Origin: Clostridia bacterium
GTDB lineage: Bacteria > Bacillota > Clostridia > Christensenellales > Aristaeellaceae
Direction of reading: 5' to 3'
Assembly (NCBI GenBank): GCA_017433405.1
Contig: JAFRHH010000067.1
Location: forward strand, 1 to 54,672
DNA: 54,672 bases
Shown here: piece by piece, positions 1 through 54,672 of the stretch
Position numbering within the stretch: position 1 is the stretch's first letter
Layout of the letters: each line of letters starts with the position of its first letter
The notes under the pieces: generated by a model
What the model was told of the DNA's origin: nothing
What the model saw: only the letters and a program-made list of their open reading frames with translations
Databases searched by the model: none
Program-made: the position numbers and the translations under genes

Positions 1-499
1 CTGCGGCGTTCGAAAGGGCGAGGATGCCTGGGAGGGCAGCGCGGAGATGCCGCCGGTGCTGGGCGCGGAGGCGCTGCGGGCGGAGGGCCATGCCCTGACG
101 GCGGTCCGGATGGAGGGCATCCGCCACTTTATCGCGGAGGGTCCCCTTCCGAACCGGGAAGGGAGCGAAGCGCTGCTGCGGCGTTTGGCGGAGCACATTC
201 CCGAGGAAGCCGCGGGCCTTTTGCAGTGGACCCGGGAAAGGGGAGAGATGCGGCCGCTGGTGCTGGTAAAGGGCAGCGGCACGCTGGTCTGGGAGACAGC
301 CTGCGGCAGCGGCAGCGCCGCCGTCGGCGCCCTGGAGGCGCTGAGGCGCGGGGACGGGGAGACGGAGACCGCCGTCCTGCAGCCGGGAGGAGAGATCCGG
401 GCGCGGGTTCGGGTACGGGACGGCCGGCCGGAAACGGTGGTCATCTCCGGCCGGGTGAGGCTTTCGCCGGAAAAGATCCTGTTTGTGAAGCAAAAATGA
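1..499 (+). CDS. DapF-like epimerase/racemase, C-terminal part (cut by window start)
   Basis: The reading frame is open from base 2 with no stop and ends at TGA 497-499, so the N-terminal half lies outside the window. The segment WETACGSGSAAVGALEAL matches the second catalytic-cysteine loop of the diaminopimelate epimerase fold (ACGSG, usually ACGTG in DapF). That loop supplies one of the two cysteines of these cofactor-independent two-base racemases. The ACGSG form and a divergent tail also occur in DapF relatives such as the histidine racemase CntK, so the substrate cannot be fixed. The first cysteine and the N-terminal lobe are not visible. The fold is fairly certain; the substrate is open. 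Confidence 0.7.
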   Translation, partial: CGVRKGEDAWEGSAEMPPVLGAEALRAEGHALTAVRMEGIRHFIAEGPLPNREGSEALLRRLAEHIPEEAAGLLQWTRERGEMRPLVLVKGSGTLVWETACGSGSAAVGALEALRRGDGETETAVLQPGGEIRARVRVRDGRPETVVISGRVRLSPEKILFVKQK

Positions 500-632
500 A
501 AAATATTAAAAAAAGATTTCAGCCATATTGCATTCTTTGTTACAATATGCTACAATTAACGCAATCAGGAGAAGAAAAGCTGGCAAGCAGGACTCCCTGA
601 TAATAAAAAAACAGGAACAGGAGGAATTCTTC

Positions 633-1229
633 ATGATCAAAAAGCTCCTGGCAATGGCCGTCGCCCTCGCTCTTATGATGGTGATGTTCATTCCCACTTC
701 CCTGGCCGCCTTTGAAATGTGGGTCTACACGGCCAACGGCGGCGCGCTGAACGTCCGTTCCACGCCATCCACCGGGGATAACGTGATCGGGACGGTGAAA
801 TACGGATCGAACGTTGTGGTGGACTATCATCTTGGAAACGGCTGGACAGCTCTGATGTGGGGCTCCTACGGCACGGCCTATGTGCAGACCCGGTACCTGG
901 TGGATTATCAGCCCGGCCCGCGGCCTCAGCCCAGCGGCGGCGGCGGAAGCAGCAGCGGCAGCAGCGCCTCCGCGGAGGAAATGACGGCGATCAACGCGGA
1001 GTTCAAGGTCGCCCGGCGGGTAACCCCCTATACGGTGCAGACCATGGCGGCCCGCTCCACCGGTACGGTGAACATGCGGTGGGCGCCCCATAAGAAGGCG
1101 GAGCTGATCCGTTCCTACAAGTCCGGCGTGGATCTTGAGGTGATCGCCGAGCTGAAGGACTGGCGGCAGGTCAGGGATCCGGAAACCGGCGACGTCGGCT
1201 TCATCCGTCAGGACTTCCTGGAGCGGTAA
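633..1229 (+). CDS. secreted protein with two SH3-like domains
   Basis: The start is ATG 633 because AGGAGG lies at 619-624; an upstream in-frame ATG at 528 lacks a ribosome site. The 198-residue product has an N-terminal signal peptide (MIKKLLAMAVALALMMVMF, cleavage near LAAF). A bacterial SH3 domain follows at about residues 25-95, with the typical GGALNVRSTPSTGDNVIGTV strand pattern. Next come a Gly/Ser linker (GGGGSSSGSS) and a second SH3-like domain at about 135-198 (GTVNMRWAPHKKAELI). SH3b domains usually bind peptidoglycan or cell-surface ligands, so an extracellular wall-associated role is likely. No catalytic domain is present. It sits just before another small secreted protein on the same strand. 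Confidence 0.85.
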   Translation: MIKKLLAMAVALALMMVMFIPTSLAAFEMWVYTANGGALNVRSTPSTGDNVIGTVKYGSNVVVDYHLGNGWTALMWGSYGTAYVQTRYLVDYQPGPRPQPSGGGGSSSGSSASAEEMTAINAEFKVARRVTPYTVQTMAARSTGTVNMRWAPHKKAELIRSYKSGVDLEVIAELKDWRQVRDPETGDVGFIRQDFLER

Positions 1230-1262
1230 GCTTTCGGCAAAGCAAGACAAGGAGGAACAAAA

Positions 1263-1841
1263 ATGATGAAAAAATTGATTGCGCTGTTTCTGGCCCTGGC
1301 GCTGAGCCTGAGCTGCGCGGCGGTTCTGGCGGAAGCCACGACGGAGAAAATCGAACTGGGCAAGGTGGAGATGAACGGCGCCTTCGTGCTGAAGGGCACG
1401 ATTCCGGAAGGCTACACCTATCAGATCAACGAGCTGAACCCCGGCGTGAAACTGGACGCGAACCTGGTCAAGGAAGGCGATCCGGACGCTCCCTATATGA
1501 ACATCATGATCTACCTGGAGGACAGCTACGAACCCGGCACCAAGCTGAACGACGTGTCTGAGGAGGTCCTGAAGGAGATCGAGGACAGCTTCAAGATCGA
1601 CGCGGAAGTGAAGATTGACTACCTGGACACGGTCAACGGCACCAAGCTGATGAAGGTGACCGAGGTGGGCGACGATCCCGACTGGATCGCGATCTATACG
1701 ATCTTCGAGGGCTATGAAATCGAAATGACGATCAAGTTCGCCGAGGACGCCAAGAATCCGGTGCTGACGGACGATCAGGTCGAAAAGGCCGTCAAGTTCC
1801 TGGAGGACATGGACTTCGTCAAAGCGGAAGAAGTGAAATAA
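1263..1841 (+). CDS. small secreted protein of unknown function
   Basis: A 192-residue protein starts at ATGATG after the ribosome site AGGAGG at about 1250-1255. It has a clear signal peptide (MMKKLIALFLALALSLSCAA, Ala-rich cleavage site). The mature part is acidic and Lys/Glu-rich with alternating strand and helix character and no cysteines. It might be a periplasmic or wall-space binding protein, but I do not recognise the family. The gap from the SH3 protein is 33 bases and a strong terminator follows, so the two probably form one transcript. Confidence 0.75.
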   Translation: MMKKLIALFLALALSLSCAAVLAEATTEKIELGKVEMNGAFVLKGTIPEGYTYQINELNPGVKLDANLVKEGDPDAPYMNIMIYLEDSYEPGTKLNDVSEEVLKEIEDSFKIDAEVKIDYLDTVNGTKLMKVTEVGDDPDWIAIYTIFEGYEIEMTIKFAEDAKNPVLTDDQVEKAVKFLEDMDFVKAEEVK

Positions 1842-1897
1842 GCCGGGCGGGTGCGGCCGGAAAACCGCAGCCCGGACGAAACGAAGACAGCAGACGA

Positions 1898-1947
1898 AGG
1901 GCCGTAAGGCAGCGGATCGGAGGATCCCGCGCCTTACGGCCCTTTTT
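1898..1947 (+). terminator. intrinsic terminator
   Basis: Perfect 13-bp stem (1898-1910 with 1931-1943) followed by a T run. It closes the transcript of the two secreted proteins. Confidence 0.9.
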
Positions 1948-2092
1948 CTGTCTACGCCAGAGGCGCTATTCGATTCGAACCGTTCTCCGGCGCTCCCCCT
2001 GTTTCCTGCAGTATGATGATGATCCCTTATCCGGATTCCAATCACGCCTGCGTGTGACGCCCGCGGTGAGGGATCTTCCGCCGGGATTTCCC

Positions 2093-5000
2093 TCAGCGGA
2101 CGCCGAGCACCAGATGATGGCCGTCCGCGTTGCGGGTCCGGAGGGTCTGCAGCATCCGGAGGCCGGATTCGCCGTTCGGGGTCCGGTAGGCAAAGGAGAA
2201 GGTGAAGGGCGTTCCGTCCTGCGCGTACCGGAAGAGATGATCCCGGGTCAGCACGTTCCGGGCGGCCGCCTCCTCCTGGGGCACGATGCCCTCCAGCAGG
2301 ATCGTATCCAGACGGTCGAAGAAGCCGGCGCCGTCCGGCAGAATCCGCAGCTCTCCCTCCGGGCCGGAGGAAAACTCCAGATAGTCTCCCGTCAGCATAT
2401 CCACGTACTCAATCTTCGTAAAATCGTAGGTCAGGGATTTGGTAATGCTGGGGAAGGATTTGACGTTCCGCTCCCGGGGCAGGGGGCGGCTGTCGCCCCG
2501 CTCGACGAGGAACCGATCGAAGTCCTCCGGGGGAACGGGCTTTGAGAAGTAGTAGCCCTGAATCAGGTCGCAGCCCAGGGCCTTGAGCACCATCATCTGC
2601 TCCCGGGTTTCCACGCCCTCCGCCACCACGGGCACATGGAGATAGTCGGCGATATCGATAATCAGCTCGATCATCCGCACGTCCCGGGTTTCCCCGAAGG
2701 CGCTGCGGACAAAGGTCATATCCAGCTTCAGCACATCGATCGGCAGGGTCGTCAGCATGCCGAGGGAGGAATAGCCGGTGCCGAAGTCGTCCATCTCAAT
2801 CCGGAAGCCCAGATCGGATTCCCGCAGCTCCCGGGCCATGGAGATGATCCCGGAGGAATCCCCGGTGTAGGCGGATTCCGTTACCTCAAGGATCAGATCC
2901 TCCGCCGTCAGATGCCAGGTATTCAGGATGTTTCGGAAGATCCCCTTCAGATCCGGGGCGAGCATATCGATCCGGGAGACGTTGACGGAGACGGGAATAG
3001 CCGCGCCGAAGCGATCCTTCCAGGCGCGGATCCGGGCGGCGGCCTCCCGCCAGACAAAGGTATCCAGATCCAGGATCAGTCCGCTTTCCTCCAGCAGGGG
3101 GATGAACATGGCGGGGCTGATCATGCCGAGCTCCGGATGATCCCACCGGACCAGGGCTTCGGCGCTGGAGAGAACCGGATGATCGCCGCGGATATCGAAC
3201 TTCGGCTGATAGTATACCTTAAACCGGTTGTTTTCCAGGGAGGAGCGGAAATCGTTCAGCAGCCGGTCCCGGTAGAGGGAGCGCTGATGCAGGGCGTCGT
3301 CGTATTGCCCGATGGTCTGGACGTGGCTGCCGCGGACGGCGTCCGCCGCCATCTTCGCCCGGTCGAAGCGACGCTCCGTCTCCAGGGATTTATCCACGCA
3401 GGGATAGATTCCGAGACGGAGGCGAACCGGCGCGGCGCTGCCCTCCTCCCCGGACAGGCCTTCGGAGAGCTGGTTCAGCAGGGACTCATAGCTGTCCCGA
3501 TGGGGACAGTAGAGCAGGAAGGCGTCCGCTCCCCGGTGGCAGGCGATGCCGCCGATTTCCCTGGCGGCATGGCGCAGGTTCCAGCCCAGGCGGCGCAGGA
3601 CGCCGTCGCCGTATTCCTTGCCGCTGCGTTCGTTGATCATATGGAAGTGATTGACGTCCACATAGACCGCGTCCATGACCATGTCCGGATAATGCCGGTC
3701 ATAGATCTGGACATAGCGGAGGAAATAATCCATATTGTACAGGGTGGTCAGGCTGTCCCGCTCCGTGAACTGAATCAGCGCCCGGGTTTCGGACAGCTCG
3801 ATGCACTTGTTGATCCGGGCCCGGATGATTTCCCAGTCCGGATAGGGCTTGGACAGGAAGTCCATGGCGCCGAAGCGGAGGCACTCGACCTCGGCCTTCT
3901 GGTCCGCCGTCAGGACGATGACCGGAATCTTCCGCAGGTCCGGATCCGCGCTCAGGGAACGCAGCACCTCCAGCCCGTCCATCCGGGGCATCCGGAGATC
4001 CAGCAGCACCAGGGCGATATTCTCCCGCTGCTTCCCGATGAGATCCAGGGCTTCCACCCCGTCCTCGGCTTCGAGAACATCATAATCCTCCCGCAGCCCC
4101 TCCGCCAGCATCATCCGGTTGATGGCGACGTCGTCGGCGATCAGGATGGATTTGCGCAGATTCATGACGGAGGCGGGATCCATCGGAGGCTGCTCCAGGG
4201 TCGGATTCTGATCCCGGCTGACGGAGCCGAGGCCCTTGAGCAGCTGCTTTTCCTCATACATGAGCTCATCCGCCCGCTGGAAGACCGTATGGAAGCTCAT
4301 ATCCTCCTCCGGGTTAAACCCGGACAGGCCGCCGGAAACCACGACGCCCCCGGCGCTGATATTGGCGACGGACCGGTCGTGCAGCAGCTTCATCAGCAGG
4401 CTGCGGTTCTCGTAATCCCTGCCCGTCAGGATCGCGACGAACTCGTCGCCGCCTGTCCGGTAGACCGGGCTGTGGCTGAAAATCTCGCAGATCAGGGCGG
4501 AGGCGTTCTTAATATATTCGTCCCCGGCCTTGTGGCCCTGGGTATCGTTGATATACTTAAGCCCGTTCACGTCGCAGACGGCGACGGCGAATTCCGGCGG
4601 CTCCACGCCCCCCTCCCCGGCGATGGCGGCGTCCAGCTCCTTCTCCCGGACCAGATAGGCGTGCTTGCTCTTGACGCCGGTCATCGGATCGACGTTGGCC
4701 AGCGCTTCACTCTCCCGGGAGCGGTGATTCATATAGGACTGATTGGTCAGCATGATAAACAGGGCGAAGCCGAACATCCCCAGGGTGATCAGGATCGTTC
4801 CGACGTTCTCCTGCTCCAGATGCTTCAGCTGCTCCTCCACGTACCGCTCGTCCTGGATCCGCTGGTGCTCGGGAATCTCCGAGCTTTCATAATAAGCCTG
4901 AACGTTATGAACCATCCGGTCGTTGGCGGCGATCATCGACTGGCGCATCCAGATGACGGAAACCAGCAGCACCAGGGAGAGCAGCGCGATCCAGACCACC

Positions 5001-6415
5001 GTCGAGGTTCCGAAGCGGCGCTCCTGATCCCGGTGGATGATGGTGCGGAAGTAGATAAAGCCCAGCAGCGTCCATACGGCGAAGAGGAAATAGGTTTCCC
5101 GCTCCAGGGTGCCGTGGGAGATCAGGTTGGGGATCAGGATATACAGCCCGATGGCCAGCATGATCCCCAGGCTGACGAGGGCGATGATCCGCTCCGAACG
5201 ATTCTGGCGGAGGCGGGCGGTTTTCGCCGCGGCGGCGGAAACGAAGCCGTAAATCAGCACGGCGCCGATGGTCGTAACGTCGACGATCCAGCCGATCGCG
5301 ACGCGCCCGACGAAGGGAACGGCCAGGGAGACGGCGGCGATGAGGGCGATGGCCCGGGCGGGAATGCCCCGGCCGTTGAGCTCCCCGAACCGGGGCGGAA
5401 GCACCTTATCCTTTCCCAGGGCGTAGAACAGGCGGGAGAGCGCCATGGTCAGCCCGATCAGGCTGGAAAGCACCAGCGCCAGCAGGGACGCCATCAGCAG
5501 GAAGACACCGAAGCTTCCCAGGTAGTGGTTCGCGGCGTAGAAGGCCGGGAAGGCGGCCAGCCCCTGCTGGTTTTTCAGATCCCGGATGTATTCCAGCCAG
5601 GAGCCGTACTGCGCGGGATAGGCCGTTACGGACAGGAGCGTCACGAGCCCGTAGAGCAGCGTGATGACCGCGATGGCCATTACCAGACAGCGGAACAGGC
5701 AGGTGTTTTTGAATTTCAGCTCCTCGGCGCTGTGGGAGACGCTTTCAAAACCGACGAAGGCCCAGGGGGAGATAATGGCGATATCAAGGATCTGCTTGAG
5801 GGCGGAGGTATCCGGGGTGAAGGCGGGAGACAGCGATCCCTTCAGGCTCAGGAAGGAGCCCAGGAAGGCGGCGAGGATGCCGAGCACGAAAACCCCCACC
5901 AGCACCGTCATCAGCATCACCGGCCCTTTTTTGCTCCGGATACACAGAAGAGCGGTCATCAGGATGACGGCCATGGTCAGCAGGGTTTCCCCCAGATAGA
6001 CATCGTAGCCGAACAGGGTATACATCTTCCCGAACTCGAAGAAGGGGCCGACGAAATTCCGGAAGAACAGCGGAATCGAGGTGGCGTTGGCCCAGAGAAT
6101 CGCCAGATAGACCAGGGCCAGGAACCAGCCGGTCAGGAACCCGTGATCGTGGCTGAAGGACTCCCGGGCGTAGGTATAGGCGCCCCCGGCGTCCGGATAG
6201 ACCTGCATCAGATAGGCGTAGCTTCGGCTGATGAGAAGCATGATCAGCCCGCCGATCACCAGTCCGAGCACGCTGCCGAGGGGACCGGCTTCGGTAAGAT
6301 AGGTGTTGGCTGTCACCACCAGGGAACCCCAGCCGACGGCGGAACCCACCGCAAAGGCAAGGAACTGGGGCCTGGACAAAGAGGGAGCCAGCTTCCGGGA
6401 AGGATTGGAGGACAT
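2093..6415 (-). CDS. APC permease fused to GGDEF-REC-GGDEF*-EAL (cyclic-di-GMP signalling)
   Basis: The product is about 1440 residues. Residues ~12-460 form an amino-acid/polyamine/organocation permease of about 12 membrane helices. One more helix (~470-492), a ~45-residue outside loop and a final helix (~537-557) follow. GGDEF domain 1 (~575-735) has an intact GGDEF at ~655-659 and no RxxD inhibitory site. The receiver domain (~754-872) keeps acidic pair D761/D762, phospho-acceptor D806 (LLDLRMPRMDG), T836 and K856. GGDEF domain 2 is degenerate (HRGADAF). The EAL domain (~1050-1305) keeps EALVRW, EVTES, DDFGTGYSS and VAEGVE, so it should be active. A C-terminal ~120 residues is PAS-like. 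ATG 6415 is preferred (AGGTG five bases upstream) over GTG 6424. Known: GGDEF makes and EAL degrades cyclic-di-GMP. Inferred: substrate transport or binding controls turnover of the messenger. No REC-partner kinase is adjacent. Confidence 0.9.
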   Translation of the reverse strand: MSSNPSRKLAPSLSRPQFLAFAVGSAVGWGSLVVTANTYLTEAGPLGSVLGLVIGGLIMLLISRSYAYLMQVYPDAGGAYTYARESFSHDHGFLTGWFLALVYLAILWANATSIPLFFRNFVGPFFEFGKMYTLFGYDVYLGETLLTMAVILMTALLCIRSKKGPVMLMTVLVGVFVLGILAAFLGSFLSLKGSLSPAFTPDTSALKQILDIAIISPWAFVGFESVSHSAEELKFKNTCLFRCLVMAIAVITLLYGLVTLLSVTAYPAQYGSWLEYIRDLKNQQGLAAFPAFYAANHYLGSFGVFLLMASLLALVLSSLIGLTMALSRLFYALGKDKVLPPRFGELNGRGIPARAIALIAAVSLAVPFVGRVAIGWIVDVTTIGAVLIYGFVSAAAAKTARLRQNRSERIIALVSLGIMLAIGLYILIPNLISHGTLERETYFLFAVWTLLGFIYFRTIIHRDQERRFGTSTVVWIALLSLVLLVSVIWMRQSMIAANDRMVHNVQAYYESSEIPEHQRIQDERYVEEQLKHLEQENVGTILITLGMFGFALFIMLTNQSYMNHRSRESEALANVDPMTGVKSKHAYLVREKELDAAIAGEGGVEPPEFAVAVCDVNGLKYINDTQGHKAGDEYIKNASALICEIFSHSPVYRTGGDEFVAILTGRDYENRSLLMKLLHDRSVANISAGGVVVSGGLSGFNPEEDMSFHTVFQRADELMYEEKQLLKGLGSVSRDQNPTLEQPPMDPASVMNLRKSILIADDVAINRMMLAEGLREDYDVLEAEDGVEALDLIGKQRENIALVLLDLRMPRMDGLEVLRSLSADPDLRKIPVIVLTADQKAEVECLRFGAMDFLSKPYPDWEIIRARINKCIELSETRALIQFTERDSLTTLYNMDYFLRYVQIYDRHYPDMVMDAVYVDVNHFHMINERSGKEYGDGVLRRLGWNLRHAAREIGGIACHRGADAFLLYCPHRDSYESLLNQLSEGLSGEEGSAAPVRLRLGIYPCVDKSLETERRFDRAKMAADAVRGSHVQTIGQYDDALHQRSLYRDRLLNDFRSSLENNRFKVYYQPKFDIRGDHPVLSSAEALVRWDHPELGMISPAMFIPLLEESGLILDLDTFVWREAAARIRAWKDRFGAAIPVSVNVSRIDMLAPDLKGIFRNILNTWHLTAEDLILEVTESAYTGDSSGIISMARELRESDLGFRIEMDDFGTGYSSLGMLTTLPIDVLKLDMTFVRSAFGETRDVRMIELIIDIADYLHVPVVAEGVETREQMMVLKALGCDLIQGYYFSKPVPPEDFDRFLVERGDSRPLPRERNVKSFPSITKSLTYDFTKIEYVDMLTGDYLEFSSGPEGELRILPDGAGFFDRLDTILLEGIVPQEEAAARNVLTRDHLFRYAQDGTPFTFSFAYRTPNGESGLRMLQTLRTRNADGHHLVLGVR

Positions 6416-6438
6416 ACGTTTCACCTGACCTTGGCGTG

Positions 6439-6468
6439 ATTTTAGCGAATCAGAAGAATTATTTTCAA
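6439..6468 (-). promoter_or_regulatory. promoter of the permease/cyclic-di-GMP gene
   Basis: On the minus strand TTGAAA (6463-6468), an 18-base spacer and TAAAAT (6439-6444) lie just upstream of the gene. Confidence 0.55.
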
Positions 6469-6502
6469 ACAGCAGTATATCAAAAAAGAAGCGTCCTGTT
6501 CA

Positions 6503-6535
6503 AGATAAAAAAAGACCGCCGGAGAATTCTCCGGC
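6503..6535 (-). terminator. intrinsic terminator of the LysM miniprotein gene
   Basis: An 18-base perfect palindrome (6518-6535) is followed, on the minus strand, by a run of seven T. It lies 24 bases past the LysM gene. Confidence 0.85.
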
Positions 6536-6559
6536 AGCCTTCGCACCGCGAAAACGGGA

Positions 6560-6814
6560 TTACTTCTTGATCCAGAGCCACTCGCCGGTCCGGATCATGT
6601 TGGTCTTATGATCGATATGGGGATTCCAGTCCCGGATCTTCCGCCAGTCGCTGATGCCATACTGGTTGGCGATCCGGATCAGGGTATCGGTCGCGGTCAC
6701 CTTGTGCTGAATCCAGCCGGCCTTGTCCGCCCGCTTCGTAAAGGAAATCCGCCCGCCCGCGATATCGTTCAGCTCCTCGTCGTTCAGCTCGACACCCATC
6801 TTCTTTTCTTCCAT
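6560..6814 (-). CDS. LysM miniprotein with double-glycine leader
   Basis: An 84-residue protein starts at ATG 6814 behind GAGGAGG. Residues 8-21 read VELNDEELNDIAGG. This is the acidic, double-glycine leader seen in Nif11-type and other bacteriocin precursors, cut after GG by C39-peptidase ABC exporters. The remaining ~63 residues hold one LysM domain (about 36-84: IQHKVTATDTLIRIANQYGI, DWRKIRDWNPHI, GEWLWIKK). LysM domains bind N-acetylglucosamine in peptidoglycan or chitin. There is no Sec signal peptide. Inferred: a wall-binding peptide exported by a peptidase-containing ABC transporter encoded elsewhere. It has its own promoter and terminator. The alternative is a cytoplasmic LysM protein with a chance GG motif. 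Confidence 0.8.
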   Translation of the reverse strand: MEEKKMGVELNDEELNDIAGGRISFTKRADKAGWIQHKVTATDTLIRIANQYGISDWRKIRDWNPHIDHKTNMIRTGEWLWIKK

Positions 6815-6927
6815 GGTTCAGTTCCTCCTCTTACTATTTCTGAGTTTTTACCGTTCTTCCCGCAGCCTGTTTTCCCGGCTGCATCAGTTGATACGCAGCT
6901 TCCGCCGCGGTGGCAGCGAGTTGCTGA

Positions 6928-6957
6928 AATTTGTTTCAAAAAAGAAAGAAACAAATT
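6928..6957 (-). promoter_or_regulatory. 10-bp inverted repeat in LysM leader
   Basis: AATTTGTTTC (6928-6937) pairs with GAAACAAATT (6948-6957) across a 10-base loop. It lies just downstream of the predicted start of the LysM transcript and has no T run. It could be an operator or a leader hairpin. Confidence 0.5.
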
Positions 6958-6974
6958 CGTCACAACTTAGAAAT

Positions 6975-7003
6975 ATTTTATCATCAATTTGAAAGAAAAT
7001 CAA
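6975..7003 (-). promoter_or_regulatory. promoter of LysM miniprotein gene
   Basis: Minus strand: TTGATT (6998-7003), 17-base spacer, TAAAAT (6975-6980). It would give a leader of about 150 bases before the LysM start. Confidence 0.65.
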
Positions 7004-7242
7004 GCGTTTTTCAGCGGAAATCCCATCATCCGGCTGCCTGTCCCGGGCAGATGATCCGGCCCTTCGATCCGACCTTGAAAAAAAATCCGCACCGGCGATG
7101 ATCGGGGCTGAAATGAATCATTGGATGTATATGGTAATTATCCATTTTCCGGAAAGGATTTACAGGGATTTTATATCATTAATTGTAAGAAATTATATTG
7201 GAAAATATATACTATTTTGTAAAATTAATCTGACAAACTGAC

Positions 7243-7272
7243 TTGCGCTTTTTTTTCGGCCTCCCGTAAAAT
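7243..7272 (+). promoter_or_regulatory. promoter of rhodanese-HTH gene
   Basis: TTGCGC (7243-7248), 18-base spacer, TAAAAT (7267-7272), about 50 bases upstream of the start codon. Confidence 0.45.
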
Positions 7273-7324
7273 AAAAATACAAATTCAGAACAAAGAGAAA
7301 CGGCCAGAAATGAGGTGCAGCCAG

Positions 7325-8023
7325 ATGACGGAATTAAACCGAGGAATCATGAATTTTCGGAACACCCCGGGCGCCGTGCTCGTTGATCTTCGCGACAAGG
7401 AAGATTATGATCGTGGCCATATTCCCGGCGCGGTTCACAGCTCGCTGGGGAATATCCGGGAGGAAGTGATGCGGATCGCCCGCTTTTCCACCCCGATCTA
7501 TCTTTACTGCTATTCCGGAAACCGGAGCGTTCAGGCGGAATCCCTCCTGCGGAGCAAGGGATATGAAAAGGCGGAGGCGCTCGGGAGCGTCGGCGCCTAT
7601 AACGGGACGCTGGAGGGGCCCCGGATGTCGGTCAAGGAGCTGCGGGAGAAAATGGGGATGACCCAGGCCCAGTTTGCCGAAGCCATCGGAACCTGCAACG
7701 CGACGGTCGGACATTATGAAACCGGCCGGATGGAGCCCAGCCTCCGGATCATGGAAAAGATCCGGAAGACCTTCGGGGCGGAGATTCTGGTTTCCGGGAA
7801 GAGCGCCGATGCCTCCCGGGTGATCGAGCAGCGGGACGGGATGACGATCCGCGAGCTGCGGATGAGCCGGGGCCTGAGCCAGATGGATCTGGCCCGGATG
7901 CTCGGGTGCAGCCAGGGGCTGATCGGCCACTATGAGACGGGCCGGGTCAAGCCCAGCGCCAAAATGCTGAGGAGGATCCAGGATGTTTTCGGGGTCTCCG
8001 TCAGCGGTCAGTCGGCGGAATAA
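7325..8023 (+). CDS. rhodanese domain fused to two XRE-type HTH domains
   Basis: The start is placed at ATG 7325 because GAGGTG sits seven bases upstream; an in-frame ATG at 7310 is the alternative. Residues ~1-98 are a rhodanese domain with active-site loop CYSGNRS (Cys ~62), which in this family carries a persulfide. Two helix-turn-helix domains follow: ~101-155 (MGMTQAQFAEAIGTCNATVG) and ~173-230 (RGLSQMDLARMLGCSQGLIG). Both end in the same HYETGR motif, so the second is probably a duplication of the first. Inferred: a DNA-binding regulator that reads sulfane sulfur or redox state through the rhodanese cysteine. The next gene is a CxxC redox protein, which fits. Autoregulation from the AT-rich upstream region is possible. 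Confidence 0.85.
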   Translation: MTELNRGIMNFRNTPGAVLVDLRDKEDYDRGHIPGAVHSSLGNIREEVMRIARFSTPIYLYCYSGNRSVQAESLLRSKGYEKAEALGSVGAYNGTLEGPRMSVKELREKMGMTQAQFAEAIGTCNATVGHYETGRMEPSLRIMEKIRKTFGAEILVSGKSADASRVIEQRDGMTIRELRMSRGLSQMDLARMLGCSQGLIGHYETGRVKPSAKMLRRIQDVFGVSVSGQSAE

Positions 8024-8089
8024 AGGGTTTACTTTCCGGGGAAATGGGTGTATCATAGGCCCGCAACCATATGATGCAGGAGGTTTCCC

Positions 8090-8305
8090 ATGGAAAATAC
8101 CTATGTCAACGGAGAAACGCTGATTGGCGAAATCGTAAGCAAATATCCGGAATGCGTCGAGATCCTGCTGGGGATCGGGATGCACTGCCTGGGCTGCCCC
8201 GCTTCCCAGAGGGAATCGCTGGCGGAAGCATGCGCCGTGCACGGGTTTAACCCGCAGCAGGTGGCGGACGCCATCAATCGGAAGATTGCCGAAGCGAAGG
8301 CCTGA
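8090..8305 (+). CDS. DUF1858 redox-disulfide protein
   Basis: A 71-residue protein follows the ribosome site AGGAGG. It matches the DUF1858 family, also called hybrid-cluster-associated redox disulfide, in length and layout. The layout is an N-terminal helix (LIGEIVSKYPECVEILLGIG) and then the CxxC motif in MHCLGCPAS. Such proteins occur in anaerobes near hybrid-cluster or iron-sulfur genes and are thought to do thiol chemistry. It lies 66 bases after the rhodanese-HTH regulator and is closed by its own terminator, so a shared sulfur/redox role is plausible. Confidence 0.85.
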   Translation: MENTYVNGETLIGEIVSKYPECVEILLGIGMHCLGCPASQRESLAEACAVHGFNPQQVADAINRKIAEAKA

Positions 8306-8324
8306 GCCTGAGCCAGGACAAGCA

Positions 8325-8356
8325 AAAGCCGCAGTCGGGATGACTGCGGCTTTCAT
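8325..8356 (+). terminator. intrinsic terminator
   Basis: Perfect 12-bp stem (8325-8336 with 8342-8353) ending in TTT, directly after the DUF1858 gene. Confidence 0.85.
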
Positions 8357-8385
8357 TCCGGAAAAAATGAAAGGGAAGAGGCGGA

Positions 8386-10536
8386 ATGGAAAAGCTCCGA
8401 TGTGTGGTGGAACGGATCACCTTCCGGAACGAGCAGAACGGCTATTCCGTCCTGAAATGCCGGGCGAAGGGTTATAACGATCTGGTGGCGGTGGTGGGCC
8501 TGATGCCGGAGGTTCATGTGGGCAGTGTGCTGGCGCTGGAGGGCAGCTGGCGGGTGGACGCGAAATACGGCCGCCAGTTTACCGCGGAAACCTTCGAGGA
8601 AACCCTGCCGGCGACGGTTTACGGCATCGAGAAATATCTGGGGTCGGGGCTGGTGAAGGGCATCGGCCCGAAATTTGCCCGGGCCATCGTCCGCCAGTTC
8701 GGGGCGGAAACCCTGAATGTGATCGACGATCATCCGCTGCGGCTGCGGGAGGTGCCGGGGATTGGGGAAACCCGGATCCGGCGGATCCGGGAAAGCTGGG
8801 AGGCCCAGAAGGAGATCAAAAACATCATGGTCTTCCTGCAGGATCACCAGGTGACCACCGGCCACGCGACGAAGATCTATAAAACCTATGGGAACGACAG
8901 CATCCGGGTGGTTCAGGAGAACCCCTACCGGCTGGCGGACGATATCTGGGGCATCGGCTTTCGGACCGCCGATACCATCGCCCAGAAGATGGGCTTCGAA
9001 AAAACGAAATACGTCCGCCTTCGCAGCGGCGTGCTCTATACCCTGAACCGCCTGGCGGAGGAGGGCCACTGCTATGCGACCCGGGAGCAGCTGACGAAGG
9101 CGGGGGCGGCGCTGCTGGAGGTGGAGGACGCCCTGATCACCATGACCCTGGACGAGATGATCCGGGCCCGGGACGTGATCACGGAGCCCCGGCCGGAGCC
9201 GGAGGCGCCGGTGATTTACCTGCCGCCCTTTTTCTACGCCGAGAGCGGGGCAGCCCGGCGGCTGACGGCCATCGACCGGTATCCGGCGAAGATCAGCGTA
9301 CCGAAGGAGGGGCTGGCGGAGCGAATCTCCCGCCTGACGGGAATGACCTATGATCCGGTTCAGATGGAGGCCATTGAACGCGCTGCGGGCAGCAAGGTCA
9401 TGATCCTGACCGGCGGCCCAGGCACGGGGAAAACCACGACGACCCTGGGCATCATCCGGGCCTTTCAGTCCTCCGGCGCCCGGATCCTGCTGGCGGCCCC
9501 GACCGGGCGGGCCGCCAAGCGGCTCAGCGAGGCCACGGGGCTGGAGGCAAAAACCCTTCACCGGCTGCTGGAATTCAAGCCGCCGGAGGGCTATCAGCGG
9601 AGCGAGGAAAACCCCCTGGAGGGGGATGTGCTGATCGTGGACGAGAGCAGCATGATCGATATCCTGCTGCTGTACAGCCTGCTGAAGGCGGTGCCGGAGG
9701 CCATGACCCTGATCCTGGTGGGGGACGTGGATCAGCTGCCCTCCGTCGGGGCCGGCAACGTGCTGCGGGATCTGATCGACAGCGGCGTCTTTCCGGTGGT
9801 CCGGCTGACCCGGATCTTCCGCCAGGCCCAGAAGAGCCGCATCATCACGAACGCCCACCGGATCAATCAGGGCCAGATGCCGGATCTTCGGAACGGGAAG
9901 GAAAGCGACTTCTTTTTTATCGAAAAGGAGGAGCCGGAGACCGCCGCCCGGGAGATCGTAACCCTGGTGAAGGAACGCCTGCCGCGGCATTATGGGGTCC
10001 GTCCGGAGGAGATTCAGGTGCTGACGCCCATGCAGCGGGGCGTGGTGGGAGCGGTGAATCTCAATCAGCTGCTGCAGGAAGCGATCAACCCCGGCGACGG
10101 AGGGCTGAAGCGCGGAGGCTTCCGGTTCCGGGCCGGGGATAAGGTGATGCAGATCCGAAACAATTATGATAAGGAAGTGTTTAACGGGGATATCGGAACC
10201 ATCGCCGCCGTCAGCCCCGAGGACGGGGAGCTGACGATCCGCTTCGAGGGCCGGGATGTGGTCTACGACGCCTCGGAGCTGGACGAGCTGACGCTGGCCT
10301 ATGCCGTGACCATTCACAAAAGCCAGGGCTCCGAATATCCCATCGTCGTGCTGCCGATCCTGATGACCCATTATGTCATGCTGGAGCGGAACCTGATCTA
10401 TACCGGGGTCACCCGGGCGAAGAAGGTCCTCGTGGCGGTGGGCACCCGGAAGGCGCTGTATACCGCCGTAAGAACCGTTACGGCGACGGGGCGGAACACG
10501 CTGCTGGCGGAGCGCCTGCGGCGGGGCAGGGAATAG
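8386..10536 (+). CDS. recD2: RecD2-type ATP-dependent DNA helicase
   Basis: The 716-residue product has the full RecD2 layout: an N-terminal OB-like region (1-80); helix-hairpin-helix repeats (GIGPKFARAIV, PGIGETRIRRI); and two RecA-like helicase lobes. Motifs seen are Walker A GGPGTGKT (343-350), motif II VDESS (418-422), GDVDQLPS (446-453) and the late motif TIHKSQGSE (642-650). RecD2 is a 5'-3' superfamily-1B helicase acting in DNA repair outside any RecBCD complex. No recB or recC is nearby, as expected for this form. Length matches the family. Confidence 0.95.
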   Translation: MEKLRCVVERITFRNEQNGYSVLKCRAKGYNDLVAVVGLMPEVHVGSVLALEGSWRVDAKYGRQFTAETFEETLPATVYGIEKYLGSGLVKGIGPKFARAIVRQFGAETLNVIDDHPLRLREVPGIGETRIRRIRESWEAQKEIKNIMVFLQDHQVTTGHATKIYKTYGNDSIRVVQENPYRLADDIWGIGFRTADTIAQKMGFEKTKYVRLRSGVLYTLNRLAEEGHCYATREQLTKAGAALLEVEDALITMTLDEMIRARDVITEPRPEPEAPVIYLPPFFYAESGAARRLTAIDRYPAKISVPKEGLAERISRLTGMTYDPVQMEAIERAAGSKVMILTGGPGTGKTTTTLGIIRAFQSSGARILLAAPTGRAAKRLSEATGLEAKTLHRLLEFKPPEGYQRSEENPLEGDVLIVDESSMIDILLLYSLLKAVPEAMTLILVGDVDQLPSVGAGNVLRDLIDSGVFPVVRLTRIFRQAQKSRIITNAHRINQGQMPDLRNGKESDFFFIEKEEPETAAREIVTLVKERLPRHYGVRPEEIQVLTPMQRGVVGAVNLNQLLQEAINPGDGGLKRGGFRFRAGDKVMQIRNNYDKEVFNGDIGTIAAVSPEDGELTIRFEGRDVVYDASELDELTLAYAVTIHKSQGSEYPIVVLPILMTHYVMLERNLIYTGVTRAKKVLVAVGTRKALYTAVRTVTATGRNTLLAERLRRGRE

Positions 10537-10545
10537 GTCCGCTGT

Positions 10546-11859
10546 TTAGCGGTCGAAGGACGGCGGGACCTGCTTGTGGACCTCCTTCAGGCGGCGGCTC
10601 CGGCGCTGTTTCGCCTCCTCGCTCTTTTCCTGGATGTCGCCGGCCTTCGTCAGCGCCATCTTCGTCAGGCTCGGGCCGATCAGCTCATAGACCAGGACGG
10701 AGAACAGGATAATATTGCGGATCAGGCTGCCCTCGGCGCCGAGCACCCGGGCGGCCGTTGTGCACATGCCCAGGGCCACGCCGGCCTGGGGCAGCAGGGT
10801 AATGCCCAGATATTTCCGGACCGTTTCCGGGTTGTGGGCCAGGGTCGAGGACCAGCGGGCCCCCAGATACTTGCCGACGGAGCGGGAGATGATATAGACC
10901 ACGCCGATCAGAACCACCGAGGGATCCGCAAAGACGTCGAACTGCAGGGCGGAGCCGCTGAGAACGAAGAAGAGGGTCAGCACGGGGCCGGACCAGCGGT
11001 CCGCCTGAAGCATGAGATCCTCGCTCAGGGGGCAGAGGTTGCAGAAGACGGTGCCCAGCATCATGCAGACCAGCAGGGAGGAAAAGCCGAAGGTGAAGGG
11101 CCCCACGTCGAACTTCAGCTGGCTCAGAGCGACGGTCAGGATGACGCTGCCGACGATCAGGGCGTTCCGGTTCCGATGGGAATTGAAATAACGCTCCGCG
11201 TAGGTCAGCAGCACCCCGGTGACCCCGCCCAGCAGCAGGGAGAGGCAGACCTCCGCGATGGGCTCGACGATCAGGGCGGCGGCGTTGACATCCCCGGCCT
11301 GCATGGATTGGGCGACGCCGAAGGAGACCGCGAAGACGATGAGGCCGACCGCGTCGTCGAGGGCAACGACCGGCAGCAGCACGTCCGTGACCGGACCCTT
11401 CGCCTTATACTGGCGAACCACCATCAGGGTGGCGGCAGGGGCCGTGGCCGCGGCGATGGCCCCGAGGGTCAGGGCGACGGGCAGGGAGATCAGGTCCGGC
11501 CGGAGAAAATGCAGGGAGACCAGGGCGAGATCGACGATGGCTGTCGTGATCAGCGCCTGCAGGATGCCGATGATCGTGGCCTGCTTGCCGGTCTGCTTCA
11601 GGGCGGAGAGCCGGAATTCATGGCCGATGGCAAAGGCGATGAAGCCCAGGGCGACATCGCTGATCATGGAGAGGGACTCGACCTGGCCGAAGGTTGTGAA
11701 GCCCAGGCCGGGGAGTCCCAGCCGTCCGAGAACGCAGGGCCCGATCAGGACGCCGGCCACCAGATAGGCCGTCACATCCGGCAGATGAAACTTGCTGAAA
11801 AGCCGGGTCATGAGCAGGCCGGAGAACAGCGCAAAGGAAACCAGGAGAAGGGTTAGCAT
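10546..11859 (-). CDS. CPA2-type cation:proton antiporter
   Basis: About 437 residues with 11-13 hydrophobic helices typical of the Na+/H+ exchanger (Kef/NapA-like, CPA2) fold. ATG 11859 is chosen because the protein then opens with a membrane helix (MLTLLLVSFALFSGLLMTRL) behind AAGGAAG. A longer frame to 11931 adds only a basic non-hydrophobic leader. The helix holding LLPVVALDDAVGLIVFAV carries the paired aspartates that bind the cation and proton in this family. No RCK/TrkA-N domain is attached. The C-terminus is basic and cytoplasmic. The exchanged cation cannot be told from sequence. Confidence 0.88.
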   Translation of the reverse strand: MLTLLLVSFALFSGLLMTRLFSKFHLPDVTAYLVAGVLIGPCVLGRLGLPGLGFTTFGQVESLSMISDVALGFIAFAIGHEFRLSALKQTGKQATIIGILQALITTAIVDLALVSLHFLRPDLISLPVALTLGAIAAATAPAATLMVVRQYKAKGPVTDVLLPVVALDDAVGLIVFAVSFGVAQSMQAGDVNAAALIVEPIAEVCLSLLLGGVTGVLLTYAERYFNSHRNRNALIVGSVILTVALSQLKFDVGPFTFGFSSLLVCMMLGTVFCNLCPLSEDLMLQADRWSGPVLTLFFVLSGSALQFDVFADPSVVLIGVVYIISRSVGKYLGARWSSTLAHNPETVRKYLGITLLPQAGVALGMCTTAARVLGAEGSLIRNIILFSVLVYELIGPSLTKMALTKAGDIQEKSEEAKQRRSRRLKEVHKQVPPSFDR

Positions 11860-12021
11860 AGCAGCGTTTCGCTTCCTTTCAGGATGCCGCCCGCGGCGGC
11901 GTCCGTCAATAAAAAAGACAGAACCGCCCACGGGGGACGATGTCCATCGGGGGCTATTCTATCACTGATCCGGGGATAAGACAAGCCTTCCATCACGGCG
12001 GACAGGGCTTTTTCCGGCCTT

Positions 12022-13224
12022 TCAGGCTTTGCCTCTGTTTCGCCTCAGGGTACCGTAGACGGCGATCGCCGCGCCGACGGCGCAGATTCCGGAGGCGGTC
12101 AGCATCGTGTTCCGGACGCCCATGGTGTCAAAGAGCTGGCCCCCCAGGAGGCTGGAGAGCACCGAACCGACCGTCGTCACGGCAAAGGCCAGGCTCTGGG
12201 CCTTGGCGGAATCCTTCCGGGCGACGACGCTGTCCGCGTAGCTGACGATCAGCACGGTATAGAGGGCGTAGCTCGGGGCCTGCAGGGTCCGGGCGGCGAA
12301 AAAGAGCGGAATGTTCGGGGCCAGGGCGTAGGCCAGGGTCTTCAATACGAAGAAGACGAAGCTCAGGCGGATGTAATCCGCGGTACTCCAGCGCTTCGGC
12401 AGCCGGGAGGAGAACATCATGACCGGCACCTCCACGATGGCGGTAAAGGCCGCGACATAGCCCATGATCGCCGTCCCGCCCCCCAGGTTCTCGATCAGGT
12501 TGATCAGGAAGTTTCCGTCCATGTTATGGGCGATATAGATCAGGATCGTCCCCAGCAGCATGATGCTGAAGCCGGGATTCTCCCGGACAAAGGCCGCCAG
12601 GGAGGCGGATTTTTCCACCGCGGAGGAAGCTTCCGGCGGCATCGAGGCCTCGTACTTCCGAAGATCCCGGTCGATCAGGAGGTTGCCGGCGGCCTGCAGC
12701 GCGACGACGACGATACCGGCCCAGGGGAGGACCAGGAAGGAAAAGCGCTCCGTCAGCACCCCCAGCAGGGTCGAGATAATCACGAAGGCGAAGCTGCCCA
12801 TGGAGCGGGCCAGGCCGAAGTTCAGCGGCGCCCGGGCATGCTCCAGCCGTACGCAGAGATCCAGGTTCATCGCGTTGACCGGAAGCAGCGCCGTCATATA
12901 CAGCGCGTAGCACACCGCGCTGAAGACGTTGCGGGCGGGATTGAACCGCAGGGCCAGGAGCAGCGCCGTCTGGATGATGAGCAGGACGTAAACCACGCCG
13001 GCATGCCGGATCCGCCGGTTCCGGTCGATCCAGGAGCCCAGCAGGGGGCTGAGGAGGGCGGCGCCGACGCTGCCCGCGGCCATGATCAGGCCCAGCTCCC
13101 GGTTGTTGTATCCGGCCCCCTGCAGGTACACCGCCGCGTAGGATGAGATCAGGCAGAAGCTCATCCAGAAGGCGCCGGTGATGATCATATAATGGAAGGT
13201 TACCGGGGTCACCGTTTTTTTCAT
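12022..13224 (-). CDS. major facilitator superfamily transporter
   Basis: The 400-residue protein starts at ATG 13224 behind GGAGGA; the longer frame to 13296 has no ribosome site. It shows 12 hydrophobic segments. The loop GSWIDRNRRIRH between helices 2 and 3 matches the MFS signature. The overall pattern resembles the MFS_1-like group that includes LacY/nucleoside-permease-type carriers. The substrate is unknown. It is transcribed toward the antiporter, 162 bases away, and may share a message with it. Confidence 0.88.
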   Translation of the reverse strand: MKKTVTPVTFHYMIITGAFWMSFCLISSYAAVYLQGAGYNNRELGLIMAAGSVGAALLSPLLGSWIDRNRRIRHAGVVYVLLIIQTALLLALRFNPARNVFSAVCYALYMTALLPVNAMNLDLCVRLEHARAPLNFGLARSMGSFAFVIISTLLGVLTERFSFLVLPWAGIVVVALQAAGNLLIDRDLRKYEASMPPEASSAVEKSASLAAFVRENPGFSIMLLGTILIYIAHNMDGNFLINLIENLGGGTAIMGYVAAFTAIVEVPVMMFSSRLPKRWSTADYIRLSFVFFVLKTLAYALAPNIPLFFAARTLQAPSYALYTVLIVSYADSVVARKDSAKAQSLAFAVTTVGSVLSSLLGGQLFDTMGVRNTMLTASGICAVGAAIAVYGTLRRNRGKA

Positions 13225-13433
13225 GCTCCGTTCCTCCGTCCCGGTCAATGCGCTAAAAATCCACCAAATTATATGCGAATCAAGGCCCCTTTTCAAGCCC
13301 GCTATTTTAATATAGGAGGGAAAACACTCTTTATCATCCGCCGGGAATCGGTTATAATGAAAGCCGTCTGCCGCCTTCCGGAGGGGAAGCTTTTCCGGGC
13401 GGCGGAAAGAAAAAAGGAAGGGGAAATCGAAAA

Positions 13434-13907
13434 ATGAAAAAATGGATGTGTCTGCTTCTGGTGGCCCTGCTGACCCTCAGCCTCCCGGCTCTGGCGGAGG
13501 AAGCGGAGAAGCCTTCCGCGGAGGGAGGTTCCGCCGCGGAGAGCCCGGCGGAGGCGGGGGAGACCGCCTCGGAATTCCGGGATTTCCAGTATGTGCTGTA
13601 CCTCGGGACCAACGACAAGGATACCAATACCCCTGTTTTCACGGAGTTCCAGGCCATGGAAAAGGCTCAGGAGATCCTGCTGAGACGCTTCGGCGGCTAT
13701 ACGATTCAGGAAGCCAGAGGCGGATGGATCGACGAGGGAAAGGCGTATCAGGAATATACCCTGGTGATCTACCTGAGCGATACCACGCTGGACAAGGTGC
13801 ATGAGGTCGCCGCGGAGCTGCTGGAAACCTTCCATCAGAGCAGCATTCTGATTCAGCAGAACCTCACGAGAACGGAGTTCTATTCCGGGGAACCGTCGGC
13901 GGATTGA
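13434..13907 (+). CDS. secreted DUF3574-like protein
   Basis: 157 residues with a signal peptide (MKKWMCLLLVALLTLSLPALA) and an acidic Ala/Glu/Gly-rich linker to about residue 48. The rest matches the DUF3574 pattern: YVLYLGTNDKDTNTPVF, then RFGGYTIQEARGGWIDEGK, YTLVIYLSD, and a final helix. DUF3574 proteins are small exported proteins of unknown role. A TTATAAT box (near 13352) lies upstream. The MATE gene begins 11 bases after the stop, so the two probably share a transcript. Confidence 0.75.
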   Translation: MKKWMCLLLVALLTLSLPALAEEAEKPSAEGGSAAESPAEAGETASEFRDFQYVLYLGTNDKDTNTPVFTEFQAMEKAQEILLRRFGGYTIQEARGGWIDEGKAYQEYTLVIYLSDTTLDKVHEVAAELLETFHQSSILIQQNLTRTEFYSGEPSAD

Positions 13908-13918
13908 CAGGAAAAACC

Positions 13919-15295
13919 ATGAAAAGCGCAATGCTCTCAGATCGGATATTTATAAGGAAGCTTTCCGGCCTGGCGCTTCCCATCGCGGCCCAGAGCCTGA
14001 TGCTGTCCGCGGTCAGCGTCGCGGACACGCTGATGCTCGGCGGGGTGGAACAGAGCGCCATGGCCGCGGTTTCCCTGGCCTCCAAGTTTCAGTTTGTTCA
14101 GAATATGATCCTTTCCTCCGTCGTGGCGGCGCTGGTGATTCTCGGCGCCCAGTACTGGGGGAAGCGGGACCGGGATACGGTCAGCCGCCTGTTTTCCTTC
14201 GCCCTTCAGCTCTGCGGCCTGACCTCCTTCGCCTTCTTCGCCCTCTGCGAGTTTGCGCCCTCGTCCATGATGCGGATCTTTACCAACGACGCGGAGCTGA
14301 ATGAGATCGCCTCGGAATATCTTCGGATCGCCGCCTGGTCCTACCTGCTGACGGGGTTTTCCCAGTGCTATCTGGGCCTTCTGAAGATCAGTGAACACGC
14401 GCGGGATACGGCGGTCATCAGCTCGGTGACCGTGGTGCTGAATATCCTGCTGAACGCGGTGTTTATCTTCGGCCTGGCGGGGGAGCCTATGGGGGTTCGG
14501 GGCGCCGCCCTGGCGACGCTGATCGCCCGGGTGGTCGAGCTGATCTGGGCGGTGGCGCTCTCCTTCCGGAAGAACTATATCCGGCCGGATTACCGGCGGT
14601 TTTTCGCGCCCGGCGGCGTTCTGACCCTGGACTTTATGCGCTGCATGCTGCCGCTTCTGGGGGCGGGGCTTCTCTGGGGAATCGGGTTTACGGCCTATAG
14701 CGCCTTCATGGGTCACATCGACCAGGACGCGCCGGCGGCCAATTCCGTCGCCTCTTCGGTGATCGAACTGGTCTGCTGCCTCTGCAACGGCCTGGCCAGC
14801 GGCGGCGGCATCCTGGTAGGCAACTGCCTGGGGGCCGGCGACCTGGAAACGGCCCGGTTGTACGGGACGCGGCTGGTCAAAATGTCCTACGGGGTCGGTC
14901 TGCTGACCTCCCTGCTGATGTTCGCGATCACCCCGCTGGTCATGTCCATCGTGCATCTGAACGAGACCGCGGAGGGCTATCTCCACAGCATGATGATCGT
15001 CATGTCGGTCTATACCATCGGACGGGTGGTCAATACGATTACGATCAACGGGGTTTTCTCGGCGGGCGGGGATACGCTCTTTGACATGTACAGCCTGGCG
15101 GTGACCATGTGGGGCGTCGCCCTGCCCCTGGCGGTGCTGGGGACCTTCGTGTTCCACTGGCCGGTCTGGCTGGTCTATGCCTGTACCTGCCTGGACGAGG
15201 TCGGAAAGATTCCCTGGGTCATGCTGCACTTTAAAAAGTACAGATGGCTGCGGGATCTGACGCGAAATCAGGGAAAGGAGCTGCCGGCGGAATAA
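13919..15295 (+). CDS. MATE family efflux transporter
   Basis: The 458-residue, 12-helix protein has the two-fold MATE layout (LALPIAAQSLMLSAVSVADT near the start). ATG 13919 is preferred, with AGGA upstream. A TTG at 13904 overlaps the previous stop and is a weaker alternative. MATE proteins expel cationic drugs or metabolites using Na+ or H+ gradients. It belongs to the GC-rich backbone and differs clearly from the second, AT-richer MATE at 43.7 kb. The substrate is unknown. Confidence 0.92.
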   Translation: MKSAMLSDRIFIRKLSGLALPIAAQSLMLSAVSVADTLMLGGVEQSAMAAVSLASKFQFVQNMILSSVVAALVILGAQYWGKRDRDTVSRLFSFALQLCGLTSFAFFALCEFAPSSMMRIFTNDAELNEIASEYLRIAAWSYLLTGFSQCYLGLLKISEHARDTAVISSVTVVLNILLNAVFIFGLAGEPMGVRGAALATLIARVVELIWAVALSFRKNYIRPDYRRFFAPGGVLTLDFMRCMLPLLGAGLLWGIGFTAYSAFMGHIDQDAPAANSVASSVIELVCCLCNGLASGGGILVGNCLGAGDLETARLYGTRLVKMSYGVGLLTSLLMFAITPLVMSIVHLNETAEGYLHSMMIVMSVYTIGRVVNTITINGVFSAGGDTLFDMYSLAVTMWGVALPLAVLGTFVFHWPVWLVYACTCLDEVGKIPWVMLHFKKYRWLRDLTRNQGKELPAE

Positions 15296-15372
15296 CGGCG
15301 CCGCGGGCGCGGGGGATTGGGTTTCTCCGCGAAAACAAACGGAAAAACCACCCGAAAGGCGGCGAAAAACCG

Positions 15373-15401
15373 TGGAAAAAAATGCCGGGGCATGATATAA
15401 T
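15373..15401 (+). promoter_or_regulatory. promoter of 5'-nucleotidase gene
   Basis: TGGAAA (15373-15378), 17-base spacer, TATAAT (15396-15401) with an extended TG two bases upstream. Confidence 0.6.
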
Positions 15402-15451
15402 TCCCCCGGTTGTAAGTACTGAACCGGACGGGACCTGTGAAAGGAGACAAA

Positions 15452-17149
15452 ATGCCTATGAAGAAATGGATTTCCCTGCTGCTGGCGCTTTGCCTGCTGC
15501 TGACCATGACCTCCGCATTCGCGGAGGGTGACTGGACCGCGGCCGAATTCAGGGCGGCGGCGGACGTGCGGACCGAGCTGGCCTCGGACTATACCGGCAA
15601 GACCGTGATCCTGCATTCCAATGACGTTCACGGTCAGATCGACGGCTACGCCTATATCGCCGGCCTGAAGGAATGCTTTTCCCAGCTGGGCGCCTCCGAC
15701 GTGATCCTGGCGGACGCCGGCGATTATACGCAGGGCGACATGAATGTTATCGCCAGCAAGGGCGCTTCCGCCGTCGAGATGATGAATGCCGCCGGGTATG
15801 ATATCATCACCCTGGGCAACCATGAATTCGACTTTGGCTACGACCAGATGATGGAGAACCTCTCGAAGGCGACCTTCCAGACGATCTGCGCCAACGTGAC
15901 CCTGGTGGAGACGGGAGAGCACATCCTGCCGGGGACCTGCGTCATCGAAACCTCCGCCGGATTAAAGCTGGGCTTCCTCGGGATCGTGACCCCCGAAACC
16001 GTGACCAAGGTTCATCCCAGCGTGATCAGGCAGGTCCGTTTCACCGCCTTTGACGAGCTCTACGCCGCGGGCCAGTCGGCCGTGCAGGAGCTGCAGGATC
16101 AGAAGGTGGATCTGGTGCTTGGCCTGCTTCATCTGGGCATGGATGAGGAAAGCGCCCGCAACGCCTATCGTTCCGTGGACTTCCTTCAGCGGGTTCCCGG
16201 GATTGATTTCGCGATCGACGGCCACAGCCACTATGTCATGACCGCCGGACAGGCGGGTGAGCCCATTCAGTCCACCGGGACCAAGTTCAGCCACGTGGGC
16301 GTGATCGTGATCGATAACGAGACGAAGAAGATCGAGGATCATTTCCTGGTGCCCACCTATCTGGGCAGCAAGCTTTACAGCGCGAAGTTCGTCAGCGAGA
16401 GCGTGCTTGAAAAGGCGAAGGAGATCATGGATCAGGTGGACGCGGAATACGGCGCGACCTTCGCGACCAGTGAGGTGCTCCTCAATGGCGAGAGGGCGCC
16501 CGGAAACCGGACCGAGGAAACGAACATGGGTGACATGATTACTGACGCCATGATCTGGTACGTCGTCCGGGAAGGCGGCCTGGAGCAGACCGAGCCTCAC
16601 CAGATTGTCGCCGTTGTCAACGGCGGCGCCATCCGGGCATCCATCGCCGTGGGCGATGTTTCCCGGAAGAATATCAATACCGTGCTGCCCTTCGGCAATA
16701 CCCTGGCCGTGGTGTATGTGACCGGCGAAGAGCTGCTGGAGGCGCTGGAGGCTTCCACCTTCTGCACGCCGGATTCCATCGGCGGCTTCCCTCAGACCTC
16801 GGGCATTCAGTGGACCCTTGATACCACCAAGGCCTATGACAAGGGGTCGGTCTATATGGTGGACGGAAAGGAAACCAGCTATTTCGCCCCGGCTTCCATT
16901 CAGCGGGTATCCATCCAGAAGATCAACGGAGAGGACTTCGATCCCGGCGCCACCTACGCCGTGGTGACCATCAACTTCTGCGCCGCGGGCGGCGATACCT
17001 ATAATGTGTTCGTTCGGAACAGCTCCGCCTTCGATACCGGCATCCCCCTGGATGAAGTGGTGATGGCCTATATCACGGACGGGCTGGGCGGAAAGATTAC
17101 CGAGGAGCGCTACGGCGCCCCGCAGGGACGTGAGACCGAAATCAAATAA
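15452..17149 (+). CDS. secreted 5'-nucleotidase / UDP-sugar hydrolase family protein
   Basis: ATG 15452 follows AAGGAG by five bases; the upstream GTG 15437 is disfavoured. The 565-residue product has a signal peptide (ending near SAFAEG). A calcineurin-type metallophosphatase domain follows, with metal motifs HSNDVHGQ (~55-62), DAGDYTQG (~88-95) and GNHEFDFG (~122-129), plus later LLHLGMDEES and GHSHY. The C-terminal 5'-nucleotidase domain has the base-stacking region (NGGAIRASI, TVLPFGNTL, INFCAAGGDTYNVF). The family releases phosphate and nucleosides from extracellular nucleotides. No LPXTG anchor is visible, so it is probably released or loosely held. Confidence 0.93.
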   Translation: MPMKKWISLLLALCLLLTMTSAFAEGDWTAAEFRAAADVRTELASDYTGKTVILHSNDVHGQIDGYAYIAGLKECFSQLGASDVILADAGDYTQGDMNVIASKGASAVEMMNAAGYDIITLGNHEFDFGYDQMMENLSKATFQTICANVTLVETGEHILPGTCVIETSAGLKLGFLGIVTPETVTKVHPSVIRQVRFTAFDELYAAGQSAVQELQDQKVDLVLGLLHLGMDEESARNAYRSVDFLQRVPGIDFAIDGHSHYVMTAGQAGEPIQSTGTKFSHVGVIVIDNETKKIEDHFLVPTYLGSKLYSAKFVSESVLEKAKEIMDQVDAEYGATFATSEVLLNGERAPGNRTEETNMGDMITDAMIWYVVREGGLEQTEPHQIVAVVNGGAIRASIAVGDVSRKNINTVLPFGNTLAVVYVTGEELLEALEASTFCTPDSIGGFPQTSGIQWTLDTTKAYDKGSVYMVDGKETSYFAPASIQRVSIQKINGEDFDPGATYAVVTINFCAAGGDTYNVFVRNSSAFDTGIPLDEVVMAYITDGLGGKITEERYGAPQGRETEIK

Positions 17150-17186
17150 GCTCCGTTATGCCTGACTCCGCTCAGGTTGAGCGCCC

Positions 17187-17236
17187 GGAGCCGTGAACAG
17201 GGAACCTGACATCCCGCGCTTCACGGCTCCTTTTAT
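17187..17236 (+). terminator. intrinsic terminator
   Basis: Perfect 11-bp stem (17187-17197 with 17220-17230) followed by TTTTATT, after the nucleotidase gene. Confidence 0.88.
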
Positions 17237-17248
17237 TGCCTTCCGGGC

Positions 17249-17278
17249 TTGTTTCCTTCCCCGCGATGATGGTATAAT
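17249..17278 (+). promoter_or_regulatory. promoter of PAP2 phosphatase gene
   Basis: TTGTTT (17249-17254), 18-base spacer, TATAAT (17273-17278) with extended TGG. Confidence 0.55.
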
Positions 17279-17350
17279 CCTGAAAGGGTGAGGCGCGCCG
17301 GCGGCGGACGGCTTCCCCGAAAAACGGAAAGAGACGGTGAAATACGTATT

Positions 17351-18406
17351 ATGCAAGAAGCAGCAACAGCAACCCTTCCATTTCTGCAGACGCTGGCCGA
17401 TCACCGGGTGGGCGTGCTGACCTGGATCCTGAACCGGCTGACCTGGCTGGGGGATGAGAAGCTCTTTGTGGTGATCGCCCTCATCGTGGTGTGGTGCTTT
17501 TCCAAGCGGGGCGGACAGTATCTCCTGACGACCGGGTTTTCCGTCAGCGGGCTGGGGCAGACGCTGAAGGCGATCTTTCGGGTGCCCCGGCCCTGGAACC
17601 TGGGGGACGGAAGCTTTACGGGGACGGATCCGATGGCGAAGGGTTCGACCGCGAACGGAACGATCGCGGACGGGGGTCTGAGCGGAAAGATCGCCAAACT
17701 GGTCGGCGGCGGAGCGGACGGCTGGTCCTTCCCGAGCGGGCATACGCTGATCAGCGTCGGAACCTATGGGGGTCTGGCGCTCTGGTTTAAATCCCGCTGG
17801 GTCCGGATCATCGGGATCGCCCTGGCGGTGCTGATTCCCTTCAGCCGGATGTATCTCGGGGTGCATACGCCGCTGGATATCCTTCTCGGAGCCACGCTGG
17901 CGCTGGCGATCGCGCTGGCGCTGCGGCCGGTTTTCGCCCGGGGAAGCCGGACGGCGGTTCGGAGCGTGCTGATCGGCAATGTGGCGCTCAACGCGGCGCT
18001 GCTGGCGCTGATGTATCTGATCAGGCCGGCGGGGCTGGAAGGCGAGGATATCGGGAACTACGCCTCCGGGATCAAGAACCTCTGGCAGCTGATCGGCGCC
18101 GCGGCGGCGGTCGCGATCGCCTTCGAGGCGGATGAGCGGTGGCTGCACTACAGTACGAAGGCGGTCTGGTGGGCGCAGCTTCTGAAGATCGCCGGCGGTT
18201 CCCTGATTCTGCTGGCGCTGCAGATGGGAATTCAGAAGGTCTTCGGGTATACCAGCGATGGCCTGACCCTGGAGAACATGACCCGCATGGGCATCATCTC
18301 CTGTGCGGCGAACCTGGTGGCCCTGACAGGCGCCATGGCCGTCTGGCCCATGACCTTCAAGTGGTTTGGCTCGCTGGGGAAAACAGCCGCATCGCAAAAG
18401 GCGTAA
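17351..18406 (+). CDS. membrane PAP2-family phosphatase
   Basis: About 351 residues from ATG 17351; the longer frame from 17288 has a basic, non-hydrophobic leader. The three phosphatidic-acid-phosphatase motifs are present: KAIFRVPRPW, FPSGHT and SRMYLGVHTPLDILLG. They are embedded in hydrophobic helices. A long C-terminal extension (~140 residues) adds further membrane segments beyond the core enzyme. Substrates in this superfamily include undecaprenyl pyrophosphate and lipid phosphates. A cell-wall-lipid recycling role is plausible but not shown. The ribosome site is weak. Confidence 0.88.
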   Translation: MQEAATATLPFLQTLADHRVGVLTWILNRLTWLGDEKLFVVIALIVVWCFSKRGGQYLLTTGFSVSGLGQTLKAIFRVPRPWNLGDGSFTGTDPMAKGSTANGTIADGGLSGKIAKLVGGGADGWSFPSGHTLISVGTYGGLALWFKSRWVRIIGIALAVLIPFSRMYLGVHTPLDILLGATLALAIALALRPVFARGSRTAVRSVLIGNVALNAALLALMYLIRPAGLEGEDIGNYASGIKNLWQLIGAAAAVAIAFEADERWLHYSTKAVWWAQLLKIAGGSLILLALQMGIQKVFGYTSDGLTLENMTRMGIISCAANLVALTGAMAVWPMTFKWFGSLGKTAASQKA

Positions 18407-18448
18407 GCCGAGTCGCGCGGAACGCAAAAGGAAGAAAGGAAACCGAAC

Positions 18449-19603
18449 ATGAAAATCACAGACAGCATTCGTTACGTGGGCGTCAATGACCATGAGATCG
18501 ACCTGTTTGAGGGACAGTATATCGTGCCGAACGGCATGGCTTATAATTCCTACGTGATTCTGGACCGGGAAATCGCGGTCATGGATTCGGTGGACCGGCG
18601 CTTCGGCGGGGAATGGGTTGAAAAGCTTCGGGCGGAGCTTGGGGGCCGGGAGCCGGACTATCTCGTCGTCCAGCACATGGAGCCGGATCATTCCGCGAAC
18701 ATCGTCCTGTTCTCGGAAACCTGGCCGAAAGCGAAGATCGTCGCCTCCGCCAAGGCCTTCGCCATGATGAAGAACTTTTTCGGAACGGATTTTGCCGACC
18801 GGCGGATCATCGTCGGGGAAGGGGACAGCCTGACGCTCGGGGAGCATACGCTGCGGTTCCTGACGGCGCCGATGGTTCACTGGCCGGAGGTCATCATGAC
18901 CTATGATGAAAAGGACGGCGTCCTGTTCTCCGCCGACGCCTTCGGGAAGTTCGGCGCCCTGGATACCGAGGAGGACTGGGCCTGCGAGGCCCGGCGGTAC
19001 TATTTCGGCATCGTCGGAAAGTACGGCGCTCAGGTTCAGGCGCTGCTGAAAAAAGCCGCGGCGCTGGAGATCCGGACGATCTGTCCGCTGCACGGGCCGA
19101 TCCTGACGGAGAACCTCGGATATTATCTGGATCTGTATCAGACCTGGTCCGCCTACGGCGTTGAAACCGAGGGCGTCGTCATCGCCTATACCTCCGTTTA
19201 CGGCCATACCGAGGAGGCCGCGAAGCTGCTGGCGGAGAAGCTGCTGGAGAAGGGATGCCCGAAGGTCGCGGTCAACGATCTGGCGCGCTGCGACATGGCG
19301 GAGGCCGTGGAGGACGCCTTCCGGTACGGAAAGATCGTGCTGGCCACGACGACCTATAACGCGGAGATCTTCCCCTTTATGCGGGAGTTCATTCAGCATC
19401 TGACGGAGCGGGGATACAGGAACCGGACCGTCGGCCTGATCGAGAACGGATCATGGGCCCCGACGGCGGCGAAGGTCATGAAGGGCATGCTGGAGGGCTG
19501 CAAAAACCTGACCTTTACGGAGACCACCGTCCGGATCAACTCCGCCCTCAGCGCGGAATCGCGGCAGCAGCTGGAGCAGCTGGCGGAGGAGCTGCTCGGC
19601 TGA
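18449..19603 (+). CDS. flavodiiron protein (A-type flavoprotein)
   Basis: 384 residues after AAAGGAAGAAAGG. Residues ~1-245 are a metallo-beta-lactamase-fold diiron domain with ligands in HMEPDHSAN (H76, E78, D80, H81), MVHWPE, FSADAFGKFG and CPLHGP. Residues ~250-384 are a flavodoxin domain (VVIAYTSVYGHTEEAA binds FMN phosphate; TYNAEIFPFM). These enzymes reduce O2 to water and/or NO to N2O in anaerobes, fed by rubredoxin or related carriers. No rubredoxin or reductase domain is fused. This gene is the clearest sign of a strict anaerobe. Confidence 0.95.
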   Translation: MKITDSIRYVGVNDHEIDLFEGQYIVPNGMAYNSYVILDREIAVMDSVDRRFGGEWVEKLRAELGGREPDYLVVQHMEPDHSANIVLFSETWPKAKIVASAKAFAMMKNFFGTDFADRRIIVGEGDSLTLGEHTLRFLTAPMVHWPEVIMTYDEKDGVLFSADAFGKFGALDTEEDWACEARRYYFGIVGKYGAQVQALLKKAAALEIRTICPLHGPILTENLGYYLDLYQTWSAYGVETEGVVIAYTSVYGHTEEAAKLLAEKLLEKGCPKVAVNDLARCDMAEAVEDAFRYGKIVLATTTYNAEIFPFMREFIQHLTERGYRNRTVGLIENGSWAPTAAKVMKGMLEGCKNLTFTETTVRINSALSAESRQQLEQLAEELLG

Positions 19604-19632
19604 ACCTCCTGAGGGTCTGAAAAGAGACCGTG

Positions 19633-19668
19633 AAAAAGGCGCCTGCAAAAATCGCAGACGCCTTTTTT
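19633..19668. terminator. bidirectional intrinsic terminator
   Basis: A 14-bp stem with one mismatch (19633-19646 with 19654-19667) is flanked by A and T runs. It serves both the flavodiiron gene and the convergent HD-GYP gene. Confidence 0.88.
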
Positions 19669-21401
19669 CAGGTTTCCGGCAGGGAGCTGTAGTACGCCTC
19701 CAGCCGGGGCCGGGCCTTCACATAGGCGGATTCGAGCCCCGGGTCGAACTGGGAGCCCATGCCTTCCATCATGATCCGGTCCGCCTTTTCGAAATCAAAG
19801 GCCTGCTTGTAGACCCGCCTGCTGACCAGGGCGTCGTAGACATCCGCGATCGCCATGATCCGGGCCTCCAGGGGGATCTGCTCCCCGGCGAGATGGTCGG
19901 GATAGCCGGAGCCGTCCCAGCGCTCATGGTGGTAATGGGCGACGTTTTCCGCGATGACCTTAAACTGCTCATCGTCGGTATGCTCCAGAATCTGATGAAT
20001 GACCCGCGCGCCTTCGGCGGCGTGGGTTTTCATGACCGCGTATTCCTCATCCGTAAAGCGCCCGGGCTTCCGGAGCACCCTGTCCTCCACGGCGATCTTG
20101 CCCAGATCGTGCATCGGGGCGGCTTTGATCATATTGCGGCAGAATTCCGGTGTCAGGGAAAGCCGACCCTCCTTCAGCAGCTCGTCGATCAGGATGCGGA
20201 CGCCTTCGCTGGTGCGCCGGATATGGCCCCCGGTGGAGTTGTCCCGGCTTTCCACCATCGTGGCCAGGCTCAGGATCAGATGGTCATGCATGTCGACGAT
20301 ATGCCGGGTTTTCTCCTCCACATCCTGATGCAGCTGTTCGTTATAGGTGTTCATCAGGCGGATGTATTTCTGGTTTGCGGTATCCTCCAGGAACGCGACG
20401 ATATAGCCCCGCCTGAAGGGACCGTCATAGAGATCGCTGACGGTGACGGCGAAGAAACGGTCATCCTCCGGGTTTTCCGTTTCGCTGTTCACGTGAAGGA
20501 CGAAGCTGTTGTTTTTCGGGTCCCGCCGGTAGGTGTCCAGATAGTGGCGGACTTTCCGGATGGAAGGATGATAGCCGAGGAACCCGTCCACGGCGATTTC
20601 GTTCAGGGCGGGCACCAGCTGCTTGGCGACGGCATTGCTGCCCAGATAGCGCATGCTGAAATCGACCGAGAGATAGCCGAGCCCGCTCTCCTGGGCCATG
20701 GAGTCGATGACCGTGTCGCTGACGTCATAGAGGTTGACCCGCTGGGCAATGATGAGATAGATGATCTCCGCCAGCACATAGCCGACGGGCACCAGATCCA
20801 GGGAGCTGCCCAGCACCTTCAGCACGACGAAATAGGCCAGGACGCAGATGATGTCGGGAAAGATCAGCATGAGCAGAATTCTCCGGGGCACTTCCTTTTT
20901 CCGAACCCAGGAGTAGACGATCGCGGCCAGTCCGACCAGAAGGTACAGAAGAAGCACGACATAGAAGGCCGTGTGCATGAAGCCGTAGGTCCGGGTCAGG
21001 ATGGGGCCCTCTTCAGCGCTGACGCTGAAGGCGGCCGTCCGATAGAAGATATCCGAATATCCGATGGTCAGCACCGAAGCGTAGACGACGGCGCTGAGGG
21101 AAAACAGGATCAGCCGGCCCCAGCGGGGGAGATCGACCCGGCACAGGTTCAGGATGCTGAAGAGGATGAACAGCTGCAGAAAGCTGCCCCCGATATAGAT
21201 GACCTTCTGGGCGAGAATGGCCGTGTCGAGGCCGGTGGCCAGGGAAGAAAACAGATATCCGAGGCAGGCCACCGGAACCAGCGCAAAGATCATATTGAAG
21301 TTCGCATCGAAATGCTTATGCCATATCAGAATATAGATGGCGGCCAGCACCAGGGATACGATAAAGACGCCGCCATAGACGATCGGGAGCAAGGAGATCA
21401 C
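19668..21401 (-). CDS. membrane HD-GYP phosphodiesterase with 7TM sensor and PAS-like domain
   Basis: The likely start is GTG 21401, overlapping the DUF4097 stop as GTGA, since the protein then opens with a membrane helix (ISLLPIVYGGVFIVSLVLAA). A frame-extending ATG 21464 lacks a ribosome site. Seven hydrophobic segments (~1-225) resemble the 7TM histidine-kinase-type sensor module. A PAS-like region (~235-350), a short coiled region and then the HD-GYP domain (~375-577) follow. The HD-GYP domain has HDLGK (~431-435), HAAEGARV and HHERWDGSGYP (~491-501), all intact. HD-GYP enzymes hydrolyse cyclic-di-GMP. It is last in an operon after PadR, DUF1700 and DUF4097 genes, so its level may follow the envelope signal sensed there. 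Confidence 0.9.
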   Translation of the reverse strand: MISLLPIVYGGVFIVSLVLAAIYILIWHKHFDANFNMIFALVPVACLGYLFSSLATGLDTAILAQKVIYIGGSFLQLFILFSILNLCRVDLPRWGRLILFSLSAVVYASVLTIGYSDIFYRTAAFSVSAEEGPILTRTYGFMHTAFYVVLLLYLLVGLAAIVYSWVRKKEVPRRILLMLIFPDIICVLAYFVVLKVLGSSLDLVPVGYVLAEIIYLIIAQRVNLYDVSDTVIDSMAQESGLGYLSVDFSMRYLGSNAVAKQLVPALNEIAVDGFLGYHPSIRKVRHYLDTYRRDPKNNSFVLHVNSETENPEDDRFFAVTVSDLYDGPFRRGYIVAFLEDTANQKYIRLMNTYNEQLHQDVEEKTRHIVDMHDHLILSLATMVESRDNSTGGHIRRTSEGVRILIDELLKEGRLSLTPEFCRNMIKAAPMHDLGKIAVEDRVLRKPGRFTDEEYAVMKTHAAEGARVIHQILEHTDDEQFKVIAENVAHYHHERWDGSGYPDHLAGEQIPLEARIMAIADVYDALVSRRVYKQAFDFEKADRIMMEGMGSQFDPGLESAYVKARPRLEAYYSSLPET

Positions 21402-22264
21402 CGCCCTTTTGACTGATCCTGTATTTCGATCCGGATACTGCCGGTGCTGGCCGACAGTTCGCATCTTCCGCCGGAGACGGTCTGCGGAACGTCGACGGAT
21501 CCGGTATTGGAATGGGCGGAGAAGATCTTGTCGGTCTTCAGCGTCCCCGTGATCGAGCCGGTACTCGTCCGGGCGGTGATCTCCGCCGCATCGCAGGCCT
21601 CAAAGCGAATGCTGCCGGTGCTCCGCTGCAGGGCGAAGGCCCCGGTGGCGACCGTGTTTTTCATCTCCAGACTGCCGGTGCTGCCGGAGGAGGTCAGGCT
21701 GCCGCAGGAGACATTCTCCAGCACGGTGCTGCCTGTGCTGACGCTGACTTCCATCTCCCCCGCGCACCGGACATCGGTCAGCCGGAGGCTGCCGGTGCTG
21801 GCCGAAAGCCGGATCGATTCCGCCTCCAGACCGGTCAGGGAGATGTCTCCGGTGGAGAGCCGGGCGGAAAGCGCCCCAAGGGCTGCTTCCGCGGGGAGAT
21901 AGACGGTGATGGCGGGACCCTCCGCCATGAAGCTGAATTCGAAGAAATGCCAGCTGCTTTCCGCGGGGGGCTCGATGATCAGCGTATCGTCCCGGACCCC
22001 GACCCGGTGGGGCGCATCCTCCCGCTCGTGGCAGACCACCCGGCAGGCGCCGTCCACGGACAGGACGAATGCAACATCCTCCGTATCTCCGGTGATCGTC
22101 AGATTCCGAAAGGCATCGCTGACCTCGTGGGTCGTTGTCACATATTTCGCGGTGCTGAGCCTTGAAAAGTCAAACCCGACGGAGGCCATCGACACCGCCG
22201 CGATGACCAGCCCGATCAGAATCAGCCCCAGGGAGAGCATGATCTCTTTTTTCTTTCTGCTCAT
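21398..22264 (-). CDS. DUF4097 membrane-anchored beta-repeat protein
   Basis: 288 residues behind AGGAGGA: one N-terminal membrane helix (IMLSLGLILIGLVIAAVSMA) and then an extracytoplasmic right-handed beta repeat. At least seven STGS/STGD motifs recur about every 20 residues (LSTGDIS, ASTGSLR, VSTGSTV, GSTGSLE, RSTGSIR, TSTGSIT, STGSIRI). This is the hallmark of the DUF4097/LiaI-like adhesin family that accompanies DUF1700 and PadR genes. Its function is unknown; envelope stress or surface-state sensing is suspected. It starts four bases after the DUF1700 gene. Confidence 0.9.
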   Translation of the reverse strand: MSRKKKEIMLSLGLILIGLVIAAVSMASVGFDFSRLSTAKYVTTTHEVSDAFRNLTITGDTEDVAFVLSVDGACRVVCHEREDAPHRVGVRDDTLIIEPPAESSWHFFEFSFMAEGPAITVYLPAEAALGALSARLSTGDISLTGLEAESIRLSASTGSLRLTDVRCAGEMEVSVSTGSTVLENVSCGSLTSSGSTGSLEMKNTVATGAFALQRSTGSIRFEACDAAEITARTSTGSITGTLKTDKIFSAHSNTGSVDVPQTVSGGRCELSASTGSIRIEIQDQSKGR

Positions 22265-22268
22265 GATG

Positions 22269-22874
22269 TTAGTCCTCCTCTGTCTTCCTGCCGCTCAGCG
22301 AGATTTTCATGCCCAGCAGGATTTTTCTGCCCAGCCGGATCGCGGCCCCGGTGATCCATGCGCAGGCATGAAACCACAGGATCGAGAGCCCGGCGCAGGT
22401 CAGCGCCGCTCCAACTGCGAACCCAACGCCTGCCGGGTTGCCGGCCTTCAGATAGACCGCCGCCGAGACGAGCGAGGCGACAGCCCCCGTCGCGAGGCTG
22501 AGGTCCACCGCCCAGCAGCTGATCACCAGGGCCCAAAGCACAATATAGAAGGAGAACAGCAGGATGAGGGCGGCGATGACAAGCGGCACCCAGAGCGGGG
22601 AGCCCAGGACCAGGAGCGCGACCTGCCAGCCCTTCAGAGCGTTTCGGCTTTTCACCTTTTCCCCGACGAGCCTTCCCAGCGGAAACTCCGCCATCACCTG
22701 CCGGGCGATCTCCTCCGGGGATCCGATGCCGGCGACGGCTTCCTCCTCGGTCTGGCCGTCGGCGACGCTCTCCTCGATCATTTCCCGGTAAAAGGAGATT
22801 CGCTCCGCCAGATCTTCCTCCGGCAGGCCCGACAGCCGCGACCGGAGCTCCGCAAGAAACGCTTCCTTATTCAT
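22269..22874 (-). CDS. DUF1700 membrane protein
   Basis: 201 residues after GAGGAGG. The N-terminal ~75 residues form the conserved helical DUF1700 domain (FLAELRSRLSGLPEEDLAER, then EEEAVAGIGSPEEIARQV). Four or so membrane helices follow. This family is almost always encoded beside PadR regulators and DUF4097 proteins, as here, and is thought to act with them at the membrane. No enzymatic motif is present. Confidence 0.9.
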   Translation of the reverse strand: MNKEAFLAELRSRLSGLPEEDLAERISFYREMIEESVADGQTEEEAVAGIGSPEEIARQVMAEFPLGRLVGEKVKSRNALKGWQVALLVLGSPLWVPLVIAALILLFSFYIVLWALVISCWAVDLSLATGAVASLVSAAVYLKAGNPAGVGFAVGAALTCAGLSILWFHACAWITGAAIRLGRKILLGMKISLSGRKTEED

Positions 22875-22910
22875 GGTTGATCCTCCTCAGTGAATGGTCA
22901 TTCACATCAT

Positions 22911-23273
22911 CTATTCCGCGACGGATGACGATTTTGCAACCGCTTTCCCTGACGCGGCCGCAGGAAAAATCTGTCTCGTGATAAAGCGGTAAATCGCCAG
23001 TATCTCGTTCCAGTCCTCCAGGAATTCCTCGAGGCGGGCGACGCCCCGCTCCGTAATGTGATAGTACTTTCGCAGGCGCCCGTCAATTGGCACGCTTCGG
23101 ACCGTCAGCATCTCCGCGCTTTCGAGCCGTTTCAGAATGGTGTACAGGGTGGACTCGGACAGCTCCAGATAAGGCTTCATGTCCTTGATCATCTGGTATC
23201 CGTAGGAGTCCCGATTCCTGATGGCGGCGAGCACGCAGACGTCCAGCAGCCCGCGCTTCAGCTGATTATCCAT
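22911..23273 (-). CDS. PadR-family transcriptional regulator
   Basis: 120 residues starting after AGGAGG. The winged-helix domain is the typical PadR form: GLLDVCVLAAI, SYGYQMIKDM, STLYTILKRLE, then the wing GRLRKYYHITERG. A short dimerisation helix follows. PadR proteins usually repress their own operon. This is the first gene of the PadR-DUF1700-DUF4097-HD-GYP unit and its promoter lies directly upstream. The last ~15 residues are low-complexity Ala/Ser. Confidence 0.93.
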   Translation of the reverse strand: MDNQLKRGLLDVCVLAAIRNRDSYGYQMIKDMKPYLELSESTLYTILKRLESAEMLTVRSVPIDGRLRKYYHITERGVARLEEFLEDWNEILAIYRFITRQIFPAAASGKAVAKSSSVAE

Positions 23274-23297
23274 GCAACACCTCCTGTCATGGAATAC

Positions 23298-23326
23298 ATC
23301 GTAATACGAAGCATTTGCGCTGTCAA
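23298..23326 (-). promoter_or_regulatory. promoter of the PadR operon
   Basis: Minus strand: perfect TTGACA (23321-23326), 17-base spacer, TACGAT (23298-23303), giving a short leader. Repeated AATAC units around the -10 could be the PadR binding site. Confidence 0.75.
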
Positions 23327-23373
23327 GTCCCTTTGGGTCAGGAATGACGTTTTTTCGCGGGAAATGTGCGGAA

Positions 23374-23430
23374 GCGGTTACAGAATCGTCGTTCGAACGG
23401 CATGGCGGACGCGGGTCCGGCGGTCACGGC
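23374..23430 (+). repeat. divergent third copy of shared leader block
   Basis: GCGGTTACAGAATCGTC at 23374 matches the core of the two better copies. GGTCACGG lies exactly 48 bases on, where the others have GTTCACAG. The preceding bases also make a LacI/CcpA-like half site (GGAAGCGGTTACA). It lies about 160 bases before the rhamnogalacturonan lyase start. Confidence 0.45.
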
Positions 23431-23478
23431 GGGAACAGAAAAAAATCTGTTTGCTCTCCTCGGAGGATCTCTTTTTTA

Positions 23479-23487
23479 TGGTATAAT
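23479..23487 (+). promoter_or_regulatory. extended -10 promoter of lyase gene
   Basis: TGGTATAAT at 23479-23487 is an extended -10. No good -35 is present at 17-18 bases. Confidence 0.5.
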
Positions 23488-23531
23488 CGTCCCGGATATG
23501 CGCGGAAGCTGAAAAAAGGATGGATCACGGT

Positions 23532-26444
23532 ATGCGAAAGATGGAACGCCTGAACCGGGGGCTTGTAGTCGCCAGGGCGGAAAAGGGAATGTATCTGAGC
23601 TGGCGATTTTTGGGGAACGAACCGGATGGAATCGTCTGGCGGATTTATCGGAAACGGGGGGAGGGCGCCTGGGAGCGGGTGACGGAGGTCGGCCCCAGGG
23701 ACGTGCCTCCCGAAAGCCATTATGCCGAAAACCCGGGCATCGTCAAAAAACATACGACGCCCAGCTGCTGGGTGGATCCGGAGGGTCGGACGGGGGATCG
23801 GTACGCGGTCGCGCCGATGATGGACGGGGCCGAGGGCCCGCGGGAGGAAATGATGCTTCCCGAGCTGGAGCCGCTGGCGGGGGCGGAAGGGCAGGCGTTC
23901 CGGGCGGCGGTGCACCGGATCCCCCTGTGCCCGCCCCCGGACAGGGTTCCGCTGGCGCATTTCCGCTATCGCGGGGTTTCCGTAGGCCCGGGCTGCAGGC
24001 CGGATCCGAAGGCCTTCCGCCTCGAAAACGGGGAGGACTGGTACCGGGTGGACATGGATCTGCTGCGTTCCTTCCGGGAACCCTATGAGAAGGGGGAAAA
24101 GGTGTCGCCGGAGATGATCGGCGGGGTGTGCGCGGCGCTTTCCCAATATCTTGGCGCGCCCTTCGAGCCGAAATCCCCGCTGGAGAACGGGCGGATATCG
24201 GACGCCCTGTACGGGGAGCTGGAGGCTGCCTTCATCCGCTATGTCCGGGCGCTGGACAGCGGGGAATCGCTGCCCCTGGCCCGAACCGCCTCCGGCGCCG
24301 TCGAAACCTCCCTGTCCGCTGAATATCATACGCAGGATATGAGCGTCGGCGATTTTGACGGCGACGGGGAATATGAAATTGTAGTGAAATGGCGGGCGGA
24401 CAGTCCGGATCCCATGTTTTCGGATCCGATCTACCGCTCCGATTACAATCTCAGCGCGCCGGAATATATCGATGTCTATAAGCTGAGCGGAAAGCTGCTC
24501 ATGCGGATCGACATGGGCTATAATATCAAATCCGCCAATGATCACGAGACCATGCTGCACGTTCAGGACTTCAACGGGGACGGGCGGGCGGAGATCATTC
24601 TGAAGACCGCGCCGGGGACCAGGCTGGGCCATTGGGATGAGGATCAGGGCCGCGTCGTCTATCCGGATGATCTGGCCTGCGTCGTAGGCGGAGCGGAAGG
24701 CCTCGAATGCACAACGGACCGCTTTATCCGGGATTTTGAGGAAGGAAACGTCGAAGCCCTGAAGCGGAAATGGTCCCTGCTCAATTCCTTTGATATCTGC
24801 TACAGGTCGCCCGTCCGCTCCGAGGACAATGACGGCCCGAACGATCCGTCTCAAAAAACCTGGATTAAATCCTACCATATCGGCCCCATGGGCCCTGGCC
24901 ACCGGGAATATGTGACCGCGATCGGCTATGACGGCTCCCGGCCGGTGATCCTGGATACCGTCGATTATGCCTTCCCCTGGACGGCGGTCGCCGCGGACGG
25001 GGACGATTTTGCCCTGGATCCCATGACCCAGCGGGGCAATTTCTGTACGATTACCCACCCGCTGCCCGGTTCGGATACCATGGACAGCTATAAGGTCCAG
25101 GTCATGCGGGAAAGGGACGGCTATTTTCTGGCCCATCGCTGGAAATATCCCGTCTGGGGGGACGGCCAGGGCAACCGGGCCAACCGGTACGCGGGCGGCG
25201 TGGCCTGCCTGGACGGCGAGCACTATTTCGCCGTGATCCAGCGGGGATATTATCAGCGAACCACGTTCGCCGCCTATACCATGCGGGGGTCGAAGCTGCT
25301 GCCTCCGGCGACCTTCGACTCCGAGGACCCGGCCTGCTGGACCCTCGGGGAAGGGCCGGAGCTCTACCGGGCCCGGGGAAACCATTTTACGGATATGGCG
25401 GATATCGATCGGGATGGCCGGGACGAGGTGGTGCTCAAGGGCATGAATCTCAGCCTGTCGGAGGACGGGAAGCGCCTGCTGCCCAGGGTTCTCTGCGGAG
25501 ATATCCTCCCCATGCTCGGCGGCACGGGGCGGCAGCCCGCCTTCGGGGAGAATCTCGCGACGGAGGAGATCCGCCGGACGCCGGGCAATTTCTGGGCGGG
25601 ACTGCAGCACGGCGACCGCAGCGCGCTGCTGCCGGTGAACGCGGCGGGGGAGATCCGCCTCTATTCCGGAACGGAGGAATATACCCTGGATGACCGGCGT
25701 ACGGGGCGCCAGTTCGGGTGGCTGCCGGGCCCGGAGGCCCATGATCCCAACCGGGGCCTCCGCCGGTCAGAGGGAAAGCTGATCCGGGAAAGCTCCCTGA
25801 TCTTCGGCGAATTCTCCGGGGACGACGACGAGGGCTCCGTCGCCGGAAACTTCTCGAACCGCTGGCCCGGCGCCATGGCCGGGGGCTCGGAGCGCGGCCG
25901 ACGGGTCCGCAGCCTGGTGGACGGCCGCGTCCTGATCGAAACGGACGCTCCCCGGGGCCTCCCCCAGGGAGAAAATGCCCTCTGGTTCGGCCCGGGGCTG
26001 ACCCACTATGCCTGCTGCGGGAGCGAGATCCACGTCCCGGATCCGGATACCCTGGCCTTCAAACCCTATCTGACGACGGGGCTGATCTCGACCGGCATGA
26101 AGCGAACGCCGACCCTGAAGGCCGATCTCTTCGGCGACTGGCGGGAGGAGCTGATCCTGACGGATGAAAGCCGCCCGACGGCCGAAGGCGATCGTACGGA
26201 CGAAAACCATCCAGCGGCTCAAACCAGTATCGTCATTGTACGTACGCTGGCGCCGACCGAGTACGGCGTCCGGTGCCTCATGCATGATCCATGGTACCGC
26301 AACTCCGTCGCCAACCAGAATATCTGCTACAATCAGGTCGGCTTCGCCTCCTTCTATCTGGGCGACGAGGCCCCCCTGCCGGGGCCATCCGCAGCTGCCG
26401 GCTTTGAACTGAAGCGGGGAAAGAGGAGGATCACTGACTTATGA
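23532..26444 (+). CDS. rhamnogalacturonan lyase (PL11-like), apparently cytoplasmic, with insert
   Basis: 970 residues. ATG 23532 fits the AAAGGA site better than ATG 23520, which it almost touches. The opening LNRGLVVARAEKGMYLSWRF and the later blocks SVGDFDGDGEYEIVVKW, VQDFNGDGRAEIILKT, ADIDRDGRDEVVLKG and LFGDWREEL are the calcium-binding beta-propeller motifs of the PL11 family. PL11 enzymes cleave the rhamnogalacturonan-I backbone of pectin by beta-elimination. There is no signal peptide, so it should act inside the cell on imported oligosaccharides, or be exported by another route. About 150-170 extra residues (roughly 95-265) sit between the N-terminal region and the first propeller blade, with few recognisable motifs. 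Typical enzymes are near 600 residues. The next gene overlaps as ATGA. Confidence 0.88.
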   Translation: MRKMERLNRGLVVARAEKGMYLSWRFLGNEPDGIVWRIYRKRGEGAWERVTEVGPRDVPPESHYAENPGIVKKHTTPSCWVDPEGRTGDRYAVAPMMDGAEGPREEMMLPELEPLAGAEGQAFRAAVHRIPLCPPPDRVPLAHFRYRGVSVGPGCRPDPKAFRLENGEDWYRVDMDLLRSFREPYEKGEKVSPEMIGGVCAALSQYLGAPFEPKSPLENGRISDALYGELEAAFIRYVRALDSGESLPLARTASGAVETSLSAEYHTQDMSVGDFDGDGEYEIVVKWRADSPDPMFSDPIYRSDYNLSAPEYIDVYKLSGKLLMRIDMGYNIKSANDHETMLHVQDFNGDGRAEIILKTAPGTRLGHWDEDQGRVVYPDDLACVVGGAEGLECTTDRFIRDFEEGNVEALKRKWSLLNSFDICYRSPVRSEDNDGPNDPSQKTWIKSYHIGPMGPGHREYVTAIGYDGSRPVILDTVDYAFPWTAVAADGDDFALDPMTQRGNFCTITHPLPGSDTMDSYKVQVMRERDGYFLAHRWKYPVWGDGQGNRANRYAGGVACLDGEHYFAVIQRGYYQRTTFAAYTMRGSKLLPPATFDSEDPACWTLGEGPELYRARGNHFTDMADIDRDGRDEVVLKGMNLSLSEDGKRLLPRVLCGDILPMLGGTGRQPAFGENLATEEIRRTPGNFWAGLQHGDRSALLPVNAAGEIRLYSGTEEYTLDDRRTGRQFGWLPGPEAHDPNRGLRRSEGKLIRESSLIFGEFSGDDDEGSVAGNFSNRWPGAMAGGSERGRRVRSLVDGRVLIETDAPRGLPQGENALWFGPGLTHYACCGSEIHVPDPDTLAFKPYLTTGLISTGMKRTPTLKADLFGDWREELILTDESRPTAEGDRTDENHPAAQTSIVIVRTLAPTEYGVRCLMHDPWYRNSVANQNICYNQVGFASFYLGDEAPLPGPSAAAGFELKRGKRRITDL

Positions 26445-27394
26445 TGAAACGACTTTTATCGCTGTTCCTGATCGCCGCCCTCTGCCTGGGCTCGGCCCTG
26501 GCTGCAGCGCCTGAGCCTGTGACCGTCAGCTACCTGGGTCCGGCGGGAACCTATACGGAGGAAGCCGCCGGGCGCTGGTTTGAAACGGGCGCCCAGATGC
26601 AGCCGCGGGATACGGTGGCCGACGCAATCGCCGACGTGCTGGCGGGGAAGACGAGGTACGCGGTGATTCCCCAGGAAAACACGCTGGGTGGGCCGGTGGC
26701 GGATTATGTGGACGCCCTGATCAGGGCCCGGGAGCTCTACGTGGTGGGCGAGGTGATTCTGCCGATCAGCCAGACCCTGATGGGCCTGCCGGGCGCGTCT
26801 GTCGAGGAAATCCGGACGGTTTGCTCCCATGCCCAGGGGCTGACCCAGAGCGCCGCCTGGCGCTCGGAGCATCTGGCAGCAGCCGCGGAGATGGAAATGA
26901 AAAGCACTGCCGCCGCCGCGAGATACGTGGCGGAGACGGGGAATCCCTCCGTGGCCGCCATCGCGGCGCCGGGAGCCGCCCGGCTCTATGGGCTGGAAGT
27001 GCTGGCGGAAAACGTTCAGATCACCGACAGCAACCGAACCCGCTTTTATGTGCTTTCCCTCCATCCGCTGGCGGCGCCGGGACAGGAGGAACCTGAGCGG
27101 ACGCAGCCCGGGCAGGAAAAACCCGGGAAGCCGGAATCACTGCCGGAGGAGGCGGTGCTGATCGTAACCTGCGAGGCCAGCCGGATCGACGATATCATCA
27201 TCGAACTGCACGAAGCGGGCCTGGAGCTGGTCATGATTCACGACCGTCCGGAGGGCAGCCGGCTTGGCAGCTATCATTATGTCATAGAAGTCACCAATCC
27301 GGAGGGCATGACCCCGGAGCAGATCGCGCTGCTCCGGGGGCTGGAGAGCGCGCGGTTTGCCGGCTGCTTTTCCGTCAAAAGCATTTCCCCCTGA
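26441..27394 (+). CDS. exported prephenate-dehydratase-like protein with ACT domain
   Basis: 317 residues, overlapping the lyase stop as ATGA and preceded by GAGGAGG. It has a plain Sec signal peptide (LLSLFLIAALCLGSALAA). The mature part matches cytoplasmic prephenate dehydratase PheA: VSYLGPAGTYTEEAA (29-43), PQENTLGG (77-84, usually PIENS), SHAQGLTQ (129-136) and TRF (200-202). After a Pro/Glu/Gln linker (~211-236) comes an ACT domain (~238-317), with HDRP at 267-270 where PheA has ESRP. PheA converts prephenate to phenylpyruvate and its ACT domain binds phenylalanine. Export is unusual because prephenate is cytoplasmic. Inferred: either an exported enzyme or a binding protein reusing the fold. 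The TRF Thr is kept; PIENS has changed. Confidence 0.85.
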   Translation: MMKRLLSLFLIAALCLGSALAAAPEPVTVSYLGPAGTYTEEAAGRWFETGAQMQPRDTVADAIADVLAGKTRYAVIPQENTLGGPVADYVDALIRARELYVVGEVILPISQTLMGLPGASVEEIRTVCSHAQGLTQSAAWRSEHLAAAAEMEMKSTAAAARYVAETGNPSVAAIAAPGAARLYGLEVLAENVQITDSNRTRFYVLSLHPLAAPGQEEPERTQPGQEKPGKPESLPEEAVLIVTCEASRIDDIIIELHEAGLELVMIHDRPEGSRLGSYHYVIEVTNPEGMTPEQIALLRGLESARFAGCFSVKSISP

Positions 27395-27452
27395 CCGGAA
27401 CGTGAGGCCTGTTCCCGCGTTTCGCCACGCAACCATACAGACTTCACAACAC

Positions 27453-27495
27453 AAAAAGCACCCGTTTTTCGCAGTGAAAAAACGGGTGCTTTTTC
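27453..27495 (+). terminator. intrinsic terminator
   Basis: A long stem (AAAAAGCACCCGTTTTTC with its complement at about 27475-27494) ends in a T run, closing the lyase/PheA-like transcript. Confidence 0.88.
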
Positions 27496-27554
27496 GCAAA
27501 ACAAAGCATTATGACCAGCCGGTCAGTTCCGCAAAGACGGCATGCTGAAAAGGA

Positions 27555-27734
27555 TTACCGCTGCTCTGACCGGAAAGATTCCTGCTGACCGGAGAGCACC
27601 GGCAGGGCCGCGTGGGTGTAATAATCCATCCATCCGCGGACCCGCGTTCCGTTCTTCCCGGCATCCATCTGCCGGAACGTCTCCTTCCAAAGAAGATGCT
27701 GCTTTATCTCGCGATTCATGTTCGAATTCATCAT
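27555..27734 (-). CDS. possible small protein, unknown
   Basis: A 59-codon frame starts with two ATGs (27734, 27731) behind GGAGGG, eight bases upstream. No competing gene lies in this 600-base interval. The product is basic and hydrophilic, with WKETFRQMDAGKNG and GWMDYYTHAAL. No signal peptide, membrane segment or known motif is seen. A hairpin at about 27786-27815 lies in its would-be leader. The good ribosome site is the main support, and it may not be expressed. Confidence 0.35.
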   Translation of the reverse strand: MMNSNMNREIKQHLLWKETFRQMDAGKNGTRVRGWMDYYTHAALPVLSGQQESFRSEQR

Positions 27735-27785
27735 TCTTGCTTTCCCTCCGTTTCGAAAATCCGTGATTCCGCTCAGTCGGGGCGG

Positions 27786-27815
27786 TTCTTTTCTGTCCGT
27801 CTGGACAGAAGAACT
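27786..27815. repeat. inverted repeat
   Basis: GTTCTTTTCTGTCC and GGACAGAAGAAC face each other over a 4-base loop with a 2-base bulge. No T run follows on either strand, so it is not a plain terminator. It could be an operator or leader hairpin. Confidence 0.4.
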
Positions 27816-27955
27816 GTTCCCCCTGTCTGGCCTGCGGTGCGAGGATGAAAAACTTTCTTCCCCCGGCCTGCGAACCACGGGAGATATCCTACCCCATAAC
27901 CAACTCAAATGATACTGAATTCTTCGCAAAATAGCTGAAAACTACAGAAAAATTG

Positions 27956-27984
27956 TTGTTATCTCCCGTTCCGTGTGCTATAAT
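27956..27984 (+). promoter_or_regulatory. promoter of AraC regulator
   Basis: TTGTTA (27956-27961), 17-base spacer, perfect TATAAT (27979-27984), 43 bases before the start codon. Confidence 0.65.
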
Positions 27985-28026
27985 CCCCCTCCGAAAGCGA
28001 TGGAAAGGCGGTGCGGAGGTACCTTC

Positions 28027-28854
28027 ATGAGGGAAGAAAAAGAACGGACGGAGGATCTCCGGGTGCTCCGGCTTATTCACACCGGGGTTCGGCGAAAGGA
28101 AAAGGAGGGCGTTCATCCCTTTCATGAGCTCTACTATATTTCGGAGGGCTCCTGCTCCGTCTTTATCGGCCACCGGGTCTACGCGCTGAAGGAAGGGGAC
28201 TTCGCGGTGATCCCAGCGGGGGCTCCCCACCGCACGGATTATATTTCCACCGGCCAGAACACGAAATACGTTGTCTCCTTTTCCCGGAAAACGGCGAAAC
28301 AGGTGGACGTCTTTCTCGGGGAGGAGCTGACGGGAAAAATCCTGCGGCCTGGACGGATCCGGGTGCCGGTGCAGCGCCGGGAAGCGATTGGCCGGCTGCT
28401 GGCCCGAATGCTGTATGAATATGAAAATCAGCCGACCCACGCCGCCAGCTTTTGTAAGGCGTGCCTGGCGGAGGTGCTGATTTCCCTGGAGCGGTACCGG
28501 GAAGGCCAGGAGGAAGCGGAGGGCCTGGTCTCGCCGAAGGAGGAGCGGATGCAGGCGGTCGCCGCGTATCTGGCCGAGCATCTGCGGGAGGATCTGAATC
28601 TGACGGAGCTGGCGCGGGTCTTCGCCCTGAGCCCCTCCCATCTGAGCCGAACCTTTCATGAGGCGACGGGCTTCGGCATCCGGGAATACCTGATTTCGCT
28701 GCGGATTCAGCGGGCCGGGGAGCTCCTGCTGAACTCCGGCCTGACGATCACGGAGATCGCGGATCAATGCGGCTTCAGCGACGGCAACTACTTCGGCGAC
28801 GCCTTCCGGAGGGCCATGGGGGTTTCTCCCCGGGAATACAGAAAGCTCGGCTGA
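28027..28854 (+). CDS. AraC-family regulator with cupin sensor
   Basis: 275 residues from ATG 28027, behind GGAGGT; an upstream in-frame ATG at 27973 overlaps the promoter. Residues ~1-140 form an AraC-type cupin (HPFHELYYISEGSCSVFIGH, LKEGDFAVIPAGAPH). Residues ~175-275 form the double HTH (LNLTELARVFALSPSHLSRT, LTITEIADQCGFSDGNYFGD) ending in the usual FRRAMGVSPREYR. Such proteins mostly activate sugar-use genes on binding a sugar. The rhamnogalacturonan lyase is 1.6 kb upstream on the same strand and could be a target; that is inference. No structural gene immediately follows. Confidence 0.9.
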   Translation: MREEKERTEDLRVLRLIHTGVRRKEKEGVHPFHELYYISEGSCSVFIGHRVYALKEGDFAVIPAGAPHRTDYISTGQNTKYVVSFSRKTAKQVDVFLGEELTGKILRPGRIRVPVQRREAIGRLLARMLYEYENQPTHAASFCKACLAEVLISLERYREGQEEAEGLVSPKEERMQAVAAYLAEHLREDLNLTELARVFALSPSHLSRTFHEATGFGIREYLISLRIQRAGELLLNSGLTITEIADQCGFSDGNYFGDAFRRAMGVSPREYRKLG

Positions 28855-28913
28855 CGGAAAGAACGCTATCCGTTTCGCCGCTTCGACAGGATTTCATCCC
28901 GGAAAAAGCCTGC

Positions 28914-28942
28914 TTGAAAGAAAGAATCATTCACTGTATAAT
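28914..28942 (+). promoter_or_regulatory. promoter of phosphatase gene
   Basis: TTGAAA (28914-28919), exact 17-base spacer, perfect TATAAT (28937-28942). It gives a leader of about 135 bases that contains the shared 94-base block. Confidence 0.75.
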
Positions 28943-28972
28943 TGGTTCACGGTTTTTTGCCTGCGCGCAGCA

Positions 28973-29066
28973 GAGACAGATTCTGTCCGTGAACGCGTTT
29001 GCGACGCGGTTACAAAATCGTTATCCGTCGCAGAAAGGCAGACGCAGACTGTTGTTCACAGAGAAG
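28973..29066 (+). repeat. shared leader block, copy 1
   Basis: Matches 39030-39123 at constant offset: GAGACAGATTCTGTCCG, then GCGGTTACAAAA at +33, ATCCGTCGCAG and GTTCACAGAG at +81, all with identical spacing. It lies between the promoter and the phosphatase start. GCGAC (29001-29005) and GTCGC (29027-29031) can pair around the core. Confidence 0.75.
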
Positions 29067-29084
29067 AAAGGATGAAAAGGACAG

Positions 29085-30392
29085 ATGAAAAAAGCGACCA
29101 TGATACTGCTGGCTCTGCTGCTGGCACTGTTTGCGGTGAACTCGCTGACTGAGGAACCCGAGGAACCCTATAAGCTGCAGCAGGCAGTGGTGCTGAGCCG
29201 GCATAACATCCGCTCCCCGCTGACGGAGAACGGCTCCCTTGCCAGCGAAATCGTGCCCCACGAGTGGGTGCGATGGACCTCCAAAGCGGGAGAGCTTTCC
29301 CTGAGAGGCGCCATGCTGGAAACCACCATGGGCCAGTATTTCCGGCTGTGGCTGGAAAAGGAAGGGCTGTTTCCGGAAAACTATCTTCCGGAGGATGGCG
29401 CCGTGCGCTTTTACGCCAACGGTCTTCAGCGGACGCAGGCCACTGCTCACTACTTCTCCACGGGTCTTCTGCCGGTGGCGGTGGTGCCGGTGGAACGGAA
29501 GGGCGCCTACAACGAGCCGGACGACACGTTCCTGCCCATCATCCGGTTCCTGACGGATGAATACGCCGCGAAAATCCGGGCGGCGACAGATCAGGCCTGC
29601 GGCGGAAAGGGCCTGCCCGGATTCCGGGCGGCCATCGAGCCCGCCTGGCAGCTGATGAAAAAGACGGCGGACATTGCGGACAGCGAAGCGTATCAGAGCG
29701 GAAAGTATGCGGGGCTGGACACGGATGAAACGGTGCTGAACCTGGCGGAGGGCAAGGAACCCACCCTGACCGGGCCCATCAAGGACATCATGTCCATCGC
29801 GGACGCCATGGTGCTGCAGTATTACGAAGAGCCGGACGAAGTGAAGGCTGCCTTCGGACATACGCTGACGGAGGAAGAATGGAAGAGCATCGGAGGCGTG
29901 GTGTCCACCTATGAACAGATCCTGTTCAGCAACCCCGAGCTGGCGGCCAATCAGGCGCATCCCATGCTGGAGGAAATCTACAGGGAACTGAACACGGAGG
30001 GACGGAAATTCTCCTTCCTGTGCGGCCACGATTCAACGGTGACCAGCTTCCTGGCGGCGCTGGGCGTGCAGCCCTATGAGCTGCCGGGGACCATTGAACC
30101 GACCACCCCCATCGGCGTAAAGGTGGTGTTTGAGAAATGGGCGACTCCGGCTGGTGAGATTTTCTACAGGGTCAACCTGGTGTATCAGACGGCGGCGCAG
30201 ATGCGCAGCATTCAGCCCCTGTCGCTGGAGGTTCCCCCGATGATCGTTCCGCTGACCTTTGACGGCGTGAGCACGAACGGGGACGGGATGATCGCGGAGG
30301 CGGATCTGATGGCGCTGCTTCAGGACAAGATTGACGACCTGGCTGAAATTGAAGCGGAATACGCGGAAGAAGCGATGCCGGACGCGGCCTGA
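29085..30392 (+). CDS. agp: histidine acid phosphatase, Agp (glucose-1-phosphatase) type
   Basis: 435 residues with an N-terminal signal peptide (MILLALLLALFAVNSL). The catalytic motif is SRHNIRSPL, with Asn where most acid phosphatases have RHG. Enterobacterial glucose-1-phosphatase Agp has the same RHN form (SRHNLRAPL). Further Agp-like blocks are YANGLQRTQATAHYF, LQYYE, LCGHDSTVTSFLAALG (proton-donor HD) and TPIGVKVVFEKW. Histidine phosphatases form a phosphohistidine and release phosphate from sugar phosphates or phytate. The product is extracytoplasmic. The C-terminus ends in an acidic tail with no anchor. Function by homology is strong, the exact substrate less so. Confidence 0.88.
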   Translation: MKKATMILLALLLALFAVNSLTEEPEEPYKLQQAVVLSRHNIRSPLTENGSLASEIVPHEWVRWTSKAGELSLRGAMLETTMGQYFRLWLEKEGLFPENYLPEDGAVRFYANGLQRTQATAHYFSTGLLPVAVVPVERKGAYNEPDDTFLPIIRFLTDEYAAKIRAATDQACGGKGLPGFRAAIEPAWQLMKKTADIADSEAYQSGKYAGLDTDETVLNLAEGKEPTLTGPIKDIMSIADAMVLQYYEEPDEVKAAFGHTLTEEEWKSIGGVVSTYEQILFSNPELAANQAHPMLEEIYRELNTEGRKFSFLCGHDSTVTSFLAALGVQPYELPGTIEPTTPIGVKVVFEKWATPAGEIFYRVNLVYQTAAQMRSIQPLSLEVPPMIVPLTFDGVSTNGDGMIAEADLMALLQDKIDDLAEIEAEYAEEAMPDAA

Positions 30393-30405
30393 GCACGGCG
30401 GCGGA

Positions 30406-30762
30406 CTATTCCGTTTTCAAGGCGCGAAACGCCTCAAAGGAAGCGTCGCTCATTTTCCAGCTGAAGGAGATGGCGTCCCGCAGGGCCAGATCGGGCTGGA
30501 CGCCCGCGTCGGTGAGCAGCTGGCGGAAGAATTCGATGCGCTCGCCCAGCAGCCGCGCCCGCTGCCGGCCCGCGTCGGTCAGCAGCAGATTGCCGTCGGT
30601 CTCCGCTACGATCAGGCCCTGGTCCCGCATTTGCCGGAGGAAGGCGCTGACGGAGGCCTTGGTAATGCCCAGATAGTGCGCCAGATCCACTGACCGCACG
30701 CAAAGGTAGCGCTCCTTCAGGATCTGAACGGCATAGAGGTAACGATCAGCCGCCCCGCTCAT
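30406..30762 (-). CDS. DtxR-family metal-dependent regulator (short form)
   Basis: 118 residues. ATG 30762 shares one base with the stop of the upstream AraC-like gene (TGATG), so translation is coupled. The N-terminal winged helix matches the DtxR/MntR type: RYLCVRSVDLAHYLGI, TKASVSAFLRQMRDQGL, TDGNLLLTDAGR, then a dimerisation helix (GERIEFFRQLLTDAGV). Helix residues that bind Fe2+ or Mn2+ in the family lie in the C-terminal half, which is present but short, and no SH3 domain follows. It is divergent from the FTR1-P19 iron locus and probably represses it when iron is plentiful. A longer open frame upstream is out of phase with the AraC-like gene and not used. Confidence 0.85.
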   Translation of the reverse strand: MSGAADRYLYAVQILKERYLCVRSVDLAHYLGITKASVSAFLRQMRDQGLIVAETDGNLLLTDAGRQRARLLGERIEFFRQLLTDAGVQPDLALRDAISFSWKMSDASFEAFRALKTE

Positions 30763-31127
30763 CAGTACGTCCCTTCCTTCACTTTCGGTTTGTGGCTCTT
30801 CTGGAACTCGCTGGGGCTGCAGCCTTCCAGCTTTCGGAAAATATGCGAGAAGTGGGAGGATGATACATAACCTACGGCTTCCCCGACCTGCGAGACCGAG
30901 AGCTCTGAGCGCGTCAGCAGGTCTTTTGCCTTCGCGCAGCGCACCCGGTGGTGATAGGCCAGCGGCGTCATGCCTGTATGGCGTTTGAAGGCGCGGGTCA
31001 GATAGCTGCCGTTCACAAACAGCGCTTTTGCCATTCTTTCCAGAGAAAATTTTTCGACGCTGTGCGCCTCCATATAGGCCTGCGCAGCAGCTGACAGCGC
31101 TGTGCCGCCGTCCTGTTTCGTTTGCAA
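30762..31127 (-). CDS. AraC-type HTH protein without sensor domain
   Basis: 121 residues. The start is probably TTG 31127 (a stop lies three codons upstream; AAAGGA is well placed). It consists almost wholly of the double AraC HTH: FSLERMAKALFVNGSYLTRA, FKRHTGMTPLAYHHRVRC, LSVSQVGEAVGYVSSSHFSH, IFRKLEGCSPSEFQ. No ligand domain is present. It is first in a two-gene unit with the DtxR-like regulator and divergent from FTR1. Inferred: a second regulator of the iron locus. GTCAATATTGAAC (31234-31246) and GTCAATATC (31266-31274) are candidate targets. Confidence 0.85.
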   Translation of the reverse strand: MQTKQDGGTALSAAAQAYMEAHSVEKFSLERMAKALFVNGSYLTRAFKRHTGMTPLAYHHRVRCAKAKDLLTRSELSVSQVGEAVGYVSSSHFSHIFRKLEGCSPSEFQKSHKPKVKEGTY

Positions 31128-31190
31128 GCGGTGTCATCCTTTCTTCCTTGCCTGCCGGTTCCAAGTTAAAACAGACTAACCATTATGTAT

Positions 31191-31206
31191 GTTAGCACAA
31201 TCTAAC
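31191..31206. promoter_or_regulatory. candidate DtxR-type operator 1
   Basis: GTTAG-N6-CTAAC, a 16-base inverted repeat about 65 bases upstream of the AraC-like start codon. It has the same form as site 2. Confidence 0.6.
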
Positions 31207-31316
31207 TTTCAGCGCACGTCTTTTCCCGAAAAAGTCAATATTGAACAATCCGGCCTTCCAAACAGGTCAATATCAGGATAGCAAAGTCAAAATGGATGTG
31301 CTATTATTACGCCCGG

Positions 31317-31332
31317 GTTAGCTACGTCTAAC
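31317..31332. promoter_or_regulatory. candidate DtxR-type operator 2
   Basis: GTTAG-N6-CTAAC, 16 bases, just downstream of a TATTAT box (31302-31307) before FTR1. Binding here would block the FTR1 transcript. Confidence 0.6.
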
Positions 31333-31380
31333 AAGTCCGCGCATATCCGGTCATGGAGCGGAAAGGAAAGGAGCTACAGA

Positions 31381-33141
31381 ATGAAGAAGGCAAGGCTCGC
31401 TGTCAGTCTGCTGTGCGGCCTGATGATCCTGATGCTGACGATGCCCCTGGGAGCATTGGCCGAGGAGGCGGCTTCCACCCGCTGGGCAGACGCGGCGGAT
31501 CAGATCGATCAATTCCTGGACGCGGCCTTTGAAAGCTATCTGGACGGCGACGCGAAGACGGCTTATGACAATGTCAGCAACGCCTATTTCAGGGTGTATG
31601 AAACCACGGGCTTTGAGCGGCAGACCATGAGCTACGTTTCCGGCAACCGCAAAAACGCGGTGGAAATGCAGTTTTCCGCCTGCAAGGCCGCCGTTAAAAA
31701 GGAAAACACGAACCAGGAGACCATCGTCTCCGTTCGCAGCGCGCTGCAAAAGCTGAAAACCATGATCCGGGAGGACGGGAACAAGCTGGCGGCCCTCCAG
31801 GGCGGCGTGCAGAGCGAATCCAAGTTCTACAAGCGGGGCGAGCTGGTGTCCGCCGATCCCTACCCCGAATACTCCGCCGATCCCAACGCACAGCAGAAAT
31901 ACGCCAGCTGGTACGAGGCGGCGACCCTGGTGAAGGAAGGGCTGGATACCGCTTACCTGGGGTATCTGGACAAGGACTTTGAAGCCGCGCGGGACAACCT
32001 GAACACGGCCTTCTATTCCATCTATGAGGAATCCGGCCTGAGCCACAGGATCTACACGGAGCTGGGCCTGAAGGACCGCCAGCGGATGGATAAGTACTTT
32101 GCCGATCTGCGGAGCCTGGTGGCAAGCGGCGAGACCAAATACCAGAAAAACAAATACCGCACCACCACCGACGGCGCCAAGAACCAGGTGCTCAGGCTGG
32201 CAAAATCCATCGATACGAAGGAGGCGGAGGCGAAAGCCGCCGAAGCCGCCGAAGCGGGTGAAACAGCGGCGGCGGAACAGGAGGAGACCGCGAAGTCCGA
32301 TCCGCGCCTGCTCACTTTCCTGGGCGCGTTCGGCATCATCGTCCGCGAAGGCCTGGAGGCGATCCTTGTGATCGCGGCGATCATCGCGTATCTGACCAAG
32401 AGCGGCAACGCCAGAAGCCTGAAAAACGTCTACATCGGCGCCGCGGCCGGCGTGGTCGCCAGCTTTATCGCCGCGGGCATTCTCAGCTGGGCGAAGCAGG
32501 CCTTTGTGGGCGCCGGTCTCGCCCAGGAAATCATTGAAGGCATTACCGCGCTGATCGCCGTGTGCGTGCTGTTCTATGTGAGCAACTGGATGATCTCCAA
32601 GGCGGAGGCCGCTTCCTGGGGCCGATACATCGACGGCAAGGTACAGTCTTCTCTCGAGCAGGGAAGCTCCTTCGCCCTGGCGTTTACCGCGTTCCTGTCC
32701 GTGTTCCGCGAAGGCGCGGAGGTGGTGCTGTTCTATCAGCCCATGCTTTCGGAAGGCAACCCCGGCATGGTGTGGGCCGGCTTCGGCGCGGGCTGTGTCC
32801 TGCTGGTGTTCATCTACCTGGCCATCACCAGGCTGTCCATCAGGCTGCCCATCAAGGTGTTCTTCACGGCGACCTCCATCCTGATGGCGATCATGTGCGT
32901 GTCCTTCCTGGGCCACGGCATCAAGGAGCTGGCGGAGGGCAACGTATTTGACCTGACGCTCCGCGTGCCCGGTATCCCGGAAAACGATGTGATTCAGGTC
33001 TTCGGCATCTATCCGTGGCTTGAAACGCTGGTGCCGCAGCTGATCCTGGCCATTATCCTGCTGGTCACCTTCCTGATCGCCCATTACCGGGGCAAAATCA
33101 ACGCCCTGAAAGCAAAGTATGCGAAACAGGAAAAAGCGTAA
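31381..33141 (+). CDS. FTR1-family iron permease with N-terminal exported domain
   Basis: 586 residues after AAAGGAG. A signal peptide (to ~27) leads an exported helical domain (~30-270) that contains an internal duplication: AYDNVSNAYFRVYETTGFER resembles ARDNLNTAFYSIYEESGLSH. After an Ala/Glu linker comes the seven-helix FTR1 permease (~305-585). It carries both family iron motifs: REGLE (322-326) and REGAE (443-447). FTR1 proteins move Fe3+, in bacteria together with P19 and partner proteins, usually after Fe2+ oxidation at the membrane. First gene of the iron operon, under the GTTAG-N6-CTAAC operator. Confidence 0.95.
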   Translation: MKKARLAVSLLCGLMILMLTMPLGALAEEAASTRWADAADQIDQFLDAAFESYLDGDAKTAYDNVSNAYFRVYETTGFERQTMSYVSGNRKNAVEMQFSACKAAVKKENTNQETIVSVRSALQKLKTMIREDGNKLAALQGGVQSESKFYKRGELVSADPYPEYSADPNAQQKYASWYEAATLVKEGLDTAYLGYLDKDFEAARDNLNTAFYSIYEESGLSHRIYTELGLKDRQRMDKYFADLRSLVASGETKYQKNKYRTTTDGAKNQVLRLAKSIDTKEAEAKAAEAAEAGETAAAEQEETAKSDPRLLTFLGAFGIIVREGLEAILVIAAIIAYLTKSGNARSLKNVYIGAAAGVVASFIAAGILSWAKQAFVGAGLAQEIIEGITALIAVCVLFYVSNWMISKAEAASWGRYIDGKVQSSLEQGSSFALAFTAFLSVFREGAEVVLFYQPMLSEGNPGMVWAGFGAGCVLLVFIYLAITRLSIRLPIKVFFTATSILMAIMCVSFLGHGIKELAEGNVFDLTLRVPGIPENDVIQVFGIYPWLETLVPQLILAIILLVTFLIAHYRGKINALKAKYAKQEKA

Positions 33142-33214
33142 CGATACCCCCGCGGCACAGCCCCGCGCAGTCCGCGAAGGATATACAACGAACAAAATGT
33201 AGGAGGAATTCACC

Positions 33215-33763
33215 ATGAAAAAGTTTTTTGCCCTGCTGCTGGCCGCAGTGATGCTGATGAGCATGTCCGCCTTCGCGCTTGCCGAGGAAGCGGGCTTCGA
33301 TGAGTATGAACTGGGCGTTGAAGGCGAGCAGGAAGTCGGCTTCATGACCATGTCGATGGTCTATTTCCAGCCCGTGGACATGGCGCCCGCTGAAAACGCC
33401 ACGCCCAAGGAAGGCTCCGACCTGCACATCGAAGTGGATCTGACCGCCAAAGAGAATCCCTACGGCTTCCCCGTGGACAGCTGGGTGCCCTATCTGAGCA
33501 TCGATTTCGTGATCAAGGATAAGGAAGGCAAGGAAGTCTCCTCCGGCTCCATGATGCCCATGGCCGCCTCCGACGGCCCGCACTCCGGCAACAACATCGC
33601 GCTGCCCGAAGGCGAGTACACGGTAACCCTGACGATCAAGAGCCCCGCTGAAAACGGCTATCTGCTCCATGTGGACGCCGAAACCGGCGTTCAGGCCAAG
33701 GAATTCTGGACCGAGCCGCTGACCGCCACCTGGACCGGCTGGAAGTTCGTCAAGGAATGGTAA
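33215..33763 (+). CDS. periplasmic-type iron-binding protein P19
   Basis: 182 residues after GGAGG, with a signal peptide (MKKFFALLLAAVMLMSMSAF). It matches the P19/Tpd-like iron transport family: EVGFMTMSMVYFQPVDMAP, DLHIEVDLTA, PYLSIDFVIKDK, SGSMMPMAASDGPHSGNNI, EGEYTVTLTI and a Trp-rich end. In this family Met, His and acidic residues bind Cu and Fe, and the protein feeds FTR1. It lies 73 bases after FTR1. In a Gram-positive it would be held at the membrane or in the wall space. Confidence 0.92.
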   Translation: MKKFFALLLAAVMLMSMSAFALAEEAGFDEYELGVEGEQEVGFMTMSMVYFQPVDMAPAENATPKEGSDLHIEVDLTAKENPYGFPVDSWVPYLSIDFVIKDKEGKEVSSGSMMPMAASDGPHSGNNIALPEGEYTVTLTIKSPAENGYLLHVDAETGVQAKEFWTEPLTATWTGWKFVKEW

Positions 33764-33790
33764 GCTGAATTCGGAAATCAACCCATCCGT

Positions 33791-33829
33791 ATGCTGGCGC
33801 CTTCTCCGCGGGGGAGGGGACGCCAGCAT
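33791..33829 (+). promoter_or_regulatory. intercistronic hairpin
   Basis: A perfect 9-bp outer stem (33791-33799 with 33821-33829) has an inner GC-rich stem and no T run. It lies between P19 and DUF2318 and more likely stabilises or processes the mRNA than terminates it. Confidence 0.55.
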
Positions 33830-33869
33830 TACGTGCGTTTACAGACAATGAATTTTCGGGGGTTCTGAC

Positions 33870-35165
33870 GTGTTTAAGTATCTCTGGATGGTGACGCAGG
33901 ATCTGTTCCTGGCCGTCACCCTGACCACCCTCATGCATGTGACCCTGGCCCGGCTGCTCGGCGAAAAGGGAAGAACGGTTCACGGGATCGCCATGGGAGC
34001 CGGCGTTTTGGCTTCCGTCGCGCTGGCCGCCGTAAAGTACAATACAAGGCTCATTATATCCAGTCACTGGAATCATTATATTTACGCGGTCATACTGGCG
34101 CTGACATTCATCGTGCTTCTTCTGACCGCCCTGTGCGGACGGAAGGAGGGTGCGGGCCTGTCCGCCGGAACCGTGATCCTCTGCGCGGCGGGCTCCCTCC
34201 TGTCCGCCACGCTGATCTTTTATTCACTGCCCGGCGTCCTGCTGTATCCGTTCAGCTTCAATACCATGGGGCAGGGCTATTTCTCCTCGTACTATATGAT
34301 GCGCATGGCCGGATGGCTGGGCGCGCTGATCCTGCTGTTCGTCTATTCGCGCCTGCTTTCCCGCTGCGCGCTGTATATAAAATCCTACAGCCCGGTACCT
34401 CTTGCGCTGAATACCGGATTGCTTTCCTTTGCCGCCTATTGCTTCGGCCGCTTTTTCGTCCCCTGGGTGAACCGGGCGAAATGGCTGAACTGGCCTGTGA
34501 AATACACGGAAGAGCTCCACGGGTGGATCGGTGGCTGGATGATGTTTACCGCTAACCACCCCATGCTCTTCATCTGGATCGCTGCGGCGATCGCCGTGCT
34601 GCTGGCTCTCCTGCTTTTCAGGCAGGGAATGGTCATCAGGGAGCCCTACGACAACCCGGCCCAGCTGCGCAAGCTGAAGGCCCGAAACCGGCACTGGCGG
34701 CGGGTGGCCATGGGCGTGATGCTATGCGTAGCGCTCTGCGCCGTAACGCTGACGGTGGTGAAGAACAACGATACCAGGCAGGTGGAGCTTTCCGCGCCGG
34801 AAGCGTATACCGTGGACGAGGACGCCGGGGTCGTGCTGGTGCAGATGGAGGCAGTCAGCGACGGGCATCTGCATCGCTTTGAATACAAAACGGATAAGAA
34901 TATCAACGTCCGCTGGATCGTGGTGAAAAAGCCGGGCTCCGCGTCCTTCGGCGTAGGTCTGGACGCCTGCGAGGTCTGCGGCAACGCGGGATACTTCGAG
35001 CGCGGCGGCCAGGTCATCTGCAAGCGCTGCGACGTGGTGATGAACATCAACACCATCGGCTTCAAGGGGGGCTGCAATCCGATCCCCCTGGCCTATGAGG
35101 TGAAGGACGGAAAGCTTGTCTTCAGGCTGAGCGATATCATCGCGGGCGAAAAAGAATTCAGATAA
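33870..35165 (+). CDS. DUF2318 membrane protein of the iron-uptake locus
   Basis: 431 residues; the start is GTG 33870 after GGGGG, with ATG 33888 as alternative. Eight or so membrane helices (~1-305) precede an exported C-terminal DUF2318 domain (~320-431). That domain has CEVCG, then ICKRC, then GGCNPIPL. The paired CxxC motifs and a fifth Cys are the family signature and may bind a metal or cluster. DUF2318 proteins sit in FTR1-P19 clusters, for example in Campylobacter and Actinobacteria. They are thought to help electron flow or iron handling. Confidence 0.88.
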   Translation: MFKYLWMVTQDLFLAVTLTTLMHVTLARLLGEKGRTVHGIAMGAGVLASVALAAVKYNTRLIISSHWNHYIYAVILALTFIVLLLTALCGRKEGAGLSAGTVILCAAGSLLSATLIFYSLPGVLLYPFSFNTMGQGYFSSYYMMRMAGWLGALILLFVYSRLLSRCALYIKSYSPVPLALNTGLLSFAAYCFGRFFVPWVNRAKWLNWPVKYTEELHGWIGGWMMFTANHPMLFIWIAAAIAVLLALLLFRQGMVIREPYDNPAQLRKLKARNRHWRRVAMGVMLCVALCAVTLTVVKNNDTRQVELSAPEAYTVDEDAGVVLVQMEAVSDGHLHRFEYKTDKNINVRWIVVKKPGSASFGVGLDACEVCGNAGYFERGGQVICKRCDVVMNINTIGFKGGCNPIPLAYEVKDGKLVFRLSDIIAGEKEFR

Positions 35166-35179
35166 GGAGGGAGTTCGCC

Positions 35180-36475
35180 ATGCTGTTTCGCATGATCCGC
35201 GGCGTGCTCTTTCACCAGAAAGGCAAAATGCTGCTGATCGCGCTGACCATCGTTTTAGGCGCGTCCCTGGCGACGGGGATGCTGAACGTGGTGCTGGGCG
35301 TTGAGGAAAAGGTGAACAAGGAACTGAAAAACTACGGGGCCAACATTATCGTCAAGCCCAAGGATTCCTCGCTGCTCGCCGATATTTACGACGTCGGCGG
35401 AGGCGAGGAGCTGAACGTGGCTTATCTGCGCGAAGATGAGCTGGGCAGGCTGAAGACGATTTTCTGGGCCTTCAACATCGTGGATTTCGCGCCCTTCCTG
35501 GACAGCCAGGTGACTTTGCCAGACGGCAGCACGGCCAAAATGACGGGCACCTGGTTCAATCACCACCTGGACCTGCCCACCGGCGAAAGCCTGGACGCGG
35601 GCGTGGTGGGGATGCGCTCCTGGTGGGATGTTTCCGAGGGCCGCTGGCTGGACGAAAAGGATGAGGGCGCCGCGTCGGAAATCATGGCAGGCGCGCTGCT
35701 GGCCCAGCGTATGGGCTGGCACGCGGGCGATACCGTACACGTTGCCGCCTCTCAGGGGGAAAAGGACGTAACCATCGCGGGCATCTATGACGCGGGCGGG
35801 GATGAGGACGAGCAGATCTACGCAACGCTGGACCTGGTGCAGGCGCTGACGGACCGCGAAAACAAGGTGGCCTCCATCGAGGTTTCCGCGCTGACGACGC
35901 CCGATAACGAGCTGGCCCGCCGGGCGGCGCGCAATCCGGCCGCCCTGTCCGCCCGGGATTATGAAACCTGGTACTGCACCGCCTATGTCAGCGCGATCTG
36001 CTATCAGATTCAGGAGGTCATCACCGGCTCCGTCGCCAGCGCCGTGCGCAAGGTGGCGGAGAGCGAGGGGAACATCCTGGATAAGACTAAGCTGCTGATG
36101 ATCCTGATTACCGCCCTGAGCCTCATCGGCTCCGCGCTGGGCATCTCCAACCTGGTCACCGCCTCCGTCATGGAGCGGAGCCAGGAGATCGGCCTGCTCA
36201 AGGCCATTGGCGCGCGGGACCATTCGATCACCGGCGTGGTCATGACGGAGATCCTGATCACCGCCCTCGCCGGCTTCGGCGTCGGATACTTTCTGGGGCT
36301 GGGGTTCGCGCAGCTCATCGGGCACAGCGTGTTTGGCTCGGCCATTGACATGAATCCCAGGGTCGCGCCCATCGTGGCCGGCCTGATCGCCCTGGTCACC
36401 GTTGCGGGCAGCCTGCCCGCCATCCGTCAGATCCTGCGTCTGCGGCCCGCGGAAGTGCTGCACGGCGGGCATTAA
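35180..36475 (+). CDS. FtsX/MacB-type ABC permease, iron locus
   Basis: 431 residues, 14 bases after DUF2318 and behind GGAGGG. The membrane helix (LIALTIVLGASLATGMLNVV), an extracytoplasmic MacB-like domain (~45-285) and three C-terminal helices are the standard four-helix FtsX layout. The signature VMERSQEIGLLKAIGA is present. MacB-type systems couple cytoplasmic ATP use to movements of their outside domain and usually do not import through the membrane. Partner of the next permease and the ATPase at 37955. Confidence 0.92.
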   Translation: MLFRMIRGVLFHQKGKMLLIALTIVLGASLATGMLNVVLGVEEKVNKELKNYGANIIVKPKDSSLLADIYDVGGGEELNVAYLREDELGRLKTIFWAFNIVDFAPFLDSQVTLPDGSTAKMTGTWFNHHLDLPTGESLDAGVVGMRSWWDVSEGRWLDEKDEGAASEIMAGALLAQRMGWHAGDTVHVAASQGEKDVTIAGIYDAGGDEDEQIYATLDLVQALTDRENKVASIEVSALTTPDNELARRAARNPAALSARDYETWYCTAYVSAICYQIQEVITGSVASAVRKVAESEGNILDKTKLLMILITALSLIGSALGISNLVTASVMERSQEIGLLKAIGARDHSITGVVMTEILITALAGFGVGYFLGLGFAQLIGHSVFGSAIDMNPRVAPIVAGLIALVTVAGSLPAIRQILRLRPAEVLHGGH

Positions 36476-36489
36476 GGGGGGGCAGAACG

Positions 36490-37950
36490 ATGACAAAACG
36501 AAGAATGTTCCTGCGCATGGTCACCGCGTCGCTGCTCCGCCGGCGCTCGCGTATGCTGATCGCGCTCCTGTCCATCGGCATCGGCGCGACCATTCTGGCC
36601 GGCCTCGTGACCATTTATGTGGACGTGCCCCGGCAGATGGGCGCGCAGTTCCGCTCCTACGGCGCGAATATGCTGCTGCTGCCCCAAAACGGAGAGACCC
36701 TGGGCAGCGAACGCCTCGCGGAGGCGCTGCGGATGATCCCGGAGGAGGCCCTGGTGGGCGCCGCGCCCTACCGCTATGTGCGGCTGGACATGACAACCCG
36801 CCAGCAGTCCTTTACCGCTGCCGGTACTGATTTTTCGCAGATCACAAAAACGAGCCCCTATTTCAGCGTGGAAGGCGCCTATCCCTCGGAACCCCGCCAG
36901 GTGCTGGTGGGCAGCGGGATCGCGGATAAGATCGGCGTCAGGGTCGGTTCCAGCATGGAGCTGACCTATCAGCCCACCGGCAGCGCCGGAAGCCAGACGT
37001 CCGCGGAAAGCCGGGCGCCCGGCGCTGTCCTGTCCGGCAAGGCGGAAGGCTTTGGCGGCGGGCTGGTCTACGTAACGGCCACGCTGGACGGGCAGTCGAA
37101 AATCGCGTCTGTCTCGGTAGATGCGTCCACCCAGACCCCGGAATACGGCGGCCGCGTCCAGGAGGATGAAGCCTTCCTGAACCAGCTGGTGGGCCAGTCC
37201 TTGCCGGTGGCGCTGGGCGACGGCGTGGACGCCCTGACGGGCGCCACCGTGACCTCCGCCGCGGTGGTGGAGGCCCTGAACCAGGCGACCGCGGCTGACG
37301 CTGCCGCCCGGCCCCGGACGCTGAACTTTACCGTCACAGGGATCCTGACCACCGGCGGCGAGGAAGAAGGGTATCTGTTCCTTTCCCTTCAGGATATGGA
37401 GAATCTGACCGGCTCGGATCAGCTGGACGTCGCGGAGCTTTCCGTCTCTGCAAACGTCGATCAGCTGGAGACCTACGCGAACGCCATCACGGAAAGCGGC
37501 GGCGGCGTCCAGGCCAGGCTGGTCAAGCGGGTGGCGAAGTCCGAGGCGTCTGTGCTGGAAAAGCTGACGGCGCTGGTATTCCTGGTCACGCTGGTGGTGC
37601 TGCTGCTGACTATGATCTGCGTCAGCACCACGATGATGGCCGTCGTGTCCGAGCGGCGCAGGGAAATCGGTCTGCGCAAGGCGCTGGGCGCGTCCGACGG
37701 CTCCATCCGCGCGGAATTCCTGGGCGAAGGCCTGTTCCTGGGCCTGCTGGGCGGCGTGATGGGGGCGATCCTGGGCTTTGTGTTCGCCCAGGTGGTCAGC
37801 GTCAACGTGTTCGGCTCCTCCATCACCTTCCAGCCCCTGCTGCTGCCCGCCACCGTCATCGTGTCCATGATCATCGCCGCGGCTTCCTGCCTGCTGCCCA
37901 TCAAACGCGCCGTGGCCATCGATCCGGCCATCGTCCTGAAAGGAGAATAA
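36490..37950 (+). CDS. FtsX/MacB-type ABC permease with inserted FMN-binding domain
   Basis: 486 residues. First helix ~20-43, last three ~360-480, with signature VVSERRREIGLRKALGA. The outside domain is interrupted at ~186-268 by a sequence that fits an FMN-binding domain. EYGGRVQEDEAFLNQLVG is followed by DALTGATVTSAAVVEALN. The D-A-L-T-G-A-T at 247-253 matches the flavinylation motif where ApbE attaches FMN to the Thr. Known: FMN_bind domains carry electrons outside the cytoplasm, as in RnfG and NqrC. Inferred: this permease moves electrons to or from iron during FTR1-P19 transport. ApbE is not in the window. Confidence 0.9.
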   Translation: MTKRRMFLRMVTASLLRRRSRMLIALLSIGIGATILAGLVTIYVDVPRQMGAQFRSYGANMLLLPQNGETLGSERLAEALRMIPEEALVGAAPYRYVRLDMTTRQQSFTAAGTDFSQITKTSPYFSVEGAYPSEPRQVLVGSGIADKIGVRVGSSMELTYQPTGSAGSQTSAESRAPGAVLSGKAEGFGGGLVYVTATLDGQSKIASVSVDASTQTPEYGGRVQEDEAFLNQLVGQSLPVALGDGVDALTGATVTSAAVVEALNQATAADAAARPRTLNFTVTGILTTGGEEEGYLFLSLQDMENLTGSDQLDVAELSVSANVDQLETYANAITESGGGVQARLVKRVAKSEASVLEKLTALVFLVTLVVLLLTMICVSTTMMAVVSERRREIGLRKALGASDGSIRAEFLGEGLFLGLLGGVMGAILGFVFAQVVSVNVFGSSITFQPLLLPATVIVSMIIAAASCLLPIKRAVAIDPAIVLKGE

Positions 37951-37954
37951 TAGC

Positions 37955-38629
37955 ATGAGCCTGCTTGAGCTGAAAAACGTATCGAAGATTTACGGGGACC
38001 TCAAAGCGCTGGATAACGTGAGCCTCCATGTGGATCAGGGCGAATGGGTCGCCATCATGGGGCCTTCCGGCAGCGGTAAAAGCACCATGATGAATATCAT
38101 CGGCTGCATGGATAAGCCTACGATGGGCGAAGTGCTGCTGGACGGCGTGGATATCTCCAGGGAGAGCAGCAAACGCCTGACCGACATCCGCCGGGACAAG
38201 ATCGGCCTGATCTTCCAGCAGTTCCACATGGTCAATTACCTGACCGCCGTGGAAAACGTGATGGTGTCCCAGTATTACCATTCCCTGCCCGACGAGGAGG
38301 AAGCTCTGGAGGCCCTGGGCCGCGTGGGCCTGCGGGAACGCGCCCGGCACCTGCCCAGCCAGCTCTCCGGCGGCGAGCAGCAGCGCGTGTGCGTAGCCCG
38401 GGCGCTGATCAATCATCCGGAGCTGATCCTGGCCGACGAGCCCACGGGCAACCTGGACGAAGCGAATGAAAACATCGTGCTGGACCTGTTCGCCCAGCTG
38501 CACAAAGAGGGCACGACCCTCATCGTCGTGACCCACGACCCGGAGGTGGCCGAAGCCGCCCAGCGCACCATCGTGCTGGAGCATGGCAAGGTCGCCCGGG
38601 AAGTCATCAACGAAAACTTCGGGAAATAA
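37955..38629 (+). CDS. ABC transporter ATPase, MacB/LolD type
   Basis: 224 residues, four bases after the permease. Walker A GPSGSGKST (~37-45), Q-loop FQQFHMVNYLTAVENVM, signature LSGGEQQRVCVARAL, Walker B LILADEPTGNLD and switch His (VVTHD) are all intact. Closest in type to LolD/MacB/YknY ATPases that drive FtsX-like permeases. It powers the two preceding permeases. Confidence 0.95.
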   Translation: MSLLELKNVSKIYGDLKALDNVSLHVDQGEWVAIMGPSGSGKSTMMNIIGCMDKPTMGEVLLDGVDISRESSKRLTDIRRDKIGLIFQQFHMVNYLTAVENVMVSQYYHSLPDEEEALEALGRVGLRERARHLPSQLSGGEQQRVCVARALINHPELILADEPTGNLDEANENIVLDLFAQLHKEGTTLIVVTHDPEVAEAAQRTIVLEHGKVAREVINENFGK

Positions 38630-38652
38630 TGTATGGGCAGGAGGCTCGATCC

Positions 38653-39057
38653 ATGAAAAAACAAAGCATTCCCGCCGGTATCCTGCTGGCCCTTTCGCTG
38701 GTGATCGCCATCGGCAGCCAGACCTTCCTTTCTCCCTGCGTTCACGATGACGGCGCTTTCGGGCCGTGCCACTGGGCGGGGCGGACCCTCCTGGGGCTGG
38801 GCTGCGCGCTGGGTATGCTGGCAGTCCTTGCTCTCCTGATCCGGCGCGCCCGGTTCGGCGCCTATCTCAGCGCCCTGCCGCTTTGCGTCCTGGGGATCCT
38901 GACTCCCGGTACCCTCATTGATCTCTGCCATATGAGCACCATGCGCTGCCGGATGGTGATGCAGCCGGCCATGATCATCCTGTTTTGCGCGGCGCTGGCG
39001 GCTGCCCTGACCGGCGCGATCCTGACATGGAGACAGATTCTGTCCGCCGACGCTTAA
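38653..39057 (+). CDS. DUF4418 membrane protein
   Basis: 134 residues from ATG 38653, behind AGGAGG; an ATG at 38629 overlapping the ATPase stop has no site. Four membrane helices. SPCVHDDGAFGPCHWAGR near the start and CHMSTMRCRMVMQPA later are the conserved Cys/His motifs of DUF4418. The family accompanies MacB-type ABC genes in Clostridia and its role is unknown. The Cys, His and Met residues could handle metal. The last 28 bases of the gene lie inside the repeated leader block. Confidence 0.8.
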   Translation: MKKQSIPAGILLALSLVIAIGSQTFLSPCVHDDGAFGPCHWAGRTLLGLGCALGMLAVLALLIRRARFGAYLSALPLCVLGILTPGTLIDLCHMSTMRCRMVMQPAMIILFCAALAAALTGAILTWRQILSADA

Positions 39058-39123
39058 GCGGAGCGGTTACAAAAACGTCATCCGTCGCAGCATGAAAGAC
39101 ATGAACTGACGTTCACAGAGGAG
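39030..39123 (+). repeat. shared leader block, copy 2
   Basis: Same as 28973-29066, offset 57 bases relative to the alignment of the two regions, with core GCGGTTACAAAA at 39063 and GTTCACAGAG at 39111. It begins inside the DUF4418 gene and ends 14 bases before the next permease gene. The distance from core to start codon is 75 bases (79 in copy 1). Confidence 0.75.
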
Positions 39124-39137
39124 ACAGCAGTAAAGCG

Positions 39138-40337
39138 ATGAACAGCATTTCTTTGCCTGTAAAGAACCTGTTGCGCAGACCGGGCCGCACGATGGCGCTG
39201 ACCCTGCTGACCGCCTTCCTCGCGCTGGCGGTCTTTGGCGGCTCCGTGGTCGTGCTTTCCCTGCGCAGCGGACTCAACAGCCTGGAGGCGCGGCTGGGCG
39301 CGGATATCATCCTGGTACCCTCGGAGGCGCAAAGCAAGGTGAGCTTCCAGAACATGTTCCTGCAGGGAACCACCGGCGCGTTTTATATGGACGCCGCCGT
39401 TCTGGATAAAGCCCTGGAGGTGGAGGGAGTGGAAAAGGCCGCTCCGCAGACCTTTCTGGCGTCCCTGAAGGCAGACTGCTGCTCCATCAAAATTCAGGTG
39501 ATCGGCATCGACCCGCAGCGGGATTTTACCGTACAGCCCTGGATCGCCCGCAGCCTGACCGGCGCCCTGGGCGATATGGACGTGGCGGTGGGCTGCAAGG
39601 TGGAAGCGGACGTGGGAGAAATCATCCGAATCTATGAACAGCGGTGCAAGGTGGTTGCGCGCCTGGAAGCCACGGGCACCGGGCTGGATACGGCCGTGTA
39701 CTGCAATATGAACACCATGAACGCGCTGCTTCAGGCCGCGGAGGCCATGGGGGTCAGCCATCGGATCGAAAGCGGTGATCAGGTGATCTCCGCCGTGTAT
39801 GTGAAGGTCAAAGACGGTTATGACATCGGCGCGGTCAACAGCCGGCTGAACGGACACATCCGCAAGGTTACCGCCGTCCGAACCCGCAGCATGATCACCG
39901 GCGTATCGGACAGCCTGGCCGGCGTCAGCCGCACCGTGACGATCCTGATCGCGGCGGTATGGGTGCTGGCATTCATCATTTTGCTGCTGGCTTTCGCGCT
40001 GATCATCCGGGAAAGAAAGCGGGAGTTCGCCGTGCTTCGGCTGGCGGGCGCGTCGCGGGGCATGCTTTCGCGCATGGTGCTGCTGGAATCCGCCATGTGC
40101 GGTCTGCTGGGCGGCCTTGCCGGCGTGGGGCTGGCGGCGCTCTTCCTGTTCCCCTTTGCCCGTCTGATCGAAAGCGCGCTGAAGCTGCCCTATCTGATGC
40201 CGCGGACCGGCACGGTGCTGCTGCTGGCGGCGGGGACCGTTCTGCTCTCCGCGCTGGTGGCGGCGCTGTCCAGCGTGATCGCCGCCTTCCGGCTGAGCCG
40301 CGTCGATCCCGGCATTGCCCTGCGGGAGGGAAACTGA
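39138..40337 (+). CDS. FtsX-type ABC permease (second module)
   Basis: 399 residues. Helix 1 (TMALTLLTAFLALAVFGGSVV), an outside MacB-like domain (~45-265) and three C-terminal helices. The motif RERKREFAVLRLAGASRGML matches the FtsX coupling region. A Cys pair (KADCCSIKIQ) and further Cys lie in the outside domain. No FMN domain is inserted. It forms a pair with the ATPase that follows one base after its stop. Its leader carries the 94-base block, so this module may be regulated apart from the upstream genes. Confidence 0.9.
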   Translation: MNSISLPVKNLLRRPGRTMALTLLTAFLALAVFGGSVVVLSLRSGLNSLEARLGADIILVPSEAQSKVSFQNMFLQGTTGAFYMDAAVLDKALEVEGVEKAAPQTFLASLKADCCSIKIQVIGIDPQRDFTVQPWIARSLTGALGDMDVAVGCKVEADVGEIIRIYEQRCKVVARLEATGTGLDTAVYCNMNTMNALLQAAEAMGVSHRIESGDQVISAVYVKVKDGYDIGAVNSRLNGHIRKVTAVRTRSMITGVSDSLAGVSRTVTILIAAVWVLAFIILLLAFALIIRERKREFAVLRLAGASRGMLSRMVLLESAMCGLLGGLAGVGLAALFLFPFARLIESALKLPYLMPRTGTVLLLAAGTVLLSALVAALSSVIAAFRLSRVDPGIALREGN

Positions 40338-40338
40338 T

Positions 40339-41040
40339 ATGCTCATGAAAGCTGAGAACATCTCCAAACGATATCTCCGGAAAACGGGCGGCGCCAATTA
40401 TTTCCTGGCTGTCAAGCCCCTGAACCTGGAGCTGAGCGCCGGCGAAACGGTCGTGCTGATGGGCCGCAGCGGTTCGGGGAAGACCACGCTGCTGAATATG
40501 CTCTGCGGCCTGCTCTCGCCCACCGAAGGCGAGGTATGGTTCAATGATACCAGCCTGTACCGCCTGGACGATCAGGCGCTTTCCTGTCTGCGCAGCGAAA
40601 GGATCGCCGCTGTTCCCCAGGGACGCAGCGCCATCGATACCCTGACCGTGCTGGAAAACATCCTGCTTCCCGCGAAGCTGTACGGAAGATCCCTGCCTGT
40701 CAGCGACGCGCGGCAGTGGATGGAGCGGCTGGACATCGCTCATCTGGGGGACGCCCGGCCCGCGGAGCTTTCCGGCGGCGAGCTCCGGCGCGTGGCCATC
40801 GTCCGCGCCCTGACGCAGAGCCCGGATTTCCTCTTTGCCGACGAGCCTACCAGCGACCTGGACGACGAAAACACGCGCCTGGTTCTGTCCACGCTTCGGG
40901 ATTACGCCCATGAGCGGAACAGGGCCGTATTCATCGTGACCCACGAAAGCGAAGCGATGGCATACGCCGACAGAAGCTTTCGAATGGACGGCGGACAGCT
41001 GATCCCCGCAGCGGATATGAAGGGCGCCGCGCCGGCGTAA
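40339..41040 (+). CDS. ABC transporter ATPase (second module)
   Basis: About 233 residues from ATG 40339, behind GGGAGG (ATG 40345 also possible). Walker A MGRSGSGKTT, signature LSGGELRRVAIVRAL, Walker B FLFADEPTSDLD and switch His (IVTHE) are intact. Same LolD/MacB-like class as the ATPase at 37955 but clearly diverged (GELRR against GEQQR). Partner of the preceding permease. Confidence 0.93.
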   Translation: MLMKAENISKRYLRKTGGANYFLAVKPLNLELSAGETVVLMGRSGSGKTTLLNMLCGLLSPTEGEVWFNDTSLYRLDDQALSCLRSERIAAVPQGRSAIDTLTVLENILLPAKLYGRSLPVSDARQWMERLDIAHLGDARPAELSGGELRRVAIVRALTQSPDFLFADEPTSDLDDENTRLVLSTLRDYAHERNRAVFIVTHESEAMAYADRSFRMDGGQLIPAADMKGAAPA

Positions 41041-41126
41041 ATGCCTGTGTGAAATGGTGCGAGGACGGATATAAATTTATCGATGATGAGCTCAATTATA
41101 TCAAGGAGATCTGGGACCAGGTGTAA
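41041..41126 (+). pseudogene. short gene remnant
   Basis: A frame encodes VKWCEDGYKFIDDELNYIKE and a few more residues, ending in TAA at 41124-41126. It looks like the natural C-terminus of a protein but has no start, since the ATPase ends just before it in another frame. A terminator follows. I do not recognise the parent. Confidence 0.35.
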
Positions 41127-41154
41127 GCGAACGGATTCACAAGCACAAGGCTGA

Positions 41155-41194
41155 AAAAAGCGCTCGTCCTTTCAGAAAGACGGGCGCTTTTGTC
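41155..41194 (+). terminator. intrinsic terminator
   Basis: Stem AAAAGCGCTCGTCCTTT / AAAGACGGGCGCTTTT with one wobble and one mismatch, then T-rich sequence. Ends the iron/ABC transcript. Confidence 0.8.
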
Positions 41195-41214
41195 TTCGCG
41201 TTCCGGCCTGACGC

Positions 41215-41243
41215 TTGCCGTTTCAGGTATAGTTTTGTATAAT
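41215..41243 (+). promoter_or_regulatory. promoter of glgX
   Basis: TTGCCG (41215-41220), exact 17-base spacer, perfect TATAAT (41238-41243). Confidence 0.7.
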
Positions 41244-41316
41244 GAAGGCAGAAAAGCCCCTGTACCGGCTTTGCTGACACGCAGGGATCGAAAAAGGAAA
41301 AAGAGAGGGCTTCAGG

Positions 41317-43443
41317 ATGATGTTCATCGATCAGTCACCCACGGGCCGCATCGGCAGCATTGAGTACGGTCCGGGGCATGTGTTCCCCCTTGGGGCGACG
41401 CTCCTCTACGGCGGGGTCAATTTCAGCGTGTTTTCCAGGGAGGCTACGGCCTGCACGCTGGTGCTGTATCATCATGGGCAGCGGGAGCCTTTCCTCGAAA
41501 TCCCGTTTTCGGAATCCTTCCGAATCGGAAACGTCTATTCGATGATGGTCTACGGGCTCAATATCGAAACCGTCGAATACGGCTATCGGTTTGACGGCCC
41601 CAACGACCCCCGTCAGGGGCTGCGCTTTGACCGGAACCGGGTGGTGCTGGATCCTTTCGTGCGCTCCATCTCCGGCCGGTCGGTCTGGGGTGTCGAGCCG
41701 GATGATACCAATCCCTTCCAGCACAGGGGCCAGATCATTCGCGAGGACTATGACTGGCAGGGCGATAAGCCGCTGGAGATCCCGTTTCAGGATCTGGTGA
41801 TCTATGAGATGCATCTGCGCTCCTTTACCCGGCATCCGTCCAGCGGCGTGCGCCATCGCGGAACCTACGCGGGCCTGTCGGAGAAAATCGCCTATCTCAA
41901 GGCACTGGGCGTGAACTGCGTGGAGCTCATGCCCATCTTCGAATTCGACGAATTTGAGAATGCCCGCGTAGTAAACGGCAGGCGGCTTTTGAATTACTGG
42001 GGATATTCCACGGTCGGCTTCCTGGCCCCAAAGGCCGGCTACGCGGCCTCCGCGCGCTTCGGCATGGAGGCGGACGAGCTGAAGCATATGATCCGGGTGT
42101 TCCATCAAAACGGCATTCAGGTGATCCTGGACGTCGTTTTCAACCACACGGCGGAAGGCGGCGAAGGCGGCCCCGTGATCTCTTTCAAGGGGATCGATAA
42201 CCGGACCTACTACCTGCTGACCCCGGACGGCGGATACATCAATTTCAGCGGCTGCGGCAATACCATGAACTGCAACAACCCCGTGGTGCGGAATCTCGTG
42301 CTCGGCTGCCTGATCTACTGGGTTTCCGTCTTCCATGTGGACGGTTTTCGCTTTGACCTCGCTTCGATTCTCAGCCGGGATGAGGACGGGGTTCCGATGG
42401 TGGATCCGCCGCTGCTGGAGAGCATCGCCGGCGACGCGGTGCTGGACAAATCGCTGCTGATCGCGGAGGCCTGGGACGCCGGCGGCCTGTATCAGGTCGG
42501 CCGGTTCCCTGCCTACGGACGCTGGTCGGAATGGAACGGCATGTATCGCGACTGCCTGCGGCGCTTCATCAAGGGAGGCGCGGAATGCCTGCCGGAGATG
42601 ATCGCCCGCATCCGGGGCTCCGACGACCTGTACCGTCAGCGCGGCCCGGAGGCGTCCATTAACTTCGTGACCTGCCACGACGGCTTCACGCTCTATGACC
42701 TGGTATCCTACAATGAAAAGCACAACTGGGACAACGGCGAGGACAACCGGGACGGCTCCAACGACAACTACAGCTGGAACTGCGGCGCGGAGGGGGAGAC
42801 CGACGATCCGGGAATCAACACGCTGCGCCTGCGGCAGATGAAGAACATGCTGACGATTCTGCTCACCAGCCGGGGCATCCCGATGCTGCTTTCCGGCGAT
42901 GAGTTTGCCAACTCCCAGCGCGGCAACAACAATGCCTATTGCCAGGATAACGAAATCTCCTGGCTGGACTGGACCCAGCTGGAAACCCACAGGGATCTTT
43001 ATGACTATGTACGCCGGCTGATCGCCTTCCGGAAGGCGCATCCCGTGCTGCGGGCCGTGAGCTATGATTTTTCCCATAACCGCACCGGCTATCCCGAGCT
43101 CTCCTTTCACGGCACCCGGCCGTGGAGTCTGGACGAACACGCCCCGGGGCTGAGCTTTGCCTACCTGTACGCGGAGGACCGCAAAAGGTCCGGCACGGAG
43201 CGGAACGCCTTCATCTATGTCGCCGTGAACGCCTGGTGGGAGGAGCAGCGCTTTACGCTGCCCGTTCTCCCGAAGGGCTGCCGATGGCAGCTCGCCTTTG
43301 AATCCAACGGCGTTTCCACCGACCCCGGAGAGGAGCTCCCGCTGGAGGAGCAGTCCGCCCTTGTACTGGGACCGCGATCCACGGCGGTTCTCATCGCCCG
43401 GGAGGAGCAGCCGGGGGAGGACCGGAAATCACCGAGGCGTTGA
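41317..43443 (+). CDS. glgX: glycogen debranching enzyme GlgX (isoamylase type)
   Basis: 708 residues. An N-terminal CBM48 domain (~18-120) is followed by a GH13 barrel with LDVVFNHTAEGG (region II-like), GFRFDLAS (nucleophile D347), IAEAWDAGG (acid E384) and VTCHDGF (H454-D455). A C-terminal beta domain ends the protein. GlgX/isoamylases hydrolyse alpha-1,6 branches of glycogen or limit dextrins. The active-site residues are all intact and the length fits the family. It stands alone with its own promoter; no other glg gene is in the window. Confidence 0.95.
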   Translation: MMFIDQSPTGRIGSIEYGPGHVFPLGATLLYGGVNFSVFSREATACTLVLYHHGQREPFLEIPFSESFRIGNVYSMMVYGLNIETVEYGYRFDGPNDPRQGLRFDRNRVVLDPFVRSISGRSVWGVEPDDTNPFQHRGQIIREDYDWQGDKPLEIPFQDLVIYEMHLRSFTRHPSSGVRHRGTYAGLSEKIAYLKALGVNCVELMPIFEFDEFENARVVNGRRLLNYWGYSTVGFLAPKAGYAASARFGMEADELKHMIRVFHQNGIQVILDVVFNHTAEGGEGGPVISFKGIDNRTYYLLTPDGGYINFSGCGNTMNCNNPVVRNLVLGCLIYWVSVFHVDGFRFDLASILSRDEDGVPMVDPPLLESIAGDAVLDKSLLIAEAWDAGGLYQVGRFPAYGRWSEWNGMYRDCLRRFIKGGAECLPEMIARIRGSDDLYRQRGPEASINFVTCHDGFTLYDLVSYNEKHNWDNGEDNRDGSNDNYSWNCGAEGETDDPGINTLRLRQMKNMLTILLTSRGIPMLLSGDEFANSQRGNNNAYCQDNEISWLDWTQLETHRDLYDYVRRLIAFRKAHPVLRAVSYDFSHNRTGYPELSFHGTRPWSLDEHAPGLSFAYLYAEDRKRSGTERNAFIYVAVNAWWEEQRFTLPVLPKGCRWQLAFESNGVSTDPGEELPLEEQSALVLGPRSTAVLIAREEQPGEDRKSPRR

Positions 43444-43501
43444 CCGCCGCGCTGCCGGAAGATACTGGTGATGCGGAGAAAACTGTGGCTCCCGACCCTC
43501 G

Positions 43502-43699
43502 GTAAAGGCGCTGTGGGACTCATTTGATACGGCAGCATCCGGCGCACAGGAAGCTGTGGACTGGGTGCTGCTGTATTACGTGGGGACCGTAGTGCTGAAT
43601 ATGAGCGAGACTGTATTTTGGAAAAGCACGCTGCGGAAACTGCACGCGGTGTTCAGGTGCCATTGTGAGCATATGCCTAAACCGACCGGAAAGAAATAG
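43502..43699 (+). pseudogene. phage-like gene remnant
   Basis: An open stretch with no start codon encodes VDWVLLYYVGTVVLNMSETV, FWKSTLRKLHAVFRCHCEHM and ends at TAG 43697-43699. The pattern (VLLYYV, NMSE, FWKSTLRKL) recalls small tail-assembly proteins of Clostridia prophages (MSE-FW-TPRKL). No neighbouring phage gene is intact. It marks the point where composition shifts. Parent identity is a tentative resemblance. Confidence 0.4.
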
Positions 43700-43710
43700 T
43701 CAGCTTGTCC

Positions 43711-45066
43711 TTAAGCTTCGCTGTTCCCGGACGCATGGTATTTCCTGTTGGCAGCATGAAAACAAATCAGGCACAGAATGACCTGCAGAATCGTAGAACA
43801 GGGCGTAGCAAGACCGATATGGAACATGGATACCGGTGTCTCACGGCTCATCAGGAAAGCAACAGGGATGCGTACCCCAAAAGCTCCGATGATACCCTGG
43901 ATCATGACAAACCGGGTCATACCCAGACCGTTGAAAAAGCCAATAAAGCAAAACAGAAAACAAGTCAGGAGACAGTCAATGGCATAGGCTTTAAGGTAAT
44001 CCGCCGCTGCTGCAATGACTTGGATATCATTGGAGAAGACTGCGGAGAGCAGATTCCCTCGCCAGAATGTGACTGCGAACATAACGACAGCGAGCATCGC
44101 CGAAACGCCAATGGCGTAGCCGAGGGCTTTCCTTGCACGTAGATACTTGCCTGCTCCGATGTTCTGGGCCACAAACGCCGCCATGGCCTGCATAAAAGCA
44201 GATGGGATCAGCATGATAAAGCCGCAAACCCTCTCGGCAACACCGATGCCAGCCGAGGGGATGAGGCCCAGTCCGTTTACGATAGCCAGTAACACCAGGA
44301 AGGATATCCCCACCAGAAGATCCTGTAGGGCAATGGGCAGTCCCAGAGACGTTACCTTTCTGACAATAGGCCTGCGGAAGCGGATGCTCTTGAGGCTGAA
44401 CAGGAAGGGCAGTTCTTTTTTTCGAAGAAACAGCAATGATATGACCACGCTGACCGCCTGGGCAAATACCGTGGCAATTGCTGCGCCTGCCGTCCCCATC
44501 CTGAACACAGCGACCAGCAGCAGATCCCCGGCAATGTTAAACACACATGCGATCAGAACTGTCATCAGGGGCGTCCGGGAATCTCCGATCCCCCTGAAAA
44601 TGCTTCCGATCAGATTGTATGCGATGATGAAAACGGAACCGATCCCGCAGATACGGATATAGGACGAAGTCGCGTCAAATGCTTCCTCCGGCGCATTCAT
44701 TAAGCTGCTCAGCTGTCCGGAAAGGAGCGGGACAAGGAGTGTCAACGCAACGGCAATCAGTCCAAACAGGCAGATGCTACTCCCCACAACCTCTCCGCCG
44801 TCCCGCCCTCTTCCTTCACCGATCCGCTGGCCAAGCAGAATTGTCGTGCCCATGGCGAAGCTGGTGACGAGATTTGTGATGGTCATCATCATTTGGGAAC
44901 CGGTTGAAACGGCTGATACGTCCAGAGACTGGGCGAACTGACCAACAATCAGCAAATCCACCGCGCCGTACATCGACTGCAGAAACATCGCAAAGAACAC
45001 CGGCAGCATAAACTCGATGAGCGGCATTAGAATCTTGCCAGTGGTAAAGTCGTTTGTTTTACTCAT
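43711..45066 (-). CDS. MATE family efflux transporter (island copy)
   Basis: 451 residues from ATG 45066, behind GGAGGA. A longer frame runs through the leader to 45207. Twelve helices, with FMLPVFFAMFLQSMYGAVDL, AMGTTILLGQRIGEGRGRD and SIFRGIGDSRTPLM typical of NorM/DinF-like MATE pumps. Expected to expel drugs or toxic metabolites using a cation gradient. It is more AT-rich than its counterpart at 13.9 kb and flanked by gene debris, so it was probably acquired. Its leader holds a hairpin with a T run, suggesting attenuation control. Confidence 0.92.
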   Translation of the reverse strand: MSKTNDFTTGKILMPLIEFMLPVFFAMFLQSMYGAVDLLIVGQFAQSLDVSAVSTGSQMMMTITNLVTSFAMGTTILLGQRIGEGRGRDGGEVVGSSICLFGLIAVALTLLVPLLSGQLSSLMNAPEEAFDATSSYIRICGIGSVFIIAYNLIGSIFRGIGDSRTPLMTVLIACVFNIAGDLLLVAVFRMGTAGAAIATVFAQAVSVVISLLFLRKKELPFLFSLKSIRFRRPIVRKVTSLGLPIALQDLLVGISFLVLLAIVNGLGLIPSAGIGVAERVCGFIMLIPSAFMQAMAAFVAQNIGAGKYLRARKALGYAIGVSAMLAVVMFAVTFWRGNLLSAVFSNDIQVIAAAADYLKAYAIDCLLTCFLFCFIGFFNGLGMTRFVMIQGIIGAFGVRIPVAFLMSRETPVSMFHIGLATPCSTILQVILCLICFHAANRKYHASGNSEA

Positions 45067-45077
45067 TCCGTCCTCCA

Positions 45078-45128
45078 ACAAAAACGACCAGATAAGGCAC
45101 AGGCGTTTCAGCCCGCATCTTATCCGGT
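45078..45128 (-). promoter_or_regulatory. attenuator-like hairpin in MATE leader
   Basis: On the minus strand an imperfect stem (ACC-GATAAG type arms at 45087-45096 and 45119-45128) is followed by GTTTTTG, 12 bases before the MATE start. The stem overlaps an in-frame ATG (45135) that opens MIDRIRCGLKRLCLIWSFLL and reads through into MATE. This could be a leader peptide or an N-terminal extension. Confidence 0.5.
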
Positions 45129-45221
45129 CGATCATTTCCTGAGAATAATCCACCCTCCGATGAACAGGAATTATTGTAACACAATTTCTTAAAAAGTCAA
45201 TTTCCATTATGTTGAAGTGTC

Positions 45222-45374
45222 TTTATCTTTTCGCGAGGAGGTGATCTGGGCGTCGTAAACGGAATGCTCCTGAAGCACCGGGCCAAGCTGGAAGAGTGCC
45301 AGCGGACCATGGAGGAAGCTAAGGCAAAGAAGAAGCGGAAGCGGAAAACAACAAGGCCGCTCAGGCGCAGGTGA
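45222..45374 (+). pseudogene. basic-protein gene remnant with full-length Shine-Dalgarno
   Basis: AGGAGGTGATC at 45236-45246 is an 11-base match to the 16S rRNA tail, unusual in length. The frame that follows reads GVVNGMLLKHRAKLEECQRT and then a Lys/Arg-rich tail to TGA 45372-45374, but no start codon lies at normal distance. Probably debris of a phage or plasmid gene. Confidence 0.35.
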
Positions 45375-45401
45375 AAGAAATTCTCTTTTTTCTCCTTTAT
45401 C

Positions 45402-45599
45402 TCATATTAATATCGCCTTGATGCCCTTTGCGCTTCTGAGTGCGGCATCTTTGAAATGATTTCCGGGATTCAGTTCCCAGGTCACATCAAGGCCGAGCTG
45501 CGTGTAATGCGAGACGATCTGCTCGGTGTTATCCTGCACTGTTTTCAGGAAGTCGTTCCTGGTTTTTGCCTCTTTATCCCCGAGGGACAGATACGGAGA
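45402..45599 (-). pseudogene. C-terminal fragment of an alpha/beta-hydrolase
   Basis: The minus strand reads SPYLSLGDKEAKTRN, LGLDVTWELNPGNHF and then KDAALRSAKGIKAILI with stop at 45402-45404. These are the last ~65 residues of an esterase/prolyl-oligopeptidase-like hydrolase, including the region of the catalytic His (PGNHF). Homology stops abruptly at about 45600 and there is no start, so it is a truncated gene. Confidence 0.55.
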
Positions 45600-45688
45600 C
45601 GGATGAAGATCTGACCCTCGAGGAACGGGTCACCCGGCTGGAAAAGCGGGTGGCCATGCTGGAAGCATACGACGGTGCGGTCGGCTGA
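45600..45688 (+). pseudogene. coiled-coil gene tail
   Basis: DEDLTLEERVTRLEKRVAML and a short tail end at TGA 45686-45688. The heptad pattern indicates a coiled coil. No start codon; it abuts the hydrolase fragment. Possibly from a small phage protein. Confidence 0.3.
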
Positions 45689-45693
45689 CCGCT

Positions 45694-45730
45694 TGGCCTT
45701 GCAGAAATAATCTGCAGGGCCACTTTTTTC
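45694..45730 (+). terminator. intrinsic terminator
   Basis: GGCCTTGCAGA / TCTGCAGGGCC stem with one bulge, followed by six T. Confidence 0.8.
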
Positions 45731-45856
45731 GTTTTGGGGAGAAATACAGTGCTATATCTTTCATTTCTAATCCTGTTTTTCTGCTATGCACTGCTTTATC
45801 CTATAACCGTACCGAATGACCGGTACATACGAAACGACAAAACGGAGGAAAGAAAA

Positions 45857-46027
45857 ATGCTGCGTCTGCTTGGTATCCTGACCCTGGGGAACATGATCTT
45901 TGGTGGCCATCGCTGCCATTGCCATCATCATCGCTATGGCGGACTGGGCAGAGGCCTTCTGCTCGGTGCGCTGATCGGACTGTTTGCAAGTCGTGCGAAT
46001 CAGAATCGTACAGAAGAGTATGAATGA
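45857..46027 (+). CDS. small His/Gly-rich membrane protein
   Basis: 56 residues from ATG 45857, behind GGAGG; an upstream in-frame start at 45734 has no site. One hydrophobic N-terminus (MLRLLGILTLGNMIFGG), a metal-like cluster HRCHCHHHRYGG, then a Gly/Leu helix (LGRGLLLGALIGLFAS). The Cys/His cluster between two helices could bind a metal. Family not recognised. First of three tiny genes in a row. Confidence 0.6.
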   Translation: MLRLLGILTLGNMIFGGHRCHCHHHRYGGLGRGLLLGALIGLFASRANQNRTEEYE

Positions 46028-46037
46028 GAGAACTACA

Positions 46038-46238
46038 ATGGATAAGAAACTGTACAACACGTGGATGACAATCACTGCTCTGGTGTTGGGAATCATTGGT
46101 CTTGCTTTTATTTTGGTATCGATTTTTGATTCTGGGGCAGGAAGCTCCGTGCTTATCATAGGGTTGCTGTTCGTTGTAGTTGGAAACCTTTTTAATGTGA
46201 TTCGGATGCAACAGAACAGGAAGAACCAGGAGGGATAA
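46038..46238 (+). CDS. small two-helix membrane protein
   Basis: 66 residues from ATG 46038. Two hydrophobic helices (TITALVLGIIGLAFILVSIF, VLIIGLLFVVVGNLFNVI) with a basic C-terminus. The ribosome site is weak, so it may depend on the previous gene, 10 bases upstream. No family recognised. Confidence 0.6.
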   Translation: MDKKLYNTWMTITALVLGIIGLAFILVSIFDSGAGSSVLIIGLLFVVVGNLFNVIRMQQNRKNQEG

Positions 46239-46241
46239 TCT

Positions 46242-46391
46242 GTGTTTGAGTATAGAGTTGAAGTTTATGCTGTTCGTCAGGCTGAAGCTGAAATGAACCG
46301 TATGGCTGCTGATGGCTGGCGTGTTGTTGCAGTTTCACCCAATATTGCTATGAGTCATGGATTGGTAGTGACTTTCGAACGGCAGAAATGA
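46242..46391 (+). CDS. DUF4177 small protein
   Basis: 49 residues from GTG 46242, with AGGAGG at 46228-46233, three bases after the preceding stop. The sequence FEYRVEVYAVRQAEAEMNRM, AADGWRVVAVSPN and GLVVTFERQK has the DUF4177 pattern: two strands, a helix and LN..gxGWel-type turn, and a final strand ending VTFER. Cytoplasmic, function unknown. Shortness and the GTG start make it easy to miss. Confidence 0.75.
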   Translation: MFEYRVEVYAVRQAEAEMNRMAADGWRVVAVSPNIAMSHGLVVTFERQK

Positions 46392-46438
46392 CCAGCACCC
46401 GTAATAACAGAAGCGGGGACAGACTTTCATATATTGGG

Positions 46439-46472
46439 GGCAGGAGCCATTTTCCGCTCCCGCCTTTATTTT
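46439..46472 (+). terminator. intrinsic terminator
   Basis: GGCAGGAGC / GCTCCCGCC stem with one mismatch followed by TTTATTTT, closing the three small genes. Confidence 0.75.
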
Positions 46473-46554
46473 GTAAGGAGTTATGAAGCAATCCATGGGA
46501 CCGCTTTTTTGTTTTTGGGACTGATAATGTAAACACTGTCGAAACAGGAAACGC

Positions 46555-46583
46555 TTGACTTTACTTGCTTTCCGTAGTATAGT
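46555..46583 (+). promoter_or_regulatory. strong promoter of leader ORF and methyltransferase
   Basis: TTGACT (46555-46560), exact 17-base spacer, TATAGT (46578-46583). Confidence 0.8.
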
Positions 46584-46616
46584 GAGCGCAATCTTTTTCG
46601 GAAAGGAGCTCTTCTC

Positions 46617-46715
46617 ATGAACCGGTTCGAATTTGTTGCCGTACTGCCCGCGAACACTGTGGAACATGTCCGCACTATCGTCGTATCCGATTGTCGGAAG
46701 TTCAGAGAAGAGTAG
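46617..46715 (+). CDS. 32-residue leader peptide candidate
   Basis: ATG 46617 follows AAGGAG (46603-46608) at ideal distance. The peptide begins MNRFEFVAVLPANTVEHV and ends RKFREE before TAG 46713-46715. It sits between a strong promoter and a strong terminator, with a methyltransferase gene beyond. This is the layout of ribosome-mediated attenuators before antibiotic-response genes, where stalling on the leader lets transcription pass the terminator. No known arrest motif is recognised. It could instead be an independent small protein. Confidence 0.6.
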   Translation: MNRFEFVAVLPANTVEHVRTIVVSDCRKFREE

Positions 46716-46741
46716 TTGGTATATCCATATCAATCAACCAG

Positions 46742-46772
46742 CCGCTTATCTCTGACAGATAAGTGGTTTTTT
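46742..46772 (+). terminator. terminator/attenuator before methyltransferase
   Basis: 10-bp stem (46742-46751 with 46757-46766, one G-T wobble), 5-base loop, six T. It lies 26 bases after the leader ORF and 31 before the methyltransferase start. Confidence 0.85.
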
Positions 46773-46803
46773 GATATCATTTCAGAAGGGAGTGAACCCA
46801 GCC

Positions 46804-47616
46804 ATGCGCGAAGCAACCGAAACGATCCGTACTTACTACAACGCCAATCCCCGGAAGGAATGGGACCGCCTGATGAAAAAGCACCCGTATGAGAAATATA
46901 TCACGGTCCATGTCATGGACCGGTACATTCAGCCGGGCTGCAGTATTCTGGATATCGGCGGCGGGCCGGGTCATTACTCCATCCATTACGCGAAGCAGGG
47001 GCATCCGGTAACGCTGCTGGACCTGAGCGATGAGAACGTGCGTTTCGCGAAGAAGAAAGCCAGGCAGTACGGCGTGAAGATCACCGCCCTGCAGGGTAAC
47101 GCGCTGGACCTTTCCCGATTCCCCGATGAATCGTTTGACACTGTTTTCCTGATGGGCCCGCTGTACCACCTGATGAATGAGGAGAGCAGAATTCGTGCGA
47201 TTCAGGAGGCAAAGCGAGTGCTGAAACCAGACGGATATCTGTTCAGCAGTTTTATTCTCATGTTCGGCGGCGTGATTTACGGCTTGCGGGAACTGGAAGA
47301 AACAATCCTGATGCCGAGAGAACAGCAGTATTTTGAAGTGGCCGCTAAAGATGAAAGCCTGGCATTTGACGCGTTTACCTATTCATATATGACCACAGTC
47401 CGGGATGCGGAACAACTGCTGGCTTCCGTTCCCGGACTGAAGACGGAGACTGTTTTCGGCCAGGAGAGCATCCTCGCTCCGTATAAGAATGAACTGGCAA
47501 AGCAACCAAAAAAGATCCGGATGGCATGGTATGAATACGCGCTGCGGTTTTGTGAGAAGCGCGAATACCTGACACACACGGAACATCTAATGATCGTGTC
47601 AAAAAAGGATTTGTGA
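46804..47616 (+). CDS. class I SAM-dependent methyltransferase
   Basis: 270 residues from ATG 46804, behind GAAGGGA; ATG 46771 falls in the terminator. The Rossmann core is standard: ILDIGGGPGHYSIHYAKQGH (motif I), VTLLDLSDENV, ITALQGNALDL, FDTVFLMGPLYHL, AKRVLKPDGYLF. Small-molecule methyltransferases of this type include resistance and natural-product enzymes; the substrate is unknown. The upstream leader and attenuator suggest induction by some compound. First of the accessory modifier genes. Confidence 0.88.
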   Translation: MREATETIRTYYNANPRKEWDRLMKKHPYEKYITVHVMDRYIQPGCSILDIGGGPGHYSIHYAKQGHPVTLLDLSDENVRFAKKKARQYGVKITALQGNALDLSRFPDESFDTVFLMGPLYHLMNEESRIRAIQEAKRVLKPDGYLFSSFILMFGGVIYGLRELEETILMPREQQYFEVAAKDESLAFDAFTYSYMTTVRDAEQLLASVPGLKTETVFGQESILAPYKNELAKQPKKIRMAWYEYALRFCEKREYLTHTEHLMIVSKKDL

Positions 47617-47647
47617 CAACGGCAGATTCGTAATGGAGGAAGCAGAC

Positions 47648-48193
47648 ATGAAATACAGCAAAACAGTCGTCCTTAAGAATGGCAGGACTTGTATCATAAG
47701 GAACGGAACACGGCAGGATGCGCAGGGTGTATGGGACAATTTCGTTCTTACCCATGGGGAGACGGAATACCTGACGACCTATCCTGAAGAAGTAACCTTC
47801 ACCCTGGAACAGGAAGAAGCATACCTGAAACAGAAAGAAGAAAGTGACCGGGACGCGGCTCTGCTGGCTGAGGTCGACGGGAAGGTTGTCGGAACGGCAG
47901 GCGTAGACAGCCTCAATGCGGCGGAAAAAACGAGACACCGGGCTCATTTCGGCATCAGTATCGCAAAAGCCTGGTGGGGACTCGGCATCGGCCGCGCATT
48001 GACAGAGGCCTGTATCGAATGCGCCCGGGAGGCCGGATATCTTCAGCTGGAGCTGGAAGTTGTCGCGGTCAACCATCGAGCGGTGGAACTGTACAAAAGT
48101 GTAGGATTTATCGAGTATGGCAGAAATCCCAAGGGATTCCTATCACGGAACAGCGGTTGGCAGGAAAATGTACTCATGAGGCTGGAATTGTAA
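47648..48193 (+). CDS. GNAT family N-acetyltransferase
   Basis: 181 residues from ATG 47648, behind GGAGGAAG, 31 bases after the methyltransferase. Acetyl-CoA site FGISIAKAWWGLGIGRALTE fits motif A (Q/RxxGxG/A). Then LELEVVAVNHRAVELYKSVG, FIEYGRN. It resembles the ribosomal/small-molecule GNATs with a FTLEQEEAYLK helix. Acetyl acceptor unknown. Confidence 0.88.
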   Translation: MKYSKTVVLKNGRTCIIRNGTRQDAQGVWDNFVLTHGETEYLTTYPEEVTFTLEQEEAYLKQKEESDRDAALLAEVDGKVVGTAGVDSLNAAEKTRHRAHFGISIAKAWWGLGIGRALTEACIECAREAGYLQLELEVVAVNHRAVELYKSVGFIEYGRNPKGFLSRNSGWQENVLMRLEL

Positions 48194-48212
48194 GCTGGAG
48201 GATATTGGATAT

Positions 48213-48731
48213 ATGAAACTGATCGAACCAACTATGGAATACAGCGAACAGATTCGGGCATACCGGCAGGAGTTCCTGGACAGCGGAGATTCTATGGACG
48301 GTACCGGTGGACTCAGAAAATTCGACGATCCGCAGGAATGGATTGATTTCCTGGTCAGGCATAAGGACCCGAAGACGGTGCCGGAAGGACGGGTTCCATC
48401 AACACAGTTTATCTTTGTGAGGGATGAGGATCAAAAGATCGTCGGAATGATCGATATCAGACACCGGCTGAATGAATTTCTGGAGAATTACGGAGGACAT
48501 ATCGGCTATTCCGTCGCTCCAAGCGAACGGCACAAAGGCTACGCGACGCAGATGCTGAAAGCCGTGCTCCCGGTGTGTAGGGAGCTTGGCATCGACAAAG
48601 TGCTGATCACCTGCATCAAGGGAAACGAGGGCAGCAAAAGGACGATCCTGCACAACGGCGGCATATACGATTCCACAGTATATGAGCCGGATGAGATGAT
48701 CGAGCTGGAAAAGTACTGGATCACGCTTTGA
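48213..48731 (+). CDS. GNAT family N-acetyltransferase
   Basis: 172 residues after GGAGGA, 19 bases past the previous gene. Motifs: FVRDEDQKIVGMIDIRHRLN, HIGYSVAPSERHKGYATQML (acetyl-CoA loop), LGIDKVLITCIKGNEGSKRT, ILHNGGIYDST. Same subgroup as the N-terminal half of the fusion at 52.2 kb (IGY-V-PSER-KGYAT). Substrate unknown. Confidence 0.9.
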   Translation: MKLIEPTMEYSEQIRAYRQEFLDSGDSMDGTGGLRKFDDPQEWIDFLVRHKDPKTVPEGRVPSTQFIFVRDEDQKIVGMIDIRHRLNEFLENYGGHIGYSVAPSERHKGYATQMLKAVLPVCRELGIDKVLITCIKGNEGSKRTILHNGGIYDSTVYEPDEMIELEKYWITL

Positions 48732-48773
48732 AGGCTGATAACCGGGCAGTTTTACAGGAGGTGCTTTTAGCAA

Positions 48774-49571
48774 ATGCCAATCAACCAGGGCAAGGAATGG
48801 ACATTCAATATCGTAGCAGACGAGTATGAAAGGATCCGGCCCGGTTATCCGGATGAACTGTATAAGACGTTGTTTGCGTATGCTCAGCTTGACGCTTCGA
48901 GTTGCGCCATGGAAGTCGGTATCGGCGGAGGTCAGGCGACATTGCCTGTTCTGAAGACCGGCTGCGCATTGACTGCTGTGGAATATGGAGATCAGCTTGC
49001 GCAGTTGTGTCGGGAGAAGTTCAGCGATTATCCTCGTTTTTCTGTGATCACCGGCAAATTCGAGGACGCCGATCTTCCGGAGGTTGCATTTGAGCTGGTC
49101 TATTCGGCGTCTGCGTTTCACTGGATACCGGAAGAGATCGGTTATCCAAAGGCGTTCCATATCCTGAAGTCATGCGGCGTCTTTGCCCGGTTTGCCAATC
49201 ATCCGTATCAGGCAAAGGATAATCCAGTGCTTTTCGAAGAAATCCAGAATGCTTACGCCAAATACTATTATCCCTATTACAAAAAGCAGCCGGGAAAGCT
49301 TAGTGAATACACCGAAGAACAGGCTGCGGCAAGAGCAGCAATTGCAGACAAATACGGATTTACGGATACACGGTATGTGCTGTTTCACAGAATACGGACT
49401 CTTTCAGCGGCTGAATACAGAAGGCTGATAGGCACATATTCCGATCATATCACGATCGAAGAAAGCATCCGTGAACGCTTTTTCGATGCGATCGAAGATG
49501 CAATCAACCGGCACGGTGGATCCATCTCGATCTTTGACACCATTGATTTGCAAATGGCAAGGAAACCGTAA
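48774..49571 (+). CDS. class I SAM-dependent methyltransferase
   Basis: 265 residues after CAGGAGG. TFNIVADEYERIRPGYPDEL, then motif I AMEVGIGGGQATLPVLKTG, VEYGDQLAQL, FEDADLPEVAFELVYSASAF (HWIPEE). This is the trans-aconitate/ubiquinone-like small-molecule methyltransferase subgroup that begins with a YD-RPGYP motif. The C-terminal ~90 residues form a helical cap. Substrate unknown. Confidence 0.88.
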   Translation: MPINQGKEWTFNIVADEYERIRPGYPDELYKTLFAYAQLDASSCAMEVGIGGGQATLPVLKTGCALTAVEYGDQLAQLCREKFSDYPRFSVITGKFEDADLPEVAFELVYSASAFHWIPEEIGYPKAFHILKSCGVFARFANHPYQAKDNPVLFEEIQNAYAKYYYPYYKKQPGKLSEYTEEQAAARAAIADKYGFTDTRYVLFHRIRTLSAAEYRRLIGTYSDHITIEESIRERFFDAIEDAINRHGGSISIFDTIDLQMARKP

Positions 49572-49624
49572 GCCGCTGCGAAGCAGATTGGAATGGCATT
49601 CTTGTTCGGACAGGAGGCAACTGA

Positions 49625-50179
49625 ATGCAGAGAGTTATAAAAGCAATGGAACAGAAATACCTTCAAGCATCTCTGGAAATGGTAGAGGATGTGTTTGCCA
49701 AATGGGACAGCCCTGAAGAAGGAAAGACGGTCCGGTCTCTTGTTGAGGAGATTCGTGCGAAGAAGTATCATGTACCGGAACTGGAACTGATCATGGTAAA
49801 TGAGGACGATCTTATTCTCGGATATGTTATGTTTTCAAGATTCCATATCGAGGGACGGTATGAAGATGAACTGCTGATCCTGACGCCGGTCGCTGTCCGG
49901 ACGGAGTATCAGCGGCAGCATATCTCAAAGGAATTGATTGAATACGGTTTTAGGAGAGCTGTTGAACTCGGATACAAAGCGGTCCTTGTAGAAGGTAACC
50001 CCAAGAACTACAATCCGAGAGGATTCGTCACTTCAGCCGATCACAGGATTATAGCCGGACCGAATATTCATCTTCCGCATGTTTCATGCCTGATGATTAA
50101 AGAGTTGGTCAGAGGAGCACTGGATCACATTCATGGAGAAGTTGATTATTCGTTCTACAACACACTTCATGAGGGGTGA
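49625..50179 (+). CDS. GNAT family N-acetyltransferase (YhbS-like)
   Basis: 184 residues after CAGGAGG. Acetyl-CoA loop LTPVAVRTEYQRQHISKELI, then AVELGYKAVLVEGNPKNYNP, RGFVTSADHRI. The NPKNYNPRGF block is typical of YhbS-like GNATs, which are commonly encoded in mobile or accessory clusters. Substrate unknown. The next gene starts six bases later. Confidence 0.88.
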   Translation: MQRVIKAMEQKYLQASLEMVEDVFAKWDSPEEGKTVRSLVEEIRAKKYHVPELELIMVNEDDLILGYVMFSRFHIEGRYEDELLILTPVAVRTEYQRQHISKELIEYGFRRAVELGYKAVLVEGNPKNYNPRGFVTSADHRIIAGPNIHLPHVSCLMIKELVRGALDHIHGEVDYSFYNTLHEG

Positions 50180-50185
50180 CAGAAG

Positions 50186-50551
50186 ATGGCATCAAGCAAG
50201 GAATATCTGGATTTTATCCTGGAACAGCTTTCTGGGTTGGAAGGAATCACTTTTAAGCCGATGATGGGAGAATACATCCTATATATGCATGACCGGATTT
50301 TTGGTGGGATCTATGACGACCGGTTTTTGGTCAAACTGACAAAATCGGCAGTTGCCATGATGCCGGACGCGGACCGGGAACTGCCTTATGAAGGAGCGAA
50401 AGAGATGCTGCTGGTGGATAACGTCGACAGCCGCGAGTTCCTTATGGAACTGCTGACCGCGATGTATGACGAATTGCCTATGCCCAAGCAGAAGAAAAAA
50501 GCATCAGGAGGACAGCATGCTGGATATCCAGGCCGGAAAGAAAGGCTTTGA
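50186..50551 (+). CDS. TfoX N-terminal-domain protein
   Basis: 121 residues, six bases after the GNAT gene. FILEQLSGLEGITFKPMMGE, YILYMHDRIFGGIYDDRFLV, KLTKSA and LPYEGAKEMLLVDNVD match the TfoX/Sxy N-terminal domain. In gammaproteobacteria TfoX turns on competence genes. Stand-alone N-terminal domains in Bacillota have no known role. The last 12 residues overlap the start of the next gene and look non-conserved, so the stop may have been shifted. Confidence 0.85.
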   Translation: MASSKEYLDFILEQLSGLEGITFKPMMGEYILYMHDRIFGGIYDDRFLVKLTKSAVAMMPDADRELPYEGAKEMLLVDNVDSREFLMELLTAMYDELPMPKQKKKASGGQHAGYPGRKERL

Positions 50552-51509
50552 CACCTTCGGGGCGGTGCTCGTCCATGACGGGGAGATCCTGGAAGAAGCG
50601 GAGAATACGGCAGACTGGGAGAAAGGGATCTTCGGTCATGCTGAATTCAACGTGGTTCATAAATGCGCGAACCGGTATTCTGATCCAATCCTGAAGGAGT
50701 CCGTGCTGTATACCAGCTGCGCTCCCTGCGAACGCTGCCTTTGCGCGATCGCATCCCTGGGAGTTGAAAATGTCGTCTTCGGCGTTTCCTATGAAGAATT
50801 CTCAAAGCTGACGCCAAACGATGCGGTCCCGGTGGACAGGGAGGGCCTGCTCGAAAAGCTTGGTATCCGGATGAAACTGACCGGGCCAGTTCTTGAAGAA
50901 GAAGGCATGCATGTATTTGAATGGTGGGGCGGCGAATACCGCCCGTTGAAGGACCTGATTGCAGAAATGGCTGAGGTCAGAAGGAACAATGGATATACGA
51001 GACCCATAGCAGTTAACGAAGGATATATTTGCAAGATCGCCTCACTGGAGGAAATGAATCAGAAATGGGATTATGAAATCCGGCAGCATCCTGAAACGGA
51101 AAACTGGACTGTCTGGAAAAGTGAAGCAATCGAAGGGTTCCGGTCAGGACGCTCTGTTCCATATTACGGCATCCTTGACGGGACGGTGATCTGTGAAGCA
51201 ACCGCAGTGCTTTCTCCTGACCTTCCGCAAGACGGTTTCAAAACAGAGGGAAATGCGGTTGAACTGTGTGCTTTTCGAACAATCAAAGCGTACCAGGGAA
51301 AGGGATATTTCTCAAAACTAATGGATTTTATGCAGAAAGACCTGAAACAAAAAGGATACACCAGGGTTGTGGTTGGCGTAGAACCGGAAGGGAAGCTTAA
51401 CAAAGCGATTTATCATCATTGGGGATTCACGGAACATATCGCTACCGGAACCGAGACTTATCCGGACGGAACAGTGATTAGGGTGGAGTTTTATGGGAAA
51501 CTGCTTTGA
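50517..51509 (+). CDS. CDA-fold deaminase fused to GNAT acetyltransferase
   Basis: 330 residues from ATG 50517, behind AGGAGG, inside the end of the TfoX-domain gene. Residues ~1-150 are a cytidine-deaminase-fold domain with catalytic HAE (41-43) and zinc ligands in SCAPCERC (C71, C74). Residues ~165-330 are a GNAT domain (LDGTVICEATAVL, FRTIKAYQGKGYFSKLMDFM, VVVGVEPEGKLNKAIYHHWG). Known: CDA enzymes deaminate amino groups of pyrimidines or related rings; GNATs acetylate amines. Inferred: the fusion handles one nucleobase-like or drug-like substrate by two chemistries. Both active sites look intact. Confidence 0.85.
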   Translation: MLDIQAGKKGFDTFGAVLVHDGEILEEAENTADWEKGIFGHAEFNVVHKCANRYSDPILKESVLYTSCAPCERCLCAIASLGVENVVFGVSYEEFSKLTPNDAVPVDREGLLEKLGIRMKLTGPVLEEEGMHVFEWWGGEYRPLKDLIAEMAEVRRNNGYTRPIAVNEGYICKIASLEEMNQKWDYEIRQHPETENWTVWKSEAIEGFRSGRSVPYYGILDGTVICEATAVLSPDLPQDGFKTEGNAVELCAFRTIKAYQGKGYFSKLMDFMQKDLKQKGYTRVVVGVEPEGKLNKAIYHHWGFTEHIATGTETYPDGTVIRVEFYGKLL

Positions 51510-52104
51510 GCGAATGGATATAAGATCACATTATGATCTGCTTATTGAGGAGAACAACGATCCGTTCCGCGATCCGCCGGCGTTACGGAAATACATGGAA
51601 TCATGGGATGGGCAAGTGTTCCTGGACCTGATGGAACTGGACGAGTCGAAAACGGTTCTTGAGATCGGCGTCGGGACAGGAAGGCTTGCCATAAAAACAG
51701 CCGGGTGCTGCCGTTGGCTGACAGGGATCGATATATCCCCCAAAACCATCGAAAGAGCAAGGGAGAATCTTCAGCATTGTTTGAATATATCCCTGATTTG
51801 TGATGATTTTATCACCCATCAGTTTACAGAGACATTCGATGTGGTTTATTCTTCGCTTACAATGATGCACTTTCAGGACAAGAGGTCAGTGATTGGCAAA
51901 ATCCACGCCTTATTGAACTACAAAGGACTTCTCTGTTTATCCATAGATAAAAGCCGGAGTGAATGGATTGATATGGGGAGCAGAAGAATTCGGATTTATC
52001 CGGATACAAAGGAAAACATTGTTACACTTGCTGAACAGGCCGGAATGAAAACAAAAAGGATCACTGAGATCGAAAATGCTTATCTTCTGGTGTTCATGAA
52101 ATGA
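51493..52104 (+). CDS. class I SAM-dependent methyltransferase
   Basis: 203 residues, overlapping the end of the fusion gene by 17 bases. Motif I VLEIGVGTGRLAIKTAGCC, then LTGIDISPKTIERARENL, TFDVVYSSLTMMHFQDKRSV, LLNYKGLLCLSIDKS. Small-molecule methyltransferase type; substrate unknown. Confidence 0.88.
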   Translation: MGNCFERMDIRSHYDLLIEENNDPFRDPPALRKYMESWDGQVFLDLMELDESKTVLEIGVGTGRLAIKTAGCCRWLTGIDISPKTIERARENLQHCLNISLICDDFITHQFTETFDVVYSSLTMMHFQDKRSVIGKIHALLNYKGLLCLSIDKSRSEWIDMGSRRIRIYPDTKENIVTLAEQAGMKTKRITEIENAYLLVFMK

Positions 52105-52123
52105 TTGAAGATGTGGGGCAGGT

Positions 52124-52201
52124 ATGGGAATACTGATATGCGTACTCAACGGAACCGGGAAAAGCACCCTGAGGAGAATGCTGGCTGATCGGTTGAGATA
52201 A
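52124..52201 (+). pseudogene. truncated P-loop kinase/ATPase
   Basis: ATG 52124 opens MGILICVLNGTGKSTLRRML and stops at TAA 52199-52201 after 25 residues. NGTGKST is a Walker A motif and the opening matches small AAA/kinase-type proteins that continue for ~170 residues. The remainder is missing, so it is a decayed or deleted gene. Confidence 0.5.
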
Positions 52202-52245
52202 CGTGGATTACCTTATGTTAGTCTTGCTGAAGGAGAATGCCTGAT

Positions 52246-53370
52246 ATGATATACCGTCTTCCTTGTATCAACGATGAAAAGATGCTCCGGGAATATGTTC
52301 GGGAGCATCACGATCATGGCGAAACCAGCATCAGCGCCAGCCTGGGTTTAGCATCTTCTGATTATTCCGAATGGGTAGAGAAAATACAAAGAAACGCTTT
52401 GACCGGTGATGAAGCTTGGGGGAAATCGTTGTTGTATCTTTGCTTTGATCAGAACCGCCTGATTGGTTTGCTAAGCATTCGATATGAATTACCCAAGGAA
52501 CTGTCTGAAAAATACGGGGATATTGGTTATGGAGTTCGACCGTCTGAAAGGAACAAAGGCTATGCGACGGCCATGTTACGATACGCTTTGTCAGTATGTA
52601 AAGAAAAAGGTATGGGAAAAGTGGTTCTCGGCTGCTATAAAGACAACCTTGCTTCAGCAGCGACAATAAGGAAAAACGGAGGTATCCTTGCTACGGAGAA
52701 CAATAATTACAAAGAAAACAAAACCAGCCAGTATTATTCAATAACCCTGTCGGAAAGAAAACCTGGAGATATGCAGAACCGGATTATATCGGATATCTCC
52801 CAATACATATTTGTTGCTGATGAAGTCCAAAAAGTGGATGCCATCTTTCTTCCCGGAGGCTCTCACCCTGAGCAACCGGAATATGCTGCACAGCTTTATC
52901 GGGAAGGCTATGCCAAATGGATAATACCTTCCGGCGGAGTCAGTGTTAAACGGGACAAATGGCCCGGCGTTCGCTCCAAAGCAGAGATTTACAATGGCGA
53001 GTATCACTCTGACTGTGATTTCTTTACAGATGCTTTAATGAAAAACGGGGTGCCTGCCTCTGCTATCATCGGTGAGAACAAATCCGGACACACGCGTGAC
53101 AATGCTTTCTTCTCCCGGACAGTCATTGATGAAAAAGGCATTGAGATAAAAACCGCCATGATTGTCTGCAAGGCATTTCATGCACGACGCTGCTTGATGC
53201 TCTACCAAATGGCTTTCCCGGATGTATCCTTTATTGTGCGGCCGGTTCATTGCTATAACATTACGAAGAGCAATTGGTATATTACTGAGGAAGGGATAGA
53301 CCGGGTTCTTGGAGAACTTGCCCGCTGCGGAAATCAGTTTGTTGCGGATATTAAGAATTATCTGAAATGA
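52246..53370 (+). CDS. GNAT acetyltransferase fused to YdcF/DUF218 domain
   Basis: 374 residues. ATG 52246 is at better distance from AAGGAGA than ATG 52237. Residues ~1-166 are a GNAT (GYGVRPSERNKGYATAML at 94-111, DNLASAATIRKNGG). Residues ~198-374 are a YdcF/DUF218 domain: AIFLPGGSHPEQPEYAAQLY, WIIPSGGVSVKRDKWPGVRS, SGHTRDNAFFSRTVID, ICKAFHARRCLMLYQMAFPD. DUF218 proteins (SanA/YdcF) are linked to envelope integrity and drug tolerance; E. coli YdcF binds SAM. Inferred: a two-domain modifier. No membrane segment. Confidence 0.87.
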   Translation: MIYRLPCINDEKMLREYVREHHDHGETSISASLGLASSDYSEWVEKIQRNALTGDEAWGKSLLYLCFDQNRLIGLLSIRYELPKELSEKYGDIGYGVRPSERNKGYATAMLRYALSVCKEKGMGKVVLGCYKDNLASAATIRKNGGILATENNNYKENKTSQYYSITLSERKPGDMQNRIISDISQYIFVADEVQKVDAIFLPGGSHPEQPEYAAQLYREGYAKWIIPSGGVSVKRDKWPGVRSKAEIYNGEYHSDCDFFTDALMKNGVPASAIIGENKSGHTRDNAFFSRTVIDEKGIEIKTAMIVCKAFHARRCLMLYQMAFPDVSFIVRPVHCYNITKSNWYITEEGIDRVLGELARCGNQFVADIKNYLK

Positions 53371-53426
53371 CAGATTCGCATTTGCTGAACTGATGAAAAA
53401 TTGGGATATAGAAAACAGAAGGAAAA

Positions 53427-53948
53427 ATGACGATGCATAATATAGAATTAAAACAACTATCGCTGGATATGGGGAAAACGGAATATGATATGCTGCAGGA
53501 GATTCCTGAAGTAGAGAACGGTTTTACGAACCCAGCATATAACCTGTCCTATGACGAGTATAAAGAGTGGTTGCGGATAACGGATAATAATTCCATAGGC
53601 ATTGATTTGCCGGAAGGGTGGATTCCATATACTACTTATGTTTTATATGTTGACGGTATTCCTGTCGGTTACGGCAGAGTCAGGCATTCGTCATCTGAGT
53701 ATCTGGAAAAGGTTGTCGGCGCAGGGAATCTGGGGTACGGAATCGCAAAGGAATATAGAAGAAGAGGATACGGAAGTATTTTATTCAAAGAATTATTGAA
53801 AAAGTGCAAAGAGATTGGATATACAGAAATTAAGCTATTTCCAATGAAAAGCAACGAGCCTACCGTAAAAATCATGATGAAAAACGGCGGCCAGATTATT
53901 GGGGATTTCAAGAATCAGAAACATATCATCCGCATACCATTGGAATGA
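53427..53948 (+). CDS. GNAT family N-acetyltransferase
   Basis: 173 residues after GAAGG. Acetyl-CoA loop LGYGIAKEYRRRGYGSILFK, YTEIKLFPMKSNEPTVKIMM, KNGGQIIGDF. It resembles the GNATs at 48.2 and 52.2 kb in the second half. The gene is among the most AT-rich of the window, consistent with transfer. Substrate unknown. Confidence 0.88.
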   Translation: MTMHNIELKQLSLDMGKTEYDMLQEIPEVENGFTNPAYNLSYDEYKEWLRITDNNSIGIDLPEGWIPYTTYVLYVDGIPVGYGRVRHSSSEYLEKVVGAGNLGYGIAKEYRRRGYGSILFKELLKKCKEIGYTEIKLFPMKSNEPTVKIMMKNGGQIIGDFKNQKHIIRIPLE

Positions 53949-54041
53949 GGTGATGATATTCACAACAAACTCCCGTAAGTCGGGATATCGCTAAATCGGA
54001 ATGTATGGAGGAAGTCTGATTATGGAGTGTGAATATACTGT

Positions 54042-54626
54042 ATGAAGGTATTTGTTGTTTATTGCCATCCGTCAGATGATTCTTTTACGAAGCATATGTG
54101 CGATGCATTTATCAAAGGCATCGTGGATTCCGGGAATGAGTATATTCTGTCGGATCTTTACAAGATGGGTTTTGATCCGACAATGACTGAACAAGAATAC
54201 CTCAGGGATGCATATTACAGGAACACACCGGATATTGCCAGTGACGTGCTTGCCGAGCAGCAGAAGATCAATTCAGTGGATGCAATCGCATTTATTTATC
54301 CGGTATTCTGGACAGAAGCTCCGGCGAAGCTGGTAGGCTGGTTTGACAGGGTATGGTCTTATGGATTCGCATACGGAGAAAAGGCCATGAAAGAACTTGA
54401 CAAAGCAATCGTTCTCTGTTCCGCAGGCAATTCGATTGAACGGCTCGAACAGTTCGGGCTCCTGGACAGTATGAAAAAAGTAATGCTGGGCGACAGACTG
54501 TTCGGACGAGCCCGGAAAATGGAATTCATGATTTTTGGACCAAATCGCCCGCGCAGCGGGCGAAGCCTCATAGTCCGGCTCCGACATCACAAACAGCGAG
54601 TGCTTGAAAGCAACGCTGCTTTTTGA
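54042..54626 (+). CDS. flavodoxin-fold NAD(P)H oxidoreductase with altered C-terminus
   Basis: 194 residues. MKVFVVYCHPSDDSFTKHMC, AFIYPVFWTEAPAKLVGWFD and RVWSYGFAYG are the NQO1/MdaB-type flavodoxin-fold motifs for FMN/FAD and quinone. They indicate two-electron reduction of quinones or nitro compounds. The match ends near residue 165 (KMEFMIF, base ~54538). The last ~28 residues are Arg-rich (RPRSGRSLIVRLRHHKQ) and unlike the family, and the DNA there is GC-rich with a CCCGCGCAGCGGG palindrome. A rearrangement or frameshift is likely at this point. No usable ribosome site is obvious beyond a weak GGAGGAAG at 54007-54014. Confidence 0.75.
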   Translation: MKVFVVYCHPSDDSFTKHMCDAFIKGIVDSGNEYILSDLYKMGFDPTMTEQEYLRDAYYRNTPDIASDVLAEQQKINSVDAIAFIYPVFWTEAPAKLVGWFDRVWSYGFAYGEKAMKELDKAIVLCSAGNSIERLEQFGLLDSMKKVMLGDRLFGRARKMEFMIFGPNRPRSGRSLIVRLRHHKQRVLESNAAF

Positions 54627-54672
54627 TTACAATACCTCTGAAAAAAGCGCCTGTAGGCCCAAAGCTCGCGAC

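Follow-up and report, generated by a model that had tools for sequence, protein, structure and literature searches.

An APC permease joined to enzymes of c-di-GMP synthesis and breakdown in a Clostridia bacterium is probably a nutrient sensor

A single polypeptide that joins an APC permease to cyclic-di-GMP (c-di-GMP) enzymes is encoded in the 54,672-nucleotide stretch of a Clostridia bacterium analysed here (contig JAFRHH010000067.1; hereafter the window). Because many related gut bacteria carry this permease-enzyme fusion too, the protein is probably a nutrient sensor as judged from sequence comparison. A transporter-derived receptor (transceptor) controlling c-di-GMP, with two inputs, appears to be a likely description. 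The gene lies on the minus strand (2093..6415) in an uninterrupted frame. Starting from ATG 6415 and ending with the stop at 2093, it yields a product of 1440 amino acids; AGGTGA is located 5 bases upstream of this ATG, and GTG 6424 is an alternative start. Pfam assigned four domains to the fusion protein, each over the curated cut-off. The domain order is APC permease, intact GGDEF1, intact receiver, degenerate GGDEF2, intact EAL and a C-terminal domain. The joining of permease and enzymes in one chain, as described in the first-pass annotation, was borne out, and a frame error was ruled out since no stop occurs within the frame.

The survey for the same order in other genomes, proposed along with that description, was positive: in a scan of named genomes, 36 of the 80 loci among the matches listed show the full domain order. 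One recurrence sits on a 3.86-Mb contig (L074) titled Lachnospiraceae bacterium AC2029. Although the source assembly is fragmented (92 contigs), an assembly chimera or frame artefact can practically be dismissed because the domain order recurs across loci, with no internal stop in the frame. Among the same matches, 40 of 80 loci carry permease-GGDEF only and 2 of 80 an HD-GYP domain on the permease. A separate permease branch bears a histidine kinase-receiver output (HK-REC or HK-REC-REC), and a paralogue of this branch is present in the genome studied here. The relatives come from gut Bacillota, with further records under the labels Coriobacteriaceae and Atopobiaceae. Within the genus, 21 of 45 genomes gave matches at E 1e-3, weak hits included; at least 72 of 300 genomes did so in the family at E 1e-70, and 4 of 398 in the phylum at E 1e-90, the source genome included.

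For residue-level comparison, 74 of 79 permease-GGDEF sequences were aligned (alignment A2, without L068, L069, L109 and both L122 genes); most of these relatives are 46–66% identical to the protein studied here. The comparison of permeases and outputs omitted L044–L047, which share contigs with L075 and L064–L066, and permease hits shorter than 380 residues. Taken together, these comparisons show that the permease plus helices 13–14 has been conserved among relatives as one unit, whereas the output attached to it differs.

The membrane part is an APC permease by sequence match to models and solved members. AA_permease_2 (PF13520) matches residues 14–432 with E 1.9e-32 and 113.2 bits against a cut-off of 27, PF00324 reaches 86.2 bits against 24.6, and the solved GkApcT structures (6f34/5oqt) align over residues 18–456. 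From these matches and hydropathy, the core with helices 1–12 was placed at residues 14–456 (5048..6376, minus strand). The permease had been described as 12-helical, which holds for this core; the total number of membrane helices is 14 by hydropathy. Helices 13 and 14 enclose an acidic outer loop of about 50 residues that varies among relatives (residues 474–558, 4742..4996, minus strand; hydropathy and charge averaged over the 74 relatives).

Gly30, Trp218, Ala219 and Glu224 are present in 74 of 74 relatives and align with ligand contacts of GkApcT. The TM6 aromatic residue and acid (Glu224) are likewise kept throughout, as are the backbone contact positions, by which GkApcT binds L-Ala at its amino and carboxyl groups (PMC5803215). 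A permease that merely places and dimerises the enzymes as a membrane anchor, under no ligand control, is hard to reconcile with ligand-site positions that show little or no variation among the 74 relatives, nor does it account for a heptad-stepped joint and the exchange of parts as units; that no ligand is known speaks for it, and we regard it as very unlikely. At position 29, 73 of 74 relatives have Trp in place of Thr43 of GkApcT; this changes the pocket, which might not accommodate an ordinary amino acid. This large residue in place of a small one, as well as the variable acidic outer loop between helices 13 and 14, which could bind a partner, would suit a receptor whose ligand class has changed to a peptide, an amine or a partner protein. 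As the positions for the L-Ala backbone are conserved, such a change seems improbable.

Proton-coupled transporters of the GkApcT type have an acid at Glu115 and a lysine at Lys191; in GkApcT, changes of these residues abolish or impair transport (PMC5803215, in part). Here, both are absent in the alignment: position 102, aligned with Glu115, is Thr in 56, Ile in 10, Val in 6 and Ser in 2 of the 74 relatives, and TM5 (170–189), corresponding to the Lys191 region, is free of Lys and Arg in 73 of 74, with L132 (Lys at 170) as the exception. Loss of substrate-binding residues had been named earlier as a finding that would speak against the proposal; the outcome is mixed, since the backbone contacts and the TM6 pair are kept in all relatives, whereas the Glu115 and Lys191 equivalents are missing. 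Coupled transport may no longer be a function of this permease. Absence of the Glu is, however, no proof of this, because mammalian CATs have Ser at this position and still transport (PMC5803215, in part). For the same reason, we favour only weakly a signal set by substrate occupancy over one set by proton-coupled flux.

A rival reading is an active transporter with attached signalling, in which an amino acid is still taken up, the function being transport flux or an action of c-di-GMP back on uptake by way of the attached domains. The APC core is complete with its invariant Glu224, and Thr/Ser-Ser at 317–318, found in 74 of 74 relatives, could allow another coupling ion, sodium; we take these residues to be placed as a possible sodium site, as in LeuT. 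Transport by the CATs without the Glu fits as well, and so does CbrA, for which PMC13022988 reports histidine transport plus an attached kinase. Nevertheless, the missing GkApcT equivalents and the swapping of outputs among cyclase, phosphodiesterase and kinase, which is sensor-like, make this explanation unlikely, and a receptor is preferred.

The joint between helix 14 and GGDEF1 spans 18 residues from Asn558 to Asp576 (4688..4741, minus strand). In 74 of 74 aligned relatives, either 18 or 25 residues separate GGDEF from the final membrane helix, a difference of one heptad; of five GGDEF forms outside the alignment, four have joints of 18 or 25 by eye. By analogy, the heptad-stepped joint is a sign of a coiled coil but no proof of signalling, because off-heptad lengths also occur in PadC linkers (38% at −4; PMC9587094, in part). 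GGDEF1 (residues 573–724, 4244..4699, minus strand) was matched by Pfam in two stretches with E 2.1e-28. Motif states in the full forms were read from alignment columns of 37 full-length proteins. The first GGDEF motif is kept in 37 of 37, this protein included, as GG[D/E]EF together with the metal and GTP residues, consistent with the active-looking domain noted initially. An RxxD inhibitory site was absent from GGDEF1 in the alignment of full forms.

The receiver domain (residues 757–864, 3824..4147, minus strand; Pfam E 3.7e-22) retains its phospho-acceptor residue set: Asp806 and Lys856 occur in 37 of 37 full forms, Thr/Ser836 and Asp762 in 36 of 37. GGDEF2 (about residues 871–1040, 3296..3805, minus strand; limits drawn from the alignment) reads GADAF, and the motif Glu is found in 0 of 37. 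The EAL domain follows at residues 1054–1293 (2537..3256, minus strand; Pfam E 2.2e-60). The catalytic set of EAL phosphodiesterases comprises E(A)L, N, E, DD, K, E and Q. No change was seen in these columns in any of the 36 rows that have residues there, the row of L119 being cut by a contig end. At the level of predicted residues, the initial description of an intact receiver, a degenerate second GGDEF and an intact EAL is thus upheld. In addition, a C-terminal domain of about 118 amino acids (residues 1323–1439, 2099..2449, minus strand), absent from the earlier description, is also carried by 21 of the 36 other full forms. Pfam gave no match for it at E up to 5, hhalign none to PAS-bearing stretches of neighbouring kinases, and a search of solved structures no credible relative (one hit, E 0.54); a PAS identity is unsupported by these three approaches.

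A separate REC-GGDEF*-EAL gene adjoins 16 of 42 short genes compared to 1 of 36 fused ones (Fisher p 0.0002, nominal as the rows are related). This occurrence of the two halves as separate neighbouring genes suggests that each has its own input, and the reading of two inputs with synthesis and degradation, put forward at the outset, fits these findings. The trees of permease and phosphodiesterase (PDE) halves are discordant: fused PDE halves form a single clade, but a tree that unites their permeases in the same way is rejected (p_AU 0.0009). The GGDEF1 tree groups this domain with the PDE half (support 93.7). Since a grouping in which GGDEF1 travelled together with the permease is not rejected (p_AU 0.12), strict travelling with the PDE half is unproven. 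All trees were computed at a quick setting with SH-aLRT support; the topology tests used 73 rows, namely A2 minus L116_10373 with its very long branch, and short gene L133 was placed with the full forms, and two full groups named, after the first trees had been seen. With its exchanged outputs, heptad-stepped joint and discordant trees, the permease has behaved in evolution like a plug-in sensor.

We propose that an extracellular amino-acid-like ligand would bind between helices 1 and 6, at the APC site. Helices 13–14, followed by a coiled coil in dimeric form, would relay the resulting motion to GGDEF1, altering c-di-GMP synthesis. The C-terminal half would act as antagonist with its own input: a separate kinase would phosphorylate the receiver and tune the breakdown of c-di-GMP by EAL, GGDEF2 perhaps acting as a GTP-binding regulator; a third input might come through the C-terminal domain. 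Two signals would thereby determine, within one polypeptide, how synthesis and breakdown are balanced. No kinase was seen next to the fusion gene among the window neighbours or by Pfam on ten window proteins. An adjacent kinase accompanies 7 of 36 full forms and 7 of 42 short ones; it is no commoner beside the full forms, and a kinase partner specific to them is rejected. A PilZ protein was not found in the 89%-complete genome, with controls detected, and an Rfam search of the window gave no match. In the searches for c-di-GMP-I and -II riboswitches, no control was matched.

Full-text searches of open-licence PMC literature gave no paper with an APC permease joined to c-di-GMP enzymes in its title or the start of its abstract. 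The SLC5-STAC kinases CbrA and CrbS, a type termed transceptor (PMC13022988, in part), similarly combine a nutrient transporter and a signalling output in one polypeptide. They contain an SLC5 core, a STAC bridge and a kinase output, whereas here c-di-GMP synthesis and breakdown share one chain. A sensor of the CbrA type is ruled out, since Pfam at E up to 1 matched only the two APC families on the membrane part, and neither an SLC5/SSS core nor STAC. GkApcT, of CAT/SLC7 type, is among the nearest solved relatives and has the ligand backbone positions and TM6 motif in common; the present protein differs by the lack of Glu115 and Lys191, Trp for Thr43, two extra helices, the outer loop and the cytoplasmic domains. 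REC-GGDEF-EAL response regulators are related to the C-terminal half but stand alone, while here this half is fused behind a permease-coupled cyclase. Amt fusions with a kinase or GGDEF also use a transporter fold as receptor, as proposed here, with an Amt fold, ammonium and no receiver-EAL half; the literature search returned no paper devoted to these Amt sensor fusions. Similar to our protein, PadC couples a sensor to GGDEF by a helix with lengths mostly in heptad steps (PMC9587094, in part), the sensor there being a photosensor instead of a permease. In 5TMR/S-component proteins, a transporter-like membrane fold acts as the receptor, and the outputs are PAS, GGDEF, EAL or kinase domains (PMC11109136); theirs is the ECF S-component fold, not APC.

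We are modestly inclined to regard these proteins as a large receptor family, absent from the literature searched, of gut Bacillota and the Coriobacteriaceae- and Atopobiaceae-labelled records. A permease lacking the proton-coupling Glu of GkApcT, perhaps with a sodium site, would be the sensor that can be swapped between c-di-GMP cyclases, HD-GYP phosphodiesterases and hybrid kinases; here, nutrient occupancy and a phosphorelay would set c-di-GMP synthesis and breakdown in one chain. If true, a common transporter fold has been turned into a modular receptor to which three or more kinds of output can be attached, and the change from transporter to receptor is testable in natural variants: one sensor with different outputs, different sensors with one output, split and fused forms, and joints differing by one heptad. 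Amino-acid-like nutrients would also be linked directly to c-di-GMP in Clostridia of gut and rumen, for which, to our knowledge, c-di-GMP inputs are little known. A stand-alone member of the permease clade may exist as well, because two frames shorter than 700 amino acids (642 and 579) were noticed by eye among the listed family matches reaching query residue 555.

A single uninterrupted frame of 1440 codons runs on the minus strand from 6415 to 2093, and its Pfam matches, every one above the curated cut-off, follow in the order AA_permease_2, GGDEF, Response_reg and EAL. The first-pass annotation of one polypeptide uniting a permease with c-di-GMP domains is borne out, and its domain order stands; it left the strand unstated and missed a C-terminal domain of about 118 residues as well as two membrane helices, since hydropathy averaged over 74 aligned relatives gives 14 helices instead of 12. 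Residues 18–456 can be aligned with GkApcT, a bacterial CAT homologue, and the loop between helices 13 and 14, about 50 residues long, is acidic. Because the presumed inside loops of the 74 relatives are richer in Lys/Arg, the first GGDEF domain (GGDEF1) is assigned to the cytoplasm.

The predicted states of the individual domains were likewise supported by conservation. All 37 full-length proteins retain the motif and metal residues of GGDEF1, which looks active, as well as Asp806 and Lys856 of the intact receiver. The second, degenerate GGDEF (GGDEF2) lacks the catalytic Glu in 37/37, and the EAL domain appears intact, its catalytic columns being unchanged in the 36/36 rows with letters. An inhibitory RxxD site is absent from GGDEF1 in all 37 (Phe/Tyr646, Ser649; positions which we equate with this site in PleD). 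Asp920 and Asp964 of GGDEF2 are kept in 37/37, which would be compatible with a regulatory GTP site. The C-terminal domain (window 2099–2449, minus strand) is shared by 21 of the remaining 36 full forms. It has no Pfam match and turns up again in c-di-GMP enzymes and in hybrid kinases, also at the scanned loci L107:10021-11211 (three in a row), L121 and L087.

Scanning named genomes with a profile built from 18 sequences gave at least 593 stretches, of which at least 590 were confirmed and the best 80 loci analyzed. The same domain order does occur elsewhere: among the main genes of these best 80 of at least 590 loci are 36 full fusions (L119 cut at a contig end), 40 genes with permease-GGDEF only, two permease-HD-GYP fusions of the same permease clade (L096:5971-8337, L138:5977-8355; Pfam HD_5), one gene cut by a contig end (L135) and one full-type gene split over two frames (L086:6220-9846). 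Record titles point to rumen and gut Clostridia, Lachnospiraceae and Erysipelotrichaceae, also Coriobacteriaceae and Atopobiaceae, labels that may be wrong for binned genomes; a full fusion of 1326 aa lies on a 3.86 Mb contig titled Lachnospiraceae bacterium AC2029 (L074). Within the genus, the full forms of five genomes are 56–65% identical to the 1440-aa protein. Its own genome (2.53 Mb, 92 contigs, 89% complete) encodes a paralogue of 1120 aa on contig 71, in which a permease unit 40% identical over residues 18–571 is fused to HisKA-HATPase-REC-REC. On the same strand this paralogue is adjoined by an HK-REC gene and by a REC-GGDEF*-EAL gene 47% identical to residues 755–1313 of the 1440-aa protein (cluster L011:3568-10588).

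Such a partner gene, on the same strand within 1 kb, accompanies 16/42 short genes (the 40 main ones and a second one each at L116 and L122) versus 1/36 full genes (L070; Fisher p 0.0002, best 80 of at least 590 loci). Restricted to loci with more than 2 kb on both sides, the counts are 13/31 versus 1/23 (p 0.0017); both p values are nominal because the rows are related. This contrast suggests that the fused C-terminal half replaces the partner gene, which would place a permease-input cyclase and a receiver-input phosphodiesterase in one chain. A kinase next door is no different (7/42 short, 7/36 full); a phosphate donor for the receiver is presumed.

The joint between Asn558, where helix 14 ends, and Asp576 in GGDEF1 measures 18 residues in 26 and 25 in 48 of the 74 aligned relatives, with no other length; of five proteins outside the alignment four show 18 or 25 by eye and one is not measurable. 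The length is 18 in the permease group to which the 1440-aa protein belongs (22 full forms) and 25 in the second group of full forms (12). A one-heptad step would be expected if a continuous coiled coil linked helix 14 and GGDEF1. Among the linkers of phytochrome cyclases, PMC9587094 reports length differences that are multiples of seven in 54% and −4 in 38%. Between helix 14 and the phospho-His box, the displayed rows of ten kinase-linked relatives show no change in length.

The 14 kinase-linked sequences in a tree of 101 permeases all fall on one side of a branch (SH-aLRT 100), and the full forms require seven label changes, at least four forced by starred branches. In the permease tree, keeping all full forms as a single group was rejected (lnL 447 lower, p_AU 0.0009). 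In contrast to their permeases, the fused forms have phosphodiesterase halves that are one clade (100; 37 fused and the two-frame L086), and in the GGDEF1 tree all full forms stand together (93.7), where another grouping survives the test (p_AU 0.12). The simplest account would be that permeases were swapped in front of a pre-existing output. At L116:2610-12709 three sensor permeases, kinase-linked, full and permease-GGDEF, lie in tandem.

Ligand-site positions were taken from the GkApcT alignment and from contacts described in PMC5803215. Gly30 (GkApcT Gly44), Trp218 (Phe231; Trp also in AdiC, same source), Ala219 (Ala232) and Glu224 (Asp237) are each invariant in 74/74, and residue 29 (Thr43) is Trp in 73/74. 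Residue 102 (Glu115) is acidic in 0/74, and TM5 (170–189) is devoid of Lys/Arg in 73/74. Transport by GkApcT is lost or weakened in Lys191 variants and in Glu115Gln, which retain alanine recognition; mammalian CATs, however, transport despite Ser at the Glu115 position, which cautions against a strong conclusion (both from PMC5803215). We read the putative ligand site as conserved yet altered and GkApcT-type proton coupling as gone; transport may be lost, and ligand class and response direction are inferred. Residues 317–318 of TM8 are Thr/Ser-Ser in 74/74, hydroxyls which we place at the Na2 site of LeuT, and residue 318 is Gly in the kinase-linked rows shown. Sodium coupling could perhaps stand in for proton coupling.

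In its working the protein may be likened to the CbrA-type transceptors (SLC5-STAC-kinase); it is not a member, since no SLC5 or STAC model of Pfam matches. Searches of open PMC full text listed no account of a fusion between an APC permease and c-di-GMP enzymes. At window 7310–8023 a 237-aa protein carries a rhodanese domain and, after it, two helix-turn-helix domains.
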